DNA of 64,000 nt from Telmatactis stephensoni (lineage: Eukaryota; Cnidaria; Anthozoa; Actiniaria; Isophelliidae), in the NCBI GenBank assembly GCA_029948255.1, contig JALIZF010001728.1:561501-625500 (forward strand), written 5' to 3'. This document shows, piece after piece, positions 1 to 64,000 of the stretch. The notes beneath the pieces were generated by a model. That model saw only the letters and a program-made list of their open reading frames with translations, was not told where the DNA came from and did not search any database. A program made the position numbers and the translations under genes. Position 1 is the stretch's first letter. Each line of letters starts with the position of its first letter.

Positions 1-440
1 GTACATGTCTTTCAGGTCTATACTTGTCATGTAGTCTCCTTTCTGGAGGAGCGACTTCAGACATGAAATACCTTTCATTTGAAAATGTGAATTTTGAACG
101 TAATTGTTTCAACAACTTAAGTCTATAACCTGTCTTAATGAATCCCCTTTTTTGGGGACTAAGAACAAGTGACTGTAGAAGTCCTCCCCTGTGTGGGGTG
201 ATCGGGTAATTGCACCCATCGCAAGCAGACGGACTTCTTTGTCTATTAAAGGTTTGTATTGTTCTGTTGACCTTGTTATAACAGGAGATTTCTGAACGGA
301 AAGGCAACATAGGGGTATCTGGTACCCAACAATGTCTAAGATATTCTGGTCCGAGGTTAGTTGTTTCCATTTGTTTATAAATCTGTTGATTCTCGGTTTG
401 TGCTCTTGGGGGCACGAAAGGGCCGGACGTTTTTTTGAAT
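1..440 (-). pseudogene. DIRS-like reverse transcriptase, N-terminal fragment
   Basis: Read on the minus strand, this stretch encodes a segment resembling the start of DIRS-type (tyrosine-recombinase retrotransposon) reverse transcriptases: RFINKWKQLTSDQNILDIVG, then LFLVPKKGDSLRQVIDLS. After that the frame shifts and continues near the window edge with a segment ending SIDLKDMY, which fits the first catalytic aspartate region of the RT palm. There is at least one frameshift near position 110, so the copy is dead. The fragment is cut by the plus-strand LINE that starts around 450-480. A short minus-strand ORF beyond the LINE (11268-11481) may be the 5' part of the same element. The element runs off the window. 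Assignment to DIRS rather than another RT class rests on motif style only. Confidence 0.6.
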
Positions 441-479
441 TTGAATGGTTATTCTGGTATTGGTTATTCCTGGTTATTC

Positions 480-1120
480 CAGATGCACAATTGGATACCT
501 TCATTGACGAACTAAACCTTTCCTTGCGCAACCTCCCTGATTCAGCTGAACTGATTTTCCTTGGTGATTTTAACTTAAATTACCTGGACAAATGATCTGC
601 TGCAAAACGTAAACTATCCAGCATGACAAGCGAGCATAGCCTTGATCAACTTGTAGATCTACCAACAAGAATAACATCCAGCTCTTCTAGTCTAATAGAC
701 CTGCTCTTTACCAACTGCTGCCACCGAATTGTAGACCATGGGGTTATACACCTGGGCCCAGTTGTACAAAGGTTGGATAAAGTTATCCACCGGATAAGAG
801 TTATCCACTGCATAGATTTTATATAGATTTTATCCACTGGATAAGGATTTATCCGCTGGATAGCGCTATTCACCCTTCGTACAACCGGCTCCTGTCCTTG
901 AGTGACCATTCACTGATCTACTGCGTTCTAAAGGCTGGTTGCCCTAAAGCTCCTGGAAGAACAATTAAGTACCGCTCATATAAAAACTACTCAAAGAGTG
1001 ACTTTATTAGAGATTTGAAAGACATCGATTGGAGTTTGGTTGACAGAGAGGACGACATTAACGCAGCTGTTTGTATTTGGAACAAATTATTTACTGATAC
1101 TGCCGATCTACATGCACCAT
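480..1120 (+). pseudogene. LINE endonuclease remnant (CR1/L2/Jockey-like), 5' half
   Basis: The plus strand encodes pieces of an APE-type LINE endonuclease. ELIFLGDFNLNYLDK lies at about 538-593, SLIDLLFTNCCHRIVDHGVI at about 692-750, and LSDHSLIYC at about 898-924. These are the GDFN, LIDL and SDH signatures that normally hold catalytic and metal-binding residues. A TGA at 594 breaks the frame, and a MITE at about 754-891 separates the HGVI segment from the SDHS segment. The LINE reading stops at HAPL (1120), exactly where the TA-flanked element begins, and resumes at 9758. It is 5'-truncated, with a junction near 440-480 made of imperfect repeats of GGTTATTCC. Confidence 0.8.
754..891. mobile_element. 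Small MITE inside the LINE
   Basis: About 138 bp with imperfect terminal inverted repeats: GGGCCCAGTTGTACAAAGG on the left, and the reverse complement of CCTTCGTACAACCGGCTCC on the right. The interior is rich in TTATCC/GGATAA palindromes. It interrupts the LINE endonuclease frame, which shows it arrived after the LINE. The target-site duplication is not clear, so the superfamily is open. Confidence 0.7.
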
Positions 1121-1122
1121 TA

Positions 1123-1222
1123 CAGCGCGAAGCCCAAAAGTATGACCAGTGATAATTTATTCAGATTCTTTTGCCGTGACTATCCAATCAGCAGTCGAGT
1201 TCGAATGTAAACATTGCAAAAT
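1123..1222 (+). repeat. Left TIR of the Tc1/mariner-type element
   Basis: A 100-bp terminal inverted repeat matching 9657-9757 with one substitution and one single-base indel as read by eye. The outer end CAGCGCGAAGCCC directly follows the TA duplication. Confidence 0.9.
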
Positions 1223-1583
1223 AATTTACAAGACTTTCGTTTTGACTTATAGATAGATAAGCAGATAGTTTTACGGTACTTAGATAAATTTGCAGAAATA
1301 AAAACGCTGACATGAGAATTACCTTTGATTATTTTCAATAGACGTCTTATTTCAAGCCTGCATTCATTCCACCCTTGATACGTTTGTAAAACGCATTTGC
1401 GATTCGCGGCGCTAACCGTTAGTCGTGTGAATATAAAAGACTATTTGCTTGATTAACATTCAAGTGAAACTTTATTCCACAAAGTTACAATATAGTATAA
1501 ACTCAACCGTGACAAGCAATTTCAAACACAAAGAAAACAACAATATGCATTTCAATATGTAGCAAATATAAATTACAATGTAA

Positions 1584-2519
1584 TTACAAAACAGGCGATG
1601 CCTTCAGTGGGTTAACGTGGCATTCCCTGTAGTTATCAATGAGACCTGGGAGCTTCCAATCATCGCTTTCATCCCAATCGGGGATTTTCCTGCCAAGAGC
1701 TCGCTCCAAGACTAGTAAGTCATTGTCCAAGTATTGTCTGTTTACATATCGTATCGGGTTAGTGGCTCGAAGTCTAGGTCTCATCACACTGAAAAAGTTG
1801 GCCGCTGATCGATGTCTTGCCAGAGAAAATTTTTCTAGCTCTCCCACAGAATTATTACGTTGTTTTTCTAACATTTTCAGTTCTTGTTGAAGCTGCTTTA
1901 TTTCGGATTTCAACTCGGGATGCTTGTCTCTCATCCTGCACTTTCTGTAATCAGTACAAATAGATGATTTACACAAAGACTTGGTATGTCCAGGCTTGTG
2001 ACATACCCCACACAAACGACCTCGAACTGCTGCCATAGGAAGTAAATTGTCATAGCTTTTTTGGAGAGTTTTCATGTGTTCATCTGCACTCTTTATTTGA
2101 ATATCCAGCATTTCTACATTTTGAGAAAGCTCATCTTGTTTTCTTTCGAGTGGTGAAGACGGTAAATTTACGTTTATCCTTTTTGGCACCAAAGTCGTGC
2201 TTGAGTTATTTGCAGCCTGATCTGTAGCATACTTTTCTCTTACTGAATATTCATTGAGCGGCTTTAGAACTGATCTTGCCAAACCTTTATTCCCAATATG
2301 CAGCTTTTCTAATTCACTTTCTAAGATCCTCTTTTCGGCTAGAAGAAGAGGTCTGGAGTCGTCAGCAAACAAGTCAGCAATATCAGATACTTTCAAGTAC
2401 ATCAGTGATGACAAAGAAACGAATCCTTTCGAGTGAAATGTTGCCGCTCTCGTCTCTAGTTTGATTGTTTCATCAATCGAAATCGATTTTAGCCATCTAA
2501 ATACTTCTGAATTTGCCAT
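1584..2519 (-). CDS. Zinc-knuckle accessory protein of the Tc1/mariner-type element
   Basis: An intact 311-residue reading frame if translation starts at MANSEVFRWL (2519); an in-frame ATG further upstream at 2609 would add 30 residues of low-complexity leader. The N-terminal 75 residues (FRWLKSISIDE through LFADDSRPLLL) look like a small helical bundle of SAM-domain type. A coiled-coil-rich stretch follows, then a CCHC zinc knuckle of form CX2CX4HX4C (CGVCHKPGHTKSLC), an additional Cys cluster, and the motif KHPELKSEIKQL leading into another helix. Such knuckles bind nucleic acid. The protein is probably a DNA- or RNA-binding partner of the transposase, but that is inference. It diverges from the HIRAN gene, with about 230 bp between start codons. 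A related knuckle lies in the second TA element at 45680-48947. Confidence 0.75.
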   Translation of the reverse strand: MANSEVFRWLKSISIDETIKLETRAATFHSKGFVSLSSLMYLKVSDIADLFADDSRPLLLAEKRILESELEKLHIGNKGLARSVLKPLNEYSVREKYATDQAANNSSTTLVPKRINVNLPSSPLERKQDELSQNVEMLDIQIKSADEHMKTLQKSYDNLLPMAAVRGRLCGVCHKPGHTKSLCKSSICTDYRKCRMRDKHPELKSEIKQLQQELKMLEKQRNNSVGELEKFSLARHRSAANFFSVMRPRLRATNPIRYVNRQYLDNDLLVLERALGRKIPDWDESDDWKLPGLIDNYRECHVNPLKASPVL

Positions 2520-2752
2520 TTCGATCACAGTAGGTCTCTGTAAACTCAGAGAGAGAGAGAGAGCATGTGTGTGTTTCCAAGGGTTGCCTAGGCCTGTCAT
2601 GCTCGACACTGGAATTAGCCAATCAGAGAGAGTCTGAATGTCTTATCTTGATATGAATATGTCAAATTGAATCATCACTACACCATCAGACCATTTTTTA
2701 CGTGGGAAACTTGCCACGTTATTTCATTGATTTTCTTCAGCAAATACTACTA

Positions 2753-3133
2753 ATGCCACGATTGGTATTCAAAAACGCGGTTGTAAAGGGTCATCATGCA
2801 TATCAGCACATGGTTGCAGTGGGAGATATCTATGAATGCATTTGTGAGCCCTGGAATGTTCACGATCCCACAGCGGTAGCTATTTACAGTAATGGGCAGA
2901 TTATAGGTCATATCCCAACGGGGTTATGTTCTACGATTTTTCATTTATTCAACACTTTTTCAGGGTCGATACAAGTACTATGGTGAGTATCAAACAATGA
3001 AGGATGTTTCTGCATGATTATCACAAAAATGACGATTATTTTATCTTTATTTGGCAGTGAGATAACAGCTATGCCAATGCCGAGCCAACCACCCTGGCCG
3101 TTCGTATGGTCTCCAGGCGGTGGCATTATTATA
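2753..3133 (+). pseudogene. HIRAN-domain protein, 5' part (exon 1 and start of exon 2)
   Basis: The first in-frame ATG (2753) gives MPRLVFKNAVVKGHHAYQ, followed by a HIRAN core: VGDIYECICEPWNVHDPTAV, then NGQIIGHIPTGLCSTIFHLF. HIRAN domains bind single-stranded 3' DNA ends in HLTF/Rad5-type proteins and also occur alone in mobile elements. Exon 1 ends at 2982 before GTGAGT. A 75-bp intron ends in TTGGCAG (3057), and exon 2 starts at 3058. The frame stays open through ATTATA (3128-3133), where a 4.5-kb transposon is inserted. The reading resumes on the far side at 7684. The protein would be about 138 residues without the insertion. An earlier exon ending near 2740 (TTTTCTTCAG) is possible. Confidence 0.75.
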
Positions 3134-3415
3134 TATGGTGGCCGACAGCTATCATAGGAAAAAATGTTGAAAACCGATAAAAAAATGAATAAAAAATGAA
3201 TAAAATAAAATAAAATGGAAAAATTTGATTTAATCTAAAATAGTTTAAAACATAAATGGAATAAAAAACAAAAAAATTAAAACGATTTCAATGTAAAACG
3301 ATTTTAGAATAAAACGAAATTAAAATGAAAAGTTAGCATGGGCCGAGCGCTATCATAGTACCCCACAATGCATTGCGACCTTCCCTTCCTATGCTTACAA
3401 TGCAAGATGGCGGAT
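3134..3415 (+). repeat. Left 282-bp TIR of the IS3EU-like element, with start codon at its inner edge
   Basis: Begins TATGGTGGCCGACAGC, runs through an A-rich stretch and ends CAAGATGGCGGAT. The final ATG (3407) is the start codon of the transposase. The right TIR ends with the same ATGGCGGAT, which is the start codon of the alpha-kinase. Each arm therefore holds an entire 5' leader, and presumably the promoter. Confidence 0.9.
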
Positions 3416-5554
3416 CTCAGAGTAAGAAATGAGTTGTGGAAAGAAGATGCAAAATTAAAGGAAATGTTGATTAAATATGTACGCCAAGGAATACAAAGGA
3501 ATGAAATATTGGATTTCGTCAGGCGAGATTTTTCTAGCTACGGTTGGAGCATTGCAAGCCTTGATCGAAGACTTCGATATTTCAACATCTACTACAATGA
3601 AGCAAGTGTCACAGTCACTGAAGTGAAAAAGGCCGTAGAAAAAGAGCTTGATGGACCAGGGCAACTCCTGGGATATAGAGCATTACATAAAAAAATCAGG
3701 CAAGAATACTGTCTAAATGTTCCAAGAGATTTCGTTTATGGAGTAATGAAGGAAGTTGACCCCGAAGGACTTGAAGCTCGAAAAGTAGGAATCAAAAATA
3801 AGAGAAAAAAAGGTTGTTTTACTACTCAAGGGCCGAATTGGGTTCATTCATTGGACGGTCATAATAAACTGATGGGTTTTCAAAACAGTGTGTTTCCATT
3901 GGCAATATATGGAAGTATTGATACTGCAAGCAGGAAAATTGTATGGCTTAAGATATGGACAAGTAATAGTAAACCAGAACAGATAGGTCGTTGGTACCTT
4001 GACTATTTGTACGAGAATAGAGTCATGCCATCATATTTACGGGTAGATAAAGGCACAGAAACTGGCACCATTGCAACAATGCATGCTTTTTTAAGACAGA
4101 ACCATGGTGATGTAGATCCAATGGACACAGTGGTTTTTGGGCCATCAACAGCTAATCAAGTAGGTGATAAAAAGAATATCATTATAAATTATAATATAAT
4201 GTTGGAACCATAATGTTGTTGTGTAACTGGTTAGAGTTAGAGTTGATCTTCATTTTTGGTAGGTATCTTGGCATCTTCTGTTCAAATGTTGGATCCAAGA
4301 AGAATGAAATGCCTAGTTATATACATGTATACATCCTAATTTTTAGATTAGAAGAATATCTATTTCTATCTTTGCATGCATATTATTAGTTTAATATCAT
4401 TAAACAAAGATAACAAACATTTTCAGATTGAGAGATGGTGGAAAGAGCTGCACGAGCGCCTTGAAAAATATTACAAGAAGCAACTTCTATGGCTTAAAGA
4501 TCAAGGTCATTACAATCCTCATGATGAAACCCACAGGTATATTTCCAAATCTATTTGTACAAAAAAGTTAGGCATTGCAAATACAGTCAACTCTCCATTT
4601 AACCCTCGGGAAACGAAAACAGTGTCCGTTATTAGAGGTGTCCGCTGAATAGAGTGTCCGTTAATGGAGAGTTGACTATAATTCTCTTTTTCTTTTTTAG
4701 AATGCTACTGGCCTACTTTATGATTCCCATTTTGCAGAAAGAGTTGGATACTTTTAAGAATACAGTATGGAATTCACATAGGATTCGCCAACAAAAAGAG
4801 CAGTTGCTACCTCATGGGGTCCCAGACCACATTTATAGTTTTCCTGACAAATATGGCTTAGAAGAATGTGGTAGGAGTCTTTAACGTGAACTAAATGTGC
4901 ATTATTTAATATTACCACAGAAATAGCACAATATGAATTGTGCATGTCATTCAACTATAGTATTCCAATAATGGTTTAAGGTGGATCCATATAGTTTTAG
5001 GAAATCTGGGACCTAAGAGGCCTTGATGTCAACTGCCCTAATAACTCTCATGAATGATCTATCTAATTAAAGTCTATGATCTGAGGATTATTGTTTTGTA
5101 AAAATGAGCACATGGCGGATCACCATAGCAACACAATGGCTCTCACCATATAGCCCTTTTTGTTATTTAAAAAATAGTAAGCAATTGCCTTATAATGTTA
5201 GTGAGAAAATACTCTGCAAATTTCAAAAAAGAGTGACCGCTTAGCCTCCTTCTCAATCATTCAGAAATAGAAAGGTAAAATCACAATTATACACAGCAAT
5301 TCAAAATACCTTCAGTATGATTTTCTAACAAATGTAAAACAAAACTCATTTTAGGTTGGGAAGTCACTGAAGAACAACTTAAGGAAGCAGCTTCACTCTC
5401 TGGTGTATTAGAAATTGATGAAGATTTTTTAGACCCTACATTCAGGAGGGAATGTGAGCGTGTACTTCCTGACATACAAGAAATAGAGCCTGATGAATGT
5501 GCAGATGCATTTATATTTCTGAAACAAAACTTCACTTTACCGTCAAGCACATAA
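3407..5554 (+). CDS. Integrase-type (IS3EU-like) transposase, four exons
   Basis: Joining four exons with GT-AG borders (3407-4159, 4427-4536, 4701-4870, 5355-5554) gives an uninterrupted 410-residue protein. An N-terminal helical region (1-130) precedes a retroviral-integrase-like core. The likely catalytic residues are D150 (HSLDGHNKLMG), D214 (LRVDKGTETG) and E253, created at the exon 1/exon 2 junction (GPSTANQ then IERWWKEL). The spacing between the second D and E is 38. The C-terminus (HRIRQQKEQLLPHGVPDHIY) matches the conserved tail found in many uncharacterised metazoan integrase-core proteins. An in-frame ATG at 3368 exists, but 3407 is preferred because it lies at the TIR edge and is mirrored by the alpha-kinase start. 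The gene appears intact. IS3EU is the best-fitting superfamily; Ginger is an alternative. Confidence 0.85.
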
Positions 5555-5728
5555 AAAGATTCCATTTTTTACCACATGGATATTAAATATAATGGAACTT
5601 CATTTTTATTGTTTAAAAACATATTAAAACTGTAACATGAAGTAAAATGATAACATGTACTCTTCTCAAATGAATGTCTGTACATTTTAAGCATACCATG
5701 CAAATATACAAAAGAATGTCGCACTTCC

Positions 5729-5946
5729 AGGGCTCGAAATAACAGCCAGACAACGGTCATTGCCCAGCCAAAATAACAGTTTGACCAGTCAAATCTAGTT
5801 TATGATGGTCTACTTGACTGGTCACAAATTCGCTGAAGTTCCAATCTCAAAACGATAGTTTATAATGAACATAGTAAATGACCAGTCAGAAATGCTTTTG
5901 GCTGGTCATCTCGACCTTCCTATTACCAGCTGTTAGTTCGAGCCCT
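5729..5946. mobile_element. hAT-like MITE
   Basis: 218 bp with terminal inverted repeats AGGGCTCGAA on the left and the reverse complement of TTCGAGCCCT on the right. It is flanked by 8-bp duplications GCACTTCC (5721-5728) and GCACTTCT (5947-5954) that differ at one position. The 8-bp duplication and the (C)AGGGCTCGAA ends are typical of hAT non-autonomous elements. It lies in the untranslated gap between the transposase and alpha-kinase genes, so it is younger than their host element and disrupts neither frame. Confidence 0.8.
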
Positions 5947-6141
5947 GCACTTCTGTAAACTTTACCATTCCGCACTTAACATTTTATTTATGATCTGTTG
6001 TTGTTTAAAAACATATAAAGAACTGCAACATGCTGTTAAATTATAACGTCTACTCTTTTCTGAAATGAATGTCTGTACATACCATGCAAGTACAAATGAG
6101 GGGGTGTAAGGGGTATGTTCAAACTTCTGTAGGGGGTACGG

Positions 6142-7404
6142 TCACACTTCTGATAGTTTTAGCATCCTGCAATAAACATTGCATTTATGCTCAGCAACGA
6201 ATTTATCAATTGCCTCTGTTGAAAGATTTCCTGTGGTGAAGAGGATTTCTTTGTCTGGGTCAATCAGTGTCTTGGACGCTATTTCGGGATCAAATAATTT
6301 GTAACCACACCCTTGTATGTCAACTATCATAAGCTGATGTTCTGACTTTTCATAGGAAAAGTGAGCAAGACATTTCGCTTTCTCCAGAATAACTTTATTC
6401 TTTGCACCTGCGCAGATGTTGCCATCATTATTTATGTACTTGTCAAAATCACCTTCGATGTACTGCTCTACTGTTACAAACTTGTCCCCCTTTTTACCTA
6501 GGAAGATGTCAACATACTGTAAATCTTCACCCCATTTCTCATTCAGTCCTTCTTTTGCAACTTCAAGCTCACATTGATGGGCAATGTGCTTAGCAAGACA
6601 ATGCATTTGCACAACTTTTCTAGAATGTTGTTCTTCTGTTTGGAGAGTTTCGGCAATGAGTTCTAGTGCACAATCTTTGTATTCCTTAACTACCCACTTA
6701 AAGGCAGAAAATTCATCATCAGTTGTATCAGCTTTATATGCCTTTCGGAATGCTCCTTCTCCAAGGATTTCTTGTGCAATATTAAATGATGTAGGTTTCG
6801 GTAGCTCTGACCAAATCATATCATGGATGTTAAATTTTGACAATTGAATGAGAGTAGAGGTATCTTTCACAAGCTTTCCAAGTTTGAGCATGTGTCTTAC
6901 TGAAAGACTTCTTGGTACAGTGTGGCTCACGTTTTTCTTAGGACTTGGTAGAGATAACAGTTTCTTACGTTTGGGTGGAGGCATGGAGCTTGTGTCTCCG
7001 TCGTTACTGTCATGGAAACTGAGTAAACTGGTTGGCTTTATGAATCGTGCATAAATCAGTTTAGTATTAGGGAGCTGCCTCATAGAAGTACATGACGGCC
7101 CCTGGTCTCCTGCAACAATGTCACACACTGTATGTTCTGCTATCTCATCTTTAAAGTGCTTAAGACAAGCGCTTTTGATGCTGTCTAAAGTGAGTTCTTC
7201 ATTTGCATTCACTTTAACAAACCGCCTTGGTCCAACTCGGCTGTACTTTTGAGCTTTGCCACTTACTTCCGAGCTCAATCTTTGGACTTGTATTTCGTCA
7301 TTTAATTCCACTGCGGCTGCAGGTGTTTTTCCTTTTGTTCTTTTATCTGACATACCTTTTTTGTATTTATTCCACCGGACCTTCCACGTGCGATCATCCG
7401 CCAT
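6142..7404 (-). CDS. Transposon-borne alpha-kinase (MHCK/EF2K family)
   Basis: An intact, intronless 420-residue frame whose C-terminal half is a full alpha-kinase domain, the atypical Ser/Thr kinase family of myosin heavy-chain kinase, eEF2 kinase and TRPM6/7. Visible landmarks are the glycine-rich loop GEGAFRKAYKA (215-225), VVKEYK (238-243) with the expected ATP-binding lysine at 240, VEQYIEGDFDKY (312-323), NNDG (325-328), the catalytic segment MIVDIQGCGYKLFDPEI (359-375) and the zinc-binding tail FVAEHKCNVYC (402-412). All core motifs expected for activity are present. Residues 1-200 are unrecognised, apart from a basic stretch PPPKRKKLLSLPSPKK that could act as a nuclear signal. The start MADD lies at the inner TIR edge and mirrors the transposase start. 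The gene is convergent with the transposase. A cargo or regulatory role in the transposon is inference. Confidence 0.88.
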   Translation of the reverse strand: MADDRTWKVRWNKYKKGMSDKRTKGKTPAAAVELNDEIQVQRLSSEVSGKAQKYSRVGPRRFVKVNANEELTLDSIKSACLKHFKDEIAEHTVCDIVAGDQGPSCTSMRQLPNTKLIYARFIKPTSLLSFHDSNDGDTSSMPPPKRKKLLSLPSPKKNVSHTVPRSLSVRHMLKLGKLVKDTSTLIQLSKFNIHDMIWSELPKPTSFNIAQEILGEGAFRKAYKADTTDDEFSAFKWVVKEYKDCALELIAETLQTEEQHSRKVVQMHCLAKHIAHQCELEVAKEGLNEKWGEDLQYVDIFLGKKGDKFVTVEQYIEGDFDKYINNDGNICAGAKNKVILEKAKCLAHFSYEKSEHQLMIVDIQGCGYKLFDPEIASKTLIDPDKEILFTTGNLSTEAIDKFVAEHKCNVYCRMLKLSEV

Positions 7405-7677
7405 CTTGCATTATAAGCATGGGAAGGGAAGGTCGCAATGCATTGTGGGGTACTATGATAGCGCTCGGCCCATGCTAACTTTTCATTTTAATTTCGTTTT
7501 ATTCTAAAATCGTTTTACATTGAAATCGTTTTAATTTTTTTGTTTTTTATTCCATTTATGTTTTAAACTATTTTAGATTAAATCAAATTTTTCCATTTTA
7601 TTTTATTTTATTCATTTTTTATTCATTTTTTTATCGGTTTTCAACATTTTTTCCTATGATAGCTGTCGGCCACCATA
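7396..7677 (-). repeat. Right 282-bp TIR of the IS3EU-like element
   Basis: Reverse complement of 3134-3415 with about two differences. Its inner edge contains the alpha-kinase start codon (7402-7404), and its outer edge abuts the ATTATA duplication. Confidence 0.9.
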
Positions 7678-7794
7678 ATTATACCCTGTTACTATCATAT
7701 TTTTTGTTCTGATGAAAACACAATGGAGATACTACAGGCTTTGCAGGCAGCAAAAAATTTTGTACCAGATGGCGTACTAGAATTACATGTATAA
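7678..7794 (+). pseudogene. HIRAN-domain protein, 3' part
   Basis: Continuation of the exon interrupted at 3133. After the ATTATA duplication the frame reads PCYYHIFCSDENTMEILQAL and ends with HV and TAA at 7792-7794. The two halves join in frame when the nested element and one duplication copy are removed. The stop lies 23 bp before the end of the convergent transposase gene. Confidence 0.7.
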
Positions 7795-7816
7795 TGCATC
7801 TAAAAGTCTTCTAAAA

Positions 7817-8953
7817 CTACAGATATCCACATTGTTTATAATAGTTGATGGTATTATCAATAGTGATACTTTGGAGGGCCATACCAATGGCAATTTTCGT
7901 CTCCTCCCTTGCCAGTCTTTGCTCGCGGCGGAGCCAAGCTTTCATTTGGTTAAACTATGATTCACAGGGATTCAAGTGTGGCGAGTATGGTGGTTGAAAA
8001 AGTAATCTTATTCCATGGTTTGCAAACATGTTTCTCAAGACAGGCTCAACGAAGTTACCGTGATGGAAACCACAGTTATCCATTACTACAACATCATCCC
8101 TTTCTAATATCGCTGATCCATCTGGTTTCTGCACCTGCAAAGATTCTTCAAAAATATTTAGAAGTTCTATACCATTGGAAGGTCCTTCAATAATGTTGAA
8201 GTACTCAACGCCGCTGTATGAAATAAGCAAATTGACAGTATAATTGACATTAGATGTATAATGTTGTTGTTCGATAGCTCTTGATCCTATAGTTGAACTA
8301 CCGTATTTCCTATTGCAGGTTGTTTTTACGACACTGGTCTCATCAAAAAAGTGCAGTTTTGTAGGATTTATCTGACTGATTTCAAATAGATATTCATTGG
8401 TTAGTTGAAGTGTACGGGCATTGTTCGCTTCTGACGGTTGAACCGTTATTTTTTTCTTGGACATTAGAAGATCTCGTCTCAATCTTCTGTTTATTTGAGA
8501 AACAGAGGGTAGATCCGCCCTATTTACAACCCCATCAAGCACAAGTCTTTCTTGTAGCTCGCTTGCATACACTGAAGGTTTTTGTAGTTTTTCCACTTCT
8601 AGATACTACAGTACATTATCATCAATTTTTCTAATAGGCCCTCCATTTGAAGATTTCATGGCTGGTAAAGAAGTGTTCTCTTTGTCATACCTTTCAATGA
8701 CTTTTTGTGCAAAAAATTTACTAACCCTCGTAGCTTGAACAATAGCTCGTTGAGAGAAATTATTGTGATGAAGATCGAGAATGCGTTCACGAATAACATG
8801 CGGATATCGGCAGCCGTGATCATAAGTCCCACCATTTTGGTTCTGACGAACAAGACATTCTGTAAAACAGTAAAAAATTGTAATATATATCGAATGATTT
8901 AAAACAAAACTAGGCCGATTCATCGTACCTTGACGGGGCGCAAAAGGAAACAT
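7817..8953 (-). pseudogene. Tc1/mariner-type (IS630-like) transposase with two TAG stops
   Basis: Minus-strand gene starting MFPFAPRQ (8953), with a short intron (about 8860-8928, GT-AG). A paired-like helix-turn-helix follows (RYPHVIRERILDLHHNNFSQ, then a second helix to VIERYDKEN). The DDE catalytic domain contains FFDETSV, VVMDNCGFHH and QPPYSPHLNPCE. The second D and the E are separated by 38 residues. The single frame is interrupted by TAG at 8606-8608 (after KIDDNVL) and TAG at 7955-7957 (after NPCES), and then stays open to a natural-looking stop at 7817-7819 (YYKQCGYL). Apart from the two amber codons it is well preserved, so inactivation is recent or the element is moved in trans. 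Confidence 0.8.
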
Positions 8954-9285
8954 GAAGAACTGAATTGTAAACTAGCTGGATCCGTATTTATATAGCCGTA
9001 GCAAACTGCAAAAAGACCGTTGTGTTCTTTAGAAATACCGTTGAGGAGGTAAAAATGGCAAATTTTTTGTTTTGAAATTGGATCAAACCAATGGTCGCGT
9101 TCGGTCACGGTAATGACATAAACTAAAACCGGGTATTTTTCGCCGAAATTTTGGAACATTCTTGTCTTTCTGAAACTGTTGAGTTTTAATTTTTAATTTT
9201 TACCTTTGTGCTAGAAAAGAGAAATGTATATTATTTTCTCAGTGTAAGAACTATGTTTTAAAAGTTTCTTAGTAGCACCAGAGAC

Positions 9286-9435
9286 AAAATAACTTTCAAA
9301 CATACGATAAATGATTTTAATCTTGACATGTTTCGGCATCCTTATGCTTATGCTTATGCTTATGCTTATGATGGCATAAGGATGCCGAAACATGTCAAGA
9401 TTAAAATCATTTATCGTATGTTTGAAAGTTATTTT
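9286..9435. repeat. Perfect 62-bp inverted repeat with TTATGC-repeat loop
   Basis: Positions 9286-9347 and 9374-9435 are exact reverse complements (62 of 62 by eye). They are separated by a 26-bp loop made of TTATGC repeats. The 12-mer AACTATGTTTTA occurs at 9249-9260 and again directly after the right arm at 9436-9447, which looks like a duplicated target. It lies between the transposase start and the right TIR of the TA element. Confidence 0.85.
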
Positions 9436-9656
9436 AACTATGTTTTACAGACTCAATCGGCTCGAATTCACCAAATCCCAGAAATCGTGTGAAAATTGTG
9501 GTTCGTCGCTCTCAGTAACGGACTACAAGTACAGTGGTCCATGATGGCTTCTAGAAGCAAAAATAAGGAGTAACAACAAAAAATGAAATTGCAGTATTTA
9601 ATAGTTTCAAGATGTTGCAATTTTCTATCTAAGATTTCCTGAATTTCCACATATAC

Positions 9657-9757
9657 ATTTTGCAATGTTTACATTCGAACTCGACTGCTGATTGGATAGT
9701 CACGGCAAAAGAATGTGAATAAATTATCACTGGTCATACTTTTGGGCTTCGCGCTGT
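9657..9757 (-). repeat. Right TIR of the Tc1/mariner-type element
   Basis: Counterpart of 1123-1222. The outer end reads GGGCTTCGCGCTG and is followed by the TA duplication (9758-9759) and the resumed LINE sequence. Confidence 0.9.
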
Positions 9758-11257
9758 AAAGTAAACTAGGATCAAAGGTACTTATCAGCCATGGATGTCC
9801 AACAAGTTAGCTGAAGCAATGCAAAAACGTGACTATTTACACCGAAAAGCTATCAGATCTAATTCACCTCAAGTATGGTCAACTTATAAGAGACAGAAAA
9901 ACTTTGTGAATAAATCCATCAGAACGTGTAAATCCGAGTACTACTGCAAACTTGTTGAAGAGAATAAGAACAATCCAAGTGATCTCTGGAAAATCTTAAA
10001 TGATGTAACGTCGCGAAAGGAAAGTTCCCAAATATCTTGTTTAGAATCTGATGGAGTCATCATTTCAGACGCAAAATCTATGGCTGAAACACTGAACCAT
10101 CATTTTGCCACTATAGGTTCAAAGCTTAAACTGAAGACATCTGTAACACCACCTACTACGAGTGTAGGAAGATGTTATGCCTCTATCAACAAATTTTCTT
10201 TCAAACCAGTAGAGAGCTAAATCACTTAAAACGAACAAAGCTATTGGACTGGACAATATTAGTGCACGTCTTCTTAAAGACTCATCTCATGTAATATCTG
10301 ACAGTCTAGCGAGATTATTCAATCGCTCACTATCAACTAATATTGTGCTATCCATCTGGAAATGTGGCAGAGTGACATCATTGTTCAAATCTGGAAATCG
10401 CTGTGATCCTAACAACTACAGACCCATCAGCATCTTACCAACAATTAGCAAGATTATGGAGAAAGTTGTTCACTGTACAGTTCAGCAAACCATGTTATGG
10501 ACTGAGCATGTTGACAGACTTTGTACCAAGGTCAGTCAGAGGCTGGGTATACTGAGAAGAGTTAAATATCTACTACCAACACATGCCCGCGTCACTCTCT
10601 ATAATAGTCTGATTGGTCCACTGTTTGATTATGCTGATTTTGTCTGGGGGGATAAAAACAACTCAAGTCTTATGGACCAGTTGCAGATTTTACAAAATAA
10701 GGCAGCAAAACTGATATTGGACTTTCCAGTGTACTCCTCTGCAACATATGCTCTCGATAAGCTTAGTTGGAAAACACTTGGAGAACTTCAAAGGTACCAC
10801 CGAGTTGTAATGGCCTTCAAATATCTAAATGGATACATTGATTATCATCAATTCAATGTGCGTTACAGCAAGGATGTACATAACCATGATACACGTAGAA
10901 GAAACGACATTCGTCTGCCCTTTGCAAAGCGAAATTGGGGAAAACAAACACTACTCTATACCCTAGCTGATGACTGGAACTCTTTACCTGATAACCTAAG
11001 AGGTGTAAAAAACTGGCAAGGCTTCAAAGCAAAAGCTAAAAAAGGATTGCTTTATTCATAGACCTAAGAAACTGAAACTTGCATATTCTTTTCATCATAT
11101 TCTTTCATTAATTTCATATTTGTAACTTTATGTTGTTATCATTTCTTGTAATTTTTTTTACTTTAATTTGAATTTATATATGTACTCTGCAGGACCTCAC
11201 TGAAAACCACGTAATGTGACGTGAGCTTTCCTGAATAAATATTATTATTATTATTAT
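9758..11257 (+). pseudogene. LINE reverse transcriptase remnant, 3' half
   Basis: Continues the LINE interrupted at 1120. About 9795-10220 encodes the region between endonuclease and RT (NKLAEAMQKRDYLHRKAIRS). Frames then shift, and 10345-11061 encodes NNYRPISILPTISKIMEKVV (RT start) followed directly by a thumb/C-terminal segment (TLYNSLIGPLFDYADFVWG, DDWNSLPDNLRG). The RT palm, including the YADD box, is missing, so an internal deletion joins the two parts near 10480. The 3' end is an (ATT)n tail at about 11236-11262, which fits CR1/L2-like LINEs. With the 5' part, the LINE copy is non-functional. Confidence 0.85.
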
Positions 11258-11267
11258 TATTATCCCT

Positions 11268-11481
11268 GAGCTGATTGTAGCAGTGATATTTCGATGAACG
11301 ACATACAATTGTTAGTCGCTTTCACTGACTCTTGTATCTCTTTAAGAGTAGAAATAACAGCTGTAAGCTCATCTGAAGTTTTTTGACGCTTAGAAGGAGT
11401 AGAATGACTGCCTTCGTGGTCTGATTCAGAATTGTCCCTGTGGTGGGAAGAGTATCGACTTCGTTTTCTATGATGAGGCAT
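11268..11481 (-). pseudogene. Short basic ORF, possible 5' ORF of the interrupted DIRS-like element
   Basis: A minus-strand frame starting at ATG 11481 encodes MPHHRKRSRYSSHHRDN, an acidic/serine stretch, KRQKTSDELTAVISTLKE and a short helix. It then runs into the LINE tail at about 11265. Its orientation matches the DIRS-like RT on the other side of the LINE (1-440). A basic N-terminus followed by a coiled coil would suit a gag-like ORF1. No family is recognised with confidence. Confidence 0.4.
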
Positions 11482-11580
11482 CGTTCTGTTGAAAAAATCA
11501 ACGCAAAAATACAAAGAACAATATCCGTAAATGGATTTAAGAGAAGTATTCTGATTGCTGTGGGTAAAAAATAAGCTAAA

Positions 11581-11657
11581 AAGCGGTATTTTGGCGCGCT
11601 AGGACTTACCTTCAAAGCACCACTTGGCGCGCTAGGACTTACGGTCAAAGCACCACG
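11581..11657. repeat. Tandem duplication, period about 34 bp
   Basis: The block GGCGCGCTAGGACTTAC followed by TCAAAGCACCAC occurs twice in a row (about 11590-11620 and 11625-11657) with minor differences. It lies upstream of the ORF at 11268-11481 and may belong to the terminal region of the DIRS-like element. Confidence 0.7.
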
Positions 11658-11699
11658 GAAAAGAATGACTTGGGCTGGGTGATGGCACTCGTAAGGCAG

Positions 11700-12690
11700 C
11701 GGTGCATGTCAGGATTAAGTCACTGTTAAAACTTTTGTTTTTAATGCGTTAAAAAGTGGTTCGAAGCACAATAAGCGGATTTCTACCTGTTATTTTCTCA
11801 TATATTTCGAACGGAGTTTGCGAAATATAATTTCATTTGAAGCCTGTGAAATGCTTGTCCATACATTTATTTCCTCCAGACTTGATATTTGTAATTGTCT
11901 GTTGTATGGGATGCCAAAATACCTAAAAAAAAAAAAAAACTTCAGTGAGTTCAAATTGCTGTAGCATGTCTTGTATGTAATATTTCAAGTTCGACAATGA
12001 GGACTGGTTGGGATTTCAAGTCCATGCAATTAGTTCCAGTCCAAGGCACAGCCGAATTGGAGGGCTTGGAATTGCTTCTCATCCTCATTAATTATTCAGA
12101 AGAAAAAAAAAAGATGAGGAAAATATATTCTACAGGAATATATTTGTTTTATCTTTTGCGATGGCTGCTTCATGCATGATTTCAGATTTACATAATTTTG
12201 AATACATTGCGGACTAGTTATTGTTCTTCAATACCCAAACGGGCATTTGAAACAAAAAATTATTCAAATTCTCTGTCTGCTATTCATTTCAATCCTAATG
12301 AGCTTCATTCATAACATTTAAAATTATTTTATCTTCCAAAATTTCGTGACGGAAAGTCAGTAGTGCAATGGTTTAAGGTGACGCGCATAAGGTGGAAGGT
12401 TGGGAGTTCAAATCTTGAGGTGAAATTTATCATAGTTTTTTTTCAGTAAATTCTAAACTTAGTTAAAACTATTTGTACTTGTTTAAAAGAATTTCAATAA
12501 CTTGGACTTTGAAATTATCTGAGAAATTAAATCAGCTTGGAGTAACTGGATCAAAATTAATTCAGTACGCCTAATAACTTCCTCCGATTTCCAGTTACTG
12601 CACGTGGAACGAATTATGATCAAGGATTGGCCAGATACCTCCTGAATAATTAATGAGGATGAGAACTGGTTGTCAAAAACATGACCACAT
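11700..12690. other. Non-coding stretch with an inverted-repeat pair
   Basis: I see no coding sequence. A 24-bp segment TTCTCATCCTCATTAATTATT... at 12076-12099 has its reverse complement at 12642-12665. This suggests a non-autonomous element of about 590 bp. No clear target duplication is visible. Confidence 0.45.
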
Positions 12691-12691
12691 A

Positions 12692-13040
12692 ACACCTGTT
12701 CTTTATCGCTTACATTGGTTTCCTGTTGAACAACGAATCGAATACAAAATACTCTTACTTACTTTCTTTCAAAGCTTTAAATGACTGTGCTCCTTCATAT
12801 CTTAGTGAACTTGTAAAGCCATATGTGCCACCTCGTTCCCTTAGATCAAAATCATTTTATCTCTTAACCAGATGTTCTTTCAGACTAAAATCATATGGCA
12901 AATGAGCTTTTTCAAACGCTGCTCCTGGAACAGCCTTCGTTCATACATCAGACAATGTCTGGATATTTTTTTCGTTTTGAGTGCGAGCTTAGAACTTTTC
13001 TTTTTAAAATGGCATACAGTAATAAAGTTTCTATTTAACT
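12692..13040 (+). pseudogene. LINE (CR1/L2-like) 3'-end fragment
   Basis: The plus strand encodes, across frameshifts, the typical C-terminal segment of CR1/L2-like ORF2. Recognisable pieces are FKALNDCAPSYLSELVKPYV, PPRSLRSK, AFSNAAPG and CELRTFLFKMAY. It lacks the RT core and has no ORF. An A/T-rich tail follows. Confidence 0.75.
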
Positions 13041-13449
13041 TTAATAAACATACTTTTTAAAATTTTAATCTAAACTGAAGTATTGATAAATTTAAGTTAA
13101 AATAACTCTTTGACCTTTTTTGAATATGGTAACTAATTAATACATAAGCGCTCTACTTTGACTTCTGGACACCCTTCCCCATTTATGTTTCTCTCTTGGG
13201 GATCCAGTCCTTAGTGCTGTCTTTAGCCTGTCTCCTTGGGCAAACTCTAGGTACAAACTCTGCTGCCTTTGGGTTACGAGCCACTGTCTGATTGTCTTGG
13301 CCTACCTCCTAGTAGCACACAAACTGCAACAGTCTCTCCACTATCTGTTTCCCAGCTTGAGTTTTAGCCTGCGAACTACTCCAAATCTGACTGCTATCTT
13401 CCTCGCTATGCAAACAAGCTTCATCAGTACTGTCCTGATCTCTGATACT

Positions 13450-13653
13450 CTGTACTGGTCACCTGCTCTTTCGATTGCTGCCTCTCTTCTAGAGCACAGA
13501 CATACTCCCTTACAAATCTCTTCCTCAGATCCTCCTTACTCCTCTGAGGAAACTTAATACGCCTGGTCACATGGTCATCATCAGAGAACTTGTCCAAGTC
13601 TTCTTCTAGAATGGGAACTGGCTTCCCTCTTATCAGATTGTTAGGTGTGATAA
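13450..13653 (-). pseudogene. BEL/Pao-like integrase C-terminal fragment
   Basis: Minus-strand reading beginning after a plausible splice acceptor (TTTTATTATCAG, ending at 13654) encodes ITPNNLIRGKPVPILEED and KEDLRKRFVREYVCALEERQ before a TGA. This layout matches the tail of BEL/Pao integrases (DUF5641-like), as does the fragment at 59581-60800. Decayed downstream sequence continues to about 13130. It directly follows the exon-like repeat array on the same strand. Confidence 0.6.
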
Positions 13654-13883
13654 CTGATAATAAAATAAATTAGAAATAATTAGCAAATATAGAATATACC
13701 AGCTAAGTATTCCAATTTTATTGAAATGTTCAGAATGTTTGGTTACCAGGCTTATTTTCATTCTGTTGTTGATGTTGATCTTCTGCTGCTGGTTCATCTA
13801 ATATAATATAACAAAAAATAAATTTAAATCATAATAACAAAATAAATGATAAATAAATAGCCAATATAGAACAAACCAGCTTA

Positions 13884-14404
13884 GCCTGCTTACAGACTCT
13901 ACAGGGGGAGGGAAGGATGGAGGAGCAGGGAAGGAAAGGAGAGCCTGCATGAATGCTATTGTTTCGAAAATACACTGCGTTCATAGACAAATATAGCCAT
14001 GTCATTAGCTGAGGGTACCGGAGTGATGACAGTTGTCATTTGAAATGAACCAGAGTGGCCCACGTTTTAGGGATATACAATGCTGTTCTTACTAGATAAA
14101 ATAGAAGATAAAGTTATTTTGAATTTACAGTCAAACTGAATAAAAAGAAATGTATAAAAATAATTCAATGGCATTGTAAATTTTCCAATGTACAGGGGCA
14201 TATCATGTAACCGTCAAAATTGTGACTATGTATCTCCAATATGATTGGCCAAAATTGACTACTTAATGCTCCTTAGGTGAAATCAAGCATAACGGGAATG
14301 TACTTTCCAAACAATAGCATTCGAGCAGGCTCTCCTTTCCTTCCCTTCCTCCCCCCTCCCCACTTCTTTTTCCCTCCCCCCTTCCCTGGAGCCTGTGGGC
14401 AGGG
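13884..14404. mobile_element. MITE with about 100-bp TIRs, inserted in the exon-like array
   Basis: The left arm (GCCTGCTTACAGACTC, then a G-rich tract and GGAAAGGAGAGCCTGC) is matched by the right arm in inverse orientation (GCAGGCTCTCCTTTCC, C-rich tract, GAGCCTGTGGGCAGG). The CAATAGCAT core lies inside both arms. It separates repeat units 1 and 2. Target duplication unclear. Confidence 0.7.
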
Positions 14405-14596
14405 TAAAACCAGCTAGCAATGACATTTTATCAAAACGTTTAGTTACCAGGCCTGTTTTGATGCTGTGGTTGATCTGTGGTTACAGCTGGTTCATCCAAT
14501 AAAATATAATAAAAAAATAATTTAAAATTATAATAAAATAAATTATAAACAAATAGCTAATATAGAACAAATCAGCTAAGCATCGACATTTAATTA

Positions 14597-15192
14597 AAGT
14601 GGACCTAACCCCATTCTTCCCAATTTTGATGAAAAGCTGGAGTATTTCTAATAATTTCTTATGAGATTTCTAATGACTTGTGTGAAAAAATTATGCGATG
14701 TGAATGAATTCCAAATTGTTTACACAATTTTAAAGCTTTGAGTTCCACTTTCAAAAACTTAAGTCTGGATAGATGTCACACTCTAGTACATTTCAAAAGT
14801 TTATTGTGCAGTACAAGAAAGGGTGATGTCTACCCAGGCAGAAATAATTTAATCTGACTTCAGACTCTTAGGAATTGCAGCTTTTGCTGGGCTTTTTTGC
14901 CTATAAATACAAAAATTCAGTTTTCAGCAGCTCTGAGTGAAATTCAAAGTCATTAAATTCACATTCATTATATTCAAATCTACATCACTTCAGCAACCGA
15001 ATTAGTCAATCAAGTTTTATTATATTCACAGGTGTGCCACCACAAGTAGCACGATCGAAGGCCTCTTATGCTGATGTTTAAAATATTGTGAAAAAGCTTT
15101 GGAATTCATTGAGTCATCTTATTATAGACGTTCTTAGCAATGGTCAAGCTTTTTGTCAAAATTGGAAATAACAGGGGGATTAAGTGCACTTT
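14597..15192. mobile_element. MITE, about 0.6 kb
   Basis: Ends AAGTGGACCTAACCCC and, inverted, GGGGGATTAAGTGCACTT, with further matching sequence inward (CCAATTTTGA and TCAAAATTGG). It lies between repeat units 2 and 3 of the exon-like array. TA sits outside both ends, but the exact duplication is uncertain. Confidence 0.6.
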
Positions 15193-15304
15193 AGACGTTC
15201 AGATTGTTGAGTTACCAGGCTTATTTTGATTCTGTGGTTGGTTTTCTGCAGCTGGTTCATCTAGTATAATACAACAAAATAAATTTAAACTGTAATAAAA
15301 TAAA

Positions 15305-15865
15305 TAAGAAATAAATAGTAAATATAGAATAAACCACCTAAGTATTTGAGTGCACACAATTAATCCATCAAACATAAATAGTTCAAAATAGTACTAAATT
15401 ATGGTATTTCTTTGTTTCCTATTGTCTAATCAACACTATTTAACTACCAATTAGTAGTGTTTGTTTTACGGATTATGTGCATGCACTCTCACATTGTATC
15501 AAAATGTTTAGAATATTTAGTTACCAGGCTTATTTTGATTCTGCGGCTGATGTTCTTCAGCTTGTTCATCTAATATACTATAATAATAAGATTTATTTAA
15601 ATTATAAAAAATAAATAAACAAGAAATAAATAGCTAGAATAAACCAAAATAAGTATTTATTCAAGTGCACACACTTAATCCATAAAACATAAATAGTTCA
15701 AAATAGTACTAAATGATGGTATTCCTTTGTTTCCTGTTGTCTTATCAACACTATTTAACTGCCAATTAGTAGTGTTTGTTTTACGGATTAAGTGCATGCA
15801 CTCTCACATTGTACTAAAATGTTGAAAATGTGTAGTTACCAGGCGTATTTTGATTCTGCTGTTGA
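15305..15865. repeat. Tandem duplication with period of about 312 bp
   Basis: The block running from TGCACAC(A)A...TTAATCCAT through TACTAAAT(T/G)ATGGTATT to TAGTTACCAGGC occurs at about 15340-15530 and again at about 15665-15845. Divergence is a few percent. Each copy contains a small palindromic insert whose ends read TGCACAC-ACTTAATCC and GGATTA-GTGCATGCA. The duplication carries exon-like units 4 and 5 with it. Confidence 0.75.
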
Positions 15866-16096
15866 GCGCATAGTGTCATCCTGTGTCATCCTGACTGTTT
15901 GTGTACCAAAAATCTCCATACGTTGATACCTTTTATAAATGAACAACAACAACAACGACGGACTCAACTGCTGTAGATGTGTAACAGAAAATTCTTTAAA
16001 AACATCTCTAATTTTAGCAGTAAGGAATCCGAATCGGAAACTCGTATCTTTAAAGTAAGATCATAATTTAAACGCTCTTCAAATGACACAGCTGGG

Positions 16097-16237
16097 TTAG
16101 GAGTAAGAATCAGGTATTAAAGTTAAATTCTGCGGCCAATTAAGCTGTGGGTATAGTTTTTTCGCCTTTTCTTTAAGACGTTCGTATTGTTTGTTAACTT
16201 GGCTGGCCGCATTGGCCGTTTTTATAAAACTATCCAT
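16097..16237 (-). CDS. Small ORF divergent from the Maverick-like membrane-protein pseudogene
   Basis: A 46-residue frame from ATG 16237 (MDSFIKTANAASQVNK...) to TAA 16097-16099, with the lysine-rich stretch YERLKEKAKKLYP. It is divergent from the pseudogene at 16266 with 28 bp between start codons. Its compact placement suits a virus-like gene block. No family is recognised. Confidence 0.4.
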   Translation of the reverse strand: MDSFIKTANAASQVNKQYERLKEKAKKLYPQLNWPQNLTLIPDSYS

Positions 16238-16265
16238 GTTAAAATTCCCCCAACTCATATATATA

Positions 16266-16880
16266 ATGACTGATGTAATAGAACCTAGTGCACCAAATCT
16301 TTATCCTCAACTAAATGGGACCTAATGAATTAAATGCTGAGAATTTCAGATTGAATAAAGCAAATCTAATATTAGCTTACCTCGAAGGTCAAGCAAAGCA
16401 CTACGAAAATGTCAGGAAAAAATATGCTAGAGCCAGAAGCATATTGCACAAAGTTGCTGTTACAACTGGATCTCTGTCTGTTGTTTTAACGACTTCAAGG
16501 CCTTGCAACTTCTCTCACCGGCCCAGGATTTGTCGTAGGAATACCTTTGGGGGTCGTTGGGGGAATTTGCGGCATTATTTCAGCATTTTCAGCAGGAATA
16601 ACGAAGAAATTATCCACGAAAATATCAAAACATGACGCGACAATAGCCCTGTCGCGATCAAAAGTAAAGCAGCATAAGTGATCTGATTTCAAAGGCATTG
16701 CGTGACAGAAGGATCGATGATGTCGAATTCTCGCTAATTCTAGCCGAGGAAAATAAATACGAGAAGTTGAAGTCTGAAGTTAGGAATAAAAAAATAATTG
16801 TCAAAGACCTGACCGAGGAAGAGAGAAAAAAAATATACCAATCAGCCAGAGACGAGCTTCAAAGAAAACTAAATCAGTAA
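16266..16880 (+). pseudogene. Maverick/adintovirus-like hydrophobic protein, frameshifted
   Basis: A plus-strand protein resembling a hypothetical protein I associate with cnidarian Maverick/Polinton elements. It has a hydrophilic N-terminal region (AENFRLNKANLILAYLEGQA), a glycine-rich hydrophobic segment (FVVGIPLGVVGGICGIISAF) that could span a membrane, and a charged C-terminal region ending QSARDELQRKLNQ. At least three frameshifts (near 16310, 16497 and 16675) break it, so it is dead. The family link is from memory of similar proteins and was not tested. Confidence 0.5.
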
Positions 16881-16884
16881 ATAT

Positions 16885-17637
16885 TTATTTCGAAAAGAAT
16901 GAGACAGGATTTAATTTGCATATTGAACGTCGGTCTGGATGCAATGCTACAGTTTTGCATTTTCTTGGAATCCATTTCAGCAGGGGGTGGTTGGCATCTA
17001 TCGTGTAAAAGATTTCATAGATTTCATCGGGGTAGTAATGAATGTCTTTCTCCAGTCGAATAAACATCTGCTCGGCTCTAAGGATTGTATTTACCGAAAC
17101 CTCAGGTATTTTTTCTCCTGTAATTTCAGATAGAAGGTAGGAAACACTCTTGTAATGTCCTAGCTTTAATTTCTTCAAGGTTTTCTTCAAACCCTGTAAA
17201 GTTGGCTCTTCTAAGTTGTCTTTAATTTCTTTCATCTTTTTGTTATCAAAGAACACGGGCCGATGACCTTGTATATAACTCATCCACTCTCTAAAATAGT
17301 GTATTCTTCTATACGGACGTTCGTTTACGACCACCGTTAGCGTAATACTTGTTCTATGTGTGCCACAAGGAAACCGCATTGAATATAATTTTATTACACT
17401 GTAAACAAATGGCCTGAAGTGTCTTCTTGTATTTGCATTTTTTTTACCACAACAGGAATACCATATCCTATACCTAGTTTGGTACTGACGATTCTGTAGC
17501 TGCTTCACAGTAATCTTGGCATTTTCACAAAATGTTACATGAGTTGAGTCATTTTCACAAAATATTTCACAACTGTGTAAAAACTTGTGTACATTTTTGA
17601 TTAGTTGAGAAAGACCATACGACTGTGACATGTACAA
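16885..17637 (-). CDS. VLTF3-like late transcription factor (Maverick/adintovirus-like)
   Basis: An intact 250-residue minus-strand frame. Its C-terminal two thirds match the pattern of poxvirus-type VLTF3 (late transcription factor 3), also found in large DNA viruses and some Maverick-like elements. It has an aromatic/basic box RRIHYFREWMSYIQGH, a lysine-rich stretch (KKTLKKLKLGHYKSVSYLL) and the tail YYPDEIYEIFYTIDANHPLL. The N-terminal region carries scattered cysteines (CEIFCEN, CCGKKN) where these proteins often have a zinc site. It ends 5 bp from the convergent hydrophobic-protein pseudogene. A decayed paralogue lies just upstream. In a living element it would activate late viral genes; here it is probably a fossil that has kept its frame. 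Confidence 0.6.
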   Translation of the reverse strand: MYMSQSYGLSQLIKNVHKFLHSCEIFCENDSTHVTFCENAKITVKQLQNRQYQTRYRIWYSCCGKKNANTRRHFRPFVYSVIKLYSMRFPCGTHRTSITLTVVVNERPYRRIHYFREWMSYIQGHRPVFFDNKKMKEIKDNLEEPTLQGLKKTLKKLKLGHYKSVSYLLSEITGEKIPEVSVNTILRAEQMFIRLEKDIHYYPDEIYEIFYTIDANHPLLKWIPRKCKTVALHPDRRSICKLNPVSFFSK

Positions 17638-17794
17638 AAGGGGGATTATTCTAACCAGCTGTCAGTGAGAGTCGCATTTGCGGGGGACTACTTGATTACG
17701 CATATTTTCTAGACTGTAGTATGCAAATTGAATCCCGTCTGATGCATCATCAGTCGCCTTTCACAATTGTGTTATGCCGTAATACAAGCATGAC

Positions 17795-18455
17795 TTATTT
17801 TATCAGTTGCCTAGGAATCCATCCTAAGATAGGGTGGTTTTGATCGATTTTGTAAAATATTTTGTGGATTACGTCAGGGTAATAAGGGATTTTCCTGTCC
17901 AGTTGAATAAACATCCATTTGGCCCTACTCATAGTTCCCATAGAAACATCGGGTATTTTTTCGCTTATAATTTCAGACAGAAGATAAGAAATACCCATAT
18001 TATATTTTCGTAGCTTTAATTTTTTCAGAGTTTTTTTTCAAGCTATATGGCATGGGTTTTTGTAAATTAACTTTTACCTTCTGCAAGGTTTCTGGATGAG
18101 GGTAGACTGACTCACCTAAGATATTTAGCATCCATTTTCTAATGTAAATAATTCTCTTGTACAGCGTCCTTTTACGATCCCCATTGGCAAAGTATTGCTC
18201 TTTGGTAACACAAGGCACAGCATTAAATATTATTCTACCACAACTTTCCCACATGGCAGAAGTGTCTTCTTGTATCACAAGTTGCCGTCCACAGCACTCA
18301 AGAGGTCTTGGCAACTGGGGTATAAGTTCATGTTTAAGACAACTTGAACACATCTTATAACTTTCATAAGTCACCCAGGGTGAGCTGCAGTCACACATTA
18401 TATAATATTTTTTTGATTCGATAGGCATATTCCAGACCTGACAAATAATGCACAA
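17795..18455 (-). pseudogene. Second VLTF3-like gene, frameshifted
   Basis: A tandem paralogue of the preceding gene. The N-terminal part (18455 down to about 18035) carries zinc-ribbon-like cysteine pairs (MCIICQVW, CDCSSPW, CSSCLKH, ECCGRQ) and a box YKRIIYIRKWMLNILGE equivalent to YFREWMSYIQG. Near 18030 the frame shifts at a run of T, and the C-terminal part (17998-17795) continues with SYLLSEIISEKIPDV and YYPDVIHKIFYKIDQNHPIL. One frameshift is enough to explain the break. The two copies are diverged, so the duplication is old. Confidence 0.55.
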
Positions 18456-18533
18456 TCCTCGAAACAGGTTTTAATTTACATATTGAACATTGGATTATGC
18501 ATAATCGACCAAACTGATCAGTGTTCAGTCGGA

Positions 18534-19100
18534 TTACACATAACTCACCATAACATCAACAAGTTGGATTATATAATCGAGCCTCATCATGATTCCTTCA
18601 GTATCCTCTTCTTGTTGAATGTTGTCTATGCCAAAATTGGTCTGCTGGACAACAGAATAAGCTTGCTGTAACATGCTTTTGAAATCAGTTCTGCATGCAT
18701 TACTTCCTGAATGTACACGAACTGGAACATAAACTCCCCTTCCCAGCTGGCTTTGCTCTCTTTCTAAAGTGAGTAGAAAGGGAAAAAGGAAAGATTTAGT
18801 CAGCAAAGGCATGTATAAACAAGCATTTTACATTGGTTCTGCATCACTTTGTAGTTGTACATGAGCTGGAACGAGAACAACAAGAAAAAGGAGAACAAGA
18901 AGAACAAGAACGAGAAGCATTACTGGTGTTACTGTATATCGCAAGGTATCAAGCGCTTACTTATACTTGATCTCCTTTGCTAGATACTTCTGACAGATGT
19001 TGATGCTCAGTTTCTGCTGACCTTGCTTTCTTTCTAAAGGGAGAAGAAAGGGAAAAAGGAATGATTTCAGCAAATGCATTTAACACAAACATTTGACAAT
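18534..19100 (-). other. Duplicated exon-like segments of unknown gene
   Basis: Two minus-strand segments begin after similar pyrimidine-rich tracts ending CTTTAG. One (about 18765 downward) encodes EREQSQLGRGVYVPVRVHSG. The other (about 19037 downward) encodes KKARSAETEHQHLSEVSS and ends at a GTAAG donor. Upstream sequences match over about 60 bp, so an exon with its intron was duplicated. No known domain is visible. They may belong to the same decayed region as the VLTF3-like genes. Confidence 0.35.
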
Positions 19101-19199
19101 TACCTCACATACTTTGAGGTTCCCTCTAGTCCATGGCTTCTTTCAGGCAGCATTGAATGGATGCGAGCTTGAATGTCCACTTCTTAACTATGTGCAATT

Positions 19200-20440
19200 T
19201 GAATTTGTAAGAGAGTCTAATTGAAAAGGAGCTGTTGTATACAAAATCAATTTCCGTAAACAATTAAAGGAAGAAACAAGTAGTAGCTATGCATTGTGCA
19301 AAAGGCACTTATTACACGGTGGAAAATACATTAAAATTGTGAGAATTTTGTCAAGGTTTTAGCATTTGTGGTCTAAATATAAATGAATGGAGTATTAAAA
19401 AAAACGTGAAATAGTACACAAATAGACATTAGAAAACCTTATTTCCATTGTTTCCTTTGGTATCTATTGATCTATTACACACCAACACTCAATTTTTGTT
19501 TCACGTTTTTTTGCATTCACTCTGGTATACATAGAGTGCAAATAATTTTATAGTCATGAAGTAGCACTGTAGCTAAATGTTGCCAATCGAACAGGTTTTT
19601 GGTGTTATTTAGTGCTTTTAGTTGCTTTCCTGTAATTTGTGTTGCATTGGGCTGCATTGATGACAGTTCATACGAGAGGTGACTGGCAAGAATGAGCACA
19701 CACTTTGATTGCTCTATTAGATAGGAATTAGCAGATCATGCAAGTACATGAACAAGAAAACTGCAAGGCTTTCCTTTATTTTGATGGATACAACAAGCAA
19801 AGCATTTCGTAATATACTCAATGACAGTTGATGTTAAGTCTTTAACTTTTGGCAGTATAAAGGTGTGAACCAAGAGTTCTGCAAGCATGATTGATGTCTG
19901 ACCATTTCTCTGTATCATAGGTGACAAGGGTCTTCAGTTGATGAGTATTGAGTACATTGACGTACATTGAGTATTGTACTTTGGCTGGACTGCCTGTGAG
20001 AAAAGCTACATGGCTACATTTGCCACCATAGTTTTAGAAGAACCGTCATGGTTTCTACAGTTGTGAGCTATTGGCTTCCTATTCTGCCGTGGCAAGTGCG
20101 GCAGGTAATGTTCCACATTGTGTATCCAATACCTTTTTTTAGAATGAAGGCCAATTGCTGATCCCAATCCGGAAGAGGCGTTTTGCACTTTTGTTCATTT
20201 TTACCAACTGATACTGGTAACGTCGCTTCCTTCTATTTTCTGAAAAAGATAGTGCCTTCCTCATGTCTGTGACAACTCCTTTTCTCCACTGTTTCCAAAC
20301 TGCAACTTGCGCCTTGTTCACGTTTTGTTAATGCAGGTAAATTCAATGTTGATCTTAAACTCCCTATTAGCTGAACTCCAATCCTCAGATCCACAAACGT
20401 GGATTCTTCAAACTGCGAATTCGACTTTACAAAAATCATT
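19200..20440 (-). other. Degenerate minus-strand coding-like region, unrecognised
   Basis: Several short minus-strand frames lie in series: WKQWRKGVVTDMRKALSFSE near 20290, RYWIHNVEHYLPHLPRQN near 20125, LVHTFILPKVKDLTSTVIEY near 19865 and SSMQPNATQITGKQLKALNN near 19640. Their amino-acid composition looks protein-like, but stops and frameshifts separate them. I do not recognise the family. It may be a decayed gene of the neighbouring Maverick-like fragment or an unrelated transposase. Confidence 0.3.
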
Positions 20441-21120
20441 TAGCAAGCTTCTCCTTAGAGAAAATCTATCTAGTAGGTATCCATCCAAATCCTGGACCCT
20501 CTTCAAATACAATACTGGGAAGAGACATTCAGTAAGATGTTTATACCTCAACACCAGAAGCATAACCAACAAGACCAAAGAATTTCAAACGCCTGGTAAT
20601 GAAGCTGACTTAATTAGTGTAACTGAGACATGGTTATGATCCGAAATTCTAGATTGTGAGCTTCTTCCTGGCGATGATTTTACTATACATTGACGTGATA
20701 GTGATTGTTTGAAAAATTGCATTACTCGAAGTGCTAAGTATTTTGAATTGTCTGTGTCCGGCACTGATCCTGGAGTTCAATATTGAATATCATCACAAGG
20801 TGCACAGGAGGTAGACAAGTAACATTTGATATATCAGAGAAAGCGATGTACTTTCGTGAGTTTTAGGGAACAGTTCTGCTAACATGCATACACCAGCTGT
20901 TTTCTGCTTGCAGCATTTCACTTGCTATTAAAACGGCTAGTTCATAGGCGAATAATAATGATTGCTAAGGATATCTTAAACACAGACCATAAAATCCTAA
21001 GTTTCAAACTCGATTTGAAAGTTGAAAACCTCAAGTCAAGTGTTTTTTCTGTTTACAATTTCAAAAATGCCAATTGGTCAAGCCTCAAAGAACTGCTCCC
21101 ACACACCCCTTGCAGACCTG
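20425..21120 (+). pseudogene. LINE endonuclease fragment
   Basis: Plus-strand remnants include GIHPNPGP (typical start of CR1/L2-like ORF2), RCLYLNTRSITNKTKEFQT and EADLISVTETWL up to about 20637, then SEILDCELLPGDDFTIH. A non-LINE insert of about 180 bp follows (about 20760-20940). The endonuclease then resumes with SVYNFKNANWSSLKELLPHT near 21049-21110. No RT is present. Confidence 0.7.
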
Positions 21121-21553
21121 CCAACCCCTCAGAGGTCAAATCTTGGAGAATAGCCATAATCATAGGGGGGGGGCATGCCTATATTTTTCAATGGCAGGGG
21201 GTGGGTTGGAATAAAATTTGAGTTTGGGGTGGCCCATGTTTTTTTGTAAAGAACATACATGAATGTTTAAAACTATAAAGTGAATTATGTGTTTATTGGA
21301 TAAAAAACGTGTTTTGAACCCTAGTATATATTTAAAATGAGTCTATTCTAATCCTTTGTTATAGTTTAAAAACAAACTAATATTGACAATACTATTGAAA
21401 GACTTTAAATGCTATAGAAATACTACTTGCAACCGATTTCTGTGTTACGTGCATAGGCGGCTTTTCTTTGTTTTCATCATTGGACAGTCTGACTCGACAT
21501 GCTTGGTAGCCTGGCAGCGTTTTGTATTCAAAATGGCAGGTTAGTGAACAAAC

Positions 21554-21757
21554 ATGGTTCAAAAGTTGTCCGTCGATCTACAATGGAGGGTGATCTATCA
21601 CCGCTATTTGCTGGATTCATCAATACAAGAAACAGCACAGGCTTTATTTGTTAGTGAACGGTTTGTTTCAAATGTTCGGGCAAGGTATCTTCAAACAGGG
21701 TGATGTAGCAGTCCAAAACCGCAGAGGAAGTGCGAGACTTCTCACTTTAGAGTTTTA
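21554..21757 (+). pseudogene. Transposase helix-turn-helix, truncated
   Basis: From ATG 21554 the frame encodes MVQKLSVDLQWRVIYHRYL followed by IQETAQALFVSERFVSNVRA, a typical two-helix DNA-binding start of Tc1/mariner-like transposases. It stops at TGA near 21722 because of one extra G. In the +1 frame it continues GDVAVQNRRGSARLL. No catalytic domain follows. Confidence 0.65.
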
Positions 21758-21769
21758 GCTCTTTTCTTT

Positions 21770-21998
21770 ACATGTCTTGTCTATCACAATCTCGTGCTGT
21801 TCCAAGTCCACCATGTCTGCAATATTCACTTTCACAGTTTTGCGTGTCTCGCGAAAAGAAGTAGAAATTCTTTCCGTACGGAAAGTGGTTCGCCAACAGC
21901 TGTTCCAGAACTCGTCTTTTATAAATAAATACTTCTTTTTCAATACTCGTGGTTTTTTCTGGCACAAAAATCAACACACTCTCTTGCTCTGCCGCCAT
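21770..21998 (-). pseudogene. Accessory ORF fragment of the TA element
   Basis: From ATG 21998, next to the right arm, the frame reads MAAEQESVLIFVPEKTTSIE and then KEVFIYKRRVLEQLLANHFP. It is frameshifted near 21850 (CGAGTACTGC region versus the neighbouring frame KTVKVNIADMVDLEQHEIVI). The family is unrecognised. Its placement opposite the transposase start resembles the gene order of the other multi-gene TA elements in this window. Confidence 0.45.
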
Positions 21999-22504
21999 TA
22001 TTAGTTCCACTTTCCCGCCTATACGAAATGCCAGGCTACCAAGCATGTTGGGTCAGACTGGTGAATGAAAACACAGAAAAGGCGCCTATGCACGCAACAC
22101 TGAAATCGGTTGTAATATTTGAAGCCTTTCAATAGTATGGTCAATAAGTTCATATGCATCCAGAGCAAATAGTCCATGACCCTTCATTATCTCTAAATGT
22201 TCAATGGCACTTCTCTTATTAATCTATCTTAGTTCCTCTTCGCAAAGTGCATGTGCACTTGTGCACGTAATCGTGTAGCCTTCTGGAAAACAAAGATTTT
22301 CGACAGTGAAACTGTCTAGGGTAATGCCTTTAATCAATTTGAAGACAGATGCCTGAATTCTTTCTGTTTTTCACTTTTTCACTTTTCTTTTGTTCTCTTT
22401 CTGGCTACTTGTTCTCTTTTTCCCTTTTCTAGAAGAAAATCTTGATAATGCCTGAGCAGTTGGTGTTAACTTCTAGTTGATTTCTGTGATTGCATGGCTT
22501 AGTG

Positions 22505-22655
22505 TTTCTTAAATTATAAATTGTAGGCCAGTTTAAATAAATGAGTCTTGACACTAGTCTTGAAGGAGTCCAAAGAAGTTGCGTCTCTTATAGATACCGG
22601 AAGAGAGTTCCAAAGTAGAGGAGCAGCAACAGAAAACGAATGATAACGATAGCAC
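22505..22655 (-). pseudogene. LINE 3'-end fragment, minus strand
   Basis: Read on the minus strand, the segment encodes HSFSVAAPLLWNSLPVSIRD and SFKTSVKTHLFKLAY, the classic C-terminal motif of CR1/L2-like ORF2. Related sequence continues on the other side of the TTAA-flanked element at about 23978-24143, so that element is inserted in this LINE. Confidence 0.75.
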
Positions 22656-22659
22656 TTAA

Positions 22660-23973
22660 GGTGACTCCCTATAGTAATTTTTGGACCAAACCGTTCACTT
22701 TTATTTGCCTTGTTTATAGCTTTAATCTGCAGCTATCGATTTGATATTGATACCAGCTATAGAGGTAAGACGAAAGTTTTCAATTATGGCAGTTTTAATA
22801 TCATCAGTGTTACCATGGCAACGATAAACAATTATCGTTGAAATTGGTTTTTACTAAATATCTCAAAAACCTGACCTGCTCGGGACAAGCGGCAAACGAC
22901 ATCATTAACTTCAAGCTAAGGCAAAGCAAATTAGACTATCTTAAAGAAATCTGTTTGATTTCCAGTAATTTGCAGAAATATTCTGAAGCATTCATTTTTA
23001 TATGCTAAAAGTCACGACCGCCCAAACGTTACTCAGAAGACGTGAAACACCAACAAAACACTGTAAAGAAGCCTTTGCTTGTACACTTCAAAGTGGCTAA
23101 ATGGTTATTCTTAACTCTCTTCCAAAGCGAAGATATCACTTTTTCTTTACAGGCAACTTTTGATAAACATTGCCGTAATGTAACGAATTGTGAATAGCCT
23201 GCCTTGTTATGCTAATGAGGTCTCCAAGCTTCGCGCGTGGTGTCAGTATGCTAATGAAGTGCTGTCGCGGCCGTTTGCATTCTGGAGTTGTGGTCCATTT
23301 GTAGGTCATCTATAACGATGAATTTAAAAATGTTCTACTGTTTCAATCTTAATGGGATTTTCAAATCTTGTTTCGAAGATGATAATAAATACACTCCTAG
23401 CATATCAAGCAAAAATATTAAGTCGTTTGAGAGAGATTTTGGAAATAATTTCGAAATAGACGTTACGGCAATGTTTATCAAAAGTTGCCTGTAAAGAAAA
23501 AGTGATATCTTCGCTTTGGAAGAGAGTTAAGAATAACCATTTAGCCACTTTGAAGTGTACAAGCAAAGGCTTTTTTACAGTGTTTTGTTGGTGTTTCACG
23601 TCTTCTGAGTAACGTTTGGGCGGTCGTGACTTTTAGCATATAAAAATGAATGCTTCAGAATATCAAAAATCAAACAGATTGAATTTCTTTAAGATAGTCT
23701 AATTTGCTTTGCCTTAGCTTGAAGTTAATGATGTCATTTGCCGCTTGTCCCGAGCAGGTCAGGTTTTTGAGATATTTAGCAAAAACCAATTTCAACGATA
23801 ATTGTTTATCGTTGCCATGGTAACGCTGATGATATTAAAACTGCCATAATTGAAAACTTTCATCTTACCTCTATAGCTGGTATCAATATCAAATCGATAG
23901 CTGCGGATTAAAGCTATAAACAAGGCAAATAAAAGTGAATGGTTTGGTCCAAAAATTACTATAGGGAGTCACC
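22660..23973. mobile_element. Foldback element with about 520-bp TIRs and TTAA duplication
   Basis: Arms at about 22660-23180 and 23460-23973 are near-perfect reverse complements. The ends read GGTGACTCCCTATAGTAATT, and TTAA lies at 22656-22659 and 23974-23977. The TTAA target fits piggyBac or Kolobok families. The end sequence is not the usual piggyBac CCC, so Kolobok-like is favoured weakly. The 280-bp centre has no clear gene. It is non-autonomous. Confidence 0.85.
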
Positions 23974-24439
23974 TTAAGATTATATAGCTCTGTACATACC
24001 ATCAGATGAGAAGAAGAGCGAAGATTACGTGTAGGAGAGTATTTAGAGATCATGATTCAACATGGTAACATGGTAGTGCAACAATCATTGAAAGGAGTTT
24101 TTGAAAAATCACATTTAAATATAGCTGATTGTCTTTTGTTCTCTTAAGGCCGCTTCACACTAGTGAAGTAAGTGGAGACGGAGAAGGAGACGGAGACGGA
24201 AGACTCTTCCGCGCGTGTGTGAATCAACGAACGGAGAAGGAAGTGTAGAAGGAAGCGGTGAAGGAACCAGATCGGAAGGATTCCTTTTTCTTGCGTTTCC
24301 TTCTCCGCTTACTTCAGTTACGTTCGTGTGTAAATCGAATGAACGGAAGCGGAGACGGAGACGGAGACGGAACCACTTATCCAATGAGAAACCGAATTTT
24401 GAGGCTAGTTTCCATGCTCAACGCCGCGCGGTTGCAAAC

Positions 24440-25943
24440 ATGGCGACTGAAAGGAATGAAAAACTAAGCGAAGCTGTCCGTCGATATCCAGTGTTATACG
24501 ACAAGCAATGCAAAGACTTTAAGGATCAACTAAAAAAGAATAATGCATGGGGGGATGTGGCCAGGGAAATTGGCGCAGATAAGGTAAGTTCAATGTCAAA
24601 ATCGACTGTTCTTCCAAGGTTTTCGCCAAGAGTTTCGAATCGTGTTATAATTTTGTAGTTCCTCGGTTTTTTTTTCTATTTTAAACTATTTCACTGAATG
24701 AAAATTTAACATATATGGCGTTTGCTGTGTAGAATTGAAACAAATACATTGCATTTGGCTGGCAAATCACCTGGCAAATACATTGAACAGCTGAATGTAA
24801 AAGTTTATTATCATTAAAACTCATTAATAATTATAATCCGGAAAAATATAACATTATACCGTAACATTGCACGCATAGTATAAGTTAGGCTTGAAAATTT
24901 CAGGTTATTATGATGTTTCACCAGTTTTTGGAACGATTGTGGATTCTTTTGCATATGTTTTTCTATTTTTGGCTCCATCAATTACAATATAGTTTTGTCC
25001 TTTTATATTTGTTGTTGTTGTTGATTTTAAGGACAATGTTTTATAGTAAACAAATAAATTATTGAACTAAATGTAAAAATTATTTTCTTCATCTCTTCTA
25101 CACGTGAGTTGACTCTCATAACCCATATTTGTTTATTAAATATTTATTAAATAATGGAAAATGAATCATGACTATCAATAATTATTGAATCATTTCAAGT
25201 GTGTTATTAATTTCGGCCTATCTGATGATTATATTTTGCAGCAAACGATGCTAAAACTATGTTTGCCAACTTGAGGAATAGGTATTCTAGAGAAAAAAGA
25301 AAGATGAAGAAATCCAAAGTCAGTGGGACGGGATATGATGATGTGGAAGATGACAAGGATAAGTTAGATGATCTGTTCAGCTACCTCACATGGTTAGATG
25401 ATTATTATAAGCCAAGGAAGACCCTCACCAACATCCAGCCATGTGGAGAAAATTGAAAGTGGAGACGAAGACACTAGCCAGTTAAGCCAGAAAGAAGAAA
25501 CAGATCCTGAGGCTGCATCACCCAACAGCTCAGTACAGTACAGCGATACCCCAACAAACAAGTCTACACCCTCCAGCAGTTCAGTGCAGCACAACAACAC
25601 CCTCACAAAAAAGTCTGTGGGAAAATCCAAAAAGCGAAATCAAGATGACATTGCTGCTGCCGAGCTAATGGTTCTGAAAGCGATTGGAGAAAATCCTACT
25701 CCTAAACAACAATCACTACCCCAGCCCAAGACGAGTGAAGATCAACTGTTTTGTGATATTCTGGCTTCACAGCTAGAAAAAATTCCTTATGAAAGAAGAC
25801 TTGTAACAAGAATGCAGATCTCAAATATTGTTTATAAAGAAATCATGGCATCCACTGTGGCTCCTCCAGCACATTATATTCCAGATCAAGGAACATCACC
25901 ATTCTTTTCACAACCTTACCCTCATGAAAGCCACTTTAATTAG
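24440..25943 (+). pseudogene. MADF-BESS DNA-binding partner protein, frameshifted
   Basis: Exon 1 from ATG 24440 encodes MATERNEKLSEAVRRYPVLY and NNAWGDVAREIGADK, the first part of a MADF (Myb/SANT-like Adf-1) domain. It ends at 24583 before GTAAGT. Exon 2 starts after TTTTGCAG (25241) with MFANLRNRYSREKRKMKKSK, which completes MADF. The exon phases do not fit by two bases. A second frameshift near 25450 separates the acidic linker from the C-terminal part, where DQLFCDILASQLEKIPYERR is a BESS protein-interaction motif. The Harbinger partner protein normally binds element ends and imports the transposase. This copy looks recently broken, unless I misplaced the splice site. Confidence 0.7.
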
Positions 25944-27148
25944 TTATTATCAAAAGGGAGGGTTGACTTACTTTTTGCATCTACAGATATGGTTCATTAA
26001 GATTTTTATTAACAATCAAAATTTTATAGAATATTTTGTATTATTCTGCAATTGATAAATTATGTTTTCTTTGACAAAGTATTTAAATCCATATTTATAA
26101 ATCATTGGAATCTTATTTATATGTTATTACAATATTTTGATATAACAGAGATGCTATGTGGTATGGTGGCATATTTTTGAAAACTCTATTTATAAATAAT
26201 CATGCCAATACCCAAAAATTATTTATTTTATATCTATTTATTGTTAATTATTACTGTATGTAAATACAACTGATTCCCAATATATTGATGTGAAATATTA
26301 ATGATTTCATATCAGCTTTAACATAATTTTCTTCATCAAATGTTAACCTTTAGAATTTAGCTTAATCTTCAATTGCATCTTTTATCACACTTGAATGAAT
26401 TCTCTTGCACTGATTGGTTGACTTACTGTGTTCAATAAGATGGACAACACATGGTGCCGACTGTTGCTAGCTACATGTAGAGACCAAGGGCTTTGTATTT
26501 TTGAAGCAAATAGCTTAGCTTGTGCACTTTGTCTCAGTCTAGGGCAGCATGCAGCAAGTTTTTTTAACTAAAATGTGATAAAAAGCAAATTGAAGATGGT
26601 TTTTCGTTCATCTAGCCTCTTACTGTAGAACTCTGAAGTCAGAAAGTGTTCAAAAACTTTACAGTGAAATCACTCACTGTGCTTGTGAGAAACTGGTTTC
26701 TTAGGGGAGATGATTGCTTACAGGGAAGACACAAAGCCCAAACAATGAGAATCCCAACAAAGGAAGCCGAAACTTACATTCAAAATTGTTCCTGTGTAAC
26801 AGCTATCAACACTATCATACTATCACTGACTGTAATATACCAACATTTCACTGCTATCTTAAAATTATGTAACATAAATGCATATCTGTTATTTAGAAAG
26901 CAATGTTCTTGAAAGAGGGTCATGAAGGGGAAAAATGGGGCTGGGATTAGTTTGTTTTTGAGGCTGGGAAATGGGATTTGATGTACTGGGATTTACAAAC
27001 CCAAGAACGACAGAAAATGGGAATGAAATGGGGAATTTCTCCCAATCGAATATAGAATTATGGGAATTTAGCAATGGGATTTGGTCAAAACTTGAACTGG
27101 GAAGTGGGATTACAACCCCCCTTCAAGACCCTCTTGAAATATATTCCT
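25944..27148. other. Central non-coding region of Harbinger 1, with a G-rich MITE
   Basis: About 25944-26912 shows no coding sequence. At about 26913-27136 lies a small repeat with inverted ends AAGAGGGTC-TGAAGGGG. Its interior contains several GGGATTT(G/A) units, which suggests a MITE inserted between the two convergent genes. Confidence 0.45.
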
Positions 27149-29025
27149 TCAAGGACAAACAGGGCCTCTACTGCGGACATAATCCCATTGCCAAGGGACA
27201 GCTCCTTCTTCTGAATTTAGATAAGCCTTCAGCCCATCCCGTACTTCGATCGCAGAGTTGGTATATCTTGAACCTCTGGGTAGAGGAAGATCTACGAGAG
27301 CTCCAGTATCAGCCAATTCACTTCTCCATTCGCCAGGCCTTAAGCTGCCATCCGCATCTTGGGTGTCGACAAATCCAGGGGGGGTATAGGTGGCTGATTC
27401 TGTTTGGCGAAGGTAGTTGTGCAAACAAACAGATGCCTGTGTAATTTGCTCCACGGTTTCGACTGAAGCCTGTATTGGGCCACGAAAGATCCTCCATCGG
27501 GCGACTAAAATGCCAAAACAGTTTTCGATGACACGTCTGGCACGAGATAGCCTGTAGTTATAGATGGTTTTGTCTTCTGAAATCCCCTTGCCAGGGAAAG
27601 GTCTCATTAGCCATGGTTTCAACCCAAAGATCTCATCTCCAACAATGAAGTATGGCACCTTATCAAGATGACAGCCTTCGATATGGGAGGAGGGAGGGAA
27701 ACATATGGTTCCATTTTCAAATGACTTCCCCATTTCAGACTCCAAAAGAACACCACTGTCATTGGTACTCCCATACTGGCCAATGTCCACAAGGGTAAAA
27801 TTGTAATTAGCATCACATAAAGCTAACAGGACGATGCTAAAAAAGCCCTTATAATTGTGGTATTGAGTACCACTGCCTGCAGGACATTGCATGGCGATGT
27901 GTTTGCCATCAATGGCACCTACACAGTGTGGCAGATTCCACACCTCTTCGAACTGCTGAGCAATCATCAGCCACTCATCAAGGGAAGCAGGTGGGCACAA
28001 GTACTCATCACTGAGTGCCAAACAGATGGCAGGGAGGCATTCTCTGATTATTGTTGATACAGTTGATGGTGCAATTCTATAAGCAAAGCTTACAGATTGT
28101 TGGTCATTCCCACATGCCAGGTAACGCACAGTTAAGTGGAGCCGTTCTGAAGCACTTATGGGTTCTCTCATGTGTATGGTTTTCTTCTGTATTAATGGTC
28201 CGACCAAGGACAGTAGGTGATCAAACCTCTCTGGTGACATACGTGTATATCTGTTATATAAATAATCAAATATAAAAATAGTTATATCATTATGATAATT
28301 GGTGCCACATTGAAAGTGTGATTCCACTGACTACTAATTAAACTTATTTTATAGCTCACGAAGCCAGGACCTTGTCAATTGAATAGATCAAAAATAATTT
28401 AAAAGGAAATCACAACGTATCATGTAATTATCAACAAATATCGATGACGTTCATTGACCCCATGTTTTGATAAGTTTTTTTCATTTCTTCTCTGAACTGC
28501 ATATATCCTGCTTGCAGCTTTTCTTTAATTTTATAGACCTTTTTCTGGCAGTTTAACATAATTGGCTTGCAAAAATAATAAAACCTACACTATAAAACGA
28601 CGAAAAATTGTGACAAATAGTACAGAGCCGATCGATTCGTGACACGAAGAGAAATTATCGATATTATTCCTCGTATTTATGTATATTGAGAGACATTAAA
28701 ACCTCATTGAAAATCGATAGGTATTCACACTTTCTTTTAAAACTGGCAATATCGTTGTAGCATTAGCTTGAATTGATGTCTGAGATTGAAATATAAAAAC
28801 AGCCAAAAACTGTACTTACCGAAAGTACATTTCCCTATCAGTAACTCTGATTTCTCTTATCAGGTTTTCGTATTGTCCGAGTCTTTTCCTCCTCAAAAAA
28901 ACATCCCTCACCCAGAATCTCCTTTGCTGCTTCTCGCAAGCTAATTTTCTCCTCCGTCGACGTCTAAATGTTAACAAGACAAACAACTCCAGCAAGACTG
29001 CATCTTGCTCGTCGGCGTCCGACAT
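27149..29025 (-). CDS. PIF/Harbinger transposase 1 (two exons)
   Basis: Exon 1 (29025 to 28820) encodes MSDADEQDAVLLELFVLLTF, a basic run, and RRFWVRDVFLRRKRLGQYEN. It ends at a GTAAGT donor. Exon 2 (28250 to 27149) starts after TATAACAG and is in frame, giving 435 residues without a stop. The DDE domain (DDE_Tnp_4 type) shows GAIDGKHIAMQCP, YFIVGDEIFGLKPWLMRPFP and RARRVIENCFGIL, which supply the catalytic D, D and E. A helix-turn-helix-like region (RYLACGNDQQSVSFAYRIAP) precedes it. The gene appears intact, although its MADF-BESS partner is damaged. The intron (28251-28819) holds nothing else I can identify. Confidence 0.9.
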
Positions 29026-29567
29026 GTTGCAATCCACCAGCTGATCAAAACACGTTCCCAGGCTATCAGCTGCGCGATTATACACCATCGCTTCCTTCTA
29101 CACTTCCTTCTCCGTTCGTTGATTCACACGCGCGGAAGAGTCTTCCGTCTCCGTCTCCTTCTCCGTCTCCGCTTACTTCACTAGTGTGAAGCGGCCTTTA
29201 GAATTTATGTACTGCCGTGTGTACTGGGTGTGCTTTCTAACCAACCTCCATTTGTTTTTGTGTGCGAATAATTGGCTTATTGCATTATGGGGGAATTCAC
29301 CATTCATAAACATAGAATTTTGACCATTTGTTCGAAAGTTTGTCAGTTCAAAAAAGTGCCAACTGTAGGTTTATCCTAGATTCCTGGAGACACAACAAAT
29401 AATTTTATTTTTATTTATTTATTTAAACAATATTTATACAGGTATGTCCAATTCAGCCTAAGGCTGGTTTAAATGGAGTCCTGATATAAAGAAAAAACAA
29501 AAAATACAATACATTTACACGCATAACAAGACAAAGAAAATAACAAAAAAAGCTAATAATTTCATAA

Positions 29568-31602
29568 TTAGTTTCTGAAGTGATTCTTGAGAGCCTTTTT
29601 AGATTTTACAATATTTGTTTCTTTGCGATATTTAGGTGGTAACAAATTCCATGTATTAGCTCCATTTATTCTGAAGGAATTTTGATATTTCGTGGTGCGA
29701 GCTGGTGGAGGTCTAAGCAAATCTTTGTTCCTAGTATTATAATTATGTACGTCAGAGGAAAACCTAAATTCGTGTAGCAAATATTCTGGTGCTAAGTTAT
29801 TCAGACATTTGAAAACCTGCAGGCATATATGGTAAGATCTCCTAGACTGTAATGACGGCCATGAAAAGATAGTATTTAGATCAACTTGATCGGTAGATTT
29901 AATCCCCTCAATGACTCTGGCTGCCCGACGATGTAATTTATCTAGGTAGCCTTTATTAATCTTTCCGCAGCTATCCCAGACGGCACAACAGTAGTCAAAG
30001 AGTGGTAAAATCATTGCATTGTAAAGCGTGATACATGCCTCTCTAGGAATGACCTTTCGAGCTTTCCGTAACATGCCAATTCGCAATGAAATTTTTGAGG
30101 CAATGTAGTCCATATGGTCATTCCAAGAAAGACATGGATCAAGCATTACTCCCAAATACTTAAATTGGTAGACTCTATTGAAATAAGTATCTTGAACTTT
30201 GACTGTAAAAACATTCACTTTTGCAAGCCTCTGATGTGTACCAAACAACATGATTTTGGTCTTAGTGTAATTAAGGAAAAGGAAATTTCTGTCAAGCCAA
30301 CTTATAACATTATTTAGATCACTAGACAAACGAGATTCAATGACATCAACAGACTTACTACTGAAAAAAAGAAGAGTATCGTCAGCATACAGTTGTATAC
30401 CGCAATCCTTAACTACAGTAGGAAGGTTATTTATGTAAATTATAAATAATAAGGGTCCTAAAATAGATCCTTGCGGAACTCCAAAATGAATAGATTGCAG
30501 GTCAGATACTTCGCCATTTGTGACAATACTTTGAGTTCTGTTCGTTAGGTAAGCATTAAACCACACTAATGTTGAGTTAGAGAATCCCAATGAAGACAGT
30601 TTTTTGAGCATGAGGTTATGATCCAGGGTGTCAAAGGCTTTGCTTAAGTCCAAGAAAACCATACCAGTAAGTAATCCTTTATCCATACTGCACTTGGTTG
30701 GTCATGTCAGATTGGTAGGTAGAGAGCAGTTTGTTTTCCTGTAGATACGTGTACACCATTTTGTGGATAGCACGTTCCATAATTTTCATAAACACAGGTA
30801 GCACTGAGATAGGTCTATAATTCTCGGGTTTGCTCTTTGAGCCGGACTTGTGCACTGGTGTTACTAGCACATGCTTCCATTCTGTTGGGATGGCTCCTTC
30901 AGCAATAGACCTGTTCATGAGTAAAGCCAAAGGTTTTCCTAGTTCCTCAGCACCATCTTTGAGTAGGCGCGCTGGGATGTTCTTCAAACCGGTAGACTTT
31001 GATGATTCGATGTTTCTGAGGCTTTTTTTCACAAACTCTTCTGTGATAGTGGTGAGTCTGAACTTTTGATGTAAATTATAAGGAAAGCCAGTGTTTACGG
31101 TCACAGCCTGCAAGGACTGCCTTATGCTTGTGATGGCTGTATAGAAGTACTGGGCTAGGCCTTTAGCAATCTCTCTAGGTTCGTATGTTAAGCCAGCTGT
31201 AGTTTCTATACAGGCTATGCACACAGACTTGTTGGAACTGGAAATTACAGACTTGAGGGTTTTCCACAAAGAAGCAGAGTCTTTCTTGTTTTCATTGATG
31301 ATGTTAGTGTAGAAGTCCCGCTTTGCACTTCTGATCAGGCCTGTTGTTTTATTGCGCAGTTCTCTGTATATTTTCCACTCAGCCAAGGATTTAGTTTTTT
31401 GAGCTTTTTTATGATGGAAATCATGGCTCCTCATTGTACTTCTGATTTCGTTTGTTAGCCATGGTAGACTAGCCACACGCACTCTTCTAGATTCAAGTGG
31501 TACATGTTTGTCTATTATGGTCTTAAGTGTTGATTTAAACTCAATCCAAGCCTCATCAACTGTCAATGAAGTGTTAACCTTTTCCCAAGAGGCAGTATGC
31601 AA
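29568..31602 (-). pseudogene. LINE reverse transcriptase and C-terminal domain
   Basis: The 5' part (31602-30690) encodes the connector (KIYRELRNKTTGLIRSAKRD) and the RT start (KPENYRPISVLPVFMKIMER). Near 30690 about two dozen codons are replaced by unrelated sequence. From 30686 the frame holds FLDLSKAFDTLDHNLMLKKL, GVPQGSILGPLLFIIYINN, the catalytic YADDTLLFF, and the thumb/C-terminal part ending KKALKNHFRN. RT motifs other than the deleted segment are intact. Normal function is copying LINE RNA at the nicked target. Confidence 0.85.
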
Positions 31603-31657
31603 ATCTTCTAGAAATCTTTCGGTTGAGTAGTTCTTAAAATTTCTATAAACAATTTTT

Positions 31658-32665
31658 TTAGAAGGACAGCGCGGCTTTTTTTGCGCGTCTAGTCAAAAAT
31701 ACAAGGGAGTGATCGCTAATAGAACACGGGATCACTCCAGATGCGAATATCTTGTCCTTATCTGATGTAATAGCCAGGTCAATCAATGTCGAGGACCGCT
31801 CTGTGACGCGAGTGGGTGATTTTATAAGTTGTGTAAGCTGATAAGCAATAAAGAGTTGTCGAAGATCCCTTGCTTCAGTAGAGAGTCTTTTGGGGAGCAT
31901 GTCCTGGTTAAAATCACCTAATAGTAGAGTCTCATAGCCTACAGCAGACGTTTTTTCCAGAGATTTCTCTACGTTGTTTCTAAAAGTGTTGTAGTCTTCG
32001 TTGGGTGGTCTGTAGATTGAGCAAACAAGGATCTTTTTCTTATTAGGAAGAGTAATTTCAAGCCAACAAGCTTCAACATTTTGGTTAATATCAGTTCGTT
32101 GACGAGCCATAAGCTTTGTGCTGTAATAAATCGCAGTTCCTCCTCCTCTCTGGTCATTTACCCGATCAGTCCTGATAATGTTATACCCATCGATGCGTAG
32201 TTCACAATCTGACCATGTAGAGTTCAGCCACGTCTCGCTAAGGCATAAAACATCGAATGGGTTGGCAATTGTGAGCAATTTCAGTTCATTGAGATGCTTT
32301 GGTAGGCTTCGGATGTTGAGATGAGCAATCTTTAGGCCAGGAGAATTTAATACAGGGTCGGTCCAGCCAGGATTTGGAGAAATATCACCAGCTAGAAGAA
32401 GAAGAGCAGCTAGAGAGCAGTACTGGAAGAGCTTGAATGCTTTAGACAGTTTCAGAGACTTTGGAGAGACGCTTGACTTTGGCTTGGTTCTAATTTTAGT
32501 TTTTGGTAACTCGCTTGACATCAGCAGTTTACCCACAAAAAATGAGCTAGTAGTAGTTTGAACAGTACCTTTCGACGATTCAAGAGGCATAAGCCCTTTT
32601 AGAATGATGTAAAGTAGGTAGAAACTGCGCAATTTAAACGGAGCGCCAAAACACACAGCCGCCAT
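31658..32665 (-). pseudogene. LINE endonuclease (APE-type) domain
   Basis: From ATG 32665 the frame encodes a 5' leader with hydrophobic run CSLAALLLLAGDISPNPGW, then an APE-type endonuclease: LKIAHLNIRSLPKHLNELK, VLCLSETWLN, DQRGGGTAIYY, VCSIYRPPNEDYNTF, LLLGDFNQDM, SSTLIDLAITSDKD and ISDHSLVFLTR. Catalytic positions in these boxes look preserved. The ORF ends early at 31658 by a frameshift; the following connector is in another frame. Confidence 0.85.
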
Positions 32666-33223
32666 GTTGAGCCACCTAATAATGCATGAGGAATGCAAGA
32701 ATAGTTCAACCAGTGATTCACTGATGTGGGTTATTTTAAAGTCTGCAAAGAAAAATGTGTGGACTCTAAAGAACATTTACTAGCTAGAAAGCAAATACTA
32801 GACTGTTTGCATTATTCTGATTACTACAAATCAAACATGATAAATTATAAACCTTATTATATTGGAATGACAAACTGTTTAATCAGCAGTGAACTCATGT
32901 TTTTTTATACTTTTTAGTACTATTTGATACAATATCATGCTTATTTTTGATGCACTCTATGATACAGAACCATTTAGGCCCCGTCCACACGTATACGTTT
33001 ACGTTTGTAAACGCATACTTTTTTATGCGTTTAGGCCTTCCGTCCACACGTAAACGCCTAAAACGCTCATCGTAAACGCATATTTTCGAATACGCTCTCC
33101 AAAGTGGATAAATTCGTAAACGACTAAAAAGCGTTTACGTGTGGACACCCGTAAACGCATACTTTCGAAAACGCTGACGTCATAACCTCGTTTCCAGTCT
33201 CACCGATGTAGCTTGAATCCAAT

Positions 33224-34510
33224 ATGGCGGACAATCGCTTGTTGGCGTCTCTTCTGCTTGGCTTGATTTCTAGCCTTGTTGCCTGCATTGAAGTCAATTT
33301 GTCCATTGTAAATGCCCATTTCAATTACATTAGAAGAAAGCTAAACCTAGTAAGGTTAATAAGTTCATTTTCAAGACGGCAGAGCGTATTAAAACGACTT
33401 GGAGGTCAAAACGTTCTACGAAGAACTCGAAGATTTTGGGTTAGACCTGGAAGAACAAGTGCTTGGTGGGACAACTTAACAGCAGGAATTGCCATAGAGG
33501 AAGAATGGAAAGAGAATTTTCGAATGAGCAGGTCTTCACTGTACAGTCTAGCTGAAGAGTTGAGACCCTATATTGAAGGACGAGCAACTATTATGAGATC
33601 ACCTGTGGATGTTGTGAAACAAGTTGCTTGCACACTCTATTACCTCAGTGATGAAGACCGCCTTCGGAAAACAGCTAATGCTTTTGGAGTTTCCAGACAA
33701 ACTGTTTCAAAAATTGTTCGTAAAGTCTGCAGAGCCATCACTTTACACCTTGGACCAAAGTACATGAAGCTGCCAGCAACAGAAGCAGAAGTTCAAGAAC
33801 TTGTGCAGAAATTTTACAATGCTTATGGCTTTCCTCAATGCTTGGGGGCAATTGATGGCACTCACATTGATATAAAGCAGCCAAGTGTTAACTCAACTGA
33901 TTATCTTAATAGAAAGTCAAGATATTCTCTAAATGTCCAAGCAACTTGTGATTACAAGTACTGTTTTATGGATGTGGTTGTCAAGTGGCCTGGCAGTGTC
34001 CATGATGCCAGAGTTTTTGCCAACTCAAGTATAAATGCAGCACTAAAAAGTGGTAAAATTCCTTATTGCATAAAAGAAATTCTACCAGATGAAGATGGAG
34101 TGCCTGTGTTTCTCCTGGGTGATCCTGCATATCCCTTGATGCCATACTTAATGAAAGAATATGCCAGTGGAGGCTCAACAAAACAGGAACAATACTATGG
34201 TATGACACTATGCAAATCCCGAATGGTAATCGAGTGTTCATTTGGTCGTTTAAAGGCAAGATTTGGTGTACTGAAGAGGTCAATGGATATAAACTTGGTT
34301 GATTTACCACATGTTATCTATGCTTGTTTTGTGTTACATAATTTTTGTGAAATGAACAATGAAAGAATAAATGAGGAGCATGTTGTTTCTGCTATTAACT
34401 ATGACAAAGAATTCCAGCCACCACGTGTGACCAATAATTACAGAACTGACTGCAATGAAGCAGAAGGTAAAAAGATTCGACAAATTCTTACAAAATTCCT
34501 CGATCCTTAA
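33224..34510 (+). CDS. PIF/Harbinger transposase 2
   Basis: An intact intronless 428-residue frame from the ATG of [11 protein letters not shown]. The N-terminal region is hydrophobic then basic ([12 protein letters not shown]), followed by a helix-turn-helix-like segment ([20 protein letters not shown]). The DDE_Tnp_4 core has [31 protein letters not shown] and [17 protein letters not shown], which supply the D, D and E residues, plus the conserved [11 protein letters not shown]. The length is typical for the family. It cuts and pastes the element at TWA-like targets, normally needing the SANT partner encoded at 36028-37029. Confidence 0.93.
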
Positions 34511-34559
34511 AAGGGAGTTATTGCGCTGAACTGTGTCATGTTAAACTGGCAATGATGTA

Positions 34560-34858
34560 TATAGTCAATTGAAGAAATATCGTCGGCTCTAAAATCAAGG
34601 AAGCTGAGATGGAAATGGTGTATGGGATGTCAATAATTATATTCTGATTTATTTATTTATTTACACTGCAACTGATAAAAAATCAAAGCCAAACGGCCCA
34701 CCATCGCAGGTCCTGTAAATGCTTTTGGCATTTTGCATCGAAGTGAATGAATAAATGAATAAATCAGAATATTATTATTGACGTCCAAAGCACCATTTTG
34801 GTCTCAGCTTCTATGTTCTATGTTTTTAGACCCGACAATGTTTCTTCAATTGACTATA
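34560..34858. mobile_element. MITE in Harbinger 2
   Basis: About 299 bp with inverted repeats of about 60 bp (TATAGTCAATTGAAGAAA at both ends, then CGGCTCTAAAA/TCTAAAAACA and AGCTGAGA). It is inserted 50 bp downstream of the transposase stop, so it probably carries part of the 3' untranslated region. The TA-rich target suggests a TA-type duplication. Confidence 0.8.
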
Positions 34859-34899
34859 TCTGACATGTATATTGTTCTGGTTTTTTTTTACATAATATT

Positions 34900-36027
34900 T
34901 ATCAATTCTTGATCCTTGTATTATATTTTGGAAGGGGGTTCATTTACAACATTTGAAACATGAGAACTTAATGTAAATACTGTATATATATATGATCATC
35001 CTATATCCTATATCTTATATTGCAGTTTGAAGTTATTGTTGGTTTGGTTTTGGTATTAAAAAATTTTCAAACCAGTTTGATTTTTATTGGTTGTTGTTCG
35101 TTCCAGATTAAAAATGTAATACAATGGGAGAAAAAAATCAAACTGGTTTTAAAATTTCAAACAAAAAAATAATTTCAAGCCACAACATGTAAAGCTTTGC
35201 TCTAACAGATATCAGAGCTTTTGTACACTAGCTTTAACAAAATCACACTTTATTTCCACTCACTCAACACCAAATGTTGGTACTCTTTTGTGCCTCGCCA
35301 GGCACTCAGGGTTCTCAATAGAAGCTGGCAGCTGGCGAAAATCACCGGTTATTGCTTAGTTAATCGGCGGTTATAAAAATACTTACAAATTTATTTGCCA
35401 AATATTTGGTTATCACATCTCCGGTTACTATATACCATCTTGCTGCCTACTTTAAATTCTACTGAGAACCCTGGGCACTCCTAGAGCACAGCCTCAAAGA
35501 TGGCATCCATAATTTAATGATTACATTTGTAACAACTTGGTTGGTCTTTATTGTTCATGTTTACAAATAATAGCAAATCTGAAATTGTATTGGACTTTGC
35601 CACCAACTCAATGAATGGATTAAAAAATGCAAAACACACTTTTGATTTTCTTTTAATTTCAATGAGTTATTACTATTAAAACTGGGAACTGCTAATGACA
35701 AAATTGTGCTAATATGCTTTAAAAGCTAAAATAGACCCTATTGATAATACAGAGCAAAATACATTATTCTTGGGTTTATTACATACAAATAACAGTAACT
35801 TGATATGATGAAATATTTTTGTATGGATTCAAATAATTTTTATAAAATATTGTCCTAGAGTACACTGGATTGTATTTTTAAGAAAATATTTTCTATATTT
35901 GAGTTTAAAAGTTTAATAATCCATGCATCTATCAGTTCATACCCATTTTAGAGTGAAATATTCTTAGGAAGAAAGATTTAAGGAATAAAATATAAATATT
36001 TACAGAGGCTCACTACAATACATTATC
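34900..36027. other. Central non-coding part of Harbinger 2 with a foldback repeat
   Basis: No coding sequence is seen between the two convergent genes. At about 35035-35186 lies a palindromic repeat with arms AAATTTTCAAACCAGTTTGA and, inverted, TCAAACTGGTTTTAAAATTT. Its core TTAAACTGGTTT-like motif recurs in the Ginger-like element at 40.2-41.7 kb. Confidence 0.5.
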
Positions 36028-37029
36028 TCAAAGCCTATCATCAGAGAAAAGTTGCTGTGCGAAGGAAAAATGTCCATTATTCGAGTCTGACATTGTTGCA
36101 TTCATTTGTGGTACCCTAGCTGCACTTGGATGGCTTGAGTAAGCATTCGAATAGGCCATAGGTGGTGGCATATATTGTGGTATATTAGTAGGCTGAATCA
36201 TCATTTGCCTTAGCATAGCAAAGCCATCTGCAATAGATCCAGTAAGTCTTTCCAAATTTGAGGTGAGCTTGTCCATGTGAAGAGAATGCTCCTTGTCCAT
36301 GCATTCCATTCTGTCTAATAACTGTTTTTTGATATTAAAGTCCTCTTGTGCAATAGTCAAAAGTTGTGAATCGACTGGAAGCTTTCTCTTGAGTTTCTCC
36401 TGTTTGTATCCTTTGAGTTTTGCATCTAGTAAATTCCTTCGTTCGTTCGTAGTTGACTTGCTGGACAATGGCGTTGATTCAGAACTGTCACTTGTTGTCT
36501 CAACGTCGGCTGTGTCGTCTATTGACTCGGGGGAACAAGCATTCTCATCTGTGATCAGTGGACTAGAATCATCGCAAGTTTCGAGCTCTGCAGTCTCAAA
36601 TCCGTTGGGTAGCGTGCTGGTCGCAGGTGATCCACCCCAAATGCGTTCGCACAGTTCGAAATACAAGAGAACAACCCTTCCATGGCCACTTTTCCTTCCA
36701 GAATCGACTGCTTTTCTGTATTTAAGTCGAATATTCTTTAGCTTCGTAGTTAAAGTACCTTTCGTTAGCTCGTCTTTATCATGTGAGTAATCTTTTCCCA
36801 GTGTTTTAGCTTCCTCTTTCGTATTGGGATACTGCTCTTGATAGAGATCAAAGATGTCAGAATACTTTGTCTGACAAGTCTCCCAGTCGATATTTTCCAT
36901 TGATCTGGATACCTTATATTCGTTCGCAACTTTTAAAAGAAGTTCACATTCGTCGTCAGTCCAGACGTAAAAATCGCTCTTTTCATTATTCGGGTCTGCC
37001 TTTTTTTGCTTTTTGCCTGGTTTTGACAT
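36028..37029 (-). CDS. SANT/Myb-like partner protein of Harbinger 2
   Basis: An intact 333-residue frame from ATG 37029. An N-terminal basic segment (SKPGKKQKKADPN) is followed by a Myb/SANT-like trihelix domain (DFYVWTDDECELLLKVANEY, ENIDWETCQTKYSDIF, LTTKLKNIRLKYRKAVD) with the tryptophans expected for the fold. An acidic, serine-rich linker follows, then a helical region (KLKGYKQEKLKRKLPVDSQL) and a Met/Pro-rich tail. In PIF/Harbinger elements this second protein binds the TIRs and brings the transposase to the nucleus. It starts about 135 bp from the inner TIR region and is convergent with the transposase. Confidence 0.88.
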   Translation of the reverse strand: MSKPGKKQKKADPNNEKSDFYVWTDDECELLLKVANEYKVSRSMENIDWETCQTKYSDIFDLYQEQYPNTKEEAKTLGKDYSHDKDELTKGTLTTKLKNIRLKYRKAVDSGRKSGHGRVVLLYFELCERIWGGSPATSTLPNGFETAELETCDDSSPLITDENACSPESIDDTADVETTSDSSESTPLSSKSTTNERRNLLDAKLKGYKQEKLKRKLPVDSQLLTIAQEDFNIKKQLLDRMECMDKEHSLHMDKLTSNLERLTGSIADGFAMLRQMMIQPTNIPQYMPPPMAYSNAYSSHPSAARVPQMNATMSDSNNGHFSFAQQLFSDDRL

Positions 37030-37312
37030 GTTTTCTTCTTGTTCGTCAGCCTAGTACACGGAGAACTGTTTGAACTCGATCGTAAACAAACCACAAATGG
37101 CGCACGAAAGATGCACTCAATGGCGCGAAAACAAAGGATCGCTGGCTAAAGTCATCTACGCATGCTCAGTGCATGGTACTGATCGTTTACGAATCGTTTC
37201 AGCGTTTACGTGTGGACGGGCTAAAACGGTTCGAAAACGATTCACCGGATTCGTGTGGATGCAAATACTTTTATGCGTTTACAAACGTAAACGCATACGT
37301 GTGGACGTGGCC

Positions 37313-38680
37313 TCAAAAATTGAACTATTTAACTTGTTCATTTGGTTTTGTAAGTTAGAGTAATATTATTTAAGTAATCTTGGTTTTTAAACAATTTTAT
37401 TTTGTTATTCATTGCTGCTGACCTGGCCCTCAGTACTGATCGTAATGAATAAAAAGCAAAAGCATAATTTTGGCATTTCTTAACGAATTATAAGTAGTAA
37501 GAGTGCATTGCTTAAGCCCCTTTTAGGTGGAGGTTTTAACTAATTTGGATGGAGGGAGGTTAGAGGAATTAAAATTAATATTAAATCAATTCAGGTGGAG
37601 GTTTTGATTAAAGTATGGTTAGTCTAATTTACCGCAATCTCTAATGAGTAAATGAACTATAACACAATTTTGGTCGATTATTTTTGGCTTGTCGAGAGCA
37701 CAAAACATTAGTACAATATCATTGTGCAGATAACATCAAAAACAAATTATATTTTAAGTCTTTGAGTGCTTTTCTGTCAAGAAATCCAGCTCAATGATAT
37801 CCACGTGAGATTTGGCATCGAATTTGGTACATTAAGCGACATGGCAGCAGACTTTGATTGTTGTCAAACAAAGACTGTAATAACGATCAACTTTCCGCTC
37901 AAAACCTTTTGCAAACCACCCCAAATCTTGAACGATTCCTTAAAAACAAACTACTTACTCCTTGGTTAAAGTTGTATACCTGGTTATATGAGAAAAAAAA
38001 TAGAAATCGTTCTCTACTACAACAACAACAATAATAATTGAAATCCATGCATTACTATTCAAGTATACCAATAAGAGATATAAATTTCAGTAATAAAATA
38101 ACCAGATAAATTTCATTACGAATAATATTAAACAACCTAACTGGAAATTGAATCTTTAATTTTGGCCCTAAAGCGATGCAAACAATACTTACAAAATAAA
38201 CTTGAAGGAGACTTATTTAGGCCACATCCACAAAAGCATCTTCACTAATACGTTTTGGAGTGTATGACAAACCACTTGATATAACAGGCTTGGAAACATT
38301 ATAGTCCTCTTGTTGCAACCAGATTAAAGATACGTACTCATGCATGAAAATGTGCACCCACCTTCAATTAAAACTGTATTTTAACTATACTTATTAATAG
38401 CAATATGCTTACATTCCCTTCCCTCCATAGAATTTACTTCAAACCCATCCCATACTTAGACTGTATTTCCTTTGTGTGAAGAGGCACAACATGACTTAAT
38501 GTCCACATTGTGGGAGAAAAATTAAATTTTTCAATTTTTTCTAAAACAATTAAGTGATTGCAGATGCAAATTAGCTATAGTTAAACGATACCTGCTCCAT
38601 TTACTGTTTATCTTTGTCATTTATGAGTAGTGGAATCATTTCTAGCATTGTAACGTGAAAAAATGACTGAAATGTTCGCT
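37313..38680. other. Non-coding stretch
   Basis: No credible gene is seen. The short frames here have no recognisable motif. Around 37520-37610 the phrase AGGTGGAGGTTTT(A/G) occurs twice. The rest is AT-rich unique-looking sequence. Confidence 0.5.
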
Positions 38681-38689
38681 TTTTTAGCG

Positions 38690-39345
38690 AGCATCGAGCA
38701 TTGACTATCGTGCATCGAGCACAGTGTATCATGCATCGTGCCTTGGCTTAATGCTCGATCTAAGCTCGATGAAGGCTCGATGAAGGCTCGATCTATGCTC
38801 GATAAAGGCTCGATGATAATATAGAAGAATCATGAAAGTAAGCGAGAACGGTGAAAAGAAAACGTCGAGGAAAAGCATGCAAAGTTGTTTATGATGACCG
38901 TGAAAGGTAAGGAGGACGATTGCATAATGTGTGCTTCATACACAGTTCTGATTACTATAAGCTATCGCAGTCGATATTCACCATCTAATACTGGATCCGT
39001 GATGACTGTGACAAGCCGAGTCCATCGCCATCTTGAAAACCGAGTGGAGACTGGGTTTCGTAAGTTCCTTTTTTGTCTTTTTCTTTCTTTTTTCTGCGCT
39101 TTTTCAACCCAAATGATTTTTTTCAACCTTGAATTGCCATTATTTTAATTTTTCCTACAAACTTGAACAATTTCTTCTTCAAAAAAAGGAAAAAGAAATT
39201 ATCGAAAAAAATATTGTTTTACGGCTGCTCGATAAAAGCTCGATCTATGCTCGATGAAGGCTCAATGATAATATCGAGCATCAGTGATTGTGCATCGTGC
39301 ATTAATGCCCGATTATCGTGCATGCCTTGGGCATGATCCTTTTTT
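38690..39345. repeat. Two clusters of GCTCGAT/ATCGAGC motifs
   Basis: The 7-mer GCTCGAT or its complement occurs about ten times between 38694 and 38815 and again between 39225 and 39290, often as GCTCGATGAAG or GCTCGATCTATGCTCGAT. TGCATCGTGC motifs lie at both outer edges. The two clusters enclose about 400 bp. The arrangement resembles subterminal repeats of a non-autonomous DNA transposon, but no clean TIR or target duplication is visible. Confidence 0.5.
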
Positions 39346-39621
39346 GTCGTAATTTTGTTACGCTGGTGTGCACCAACATCGTGCGCGAGGCCAAGAGGAA
39401 AATTGAAAAACTAAAATGATAGTTGTGGTTTGGACAGTCAAATTGAAGAAAAACACATTTTGAAAACATAAAAACTTAAAACAAAAAAACAAAACCAAAA
39501 AATCAAGCACTTTTTCAAACGGTTGATCCATGGACTACTTAAACTCAGAAAATTGTCGAACATAGTAGCTTATTACGGCAGGTATCGTCAGCTCAAACTC
39601 ACCATTTTTAGTATCAATGCA

Positions 39622-40019
39622 TAATAAATAAATTTAATAAATAAATAAATTAGGAGTAGCTCATCACCCTTCCTTGCAGCTAAGTGCTGAATTGCGAAGG
39701 GCGCAGCTCAACGTGATCGAGTCGAAGGTTTACAAGTTCGCTTTCATTACAAACAATTGAACAATCACACATTTACATACAAATTTACATACACATAGCA
39801 GCCACCATACGACCCATGTCTGATCACGGAGCACAGCTTAGATCGAAACTAGTTTGTTTTTACAGAGGGAGGAAAAACCGCAGAACCTGGAGAAAAAACC
39901 CTCGAAGCAAGGGAGAGAATGAACAAGAAACTCAAGCCACATGTGATGCCCCGTCCGGGGATCGAACGAGGGACCACAGCGGTGACAGACCGGTGCTCTC
40001 ACCGCTCGGCCACCCTTGC
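39622..40019 (-). mobile_element. tRNA-derived SINE
   Basis: On the minus strand a tRNA-like head starts at about 40019 (GGGTGGCCGAGCGGTGAGAG, matching an A box; GTTCGATCCCC, matching a B box). A conserved-looking body follows (CTCCAGGTTCTGCGG, TTTTTCCTCCCTC), then a tail region and an AT-rich (AAAT)n end near 39622-39655. Pol III internal promoter boxes are the main evidence. The body resembles metazoan SINE central domains known to me, but I could not compare them. Confidence 0.8.
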
Positions 40020-40392
40020 AAAGCTGCGTCTTCGCTGTCTGTTTTACTCGCCACCCGATTTGTCATCATCATAGATCGCAGCAAGCTGCGAAGCCTTTAA
40101 CGTAGGTCTTGGAAAAAATTCGCTCATTCGTTCCCAGATTCCCGGGAGTTTCAGTTGTCCAATATGGTGGTTGGGTACAAATAAAGTGCCGTTTTTTGAG
40201 GCGTGCGTGCCCGCCCGGCGTGTATGTTATGGTTTGAATTTATAATTAGTTATTTATTTTAAAAATATTTTAAACTTGTTTCATTTTTTAAACTGGTTTA
40301 AAAATATGAAACAAGTTTCATTTTTTAAACTGGTTTAAAAAAATTGTTTAATTTTATGAATTGTTTTTGTTTGTTTGTTTGTTTTGAAACTA

Positions 40393-40583
40393 GTCTCCAA
40401 GTACCTTGGGGTTAGGTTTAGGGTAAATATTGGGGAAGACTTTGTCTTATTTTAAATGAAGCACCAAGTATCTTGCAGTTAGGATTAGGGTTAATATTGG
40501 GGAAGACTTTGTCTTATTTTAAATGAAGCACCAAGTACCTTTTGGTTAGGTTTAGGGTTAGTATTGGGGAAGACTTTGCATTG
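40393..40583. repeat. Minisatellite, period about 82 bp
   Basis: About 2.4 copies of a unit running CCAAGTACCTTGGGGTTAGG, TTTAGGGT(T)AATATTGGGG, AAGACTTTGTCTTATTTTAAATGAAGCA. The TTAGGGTTA stretches are telomere-like by chance or origin. It lies in the left part of the Ginger-like element. Confidence 0.85.
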
Positions 40584-40699
40584 CATAACTGGATGTAGTT
40601 AGCTAAATAAAGACAAAATAAAACGAAGTCTCAATTCTTTTAATTGCAATGTAATTAAGTATTATTGCATCTCTGCTGTTGCTTTGCAAGCTGCTGAAA

Positions 40700-41085
40700 A
40701 TGTGCACATATTGATAAAAAGGTTTACAACCTTTTGATTGACAGAATAATTGTCTTGAATCCACTTGAGCGTGATTTGTCTCCCTCGATGAGCAATTCTT
40801 TGGTGGGCAATAGAAAGAACATCATAGAGCTTGTGTTTTTGAACAACTTTTCGCCTGTCTTCTGTAACAATGTTGTCATTTAAGTACTTCCATTTCTTTC
40901 TTGTAATTGTGGTCTTTTCCTATGTTGTCCAAGGTTCGTCAACTGCTGGATTGGCTTCTGATTCAACTGCTTCATCTTCAATCTTACTTTTTAAATAATA
41001 TTTAGCTTGGTTGTAGAATTTATCATCAATTGCGTTATTGGAGACATTTTTGTTTTCTGTTCAGCTTTTAGCTTATTCAGAGCTT
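40700..41085 (-). pseudogene. Integrase N-terminal (H2C2 zinc-binding) remnant
   Basis: Minus-strand reading gives RKKWKYLNDNIVTEDRRKVV followed by HKLYDVLSIAHQRIAHRGRQ and NQKVVNLFINMCTF. The H..H..C-containing pattern is that of integrase zinc-binding domains of Ginger/gypsy type. One internal stop, and no catalytic core follows. It is the only coding remnant of its element. Confidence 0.55.
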
Positions 41086-41261
41086 CATAAAGTGCTTCTT
41101 TATTAGTATTCACACAAACTGCTCAGGCCATGTTTGATTATGATTCTACTGCACATGCGCATGAATTTTAATAAAAAGTGTGAAGTAATAAAATATTCAT
41201 AAACAGTACATAGGAGAAAAAAATTAAGTTTAATGCGATTCTATAAACTGAAGTCTTCATG

Positions 41262-41328
41262 GCATATTGGTAAAGACATGGCTTTGTAATTCAAAGGTTA
41301 GCGGTTCGAATCCCATTGAGGTAAGAAA
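41262..41328 (+). ncRNA. tRNA-Thr(UGU)-like sequence (pseudo-tRNA or SINE head)
   Basis: CTTCATGGCATATTGGTAAA resembles an acceptor arm and A box, TTTGTAATT could be an anticodon loop with TGT, and GCGGTTCGAATCC is a B box. The acceptor ends CTTCA and TGAGG can pair. The T stem and anticodon stem are poor, so this is more likely a decayed tRNA or tRNA-derived repeat than a working gene. It is inside the Ginger-like element. Confidence 0.4.
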
Positions 41329-41939
41329 ATGAAGAAAAAAATGCTAATTAACTTAGACAGGAAGTAAGGTAGACAGGAAGTGAGGTAGACAGTATGACAA
41401 TAAGGGTAGAGGGAAGTATAGAAGGGGGAGTGTAGAGTGAGTAGAATACCAAGGGAGGGGTGGGTGAAATTGTTCTAGTTCTTTTAAGAACCCCCCCTAA
41501 AAATCCAAGCCCCTGTTTTTTTAATGAGTCCCCAAAAATATAAATCCCTTTTTAGAATGCCTGTAATCCTAAACCAGTCAAATTTAGAAATGAACTGGTT
41601 TAAAGAAATTGAACTAGTTTAAGAAACTTAAACTAGCTTAAAAATTTGCTACTAATTATAAATTCAAACCATAACATGTACATACATATACAAACTTGTT
41701 TATTCAGTACCATAAATTACAATATTTAATTTACATTTAACATTTAACAGGCTTACAGGTACTAGCTCTCTACAATAACCTTGGGGTTAACCTAGGTAGA
41801 TAGCTTAATTTATACATAATTTACATTTCCTTAGTCAATCACAAATAACAAATAGACATTTAAAAGTGAAGAAAGCAAAAATGCGAGATTATTACAGATA
41901 AATGGATCAAAAACAAGAATTAATGACATGAAATATAAT

Positions 41940-43211
41940 TTTAATCAGAACGATTATGTGACATCCACTTTGATCCCTAGAATCGTTGAAATCGGCCTGA
42001 AATTAGGTCAGTGGTCGTTTCAGCAAGCAAATAAAACCACTGAAAACATTTACCAGAATTGTTTTCACAGTGTCTATCTATATCCATCACGAGCTAGGCA
42101 TCTGAGACTGTTCACCTTCATATGATTTTGAAGAAAATTCTTCAATGTGAACGAAGCCAGCGTGACATACTGTTCAAAAGAAGCAATTTGGTTTTTTTTT
42201 CGAGAGACAATTCGGTAAATTTTAAAAGAGCTTGAGCTGTATGGCCACATCTTTTGCAAATCTTTAACTTTGTCGAGATCAAATGTCTGATGGTGATGCT
42301 GTTGATACCACTCGAATAGTTCTTTTCTCTATTTTTCTTTCATAAAGTCAGGGTTAAAGTAAGAAATATCAGTCATTGGGTCCTTTTAACCACCCACATG
42401 GGCAGCATCACTGACACTCGTTTCCTATTCAATACTTTTGTTACTTTCTTTACTTGATTCTTTACTGTTCACAACTTCTTGTCTCCTTTTTTGCATCGTT
42501 TTTTTTAACAACAGATGATCTCCATTATACTCTTAACTTTTAAGATTTTCATGACATCCATCACATTCAGCAATGGGGGTATCAGGAACTTTATGACAGA
42601 CTGATGAACTTCTCTTACACCCCAAATACGATTTTACACAATGATGTTGCTTTTTACGTCGAAGAATCCCACATGCAAAATTGAGATTTACCAAAAAACC
42701 CTGTGAAAGTTTTTAATAACGTTATAATGTTCATTAATCAAGAATCAACCACCTCAAACAGGTTTTCATCACCACAAAAGCCAACCTGATTTCTCATCTC
42801 CTAATACGCTACATGGATCCAATAATATTTGCCTTCATGATTTGGGCCCATTGCTCTTTGGAAAGAAGCCAACTCATCTCTTCCAAAAGGACCAACTTTG
42901 GGAGACACCCACAAACGCATGGAGTTCAGTAGATAACGTGGATACACCAGCTGTTTCTGCTTGCAGCACTTAACTTTCTATTAGAAATGAACCATAGCAG
43001 TTATCTCACGTTGCAAGTGTTTATCTTCGCGCTGCAAACAACATACAATTTTACGCTCAAGTAGCCCGACTTCACGCTACATTAGCGTCTTAAAAAAGCT
43101 ACTGCGAGACTTACCATTTGTATTTGATGGTGTTCCTTGCATTGCTGAGAGGCGATCAGCGACTTTTAAAAGTGCTGAACGCACTTCGTTTAACTCGTTG
43201 TTACCCGCCAT
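41940..43211 (-). pseudogene. Decayed cysteine-rich gene, unrecognised
   Basis: A plausible first exon (43211 to 43115) encodes MAGNNELNEVRSALLKVADR and more, ending at GTAAG. After an acceptor TTTCACAG (about 42708) a segment encodes NFACGILRRKKQHHCVKSYL, GCKRSSSVCHK and ECDGCHENLKS, a possible metal-binding cluster. Further down, SFEQYVTLASFTLKNFLQNH lies in another frame. Stops separate the parts. I cannot name the family. Confidence 0.35.
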
Positions 43212-43499
43212 GTTTGAGTCACTGGCAAGTACCAGGTGAAAAGTACAAAGTCGAATTGCAAAATCATCAACGTTGAATAACATAAGGTACAATGTTAAAT
43301 TGTGAAAAATACAAAGTTGGATTACAAAAGGTACAATGTTGAAGTGTAAAAACTACAACTAACCGGCAAAGGAGCTTCTTTGCTGATAACCCAAGCAAAT
43401 GCAACACTTTGGATTGGCTGTCATCAAAAGTTTTAATTTCTGTTAGTACAATTTGAGCCAAAACAGATCAGATCAGGGAGTGCAGTTATTGTGGTAGCG

Positions 43500-44130
43500 G
43501 GTATGAACCGAGGAAATGTCCAGCATACGGATCCATTTGCAACTTTTGCTGAAGCCTTTGCCATTATTGATATAGAACTACCACTCAAAGCTGCAAAGCA
43601 ACTGATTAGAAGTCTTCAAGATCATGAAAGTATAAAATTGCTAGACTAAGACTATAGTCAAGTTGCTAATGATCTGATTTCCCTTGTGTCTGCTACCAAA
43701 GGTGATGCCCCATCAACTTTTGAGTGGATGGCAAACAAAGAAGATGTGTCCTTACCAAAGCTTAAACTGGATGAAAAAGTCTGGAAGTCGGGGCTCAAAT
43801 ATCGCCAGCCTCCAACTCCAATGGATGGTAACTGTTTGTTTCATGCCATCAGTGAACGGCTTTCCAGGTTATGCTCAAAATATACTCAAATTGCCAATGG
43901 CAATCATTTCAAGCTTAGGAGAGAGTGGCCTTCACATCATCTATCCAAGTGGCACTGATAAAGAGCAAGATTATATGAAAGGAATGGCGTCGCTGGGGCA
44001 TGAGGCAGAAGTGCACTACCACAGCCTCGAACCTGCTCAAGACAATTTCCAGGAAGATAAAAGTGAAAAGTGTGAAAAGTGCTTGTATGAAATGAACCAT
44101 CCACTCCCTGGTGAGCCAGAATGGGAGTAA
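43500..44130 (+). pseudogene. OTU-type cysteine protease remnant
   Basis: After a degenerate N-terminal part (NVQHTDPFATFAEAFAIIDI, stop near 43650) the frame from 43686 reads LKYRQPPTPMDGNCLFHAIS. DGNCLFHA is the catalytic Asp/Cys box of OTU deubiquitinase-like proteases. A frameshift near 43890 moves the reading to a frame holding YMKGMASLGHEAEVHYHSLE. The catalytic His box is not clear. OTU domains occur both in host genes and in large transposons and retroelements; no terminal repeats are visible to decide. Confidence 0.6.
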
Positions 44131-44770
44131 CGTAACGTATGTGGTGACAGTATGGGTTTAAATCATGATTGTTGAAAACTGTTTTCCTAACTCAGTGCAT
44201 GACATATATTGTGTTGGAATGATCAGTTATTAAACTAAAATTCGTAGGATTATCATCCGTTAGGGTACTTAGGAAATTTTAGACTGAGCATGCAAAAAGA
44301 AGCATGAAGTTAAACAAAAAAAATTATGGGGAAAAAATGAAACACAAAGCGAATGTAGTGTTTTGTCAAATGATAACTTTTTGCTTTGTATTTGTTAAAG
44401 TTTTTATCTAATTTCCACAACTATTATGGAAAAAAAAATTCTGATTGTGTTAAGAGTTTTATAGATACATTTGGTACATTGAGCAAACTTATCAGTCTAG
44501 GACAAAGCTCGTTATGTAATCACACATAATAATTAGATTATGGAATTCAAAAGAATAATCTAGCATATACGCCTGTATTGTATACATTGGGTTAATTTGA
44601 TCAACAAATGAATTTGTTTCTGTTTACTGTGTTTAGCTTCAGTTGTTTGGACACTAATTCTTAATTGTGCTAATTATAAATTTCGTGGATACTGAAAATT
44701 TTATAATTACTTGACAGTGTTTTTTTGTAATCACTTATAATTCCGTTCCATCTATCAGATTTTGTATTTT
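44131..44770. other. Non-coding stretch
   Basis: AT-rich sequence without credible coding potential or recognised repeat. Confidence 0.5.
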
Positions 44771-44771
44771 C

Positions 44772-44876
44772 CCCTGGGTTCATTTGTGGGCCTCAAGTGG
44801 GTTCATTTGTGGGCCTGGGATCATTTGCAGGCCTCTAGTGGGTTCACTTGTGGGCCTGGGATCATTTGCAGGCTTG
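44772..44876. repeat. Short tandem repeat, units of about 20-40 bp
   Basis: Repeated blocks of GTGGGTTCATTTGTGGGCCT alternating with GGGATCATTTGCAGGCCT(C). It immediately follows the end of the Merlin-like transposase remnant. Confidence 0.8.
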
Positions 44877-44879
44877 TAC

Positions 44880-45310
44880 ATATCACATTTAAAATGTTTT
44901 CAAATGGACACTGTAGACCTCTCCAGCTTCTCCACATGTGTTCATCTAAGAAGGAACTAATGTTTTTTCTTGACACTCCTCTTTGCCTCTTGATCCTATC
45001 CTTCAGCTTGTTCCATGCAGAATAGATTTCCTGTGTATGAACACCTGTAAATGGGTTAACAAAGTGGCGTCAATGAACTGCAATTTCGTGTCATGCAACG
45101 TTAGGCTGTAATTGCAGATTTCTGTAGATCCCCCAATCATCAGAGTGGACTACTGTAGCTAGAAGAATACAGCGATTAATAGAGATTAATAAGAGGCTGA
45201 AGAGTTTTGAAGTCTCTTAGCCTCACAACTTTAAAATATCCACAAGCTGGCTGTAATAAGTGGACACTATTCTGAACACCCAATTGTCGGTCCTTGGACG
45301 CCGCCCTCTG
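44880..45310 (-). pseudogene. Merlin/ISXO2-like transposase C-terminal remnant
   Basis: Minus-strand pieces in mixed frames read NRGRRPRTDNWVFRIVSTYY, VVHSDDWGIY, HFVNPFTGVHTQEIYSAWNK and SSFLDEHMWRRW. They follow the order of IS1595/ISXO2-like (Merlin) transposases: GRRPRT..WVFG, HSDxW, HFVNP.TGAHTQ.IE..W, and a C-terminal E..WR. The usual catalytic E of HTQxIE reads as E-I here. Several stops make it a fossil. Confidence 0.55.
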
Positions 45311-45539
45311 TTGTTCTAAAATAATGAGAAAACAATAGTATTAGTGTTAGTGATAATCAGTAATGATAAGTCATTATATCTTGAAAACAAATTCCTTACT
45401 TTTCTTTTGTGGTTGAACTTTCTTCATGACAGAAACAGGTCCACTGAAAGGAACAAGTTGGCAGCACTGAAGGTCTATGGTTCATATGGCTCTAAGCCTT
45501 CCACAAACATTAGAGACCTCGTCTTCACTTAGGGAGAGA
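45311..45539. other. Short unassigned stretch before the gypsy LTR
   Basis: No recognised gene. AGAGA at 45535-45539 directly precedes the LTR and would be one copy of a 5-bp target duplication. Confidence 0.3.
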
Positions 45540-45847
45540 TGTCTTGATATTGTAACTTAGAGTTCCTCAGAAGCCCACTGCAATGGTTTCTACATTGATT
45601 CTTGTAATATTTAGATCAGTTCCAGAGATGTTGTTCCTTGTTCTATGTCTTGTATAAGACAGCGATCATGTTACAACTACTATTAAAATCAGTAGACCAC
45701 GGCACCCAGTCTTTTTATCGTTGATCTGTTGTTTACCAGAATCTGTCACGTGATTTTGACATCACGTGATATCGTTGCTGCTGTATTGTCACCATTTATT
45801 TTGATTTTGACCAGTGAAATTTTTTAAAACATTCAACAAAGTAAAAC

Positions 45848-46180
45848 ATGATTATATCGAAGAGTGGCCGCAGTTATACTTCGGGAGAAGCGCTTGGTAT
45901 GGATCTTCGAACTAGTAACGTTGACCATATTGTACAAAGAGTTGGCGATGTTATTACTGGATATTTTCAAGGATCATTTACAGAGGTTGCTAAACACTTC
46001 AATTTGAGTCGAATGGTCGATCAAAAGTTATGGAAACAATGCCGCGAACAAGGTGATATTACTCATCAGCGGAAAAGTGGCAATCCCCCTAGTCTACAAC
46101 AAGATCTTAATTTCATTGAAGCTTTAAAGACAGCTAGACCATATTTACCATATGCTAGACTCTACGATGCTGTAGATTAA
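45848..46180 (+). pseudogene. Transposase N-terminal helix-turn-helix, truncated
   Basis: From ATG 45848 the frame encodes MIISKSGRSYTSGEALGMDL and then a paired-like DNA-binding region: ITGYFQGSFTEVAKHFNLSR, WKQCREQGDITHQRKSG, and a linker FIEALKTARPYLPYARLY. It ends at TAG 46178-46180. No DDE domain follows, so the catalytic part is deleted. Related style to the HTH in the nested element at about 47690-47935. Confidence 0.65.
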
Positions 46181-46699
46181 TGTAGACTACTGTCAAGATT
46201 TTTTAAACTTCATGAGCATTCATAATGTACGTAGTTTATCATTGCATTTTATTTACAAAATGACAACTTTATTAACACAATATTCAAACAGAACATAATA
46301 TAACTAAGACACAGTCATACTCTTGGATTCAAAAATTCTTATACAGGGAATTTCCCCTTTGGTCGCTTTGGCTTAATTACCTACAGCGTGACGATCGTTG
46401 CGACGTCCAATTCATCGTAGCTTGTGCTACTGTTTATTAAAACAATTAAAAACATTTTTTTTTTGAAAATAATCCGTGAAAAATGTCATAACATAGTATA
46501 TAACAACTAGAATTCAATAAAAAGTCAACGCTATGAACTCAAAATGACCAGCATAACATTTATTACAGTCAAAGTCAGTCGACATATCATTATAGTCAGC
46601 ATCAGTAAGTTTATATATGAAAAAGGTCACTCATTTAAACTTTTTTGAATCCCAAGGGCCAGCAGGTAATCATCAGATCCCGCAGCAGTATTAGTACTT

Positions 46700-48742
46700 G
46701 TACTAGTAGCAGTCAGCCAGTAAACACCTCGATCCTGCCAAAGCCTTCGATATGGATTTCATACTCTTGTTTTTCAGCTTTGAAGAACCAACTGATTCAA
46801 AGTTGGGTCAATTTCATGTAGCACCTTTTGAATATCAAACCCAGGAGGTGGGATTTTGCCTTTAAGAATGTTTTCAAGCTTTTTGGAATCTTAAACTGAA
46901 ACTTATTTATCTTAATCTGAAACTTATTTAATTTTCCACCTGTGTTCCATCGGCACTGACGTTTAAGTATTTGGTAGGATCGCTCTCAATAAGAGGAGTC
47001 CTGACTTTGTAAATATACCGTTCTTTGATCGAAGCAGCAGACGCCTGTTTTACTTTTAAATCATTTTCAATCAATGAAATCTCCTTGACCAGATCTCTTT
47101 GCTGTCACTTTACGTCCTTTACTATGCTTTGCAGTTAAGTTTGGCATGACAGAAGTTTTGTTACATACTTTTGTCGTTTATACAATGAGGTTACCAGGGG
47201 CAACGTCAAAAGTTGCTTATGTCATCAAGCCAAAAGCGGGAAATATCACCATTTTCACCAGCACCATTTTCATTTTGCTAGGTATTGCTTGCCAAGGTTT
47301 CTCGATTGTACTTAATCTTGGTACTAGAAATGATTCAACTAAAAGTTTTTTTTATGATATTTCATTTGCTGAAGACTGGTGCGAGATCATTTCTGTCGAA
47401 GAATCAGAGCTTTCTTCATTTTAAGATCTAATGCAAGCTGTGAGAGCAAAAGTTGATTGTTTGCAGTTTATCCCCGATACCGAGTTGAGGATAAAATACA
47501 GGGACGACAAGAACACATGTGTAAACCTTCATACTGGAGATTCTTTTTGTGATGCCTTGCGATGTGCTAGTATGGTGCAAGGGGGAAATCACTGAGTAAG
47601 ACGTTCCTTGTGGAATGTCTCCAAATTCTTCAAGCTTTTCATAAATTTCTTTTATAATGAACAGGTAGGCCTCTCGTTTTTCAGAACTTCAACAAGCTCC
47701 CTCCAGTCTTTTTGCGTGGCTCAATAGTACCGTCATTGTGCAAACGATTCCAAATATTCTTGACGGTCTCTCTATGAACTTTGAAAGAATTTGCAACGTC
47801 AGAAAATCGACCAGGAAAATAACCACTCACTGCATCTCCTCCATTTCGAACTATTTCATTGACAATGGATCTCCTGAAATCAGAGCCTGGCCCTTTATAA
47901 ATGTTCTTCCTTTTCTATTTACTCTGTCCATATCTGGCTTTGTCCTAACACAGACAACACACTTGAAACGTTGACGTTTGACGTTGCCCCTGGTAACCTC
48001 ATTGTATGAATGACAAAAGTATGTAACAAAACTTCCGTCACGCCAAACTTAACTGCAAAGCGTAGTACTTCTGCTTTTACTTCAGGGTGTTTAGTCAGTT
48101 CTCCGTAATGAAACAAAGTATCACACTTCTAGTATGGGCAATTCAGACGATTGTGTCCTTCCCTGTGGTGGCAATTGCTACATCTCAGTCCTTCGCCTTG
48201 AACTTGACTTTTTTTGTTCTTTTCAGAGTGTTCTTGCAGCCATTCCAAGACTCTTTGTTCTCTTTCTTTAAAAGTTTTCTTTTAAGTTATCAATATATTC
48301 TTTGGTGTGACCGGTTGACAGCTATTCAGGGCATGTAGTACAAAGCTTGAACTTGTGAACGGTTGAGATAACAATTGTATGGCTGGACCTGATTTGGCTG
48401 AAGGAGGAAAATCAGCAAAATAGACTTCGTGAACTTCGACTAGGAGTTGGTCTTTGTTCTTGTCGCTTCAGTTTTGTCGGTGGGTTAAACGCGGGAGAGT
48501 TAGCTTCTTTAACTCTAAGGGTAATTCGTTTGAAGTCTGTTTTCTACAGAAGAAGCACATCTAAACATTTCCACCAAAGCATTTCTCATTGTCACAGTAT
48601 TGCACTCAGAGTTGCTCGAGCTGTAGATAACTGTAGCGTTTTGAAAGGGCGTGAATTCTCTCAACCAGTGAACTTCATCGGGGCCGATAAAAGAGACACC
48701 ATATCTGTCATTATCTAACTTAGTTTTTAGCTGATACATCAA
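46700..48742 (-). pseudogene. Zinc-knuckle accessory gene of the second TA element, disrupted
   Basis: Minus-strand remnants: MYQLKTKLDNDRYGVSFIGP (48739 downward), then EREQRVLEWLQEHSEKNKKS and the knuckle CSNCHHREGHNRLNC (CX2CX5HX4C), a TAG, and TKHPEVKAEV (near 48085). The last motif parallels DKHPELKSEI after the knuckle of the protein at 1584-2519. A nested element intervenes. Beyond it (about 47110 downward) VKEISLIENDLKVKQASAAS and SDPTKYLNVS continue, again parallel to the other protein. This conservation supports a shared accessory family. Confidence 0.55.
47120..48066. mobile_element. Small nested element with HTH gene
   Basis: Inverted arms of about 90 bp (GCTTTGCAGTTAAGTTTGGC to GGTTACCAGGGGCAACGTCA) bound about 950 bp that interrupts the zinc-knuckle gene. 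Inside, the minus strand at about 47690-47935 encodes FRRSIVNEIVRNGGDAVSGY, FPGRFSDVANSFKVHRETVK and NIWNRLHNDGTIEPRKK, a Tc1/mariner-like DNA-binding start. A plus-strand segment near 47437-47595 (FIPDTELRIKYRDDKNTCVN) resembles a PB1-like fold weakly. Target duplication not resolved. Confidence 0.55.
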
Positions 48743-49021
48743 AAACTCAGAGATTTGTCATGCTTCGTTACTACACTGCTCTTGATAGTAAAATCAAAAT
48801 AAACGGCGGCATTTCAACAGCAACGATATCACGTGATGTGAAAATTGTGTCCACGTGGTACATTAAAAAGCTATCACGTGACAGTGATAGGTGAGTGACA
48901 GATCGACGATAAAAAGACTGGGTGCCACAGGCTACTGATTTTGATAGTACAACTACAACTTTACTGGCCTGAGTTGCGTGACAACTCGGATCATCTTACA
49001 TACCATACATATATCATGACA

Positions 49022-50205
49022 TCCCCCTTTCTGTAAGAGATTATAAACGAACAGTAACAGATGATTATATATTTTTCAGTTAGACATGTTACATTTTTTG
49101 CTTATATTACTATACAGTCTACATTTCTTTAGAATTTTCCACTTAATGGTAAAAGTTGTTAGCGTCTTTTAAGTTTCAAATATGTTTTGATAGTTCTGTT
49201 TCGTTTCTTCAGTTGCTGTGTTTGAATGATGTCTTGTGGTTTCTGTAACGTTCTTTAAAGTTTGTTGCAAGTCCTACGTAGGTTTCTGACGATGTGGTTG
49301 TTTCTACAGTTGCTTGATAAATTACGTTATTTTGGAGGCATTTTCCTTCAAGGGGACATTCTGTTTTTCTTCTGCAGTTATATTATTTGTTTTGTTCATT
49401 GGCTGTTTGGGTTGTGGTTATTTTCTTGTTATGAGTGGAGATGGTGGTCTTTATGTTTGGCATGCAGGAGTAGCTTAGCTTGAGCGTGTGCCTATTAAAG
49501 ATTTTATGCAATGGATGATCCCTCGGGAAGCATTGGTTTACAGCATTTAAGAACTTCTTTCCAACGTTGGTTTTCATATTTGAATCCCAGGGAGGGTTAT
49601 ACCACGTGATGTTTCTTTTGCAGCTTTTTCTGTTTTTTTTTTCCACGTTGGTTGGGCTGTGGATTGTATGTCAGCTTGTGATCGTATCTGCTTTCATTCA
49701 ATGCTTTTTGGTATGGTTCTACTGTTTCGTTAAACACTTCTTGGTTAGAGGAGATATTTGTTAGCCTCTTGTTAATGCTAAGTGGAATGTTTTTCAGTAA
49801 TGGAGGATGATTACTTTGTTGGTGTACGTATAAAAGTTTGTTATTGGGTTTCAAGTAAGGTTTGTAGGTTCCGTTTGTTAGGTTAAATGTTACATCTAAG
49901 AAGTTAACAGTTTTTTTGTTAGCTATTGTTATTTTTAAATCATTAGTTTTAAATATTTTGCAGATTTCTTTCTTGATCTTTTCTGTTTCTCTAGGGCTAG
50001 CATGGCAGGCAATTAAACCATCATCACGGTAGAGGCCCACTGAAAAATGAAGCTTTGGTGTGATCCACAATAACATGTATAAGCCAGTTAATTCACATGT
50101 TTCTGCTCCATCGTATGAGCCCATGGTCACGTCAAACATGTTGTTGTTGCATTTCTTTATACATGGAGAGTCTAGATGATGTAGAAATGATCATTTGGCA
50201 TGGAT
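49022..50205 (-). pseudogene. Penelope-like element: RT tail and GIY-YIG remnant
   Basis: Minus-strand reading gives NMFDVTMGSYDGAETCELTG, LYRDDGLIACHASPRE (with the YxDD catalytic box), VNFLDVTFNLTNGTYKPYLK, LYVHQQSNHPPLLKNIPLSI, then in a shifted frame RNITWYNPPWDSNMKTNVGK and IFNRHTLKLSYSCMPNIKT. After a stop come [20 protein letters not shown] and [20 protein letters not shown], a GIY-YIG endonuclease segment, and LTEKYIIICY near the end. The order RT, WxNPP, CMPN, C-rich linker, GIY-YIG is that of Penelope-like elements. It is 5'-truncated, frameshifted and abuts the gypsy purine tract. Confidence 0.75.
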
Positions 50206-50223
50206 TATAGCAATTATATATAT

Positions 50224-50520
50224 ATAGCAATTTCAAAAAAGGTTCACGGGGTGAATGGTGATCGGCGATTGGTGATTGCACAACCAAAAGGAACTGTGGT
50301 CATGCTATTAGACTGCTATCTGGCGCGAAGATATGAATCGCCTATCAACCACTTTGTCCAATAAGGTCTTTACTGCATGGTACCGGCATTGCTTGGGTAT
50401 TTAATTAATGAAAATGAAGCAATTCTGTTACCCTAAACGTCCTTTCGGTCGTGCAATCACCATTTGCCAATTGCCATTTGCCCATTGCCATTTGCCCAGC
50501 CAACCATTTTTGAAATAGCT
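50224..50520. mobile_element. MITE with AGC-ATTTCAAAAA ends
   Basis: About 297 bp with ends AGCAATTTCAAAAAAGGTT and, inverted, AACCATTTTTGAAATAGCT, flanked by TATATATA on both sides. The interior has runs of GCCATTTGCCCA and GATTGGTGATTG. It separates the gypsy pol tail from the Penelope-like remnant. Confidence 0.75.
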
Positions 50521-50527
50521 ATATATA

Positions 50528-51770
50528 TCATTTTTGAAGCAGTTGCTTGTAATTGGCGCTCCTAATGTTCCATAGTTCACTATGTTTCAAGCAGTTCTGT
50601 GTATATTGTAACACATATCTGTCTGGTGGCTTCACAATTCTGCCACTACGTGTCATTAATGTTCCAGGCGGTGGTGTTGACTTAGGGACGTCTGTTTCTG
50701 TGTTGTAGGTATTCATGTGTGGTTCTGTAGACAGTGCCTGTGGTCTTGCAGGGGGTTGATGGTGCTTTTGTGTGTTTAGTTGTGGCACAGCTCCCTACCC
50801 ATTGGAGTGATGACTATATGATTTTTGTGGCTACCATTTGTGGTCATGTGATTTTCAGTCACGTGATATATTTTTGAGCACGAGGTGTTTAAGCTGTACT
50901 AGGTTGTACGATCGAGTAATGGATCGAAGAGATCACAGCTAATTCGTTGAGTTAAGAGCCATACAGTCCGGTAAGGATACAGTCATTAGTTTTATTAATT
51001 GTAAACCGATATGACATCAGAAATTGTAATAATTTTGTGTAGAAAACGGCCGCCGCCGCCTCGACTGTCATTGACATCGACAAGAAGCAGTAGTTGTTGT
51101 GTTCATGGCAATAAAGATGGGTGTTTTTATGGCGTGTTTTTATGACTCCTATGGAGGAGTAATAATCTTGGTATATTGAGTTTCTCTGTTATCATACTGG
51201 GTTCCCACCTTTTTGTAGAGGGGTCTTGGATGTTTACCTTTTGTCCTGGCTGAAGATCCTGAATCGTCTTGGTAGTACGGTCATAGTAATGTTTCTGCAA
51301 CTCTTGTCGTTTCTTTAGTCTTTCTATGATCTCATCACTGTTTCGTTCCCTTAGCAAACCGTGTGGTAGATTGTCTTGGATCTTTCTTCCAATGAGTATT
51401 TCAGCAGGAGATGGCAATTTGCTGTCAATGGGAATGGCCTGGAGACAAAGTAGAGCCATATATGGATCTTCTCTGGTCCTTTTGGTCTTTTGTAGGACTG
51501 CTTTTACCGTTTTTACCTGGTTTTCTATAAACCCATTACTCTGTGGATAATGCGGGGAACTGGTAATATGGTTGAACCCATAATCTTTAGAAAACTCCTG
51601 AAAACTAGCACTGCTGTAGTGGTGTCAGTTGTCAGGCCTTACGATCTTTGCTCGAAGCTTGGTTTTCTCTGCTCCTTGATGATTTGCATGTAATTTGTCT
51701 AGAATTTCTTTCTGCATGGTAGAGGGAATCACGATTCTCTGTCCTTTTGTTAGGATGCTATCGTTTGTTA
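50528..51770 (-). pseudogene. Gypsy integrase C-terminal and pol tail remnant
   Basis: Minus-strand pieces: QRIVIPSTMQKEILDKLHAN (zinc-binding region, near 51745-51690), ITSSPHYPQSNGFIENQVK (catalytic E region), LPSPAEILIGRKIQDNLPHG and LQPGQKVNIQDPSTKRWEPS (51459-51180), then after a 330-bp insert (about 50790-51120) the tail RSGRIVKPPDRYV (50788-50528). The first integrase aspartates are deleted. The insert holds AATAAAGATG and ends in TGT/CA-like sequence, so it may be a solo LTR; I cannot assign it. Confidence 0.7.
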
Positions 51771-51779
51771 ATGACATCA

Positions 51780-52175
51780 TCAATGACACATCATCAACTT
51801 TCACTCAGTGCATTTTTGTTTTTCCAGTAATTGGGCGTTTGAACTCAATGAAATAGCTGTGAGACGCATGATCTGACTCCAAAACAAAACCCACACAACT
51901 ACCTCTCACAGAACTTTTCTTTCCTTTTATGGCTTTCTTTGATCTGTTAGGCGAATATGAACGACATCTCCCATGTTATATACCGACGGTGGATTTGTCT
52001 TCAGTTCTCTTTTTATCATATTCTGAGCAGCCTTGTTCGAAGATTTAAAAGCCTTGTCTCTTGATACTGGTAGGGATTGTGGAGAAGGGATATATTGTAA
52101 GTGCTCTTCTGAGAAATGCGTTAACATGTCTCTATGGCAATAATGCAGGGACATTCTTTGGTGTGGAACCACCAT
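51780..52175 (-). pseudogene. Second integrase-type C-terminal fragment
   Basis: Minus strand reads KTNPPSVYNMGDVVHIRLTD and ESDHASHSYFIEFKRPITGK, then KVDDVSLM. This looks like the SH3-like C-terminal domain of Ginger or KRBA2-type integrases rather than gypsy. It joins the gypsy fragment at about 51775 without an obvious boundary. Confidence 0.4.
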
Positions 52176-52239
52176 CTGTAGAGGAATACTTTTCCTAATT
52201 GTGCAAGTGCTTCAATGCAACGTACATGTATTATGTATG

Positions 52240-52341
52240 AGATAGTTACCGAAGCCGGCAGCAATATTGGATATATTGCAGTCAGCTGAGGGCGTTTGAC
52301 TGCAATATATCCAATATTGCTGCTGGCTGAAGTAACTATCT
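52240..52341. repeat. 45-bp inverted repeat hairpin
   Basis: Arms 52240-52284 and 52297-52341 (AGATAGTTAC...TATTGCAGTCA) are reverse complements with a few mismatches, loop 12 bp. A second hairpin built of AATATTATTGATAATGCT lies near 52637-52697. Related TATAATTACTG ends at about 52343 and 52815 suggest a decayed non-autonomous element. Confidence 0.65.
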
Positions 52342-54450
52342 GGTATAATTACTGGTCAACTTCATAACCATCAAAATCATCAAAATTGTTGAAATCGGGA
52401 AGCAAATTTTATTTTGTACAAAAATGAATTATAGTATGAGCATGCATACTTCTGTTGATTGCATGTATGTCCCATGCTAATTAACGTTTGTCATAATAAG
52501 AAAGCCTTACAAGGCTATTTTTCTGAATGGGGAGCTGGATTTTGAAAAGGCTCTGAAAAGTACTGTGACTGCTAACTTAGTAGTTACATTTCTTTATCAT
52601 CCTGCAAATCTGGTTCCCCTAAGCAAGTCATGTTACAATATTATTGATAATGCTGTGTGGTCACAGAATCACAGAGCATTATCAAAAATATTGCCGTCTG
52701 TTAGATTAGACTGACAGCATTATTTGCAACATTGCAGCTGGTTTATGTTTTTTCTGTCTGCAATCATTGGTATATTGCAGAGAGAAAACAATAGGTTATG
52801 TAGTTCAACAGTAATTATATGTTAGTATGCAAAATATCATATATAAGTTTGTTTTTCACAAAACATCTAGTATACAACTATTCAATTCAATTCAACAAAT
52901 TAGCTCAGAGTATAAATCAGTGGGATGCCCATACCTTTTAGGGGTCAAAATCAGTAATCCAGTAGGAGTCCCCACCACTTCCCCCTTACCAGGAAATTAC
53001 GACCTAAGACTTAGAGTCATTGCAGTTAACCCATGAAACTGGTACTCATAGTAGTGTGTCATAACTCTTAAGGGTTAAGTGTAATCACTCTAAAGCATGA
53101 AAATATAGTAAAACATTGTTGCCATAGCAATAGGTCAGGAAAAAGTCACAAAATTTTTCAACAGTAACAAAAAAATAAACAATGGAAAACAAAGTGATTT
53201 TTAGGAACAATACATGTATCTTAATTAGCACTAATTTTAATAGTTGATCTCTAATGTTTGACCATTTAAACAATTGGTACACTTTGCATTTGTAAAAACT
53301 GGAATACACTAGTTTCTATTAGAGCATTCAAAATGAATTATATAATATTTGACAAATCTGCAGTGTATCTTAAAAATACACATCAAAAAGACATTAATTA
53401 CTTGTGCCCAGGCCTTTAGGCCGGGAACGAGTTATAAACTGCAAATGTTTTGTCTTCTTTTTTTCTGCTCATCGTCTCGAGAATGCGGCATTCTTGCACA
53501 ACAGGTCACGTGTTACAGCTCCTGATTGGGTAAGAGTGTAAGAAACAATGCCCTTCATTCATCACCTTTGAGCGAGTGCGAACTCATTACTCTGACCAAA
53601 TATCGAGCTCTCAATGGAGTACTTGAAAATGAAACTCTCGCGACTCAGAGCAATTCCTTTGAGCTGGAAATCTACGAATTTCTCACTCTACATGTTGCTA
53701 AACGAACGCATATAGAGGCAAGTCAATTATATTTTTCATTCAAGCATTCAAGAGATCTTGAGAGGTTTTTGTATTGAATTTTAACACCGACATTCTGGCC
53801 AGACAATTTAGTTATATATTTTCATGGAACCAAGGCTCTATTTGACCTGATGCGTTTGGTCACGTAATGGATAAAACATCTGAAACATGAACGAAAAAAT
53901 ACATGATTTGTTATTGTGTCAAAAGCGTCGTTGTAAAAGTCTTTACAGCAAACAACTGAGATATATAGTGAAATAAAAAGTTGAATAAACTGGTATATTT
54001 TGCATGTTGGAGATATCCAATACCCATGCATGATAATAGAAGGACAAAGGCAAACACTAGTAGCTGCTGACAGACAAATTGACTAATCAGATATTCTTTG
54101 AAAGGTCAAAAAAGGTCTTTATTATGTTACGGTTAAGTGAAGAATGCGTGAAACGGCTCGGGGAAGAGTACGAACGGGGCAGGTCATTGAAGCCTCTCCT
54201 AAAAGGGGCTCCCAGGGCATGGGTGAACGCACGTGTGCGTCTAGTTAATATAAAGACTTTAAATAATTTTTGTGTATGAACTGGTACACTTTATAGAAAA
54301 GTACCAAGCTTAGGATCCCTTTCCATATATTTCACTTGAATTTGATTTTTCTTTTGTAAATAATTAAAGAATATTCACATTTTTGTATGGTTTCTGAAAT
54401 TATGAACTGTATAATGTGAAATCAAATAAAAATAATATCAAGTGAAGTGT
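52342..54450. other. Mostly non-coding; two short unrecognised frames
   Basis: Two plus-strand frames have protein-like composition: about 53526-53777 (LSECELITLTKYRALNGVLE, then EIYEFLTLHVAKRTHIE) and about 54121-54279 (MLRLSEECVKRLGEEYERGR). Neither has a recognised motif. They could be exons of a decayed transposase upstream of the accessory gene at 54454-55199. The rest is AT-rich sequence. Confidence 0.3.
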
Positions 54451-54453
54451 TTC

Positions 54454-55199
54454 TTAATTCCTTTTCTGCAGAAAAGCCATTAGCATATGGAAGTTTTGTT
54501 GTTGTTGAGTGGCAATCATTTTCATGGTTTCCTGGTGCATTTCCTGTTGTTGTTGTTGGAATTCTTTTTGTTGCTGTTGCTGTCCAACCAGTAGTTGAAA
54601 TAACTCATTGTGTCTCTTTGCCTCTTCCTCCATTTTCTTGCTTTTCAATTCTTCCTCTTTTTCTCGGTGTTTTATCTCCTTTTCAGCTCTCTCTCTAAGG
54701 AATGCCACCATTTCACTACCATTGGAACTTTTCTTTTTCATGATCTTTGCTGGCTTACTATCTTCCTCTAAATCTTCTACTGATGTCTCCTCTCTTTTCC
54801 TAGTCTGACCTAGTGCTTCCATGGCTTTCAGCCTTATGTCTTTTGCTGCTGCTTCTTCCTTTTTCTTTTTCTCTTTTTCTTTTTCGTTTTTCAGCTGAAA
54901 TCCATTTTTTCTGTGATCTCTTCCAGCACCCCATCCAGCTCCGTTCTTTCAGGGCTGATCCCACTTGCTTTTACCTCAGCAGAATTCTTTTTCCTGTATT
55001 TTTGCAGGAGCAGTGCCATATGGTCCTTAGCCCCCCTTGAAGTGAGTTGGGTGAAATCTCTGGGATATATGGTCTGTAGTTTTGTGACCACTTTCTGCCA
55101 AGCCTGGACATTTTGCAAGGTCATTTCTTTAAATTTGTATGGCTCTGAAAAAAGGATTTCCATGGCCAGCTTCAAATCTTTTTCTTTCGAGTACTCCAT
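54454..55199 (-). pseudogene. Glutamine-rich transposon accessory protein A, frameshifted
   Basis: From ATG 55199 the frame encodes MEYSKEKDLKLAMEILFSEP, WQKVVTKLQTIYPRDFTQLT and KDHMALLLQKYRKKNSAEVK, a SANT/Myb-like trihelix pattern. After SPERTELDGVLEEITEKMDF it stops at 54891. A frameshift leads to KAMEALGQTRKREE, FLRERAEKEIKHREKEEELK and a glutamine-rich tail to 54454. The same order of motifs occurs in protein B (62352-63187), so both belong to one accessory family of Harbinger-like elements. Confidence 0.65.
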
Positions 55200-56162
55200 C
55201 TTACTGGATTGGCTGTATAAAAAAAGATAACATTTTATTATATAGATAGCTTGTACCAAAAATTCTGTTGTACCTAATTTAGCCAAACATTCATTTTTTA
55301 TCATTTATATCCACCATCTATAATCATTGTCAACTACTAAATAAAAAAATGCCTATGTCTATGTCTACCTCACCATCTGAGTTATTTCTATTGAAATTTT
55401 GAATTATTTGGCAAATATTTACATTATAACTCTTAACAAATACAAGAATAACAATGTTGGCAAACTCGGAAAACAGTGACTATTATTGATATTTCTTTCA
55501 ATGTTTCTGACGGAAGAACTTGTACCTGACAGGCAAGCTGACCCAGAAATGTATTACAACTTCTTGTTGCCTTAGAACTACCCCCCAAAAAATTATTTTA
55601 TATTATCTTTATTAATGATTTTTTACTTGCATGGCATACTTACATACCATGGATCGGTGTCTCGAAATTTACCAGCAAATCAATTTTTTTCCCCGTTGAT
55701 TATGAAAGATATTAGACAATTTAAATCATTGTAAATACTTTAGGGTTAATATAGATTTTGTTTACTTCGTATTTTATCTTACCTTTGGCTGTTCTTTGTA
55801 TTTTCTTCAACCTTTAAATTTGCTGCCATTTCTCGTTCTTACGTCTGTGGAACACAAACATGGATTATGCTATCTACAAGCTAGCAATAAAAAACGGGAA
55901 GAAAACTTCCTATTTTAAATGCGGTTTTCTTTTCTTGATCAGGGATTATGAAAAATATGCTTTTGACTATATCTTACCTTGGTTTACTCTTTTCCTTTTT
56001 GACTTTTCAATGAAAATTTGTCTCTTTTTTTTCTGTGTTTCTCAAATACGCAAAAACATCCCGATCTATGTCCTCGGCGACGGCGGCGTACGTGGTATCC
56101 CTTGGCAACCGATGGCACGCGCACCTATCTCGCTTCTGGTACACGTTTTTGGCGTTCTGCAT
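55200..56162. other. Stretch without identified gene
   Basis: A possible upstream intron (acceptor TTTATACAG near 55214) belongs to accessory gene A. Otherwise AT-rich sequence and a GC-richer patch near 56060-56160. No recognised gene. Confidence 0.35.
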
Positions 56163-59100
56163 TGTTGCCTCTAAAAGCCAAAGATTTTACCAAGACGAAA
56201 TATAACAACGAAGGTTAAATAACTTGCTCACCATTAACGAACCACTACTAAAACTAGCAAAAAGGGACACTAACACGGCAAAAAAGGTCGCGTTATCCAT
56301 GAATTATGCGAAAAGTAAAATGTAGGGATAACTTCGAATAATACCGTATTTTCCCCGCGTTTTACAGAGGCGGGATAATTCTAGGTAATCCCTACGTTTT
56401 ACCTTAGTTTTCCAGAACATCAAAACACGAGTTTTCCACTTGTTTTACTGTACAGTAAAATGAGTTCAAAACCTACATTATCACACGCATTTTCCCTACG
56501 TTATCCCGAGTAGGCGAATGCATATTTTACCGCATAATCCTTACATTTTCCGCTCGGAATAACATGGATAATGCCGCTGTTATCTAGTGTGGTAAAATGT
56601 AAGGCTAGTAACCCTGATTAATAACCCCCTTTTATTACGTTTTACCAACGTTATCTCTACATTATTTCGAGACAGGATAATTTGATTCAGATTACTAGTT
56701 GTGGTCTTCCTGTGCTATCAAATCGCTTACAAAAAGTACCGTCAGGGACGCTGATTGCTAGTTTTGACTTCGAAAACACGTGTTACAGTAATATTTTTCA
56801 TTGTTTCGGGAAAGCAACAATTTATAATGTCTCCTAGATCGGGACAAGATGTCGACAAAGACTAAATCGAAATTTGAGATTTGATTCTGTTTATAGTTAT
56901 TAATTCCCTATATTCATTATGTACACTGATCTTAGACTATTTGTAACTTAGATTACCAACATATTTTAGAGGGGGAAAATTAGGAAAGCTCTGCCAAGCA
57001 GGCTAATAAACTTTCTAATTAAAAAATAGATATGCTGAGGTCATAGTTAATGGAGGGGACATAGACTATGGCTGATCCAATAACTATCAAATGCCGCTCT
57101 CAGCCACCTCATGGCGCGCTCTTTGGCAATCTTTGGATCTTTGAAAAGGCGGCAAAACAACAATGGATTCTATTGTTCTTGATGCGGGGTTATGAAGTAT
57201 TCTGCAGCAAAATAAAATTCAGTCCTTACTCTTTTTCAAGCACTCTCGATAGAAAACTTCCTGTGTATGATTCATCGTTCATATAGGTATAATTTAGAGT
57301 AAAAAAAGTCGAAATTATCTAATTACAGTTGTCACAATACGGTGTTACATTCTTTTCCGCAATCGTAATAAAAGCCGCAATGTTAATTAATTTTCTGTTT
57401 ATCTTCATTAGCCTGGAACTAAGTAATAACCAGCAAATAAGAAAAGCTGTAAGAAAATGACCGTTGCGTCATTTTGCTGTAGACCAATAGTATTGGTTGT
57501 TACAAAACATGAATAGTTCAGCTCACGCGAGGAGGTAAGTGCGCTAATTTCGAATCTTACAAGCCAGCAGATTATCAGCGTCTTTTCATCTTCATACATC
57601 GAAACCACGAAAATGTCACTGTCGTTTGGGGCAATTTGACCATGCTAGGAGACGACAAAATCTCAAGCGCTTGTCTGAGATGGATCGAGGAACGCTTGAT
57701 ATCAAACGTTCAAGATCCTGAAAATCAGCAATAACATCATGAATTCTGAGGGAAGTGAAGAAATCAGTGAAGAAGTAATAAGGAATAACCCCATGAATAC
57801 AGACGGAAGAATCAAAGGTTAGTCCATTTGGTAATAGCTAACAAGCAAGCTTAATTGAAAGGAATACATTTTCTAAAAACTGCACATTGGATCAGATGAC
57901 TGATTAATTTGGCATTTCTTTGTAGAAGCGATGACATCAACCTATAAAACCGCCAAGAAAAGAAACGAAGAGCCGAGCATGAAGGGGAATTAAGAAGAAT
58001 ATAAAAAGAAGCAGCGAAAACTTCAACGGCTGGATAGGGTAAGTTATACTAAGTACTTTTCACTTGATGAAAGCCCTGTTGTTTCGCGTGCCGAACATGC
58101 ATACAGTCCATTTAACCTCCTAATTAGTTGGCAAAACTTCAGTAAAAGGTAACGGATGTAGATCGGGGTTATTTTAACAAATTCTCTACTCTACCATCAC
58201 TTGCAATGTGTATTTTTTTACTTATTTCTTGTTCTGTTATTTTTTGGCAGAAACTGAAAAGAAGAGTTCAAATTAAAGTCTAAACGCTTTGGAGAGCTAG
58301 AGGAACAGACAAAGCTAAAGCGCTTCAATCAGTTCTGACGACTCAGATGGCGAGAACGAGTGGTCTTAGTGAGGCCACTGCCATGGCGAGCAGAAGAATT
58401 AGGTTGTTTTTTTCATAGAATTAGACCAAAGATCCCATAAACGAATGATTCTGAAAAGAGCATGTGGGGCCAACAACGAGAGAGAGACTCAACGATTGTC
58501 CCACACTATGATAACTTGCGTCAGTGGGTAACTGACCACTAGTTTAAATGTTTCTGACATCGATCGATGCAATATATTTTACATGCATGTAAGTTCTCGA
58601 TCATATTTAACTATCATTTAAAGATGTAAAATTTAGGAGTTAGACTTTGGTGAATAAAGATCGACAAAAAGTCGATTAAACAGAATGATTCTTTCTGAAT
58701 CTGGCCAAATTCATTGTCCACTAAAACCTAAACTGATAAGCCTTTCTTGTAATTTTGTTCACCAATAAACAAAATTAGAAGAATGGTAATAGCTGGGAAA
58801 ATGAATAAAACCAACGGGAAATAAAACGGATGAAAAATTGGGAGAAAATGAATGGATAATCAGCGGTAAAATTAAGGGAAAATCAAAGTAAAACGTAGGG
58901 AAAATGCGAAGTTTGACAAGCATAATGCCAGAATTATCCCACAGTCCAAGAAAGTAAAACACGTGTTTTCCTGCTGGATTATGCAGGTATTATGCAAGGT
59001 AAAACATGTATTTGAGCCGCGTTATCCATAGTGACATTATGCGGGTAAAACGTACGTTATACTCAGATTATACCGATTGGTAAAATTCGGTAAAACGGTA

Positions 59101-59361
59101 CGTTTACCTATTGTTATCCCGCGGCATTATGCAAGGATTATTCGAGTTATCCCAAAGGGAAAATGCGGGCTAATGAAGGGATTATGTTACGTTAGGATTA
59201 CATTATCCCTGCATCATCCCGCGGTAAAACGCGACCTTTTTTGCCGTGTAAAGGCCTTTTATATGCGCTTGGTGACGCTAAAAGGTCCAATTACAGATTG
59301 CACAAACAGGAAAAAACATAATGTAACTAGGTGTGGTTACAAGGATAACTACTAATTAACT
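56163..59361 (-). mobile_element. BEL/Pao 3' LTR copy, split by a CACTA-like element
   Basis: 56163-56273 and 59249-59361 together match the intact copy at 61113-61335 (TGCCTCTAAAA...AACTTACTAA). The copy is interrupted after GGGACAC by a 2975-bp element with a TAA duplication. With the copy at 61113 it brackets BEL-type integrase remnants, so the pair are LTRs of one element. The LTR ends are not clean TG...CA, so exact borders are approximate. Confidence 0.65.
56274..59248. mobile_element. CACTA-like (EnSpm) non-autonomous element with subterminal repeats
   Basis: 2975 bp with ends CACGGCAAAAAAGGTCGCGT and the inverse, flanked by TAA (56271-56273 and 59249-59251). The intact LTR copy has a single TAA at the site. 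Both subterminal regions (about 56274-56660 and 58780-59230) are packed with variants of GGTAAAAC, GTTATCC and CGGGATAA in both orientations, as is typical of CACTA transposase binding sites. Possible small exons occur near 57740-57820 and 57926-58040, but no transposase domain is recognised. Confidence 0.65.
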
Positions 59362-59580
59362 TACTAATTAAATCAATCAAACTAAACCGAAGGAGCATCC
59401 TTTACATGGCTCCCCTGAAATATCCATATTTCACTAATTTAAATCTAATGTCTCTAAACTATAATCACTAATCTAAAATAATGTTCAAGTGTACACGTTG
59501 TCAATCATGAGATGACTCTCACAGTTCAACAGTTCAGCAGGTGCACATAATGGCTCCTCGGCCGGAACTTACCCCGGATC

Positions 59581-60800
59581 TCAGTCTTCAGTGCGCATCA
59601 ACAGGACCAACTTTTGCACAGGCCGTTCCAAGTACCGCAGTGGAGCAGACCTCTTGCCATCTTTGTCCAAGCAGCCATCCGCAAGGGCTACTTGGACATT
59701 ACGTACAAGACCATCGGTGCTTGGGTACGTTGCTGATACATGAGCAAGTTGCCGATACACGAGCAAGTTGCCAGCAGTTTCTTGCCATATTGTTATCTTT
59801 GACGACCACGATGTCGTTGACGCGTAGATTCTTTCTTGGTTGCGTCCACTTCTGGCGTTGTTGCAAATTGGCGAGGTACTCCTTCCTCCATCGAGACCAA
59901 AATTCATTGATCAGATGCTGTACTCGCCTCCAGTGTCTTCTACAATATAAATCAGCTGATTGAAATGAACCAGGAGGGGTGAGAAGGACTCTTGATTTCA
60001 TTGTTAGGAGATGGTTTGGCGTCAGAGGGCCAGGCGTTTCTGGATCTGTGAGTTGATCAACTGTGAGTGGACGGCTGTTCACAATGGCTTCTGCCTCACA
60101 CATGAGGGTTCTAAGGGACTCGTCATCTAGTTGAGTGTCGTTATCTTGGAGCAGAGATGATAGTACGTTGCGCACGGTTCTGATCTGGCGCTCCCACACT
60201 CCTCCCGTGTGGCTTGCCGCTGGAACGTTCATTTTGAACTCAATCCAATCACAGTTGTCTTTCAACAACTCTTCCTTGATTTTTTCTTGATTCATTTCAT
60301 CCAAAGCTTCTCACAACTCTCTTCGAGCACCGACAAAATTGGTTCCTTGGTCGCTCCTCAATTGACGAATTGGCCCACGACGACTTACAAAACGTCTGTA
60401 AGTGTTTATGAAGGACTCTGTGTCCAGACTGTTGGCGACTTCGAGATGTATGGCTCTTGATGCCATACAAGTAAATAAGACACCATAGCGTTTGACCTCT
60501 TTGTGGCCGACTTTCACCACAAAGGGGCCAAAGTAGTCGACTCCACAGCTTGTGAAGGGTGGTGCACTCTCAAGGCGATCCTTGGGGAGATCTGCCATTC
60601 TTTGTTCTTGTGCAGCTCCACGAAGCTTCTGGCACTTGACGCACGGCGCGATTGCGTTGCTGACAATAGACGAACCTCCAGTTATCCAAAATCCATTTGA
60701 TTGGATTTCATTCAAAGGCATTCCCTTTCCTTGATGCTTTACGCGCTCATGGAAATGCCTGATGATCAGGGCGGTGACATGACTCTTTCTTGGTAGAACT
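59581..60800 (-). pseudogene. BEL/Pao integrase remnant
   Basis: Minus-strand reading starts with a zinc-binding region (HERVKHQGKGMPLNEIQSNG, CVKCQKLRG). The integrase core follows with VDYFGPFVVK (first D) and RSDQGTNFVGA (second D), then FKMNVPAASHTGGVWERQIR (E region), LTPNHLLTMK and RWRKEYLANLQQRQKW. An in-frame TGA lies near 60310. A 16-20-bp local duplication (GAGCAAGTTGCC occurring twice near 59742-59775) shifts the frame at the end. The RT and protease parts are gone, leaving an element of about 1.7 kb between the LTR copies. Confidence 0.8.
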
Positions 60801-61112
60801 TAATTCAAGTCTAACAATTCAATAACATGGGGGCGTTGCCGCCGTGAAACAGATCAATTTTAACTAAATAAATCACAGATTAGATATACAAAAATGCATA
60901 AAAACGCAATAAAATTGCACTTAGCACATTGCTAATAGAGGAATAACAAATAGATTCACTAATAGATTCTTAATAAGCGTAAATACTATGCGATAGAAAT
61001 GCGTACAAACGTGAAATTAGTTTAAACTTGAAACTTTGAATATACTTAAAGTTCTCTTAACTTGCAAGACAAACTAACTAATAATAACAAAGGTGTACTT
61101 ACATATCGTTCC
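60801..61112. other. Leader-like non-coding part of the BEL/Pao remnant
   Basis: No coding sequence seen. Lies between the integrase remnant and the 5' LTR copy. Confidence 0.4.
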
Positions 61113-61335
61113 TGCTTGCCTCTAAAAACCAAAGATTTTACCAAGACGAAATATAACAACGAAGGTTAAATAACTTGCACACCATTAACGAACCACTACT
61201 TAAACTAGCAGAAAGGGACGCTAAAGGCCTTTTATATGCGCTTGGTGACGCTAAAAGGTCCAATTACAGATTGCACAAACAGGAAAAAACATAATGTAAC
61301 TAGGTGTGGTTACAAGGATAACTACTAATTAACTT
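61113..61335 (-). repeat. BEL/Pao 5' LTR copy (uninterrupted)
   Basis: Matches 56163-56273 plus 59249-59361 with few differences, for example AAGCCAAAG versus AACCAAAG. It shows the pre-insertion state GACGCTAAAGGCC of the CACTA-like element. Confidence 0.75.
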
Positions 61336-61509
61336 ACTAAATTTATTAAATTGGTAATGTGACACCATTTGTTTGAAAATCAAAATGTGACCCACCCACC
61401 CCTTTTGAAACATCCTACTACAACTGATAAAATCAGATTAAAAAATGTGTTATGCTTGAGTGTATTATGCAGTTACATAATAAATATGTCATTGATTCTT
61501 TCCTTTCAG

Positions 61510-61923
61510 AGGAGAAAATGCATGATGCAAGGATATTGGCAATTTCTCACCTGTATGTCAACTTGGAACAGTTTGCCTTTTCTCCAAATAGAAGAGAAAT
61601 GTGTATCTATGGGGATCCTGTAAACCACTGCGCATTCACCTCCAAGCTCCCTTCAGGCATGCAGTGCTAACGAGACAAATGCAGGAATTCAATCAGAGCA
61701 TGAGTGCTGTACGCGTCTCTGTGGAATGGTTGTTTTCAGACATTGTTAACTATTTCAAATTTATTGATTTTAAGAAGAACCTCAAGATAGGACTGAGCCA
61801 TGTTGGAAAAATGTACATAGTTTGTGCTCTATTAAGAAATGCTCTAACCTGCCTTTATTCAAATACAACAGCACAATACTTTGGACTTGACCCCCCTGCA
61901 TTGGATGACTATTTCAACTAAAC
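61510..61923 (+). pseudogene. Harbinger-type transposase, last exon, frameshifted
   Basis: After an acceptor TCCTTTCAG (61509) the frame reads EEKMHDARILAISHLYVNLE and EMCIYGDP, whose D is the second catalytic residue. Near 61625 the frame shifts. The other frame continues RHAVLTRQMQEFNQSMSAVR, VSVEWLFSDIVNYFKFIDF (with the catalytic E) and ends with LDPPALDDYFN. The N-terminal exons are absent, perhaps cut off by the BEL/Pao insertion. It is convergent with accessory protein B. Confidence 0.7.
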
Positions 61924-62351
61924 AGAAATAAAAAAAAGTCAAAAGAGGATGTACACACTGTAAATAGGTTTAACAACAATGCTTTTGCATTGCTTACTGT
62001 AACTATACAACATACCAGTGAAATATTCAGAAAGAAAACTAAAGTAGTATCAACTAGGAATAATGCAGAATATGTTTTCACCTGGGTCACTCAATCAAAT
62101 CATTTTTTATAACCCTTTCTCTCAATTTGGAACAAGAACTTAATCTCAAACTGCCCTAACATGTTTTGTTTACACAATAAGGCTGAGTATTTAGAGGTTG
62201 CACTGCACCCCAATAGTTTGCAGTCACAAAAACATGAAATTTGTGGAAAATATATATGATCAACTATGTAATAAGAAATGTTTGTTTCTTGTTTGTAAAA
62301 GTGGACTAAAAACAATTTAAAAAACACTTGAACATACAAAAAGGCTTATCC
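61924..62351. other. Intergenic stretch between convergent transposon genes
   Basis: No gene seen; presumably the two 3' untranslated regions. Confidence 0.4.
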
Positions 62352-63187
62352 CTATAAAGCCTTTTTTAACTTGGCAACAAAGCAGGCATTTCTAATAGCA
62401 TGAAATTCTTTGGAATGTTTACTTCTTAAGAAACTATTTAGCATACCCATAAGGGCAGCAGTTTGTTGTTGTTGCTGTTGCAATAGCATCAGCTGCTGCT
62501 GATGATATTGCTGCTGTTGATCTTGCAAAAGCTTTATCACTGAGTTTGCTGTTGCTGTTGTTGGTGTTGATGTTCTACACTGGCTTCCAGCTGTCTTCTC
62601 CCAAGTTCTTGCTCTTGTCTCTTCAGTTCTAGTTCTTTCTCTTTTAACTCATAATTGAGTTCAGCCCTTTCTGACAGGTAAGCAATTGCATCGGCCCCAC
62701 TTCTTCTTTTACGAGTGCTTCCTTCCAATCCCTCTTCAGATGCCCTTTTCTTTGTATCAGAAATCTTCTCCATGGCTTTAAGCCTAATATCTTCTGCCTT
62801 TGCCTTGTCATTTTCAAGTTTTGCCTTCTTTTGAGCACTAGCGTCCTGCAGCTCTGCCTCTGAGCTCTCCTCTAGGGCAATGATTTGCTCAAGTAATTCA
62901 TCAAGCTCGGTGGGTTCATCTGGAGCTATCTCCAGTGCCTTCTCTTCAGCTCTGATTTTCTTTTGGTATCTATTTATAATATTTCCAATGTGGTCACGGA
63001 CACCTCTTTTATCTACGTTAAACACGGGAAACGTGCAACCATTCAGTATTTTTGCGATCTTTTCCCACATGTCGCTTCTTTGCATAGTTCCTTTCTTTGT
63101 TGTAAATGGATTTATGTTGAGGATTTCTCGGCAGAAAATCACATCGTGGTCAAACGTCCAAAAGAAAGGAGTACTGCAAGAGAACAA
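62352..63187 (-). pseudogene. Glutamine-rich transposon accessory protein B
   Basis: From ATG 63187 the frame encodes a SANT-like region (FFWTFDHDVIFCREILNINP, RSDMWEKIAKILNGC, VRDHIGNIINRYQKKIRAEE), an acidic helix (PTELDELLEQIIALEESSE), KAEDIRLKAMEKISDTKKRA, AIAYLSERAELNYELKEKEL and a glutamine-rich tail. It stops at 62537. An adjacent frame (62540-62352) continues with more glutamine and MGMLNSFLRSKHSKE, so one frameshift in the CAG-rich stretch probably truncates it. It is homologous in motif order to protein A at 54454-55199. Confidence 0.65.
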
Positions 63188-64000
63188 ATTTCATTTTGAC
63201 TTAAATCTGTCTTCTCGAGTAATTTTAATCCCCAATATGCAGTTTAAACACATTTTGCTTTTCTCTAATCCATTGAGCAATATGATTTTCAGATCAGGTT
63301 TGAGCTTATTTTCGGAATTTCGTACCTTTGTGCTTTATTCCCACCTTTGTTCGAGTATGCAGCCATTCTAGCTCTGAAAAAATACAAAAATCGTTGTTTA
63401 TTGAATCTATTTCACTCTATTATCAGTCCTTAATAAACAAAGTTGTTAGATTGAAATGTTTCGTCAAAGAAAGTATTGAAAATATAACACAAAACAATTC
63501 TAAATACTCACGTTGTATACAGAACTCCAAATGCACTTCTCTCACGTCGAGAACGCCACCTCGACGCGGACAGGGAACGTACCAGTCATGCACACTTTAA
63601 ACCGGAAACGAAAATTCACTTCCGTTGACGTCCTGGAGCAACCGCGTCCTAAATCTTAAAGTCCCTATTGTCTGCAAATCTCTGCAACCATTTATTAAAA
63701 GAGCAAACAATTAATATGCATTCTTCATGTAATCTCAAATACTAATCTCAAATACTTGAAGACTTTGTTGAAAATATAAATTTCGCTATACTCACTTAAC
63801 TGCAAACACATCTTCAAAGGCATACAAGTATACAAGTACTAAGTACTTTGTTAATTGAATAATTATTAAGGTATCAGGGTACCTTGCGACCGGTGTGCGT
63901 TCAACTCTATATTGCGCCAAAACTTTTAGTCTAATTAAGCAATGCCTACGGCTCGTGATTTTCAAACTTTTCTCGTGTTTCTCCCAACATCACAAGTGCT
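63188..64000. other. Right edge, no identified gene
   Basis: 63520-63640 is GC-richer (ACGTCGAGAACGCCACCTCG), which could be the terminal region of the Harbinger-like element on its right side. 63650-64000 shows no recognisable gene or repeat. Confidence 0.35.

Follow-up and report, generated by a model that had tools for sequence, protein, structure and literature searches.

Anatomy of the element

Positions 3134-7677 of the window (the whole 64,000-nucleotide stretch of the Telmatactis stephensoni genome that was analysed) were occupied by an IS3EU-class DNA transposon of about 4.5 kb with two convergent genes, encoding a transposase and an alpha-kinase:

3128..3133, no strand: left target site duplication (TSD) ATTATA, matching 7678-7683
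3134..3415, + strand: left terminal inverted repeat (TIR), containing the transposase start codon; 280/282 identical to the right arm
3407..4159, + strand: transposase exon 1, 251 codons, with the first two catalytic Asp (D150 and D214)
4427..4536, + strand: transposase exon 2, with the catalytic Glu (E253)
4701..4870, + strand: transposase exon 3
5355..5554, + strand: transposase exon 4, including the stop
6142..7404, - strand: alpha-kinase gene, single exon, 420 aa
7396..7677, - strand: right TIR, containing the kinase start codon
7678..7683, no strand: right TSD ATTATA

The two TIRs (282 bp each) differed by 2 mismatches, the termini were TATGG..CCATA, and both start codons lay within the TIRs, both proteins beginning with MAD. 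The precise ends given in a preliminary description of this DNA (a 4.5-kb element with 282-bp TIRs and an ATTATA duplication) were confirmed to the base, and a chance origin was excluded because five further copies with independent TSDs exist. The content of two intact proteins, transposase and alpha-kinase, also held: both frames were open, no third gene was seen, and the interval between the two genes (5555-6141) contained no frame of at least 100 aa and no detected TET/JBP.

The four transposase exons joined into one open frame of 410 aa, with introns inferred from the reading frame and GT-AG sites. The protein matched the Pfam integrase core PF24764 (E 1.1e-23), and D150, D214 and E253 occupied invariant or nearly invariant columns among its relatives. 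The IS3EU-like identity proposed earlier agreed with the 6-bp TSD, the TA..TA ends, the long TIRs and the integrase-type DDE transposase. The available text of PMC10045372 describes IS3EU/GingerRoot as likewise having TA..TA ends, usually 6-bp TSDs and a transposase of this type, and contains 0 occurrences of the word kinase. The transposase piece of a related family in the same genome (family C), scanned alone, scored under the PF24764 cut-off (18.6 vs 26 bits).

Removal of the element in silico and joining of its flanks gave an open stretch of 85 codons, which, judged by eye, could be joined by splicing to an exon resembling HIRAN (PF08797, E 1.6e-5, just over the cut-off). The HIRAN match was entirely to the left of the insertion, so that the host frame earlier said to be restored on removal is plausible but not proven.

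The alpha-kinase protein

The kinase matched PF02816 (E 6e-36), the sole Pfam domain detected in the window protein, and structure 1ia9 (E 3.3e-18, about 20% identity). Its layout consisted of a helix (4-23), a possible beta-grasp domain (about 36-123), a basic linker and the alpha-kinase domain (215-412). By its sequence the protein belongs to the alpha-kinase family, whose features (PF02816 domain with ATP lysine, VDIQG and zinc ligands) were all present. The glycine loop, ATP lysine, VDIQG segment and zinc-tail residues noted previously were found again and were conserved among the homologues listed (120 of 217 found; gaps set aside): G217 of the glycine loop was kept in 117/120, the ATP lysine K240 in 119/120, E313 in 120/120, D362 in 119/119, and the zinc ligands H348, H406, C408 and C412 in 118/120, 113/114, 113/115 and 112/115, respectively. 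The roles given to these residues (ATP lysine, glycine loop, zinc ligands) follow those in TRPM7. The active site was thus near-invariant across the listed homologues, and the linker was variable. A basic cluster occurred in the linker of 83 of the 103 homologues (out of the 120) in which a linker could be delimited, as counted with a crude pattern and no control. A model of the N-terminal part gave weak matches to ubiquitin-like beta-grasp folds, and this part may be such a domain.

At least 80% of the 420-aa query was covered by 115 of the 120 listed homologues, and PF02816 was the only precomputed Pfam domain in all 120. The known alpha-kinases TRPM7 (ChaK), myosin heavy chain kinase A, eEF2K and ALPK1, which carry channel, calmodulin-binding or WD40 parts, share the kinase domain, fold and active site with the window kinase, but its N-terminal domain differs from theirs. 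No relatives of the kinase or the transposase were confirmed in IMG/VR and prokaryote genomes.

Copies, related families and linkage

The host genome yielded six copies of the window element (family A). The kinase was present in every one (6/6), and each copy was flanked by an exact 6-bp TSD that differed from the others (ATTATA, ATATAC, GTGCAT, GACCAC, GACCAG and CTCCAC). The four other uninterrupted copies were 99.5-99.9% identical to the window copy. The transposase frame was intact in 5/5 uninterrupted copies, and the kinase frame in 4/6 copies (4/5 uninterrupted ones). These near-identical copies with separate TSDs support the recent mobility suggested before. The TIR search returned 37 matches, of which 12 were full TIRs (6 elements) and 25 were partial (71-80% identity, to the inner A-rich part of the TIR); at the sensitivity used, it found no kinase-less or miniature copies with the window TIR in the host genome.

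Differences among recent copies were 5 synonymous, 2 missense and 1 nonsense (p = 0.065), and those in families C and G looked neutral (pairs >50% identical only; rows L024 and L028 omitted for an incomplete or interrupted frame, and L019 counted only after its stop). The comparison of dN/dS across copies proposed earlier only suggested purifying selection among recent copies.

Families B, C and G consisted of complete elements that shared the termini and the convergent gene arrangement of family A, and their kinases were 37-48% identical to the window kinase. One copy of each was examined at both ends and had a 6-bp TSD (B TAGATC, C CACATG, G CACGGG), which gave 6-bp TSDs in nine copies from four families (six of A and one each of B, C and G). 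The host genome contained at least seven kinase families with a mutual identity of 35-62%. Across five families, identity of the kinase and identity of the transposase rose together (r = 0.89).

A convergent kinase lay within 27 kb of at least 44 of 62 near transposase loci and within 5 kb of at least 32 of them, vs 0/55 for the distant lineage at either distance, the near/distant split (42% identity) and the 27-kb limit having been chosen after the lists were inspected. At least 37 of 77 kinase loci had a convergent transposase within 10 kb, against 0.05 expected, and chance neighbourhood of the two genes was rejected. These linkage counts are minima, as they cover 100 of the 160 candidates for the kinase and 150 of the 304 for the transposase, and 150 of the 160 matches to the transposase; some loci may be one locus assembled twice. 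The partner transposases found near kinase loci were of the near class and convergent.

No convergent transposase was present within 27 kb of 11 of the 47 long kinase loci. In family E the kinase frame was open, and about 9 kb of downstream sequence showed no transposase. In family F the transposase was absent from the first 12 kb, where a retroelement was present at least in C1285, and the nearest convergent transposase lay at a distance of 18 kb in C1285 and of 25 kb in C250; we infer that these are part of the same element as the kinase.

Given this linkage of the related transposase loci, the kinase is almost certainly a core gene of the element, as had been claimed. It is an old core gene of the transposase clade and no recent capture: the complete elements of families B, C and G share its arrangement, and most of the related transposase loci are linked to a kinase.

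Role of the kinase

The earlier statement that no described DNA transposon carries an alpha-kinase as a core gene failed, since fungal ones are reported in PMC12730594 (Kojima 2025), the sole paper on kinases in DNA transposons among the literature matches listed. According to the available text of that paper, all TET+ fungal IS3EU families have TET between the transposase and alpha-kinase genes, which are in opposite orientations, a point mentioned in passing. The rust and Tuber TET+ elements described there resemble the window element in their 6-bp TSDs, TAYGG..CCRTA ends, TIRs of >30 bp (stated for the rust families; 282 bp here) and transposase opposite an alpha-kinase in one element, a likeness of described gene arrangement. 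They differ in having TET/JBP between both genes, where no third gene was seen in the window element. New beyond the fungal report are the animal members, the genome-wide linkage, the possible ubiquitin-like domain and the basic linker.

The whole is best, and with reasonable probability, explained as an autonomous two-gene IS3EU-class transposon whose nuclear kinase controls its movement. One gene begins in each TIR, the transposase running inward from the left arm and the kinase from the right, so that the arms probably double as transposase sites and promoters. The element integrates with 6-bp TSDs. The kinase was kept with the transposase clade while at least five families in this genome diverged, and so very probably serves the element, not the host. 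It would most likely be a Ser/Thr kinase that acts in the nucleus, where the possible ubiquitin-like domain at its N-terminus may guide it to its target; phosphorylation of its own transposase or of a host chromatin or silencing factor would then control the timing or efficiency of movement. Action for the element in the nucleus is slightly favoured, and the transposase itself is a rather unlikely main substrate.

A less probable explanation, though the strongest of the alternatives, is that the kinase disables a host factor involved in silencing or DNA damage, much as the TET/JBP genes of fungal transposons have been proposed to act against methylation-based silencing. The position of TET/JBP between transposase and kinase in the fungal elements, in the text available, is consistent with such counter-defence, and a ubiquitin-like domain, if the weak model matches are correct, could contact host regulators. 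It has no known target, however, and is a special case of the preferred explanation, inseparable from it by present data.

It is improbable that the kinase is a passenger that benefits the host cell or organism (e.g. in signalling or immunity) and by which the element spreads. The partnerless kinase loci, including family E with its open frame, would fit a passenger, but partners, where found, were convergent and of the near class, and kinase and transposase diverged in parallel. The same gene pair is also described in fungi, and a need common to the elements is likelier there than one common to the hosts. A single recent capture of a host alpha-kinase, with the relatives being ordinary host genes, is extremely improbable: several homologues carry host-kinase names in databases (TRPM6-like, eEF2K, MHCK-like), but capture was refuted by the diversity of the kinase families, the complete B, C and G elements and the transposase linkage, and the listed homologues mostly cover at least 80% of the query and have PF02816 as their only precomputed Pfam domain.

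These findings turn a passing remark on fungi into a testable rule, that one IS3EU-like transposase clade travels with an alpha-kinase and a more distant lineage of this genome lacks such a companion. The recent intact copies are material for asking whether a transposon controls itself or its host by phosphorylation. In cnidarian genomes, many genes that bear names such as TRPM6-like, eEF2K or myosin heavy chain kinase-like may belong to transposons, and such mislabelling would affect counts of kinase families. More tentatively, a whole eukaryotic transposon clade extending from fungi to animals may be a two-gene machine whose own atypical protein kinase, targeted by a ubiquitin-like domain, is obligate for the regulation of transposition, which would make these the first transposons that rely on their own kinase; the expansion of alpha-kinases that is reported in rusts and annotated in corals would in that case consist largely of transposon genes.

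TIR-derived sequence upstream of database protein starts was first noticed by eye in hand-picked proteins. When 23 of 28 picked extensions were scored (5 were too short) with 300 shuffles each, 4/23 were at or below 15 of 300 shuffles (P0017 0, P0049 1, P0240 5, P0091 11), a hint too weak, and partly of low complexity, to establish such extensions. The gene model P0012, in which a transposase-like N-terminus is fused to a kinase, is likewise no more than a hint.

Structure of the IS3EU-like element and its proteins

The element belongs to an already described kind of DNA transposon, with an unusual core gene alongside the transposase. Its main features, in window coordinates, were:

Element, 3134-7677: 282-bp TIRs with 2 bases different between arms, flanked by ATTATA
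Transposase gene: four exons, 410 aa, frame open from end to end; integrase core, PF24764
Alpha-kinase gene: single exon, 420 aa, on the strand opposite to the transposase; PF02816

The two genes were convergent. The TIR supplies the start codon of each, so that both proteins begin with the residues MAD. The gap between the genes held no frame of at least 100 aa.

The kinase domain model fitted TRPM7 (1ia9, E 3.3e-18) and other alpha-kinases, and the N-terminal part had no Pfam match over the curated cut-off. The model of residues 36-123, a helix with strands around it, suggests a beta-grasp domain; its matches (ubiquitin, ISG15, RA and SPN domains, a monooxygenase subunit) were weak and uninformative on function. 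Mean top-residue frequency was 0.71 in residues 36-123, 0.61 in the kinase and 0.34 in the variable linker. By a crude pattern applied without a control, the linker had a basic cluster in 83 of the 103 homologues for which it was delimitable (of 120).

Several smaller features were noted by eye or alongside. A small inverted-repeat element (CAGGGCTCGAA...TTCGAGCCCTG) was nested between the two genes (5728-5949, by eye), with an 83-bp direct repeat on either side (5606-5685 and 5998-6080), and intron 2 of the transposase contained a short inverted-repeat element (TCAACTCTCCATT, 4579-4683). A HIRAN-domain-like gene or gene fragment lay beside or around the element (2754-3133 and 7684-7800), and a frame stays open across the flanks when these are joined. 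The surroundings within the window were transposon-rich, with Tc1/mariner-like, Harbinger-like and non-LTR retroelement-like frames, judged by eye, at 7955-8953, 27149-28327, 29568-32776 and 33224-34510.

Linkage and element copies in the host genome

The host assembly (483.5 Mb, 1782 contigs) contains the window at C226:561501-625500. The kinase protein search gave at least 107 matches, grouped into 77 loci that are not all independent, as the flanks also agreed in L029/L030, L039/L040 and L044/L045, each of which may be one locus assembled twice. The search with the first transposase exon gave 160 matches; the 150 that were listed formed 117 loci.

With a line of 42% identity and a 27-kb limit, both chosen post hoc on lists already inspected, a convergent kinase was found at 44 of 62 transposase loci at or above the line (37/62 within 10 kb, 32/62 within 5 kb) and at 0 of 55 loci below it (1/55 counting any orientation). 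From the kinase side, a convergent transposase of the near class (at least 42%) was present within 10 kb at 37/77 loci (chance expectation 0.05 loci) and within 27 kb at 47/77 (chance expectation 0.13). By row tally, the 47 kinase loci with at least 700 matched bases had such a partner within 27 kb in 36 cases and lacked it in 11. The alpha-kinase gene is real, old and tied to one transposase clade, and its linkage upholds the proposal in the preliminary description that it is a core gene.

For the window element's own family (A), the TIR search returned 12 full-length arm matches, corresponding to six elements (window, C536, C291, C679, C45 and C350), each bounded by TATGG..CCATA and flanked by an exact 6-bp TSD of its own. 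The five uninterrupted copies differed by 5 to 14 substitutions per pair over 4.5 kb; the transposase frame was intact in 5/5 and the kinase frame in 4/5, the C536 kinase having a stop codon at position 120. In the C45 copy the kinase was split by two insertions.

Six further kinase families were inspected at the DNA level:

Family B, C7: complete element, 6284 bp, TSD TAGATC; TIRs about 416 bp long with 97% identity
Family C, C343: complete element, 4502 bp, identical 398-bp TIRs, TSD CACATG; transposase match in one continuous stretch, 396 aa
Family G, C120: complete element, 6917 bp, outer ~25 bp of the ends alike, inner repeats 71-77%, TSD CACGGG
Family D, C362: kinase and transposase present; outer end on the transposase side not found
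Family F, C1285:2144-22076 and C250:385805-412399: spans from kinase to nearest convergent transposase, at 18 kb and 25 kb, respectively
Family E, C374:263577-267770 (locus L023): kinase with open frame and one end motif, TATGGTGGCC

In the C1285 span a retroelement lay between kinase and transposase, with reverse transcriptase-like and recombinase-like frames (by eye only). At L023 no transposase was found in about 9 kb downstream of the kinase, and the locus may be an element that was interrupted or a derivative that has the kinase alone. The motif TATGGTGGCC occurred upstream of the kinase in 7/7 families. For A, B, C and G it is the proven element end; in D it lay close to the point where the similarity of two copies stops; in E and F it was located only by searching for the motif. 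Two family C copies (L027 on C343, L028 on C724) had different flanks, yet both adjoined the hexamer CACATG, by either chance or target preference.

Divergence and selection

Kinase identities of 36-50% and transposase identities of 48-62% were correlated among the five families that have both genes (r = 0.89; matched or exceeded in 8/120 label permutations of the rounded numbers). Between families E and F (kinases 62% identical), dN of 0.29 with saturated dS points to purifying selection. Synonymous to nonsynonymous differences in recent pairs were mixed: 4:0, 2:0, 1:2 and similar in A, 3:1 in F, 2:8 and 2:9 in C, 0:2 in D and 6:17 in G; the recent differences in C and G look neutral. The eight variable kinase sites among the five uninterrupted A copies (5 synonymous, 2 missense, 1 nonsense; synonymous expectation 31%, p = 0.065) were only suggestive of purifying selection.

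Known elements and relatives

The preliminary description knew of no DNA transposon with such a kinase; fungal TET+ IS3EU elements had, however, already been reported with one. According to that report, every TET+ family has transposase and alpha-kinase genes in opposite orientations with the TET gene placed between them, and rust families have 6-bp TSDs and TAYGG..CCRTA ends (Kojima 2025, PMC12730594), to both of which the window element conforms. The rust alpha-kinase family is said to be highly expanded (PMC4469406); read in the light of Kojima, that expansion may partly consist of transposon genes. No literature on animal elements or on the kinase role was found in a search with most subscription papers and Repbase outside its scope; what the kinase does is now open to test.

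Database relatives numbered 217 for the window kinase and 223 for the G kinase, with 120 listed for each. Named sources among those listed were the cnidarians Paramuricea, Dendronephthya, Actinia, Actinostola, Exaiptasia, Acropora, Oculina and Desmophyllum and the hemichordate Saccoglossus, the majority of rows being nameless; transposase relatives additionally came from Patella, Lingula and Ciona. Relatives of both proteins from other genomes were examined at the protein level. In a kinase tree of 124 sequences (the 117 of the 120 listed window-kinase relatives that were long enough, and seven from the host genome), the host families were dispersed among the other sequences. The Exaiptasia diaphana protein P0244 was 93% identical over 73% of the length to the G kinase of locus L033, which makes a sea anemone or a relative the probable host, with horizontal transfer as the alternative.
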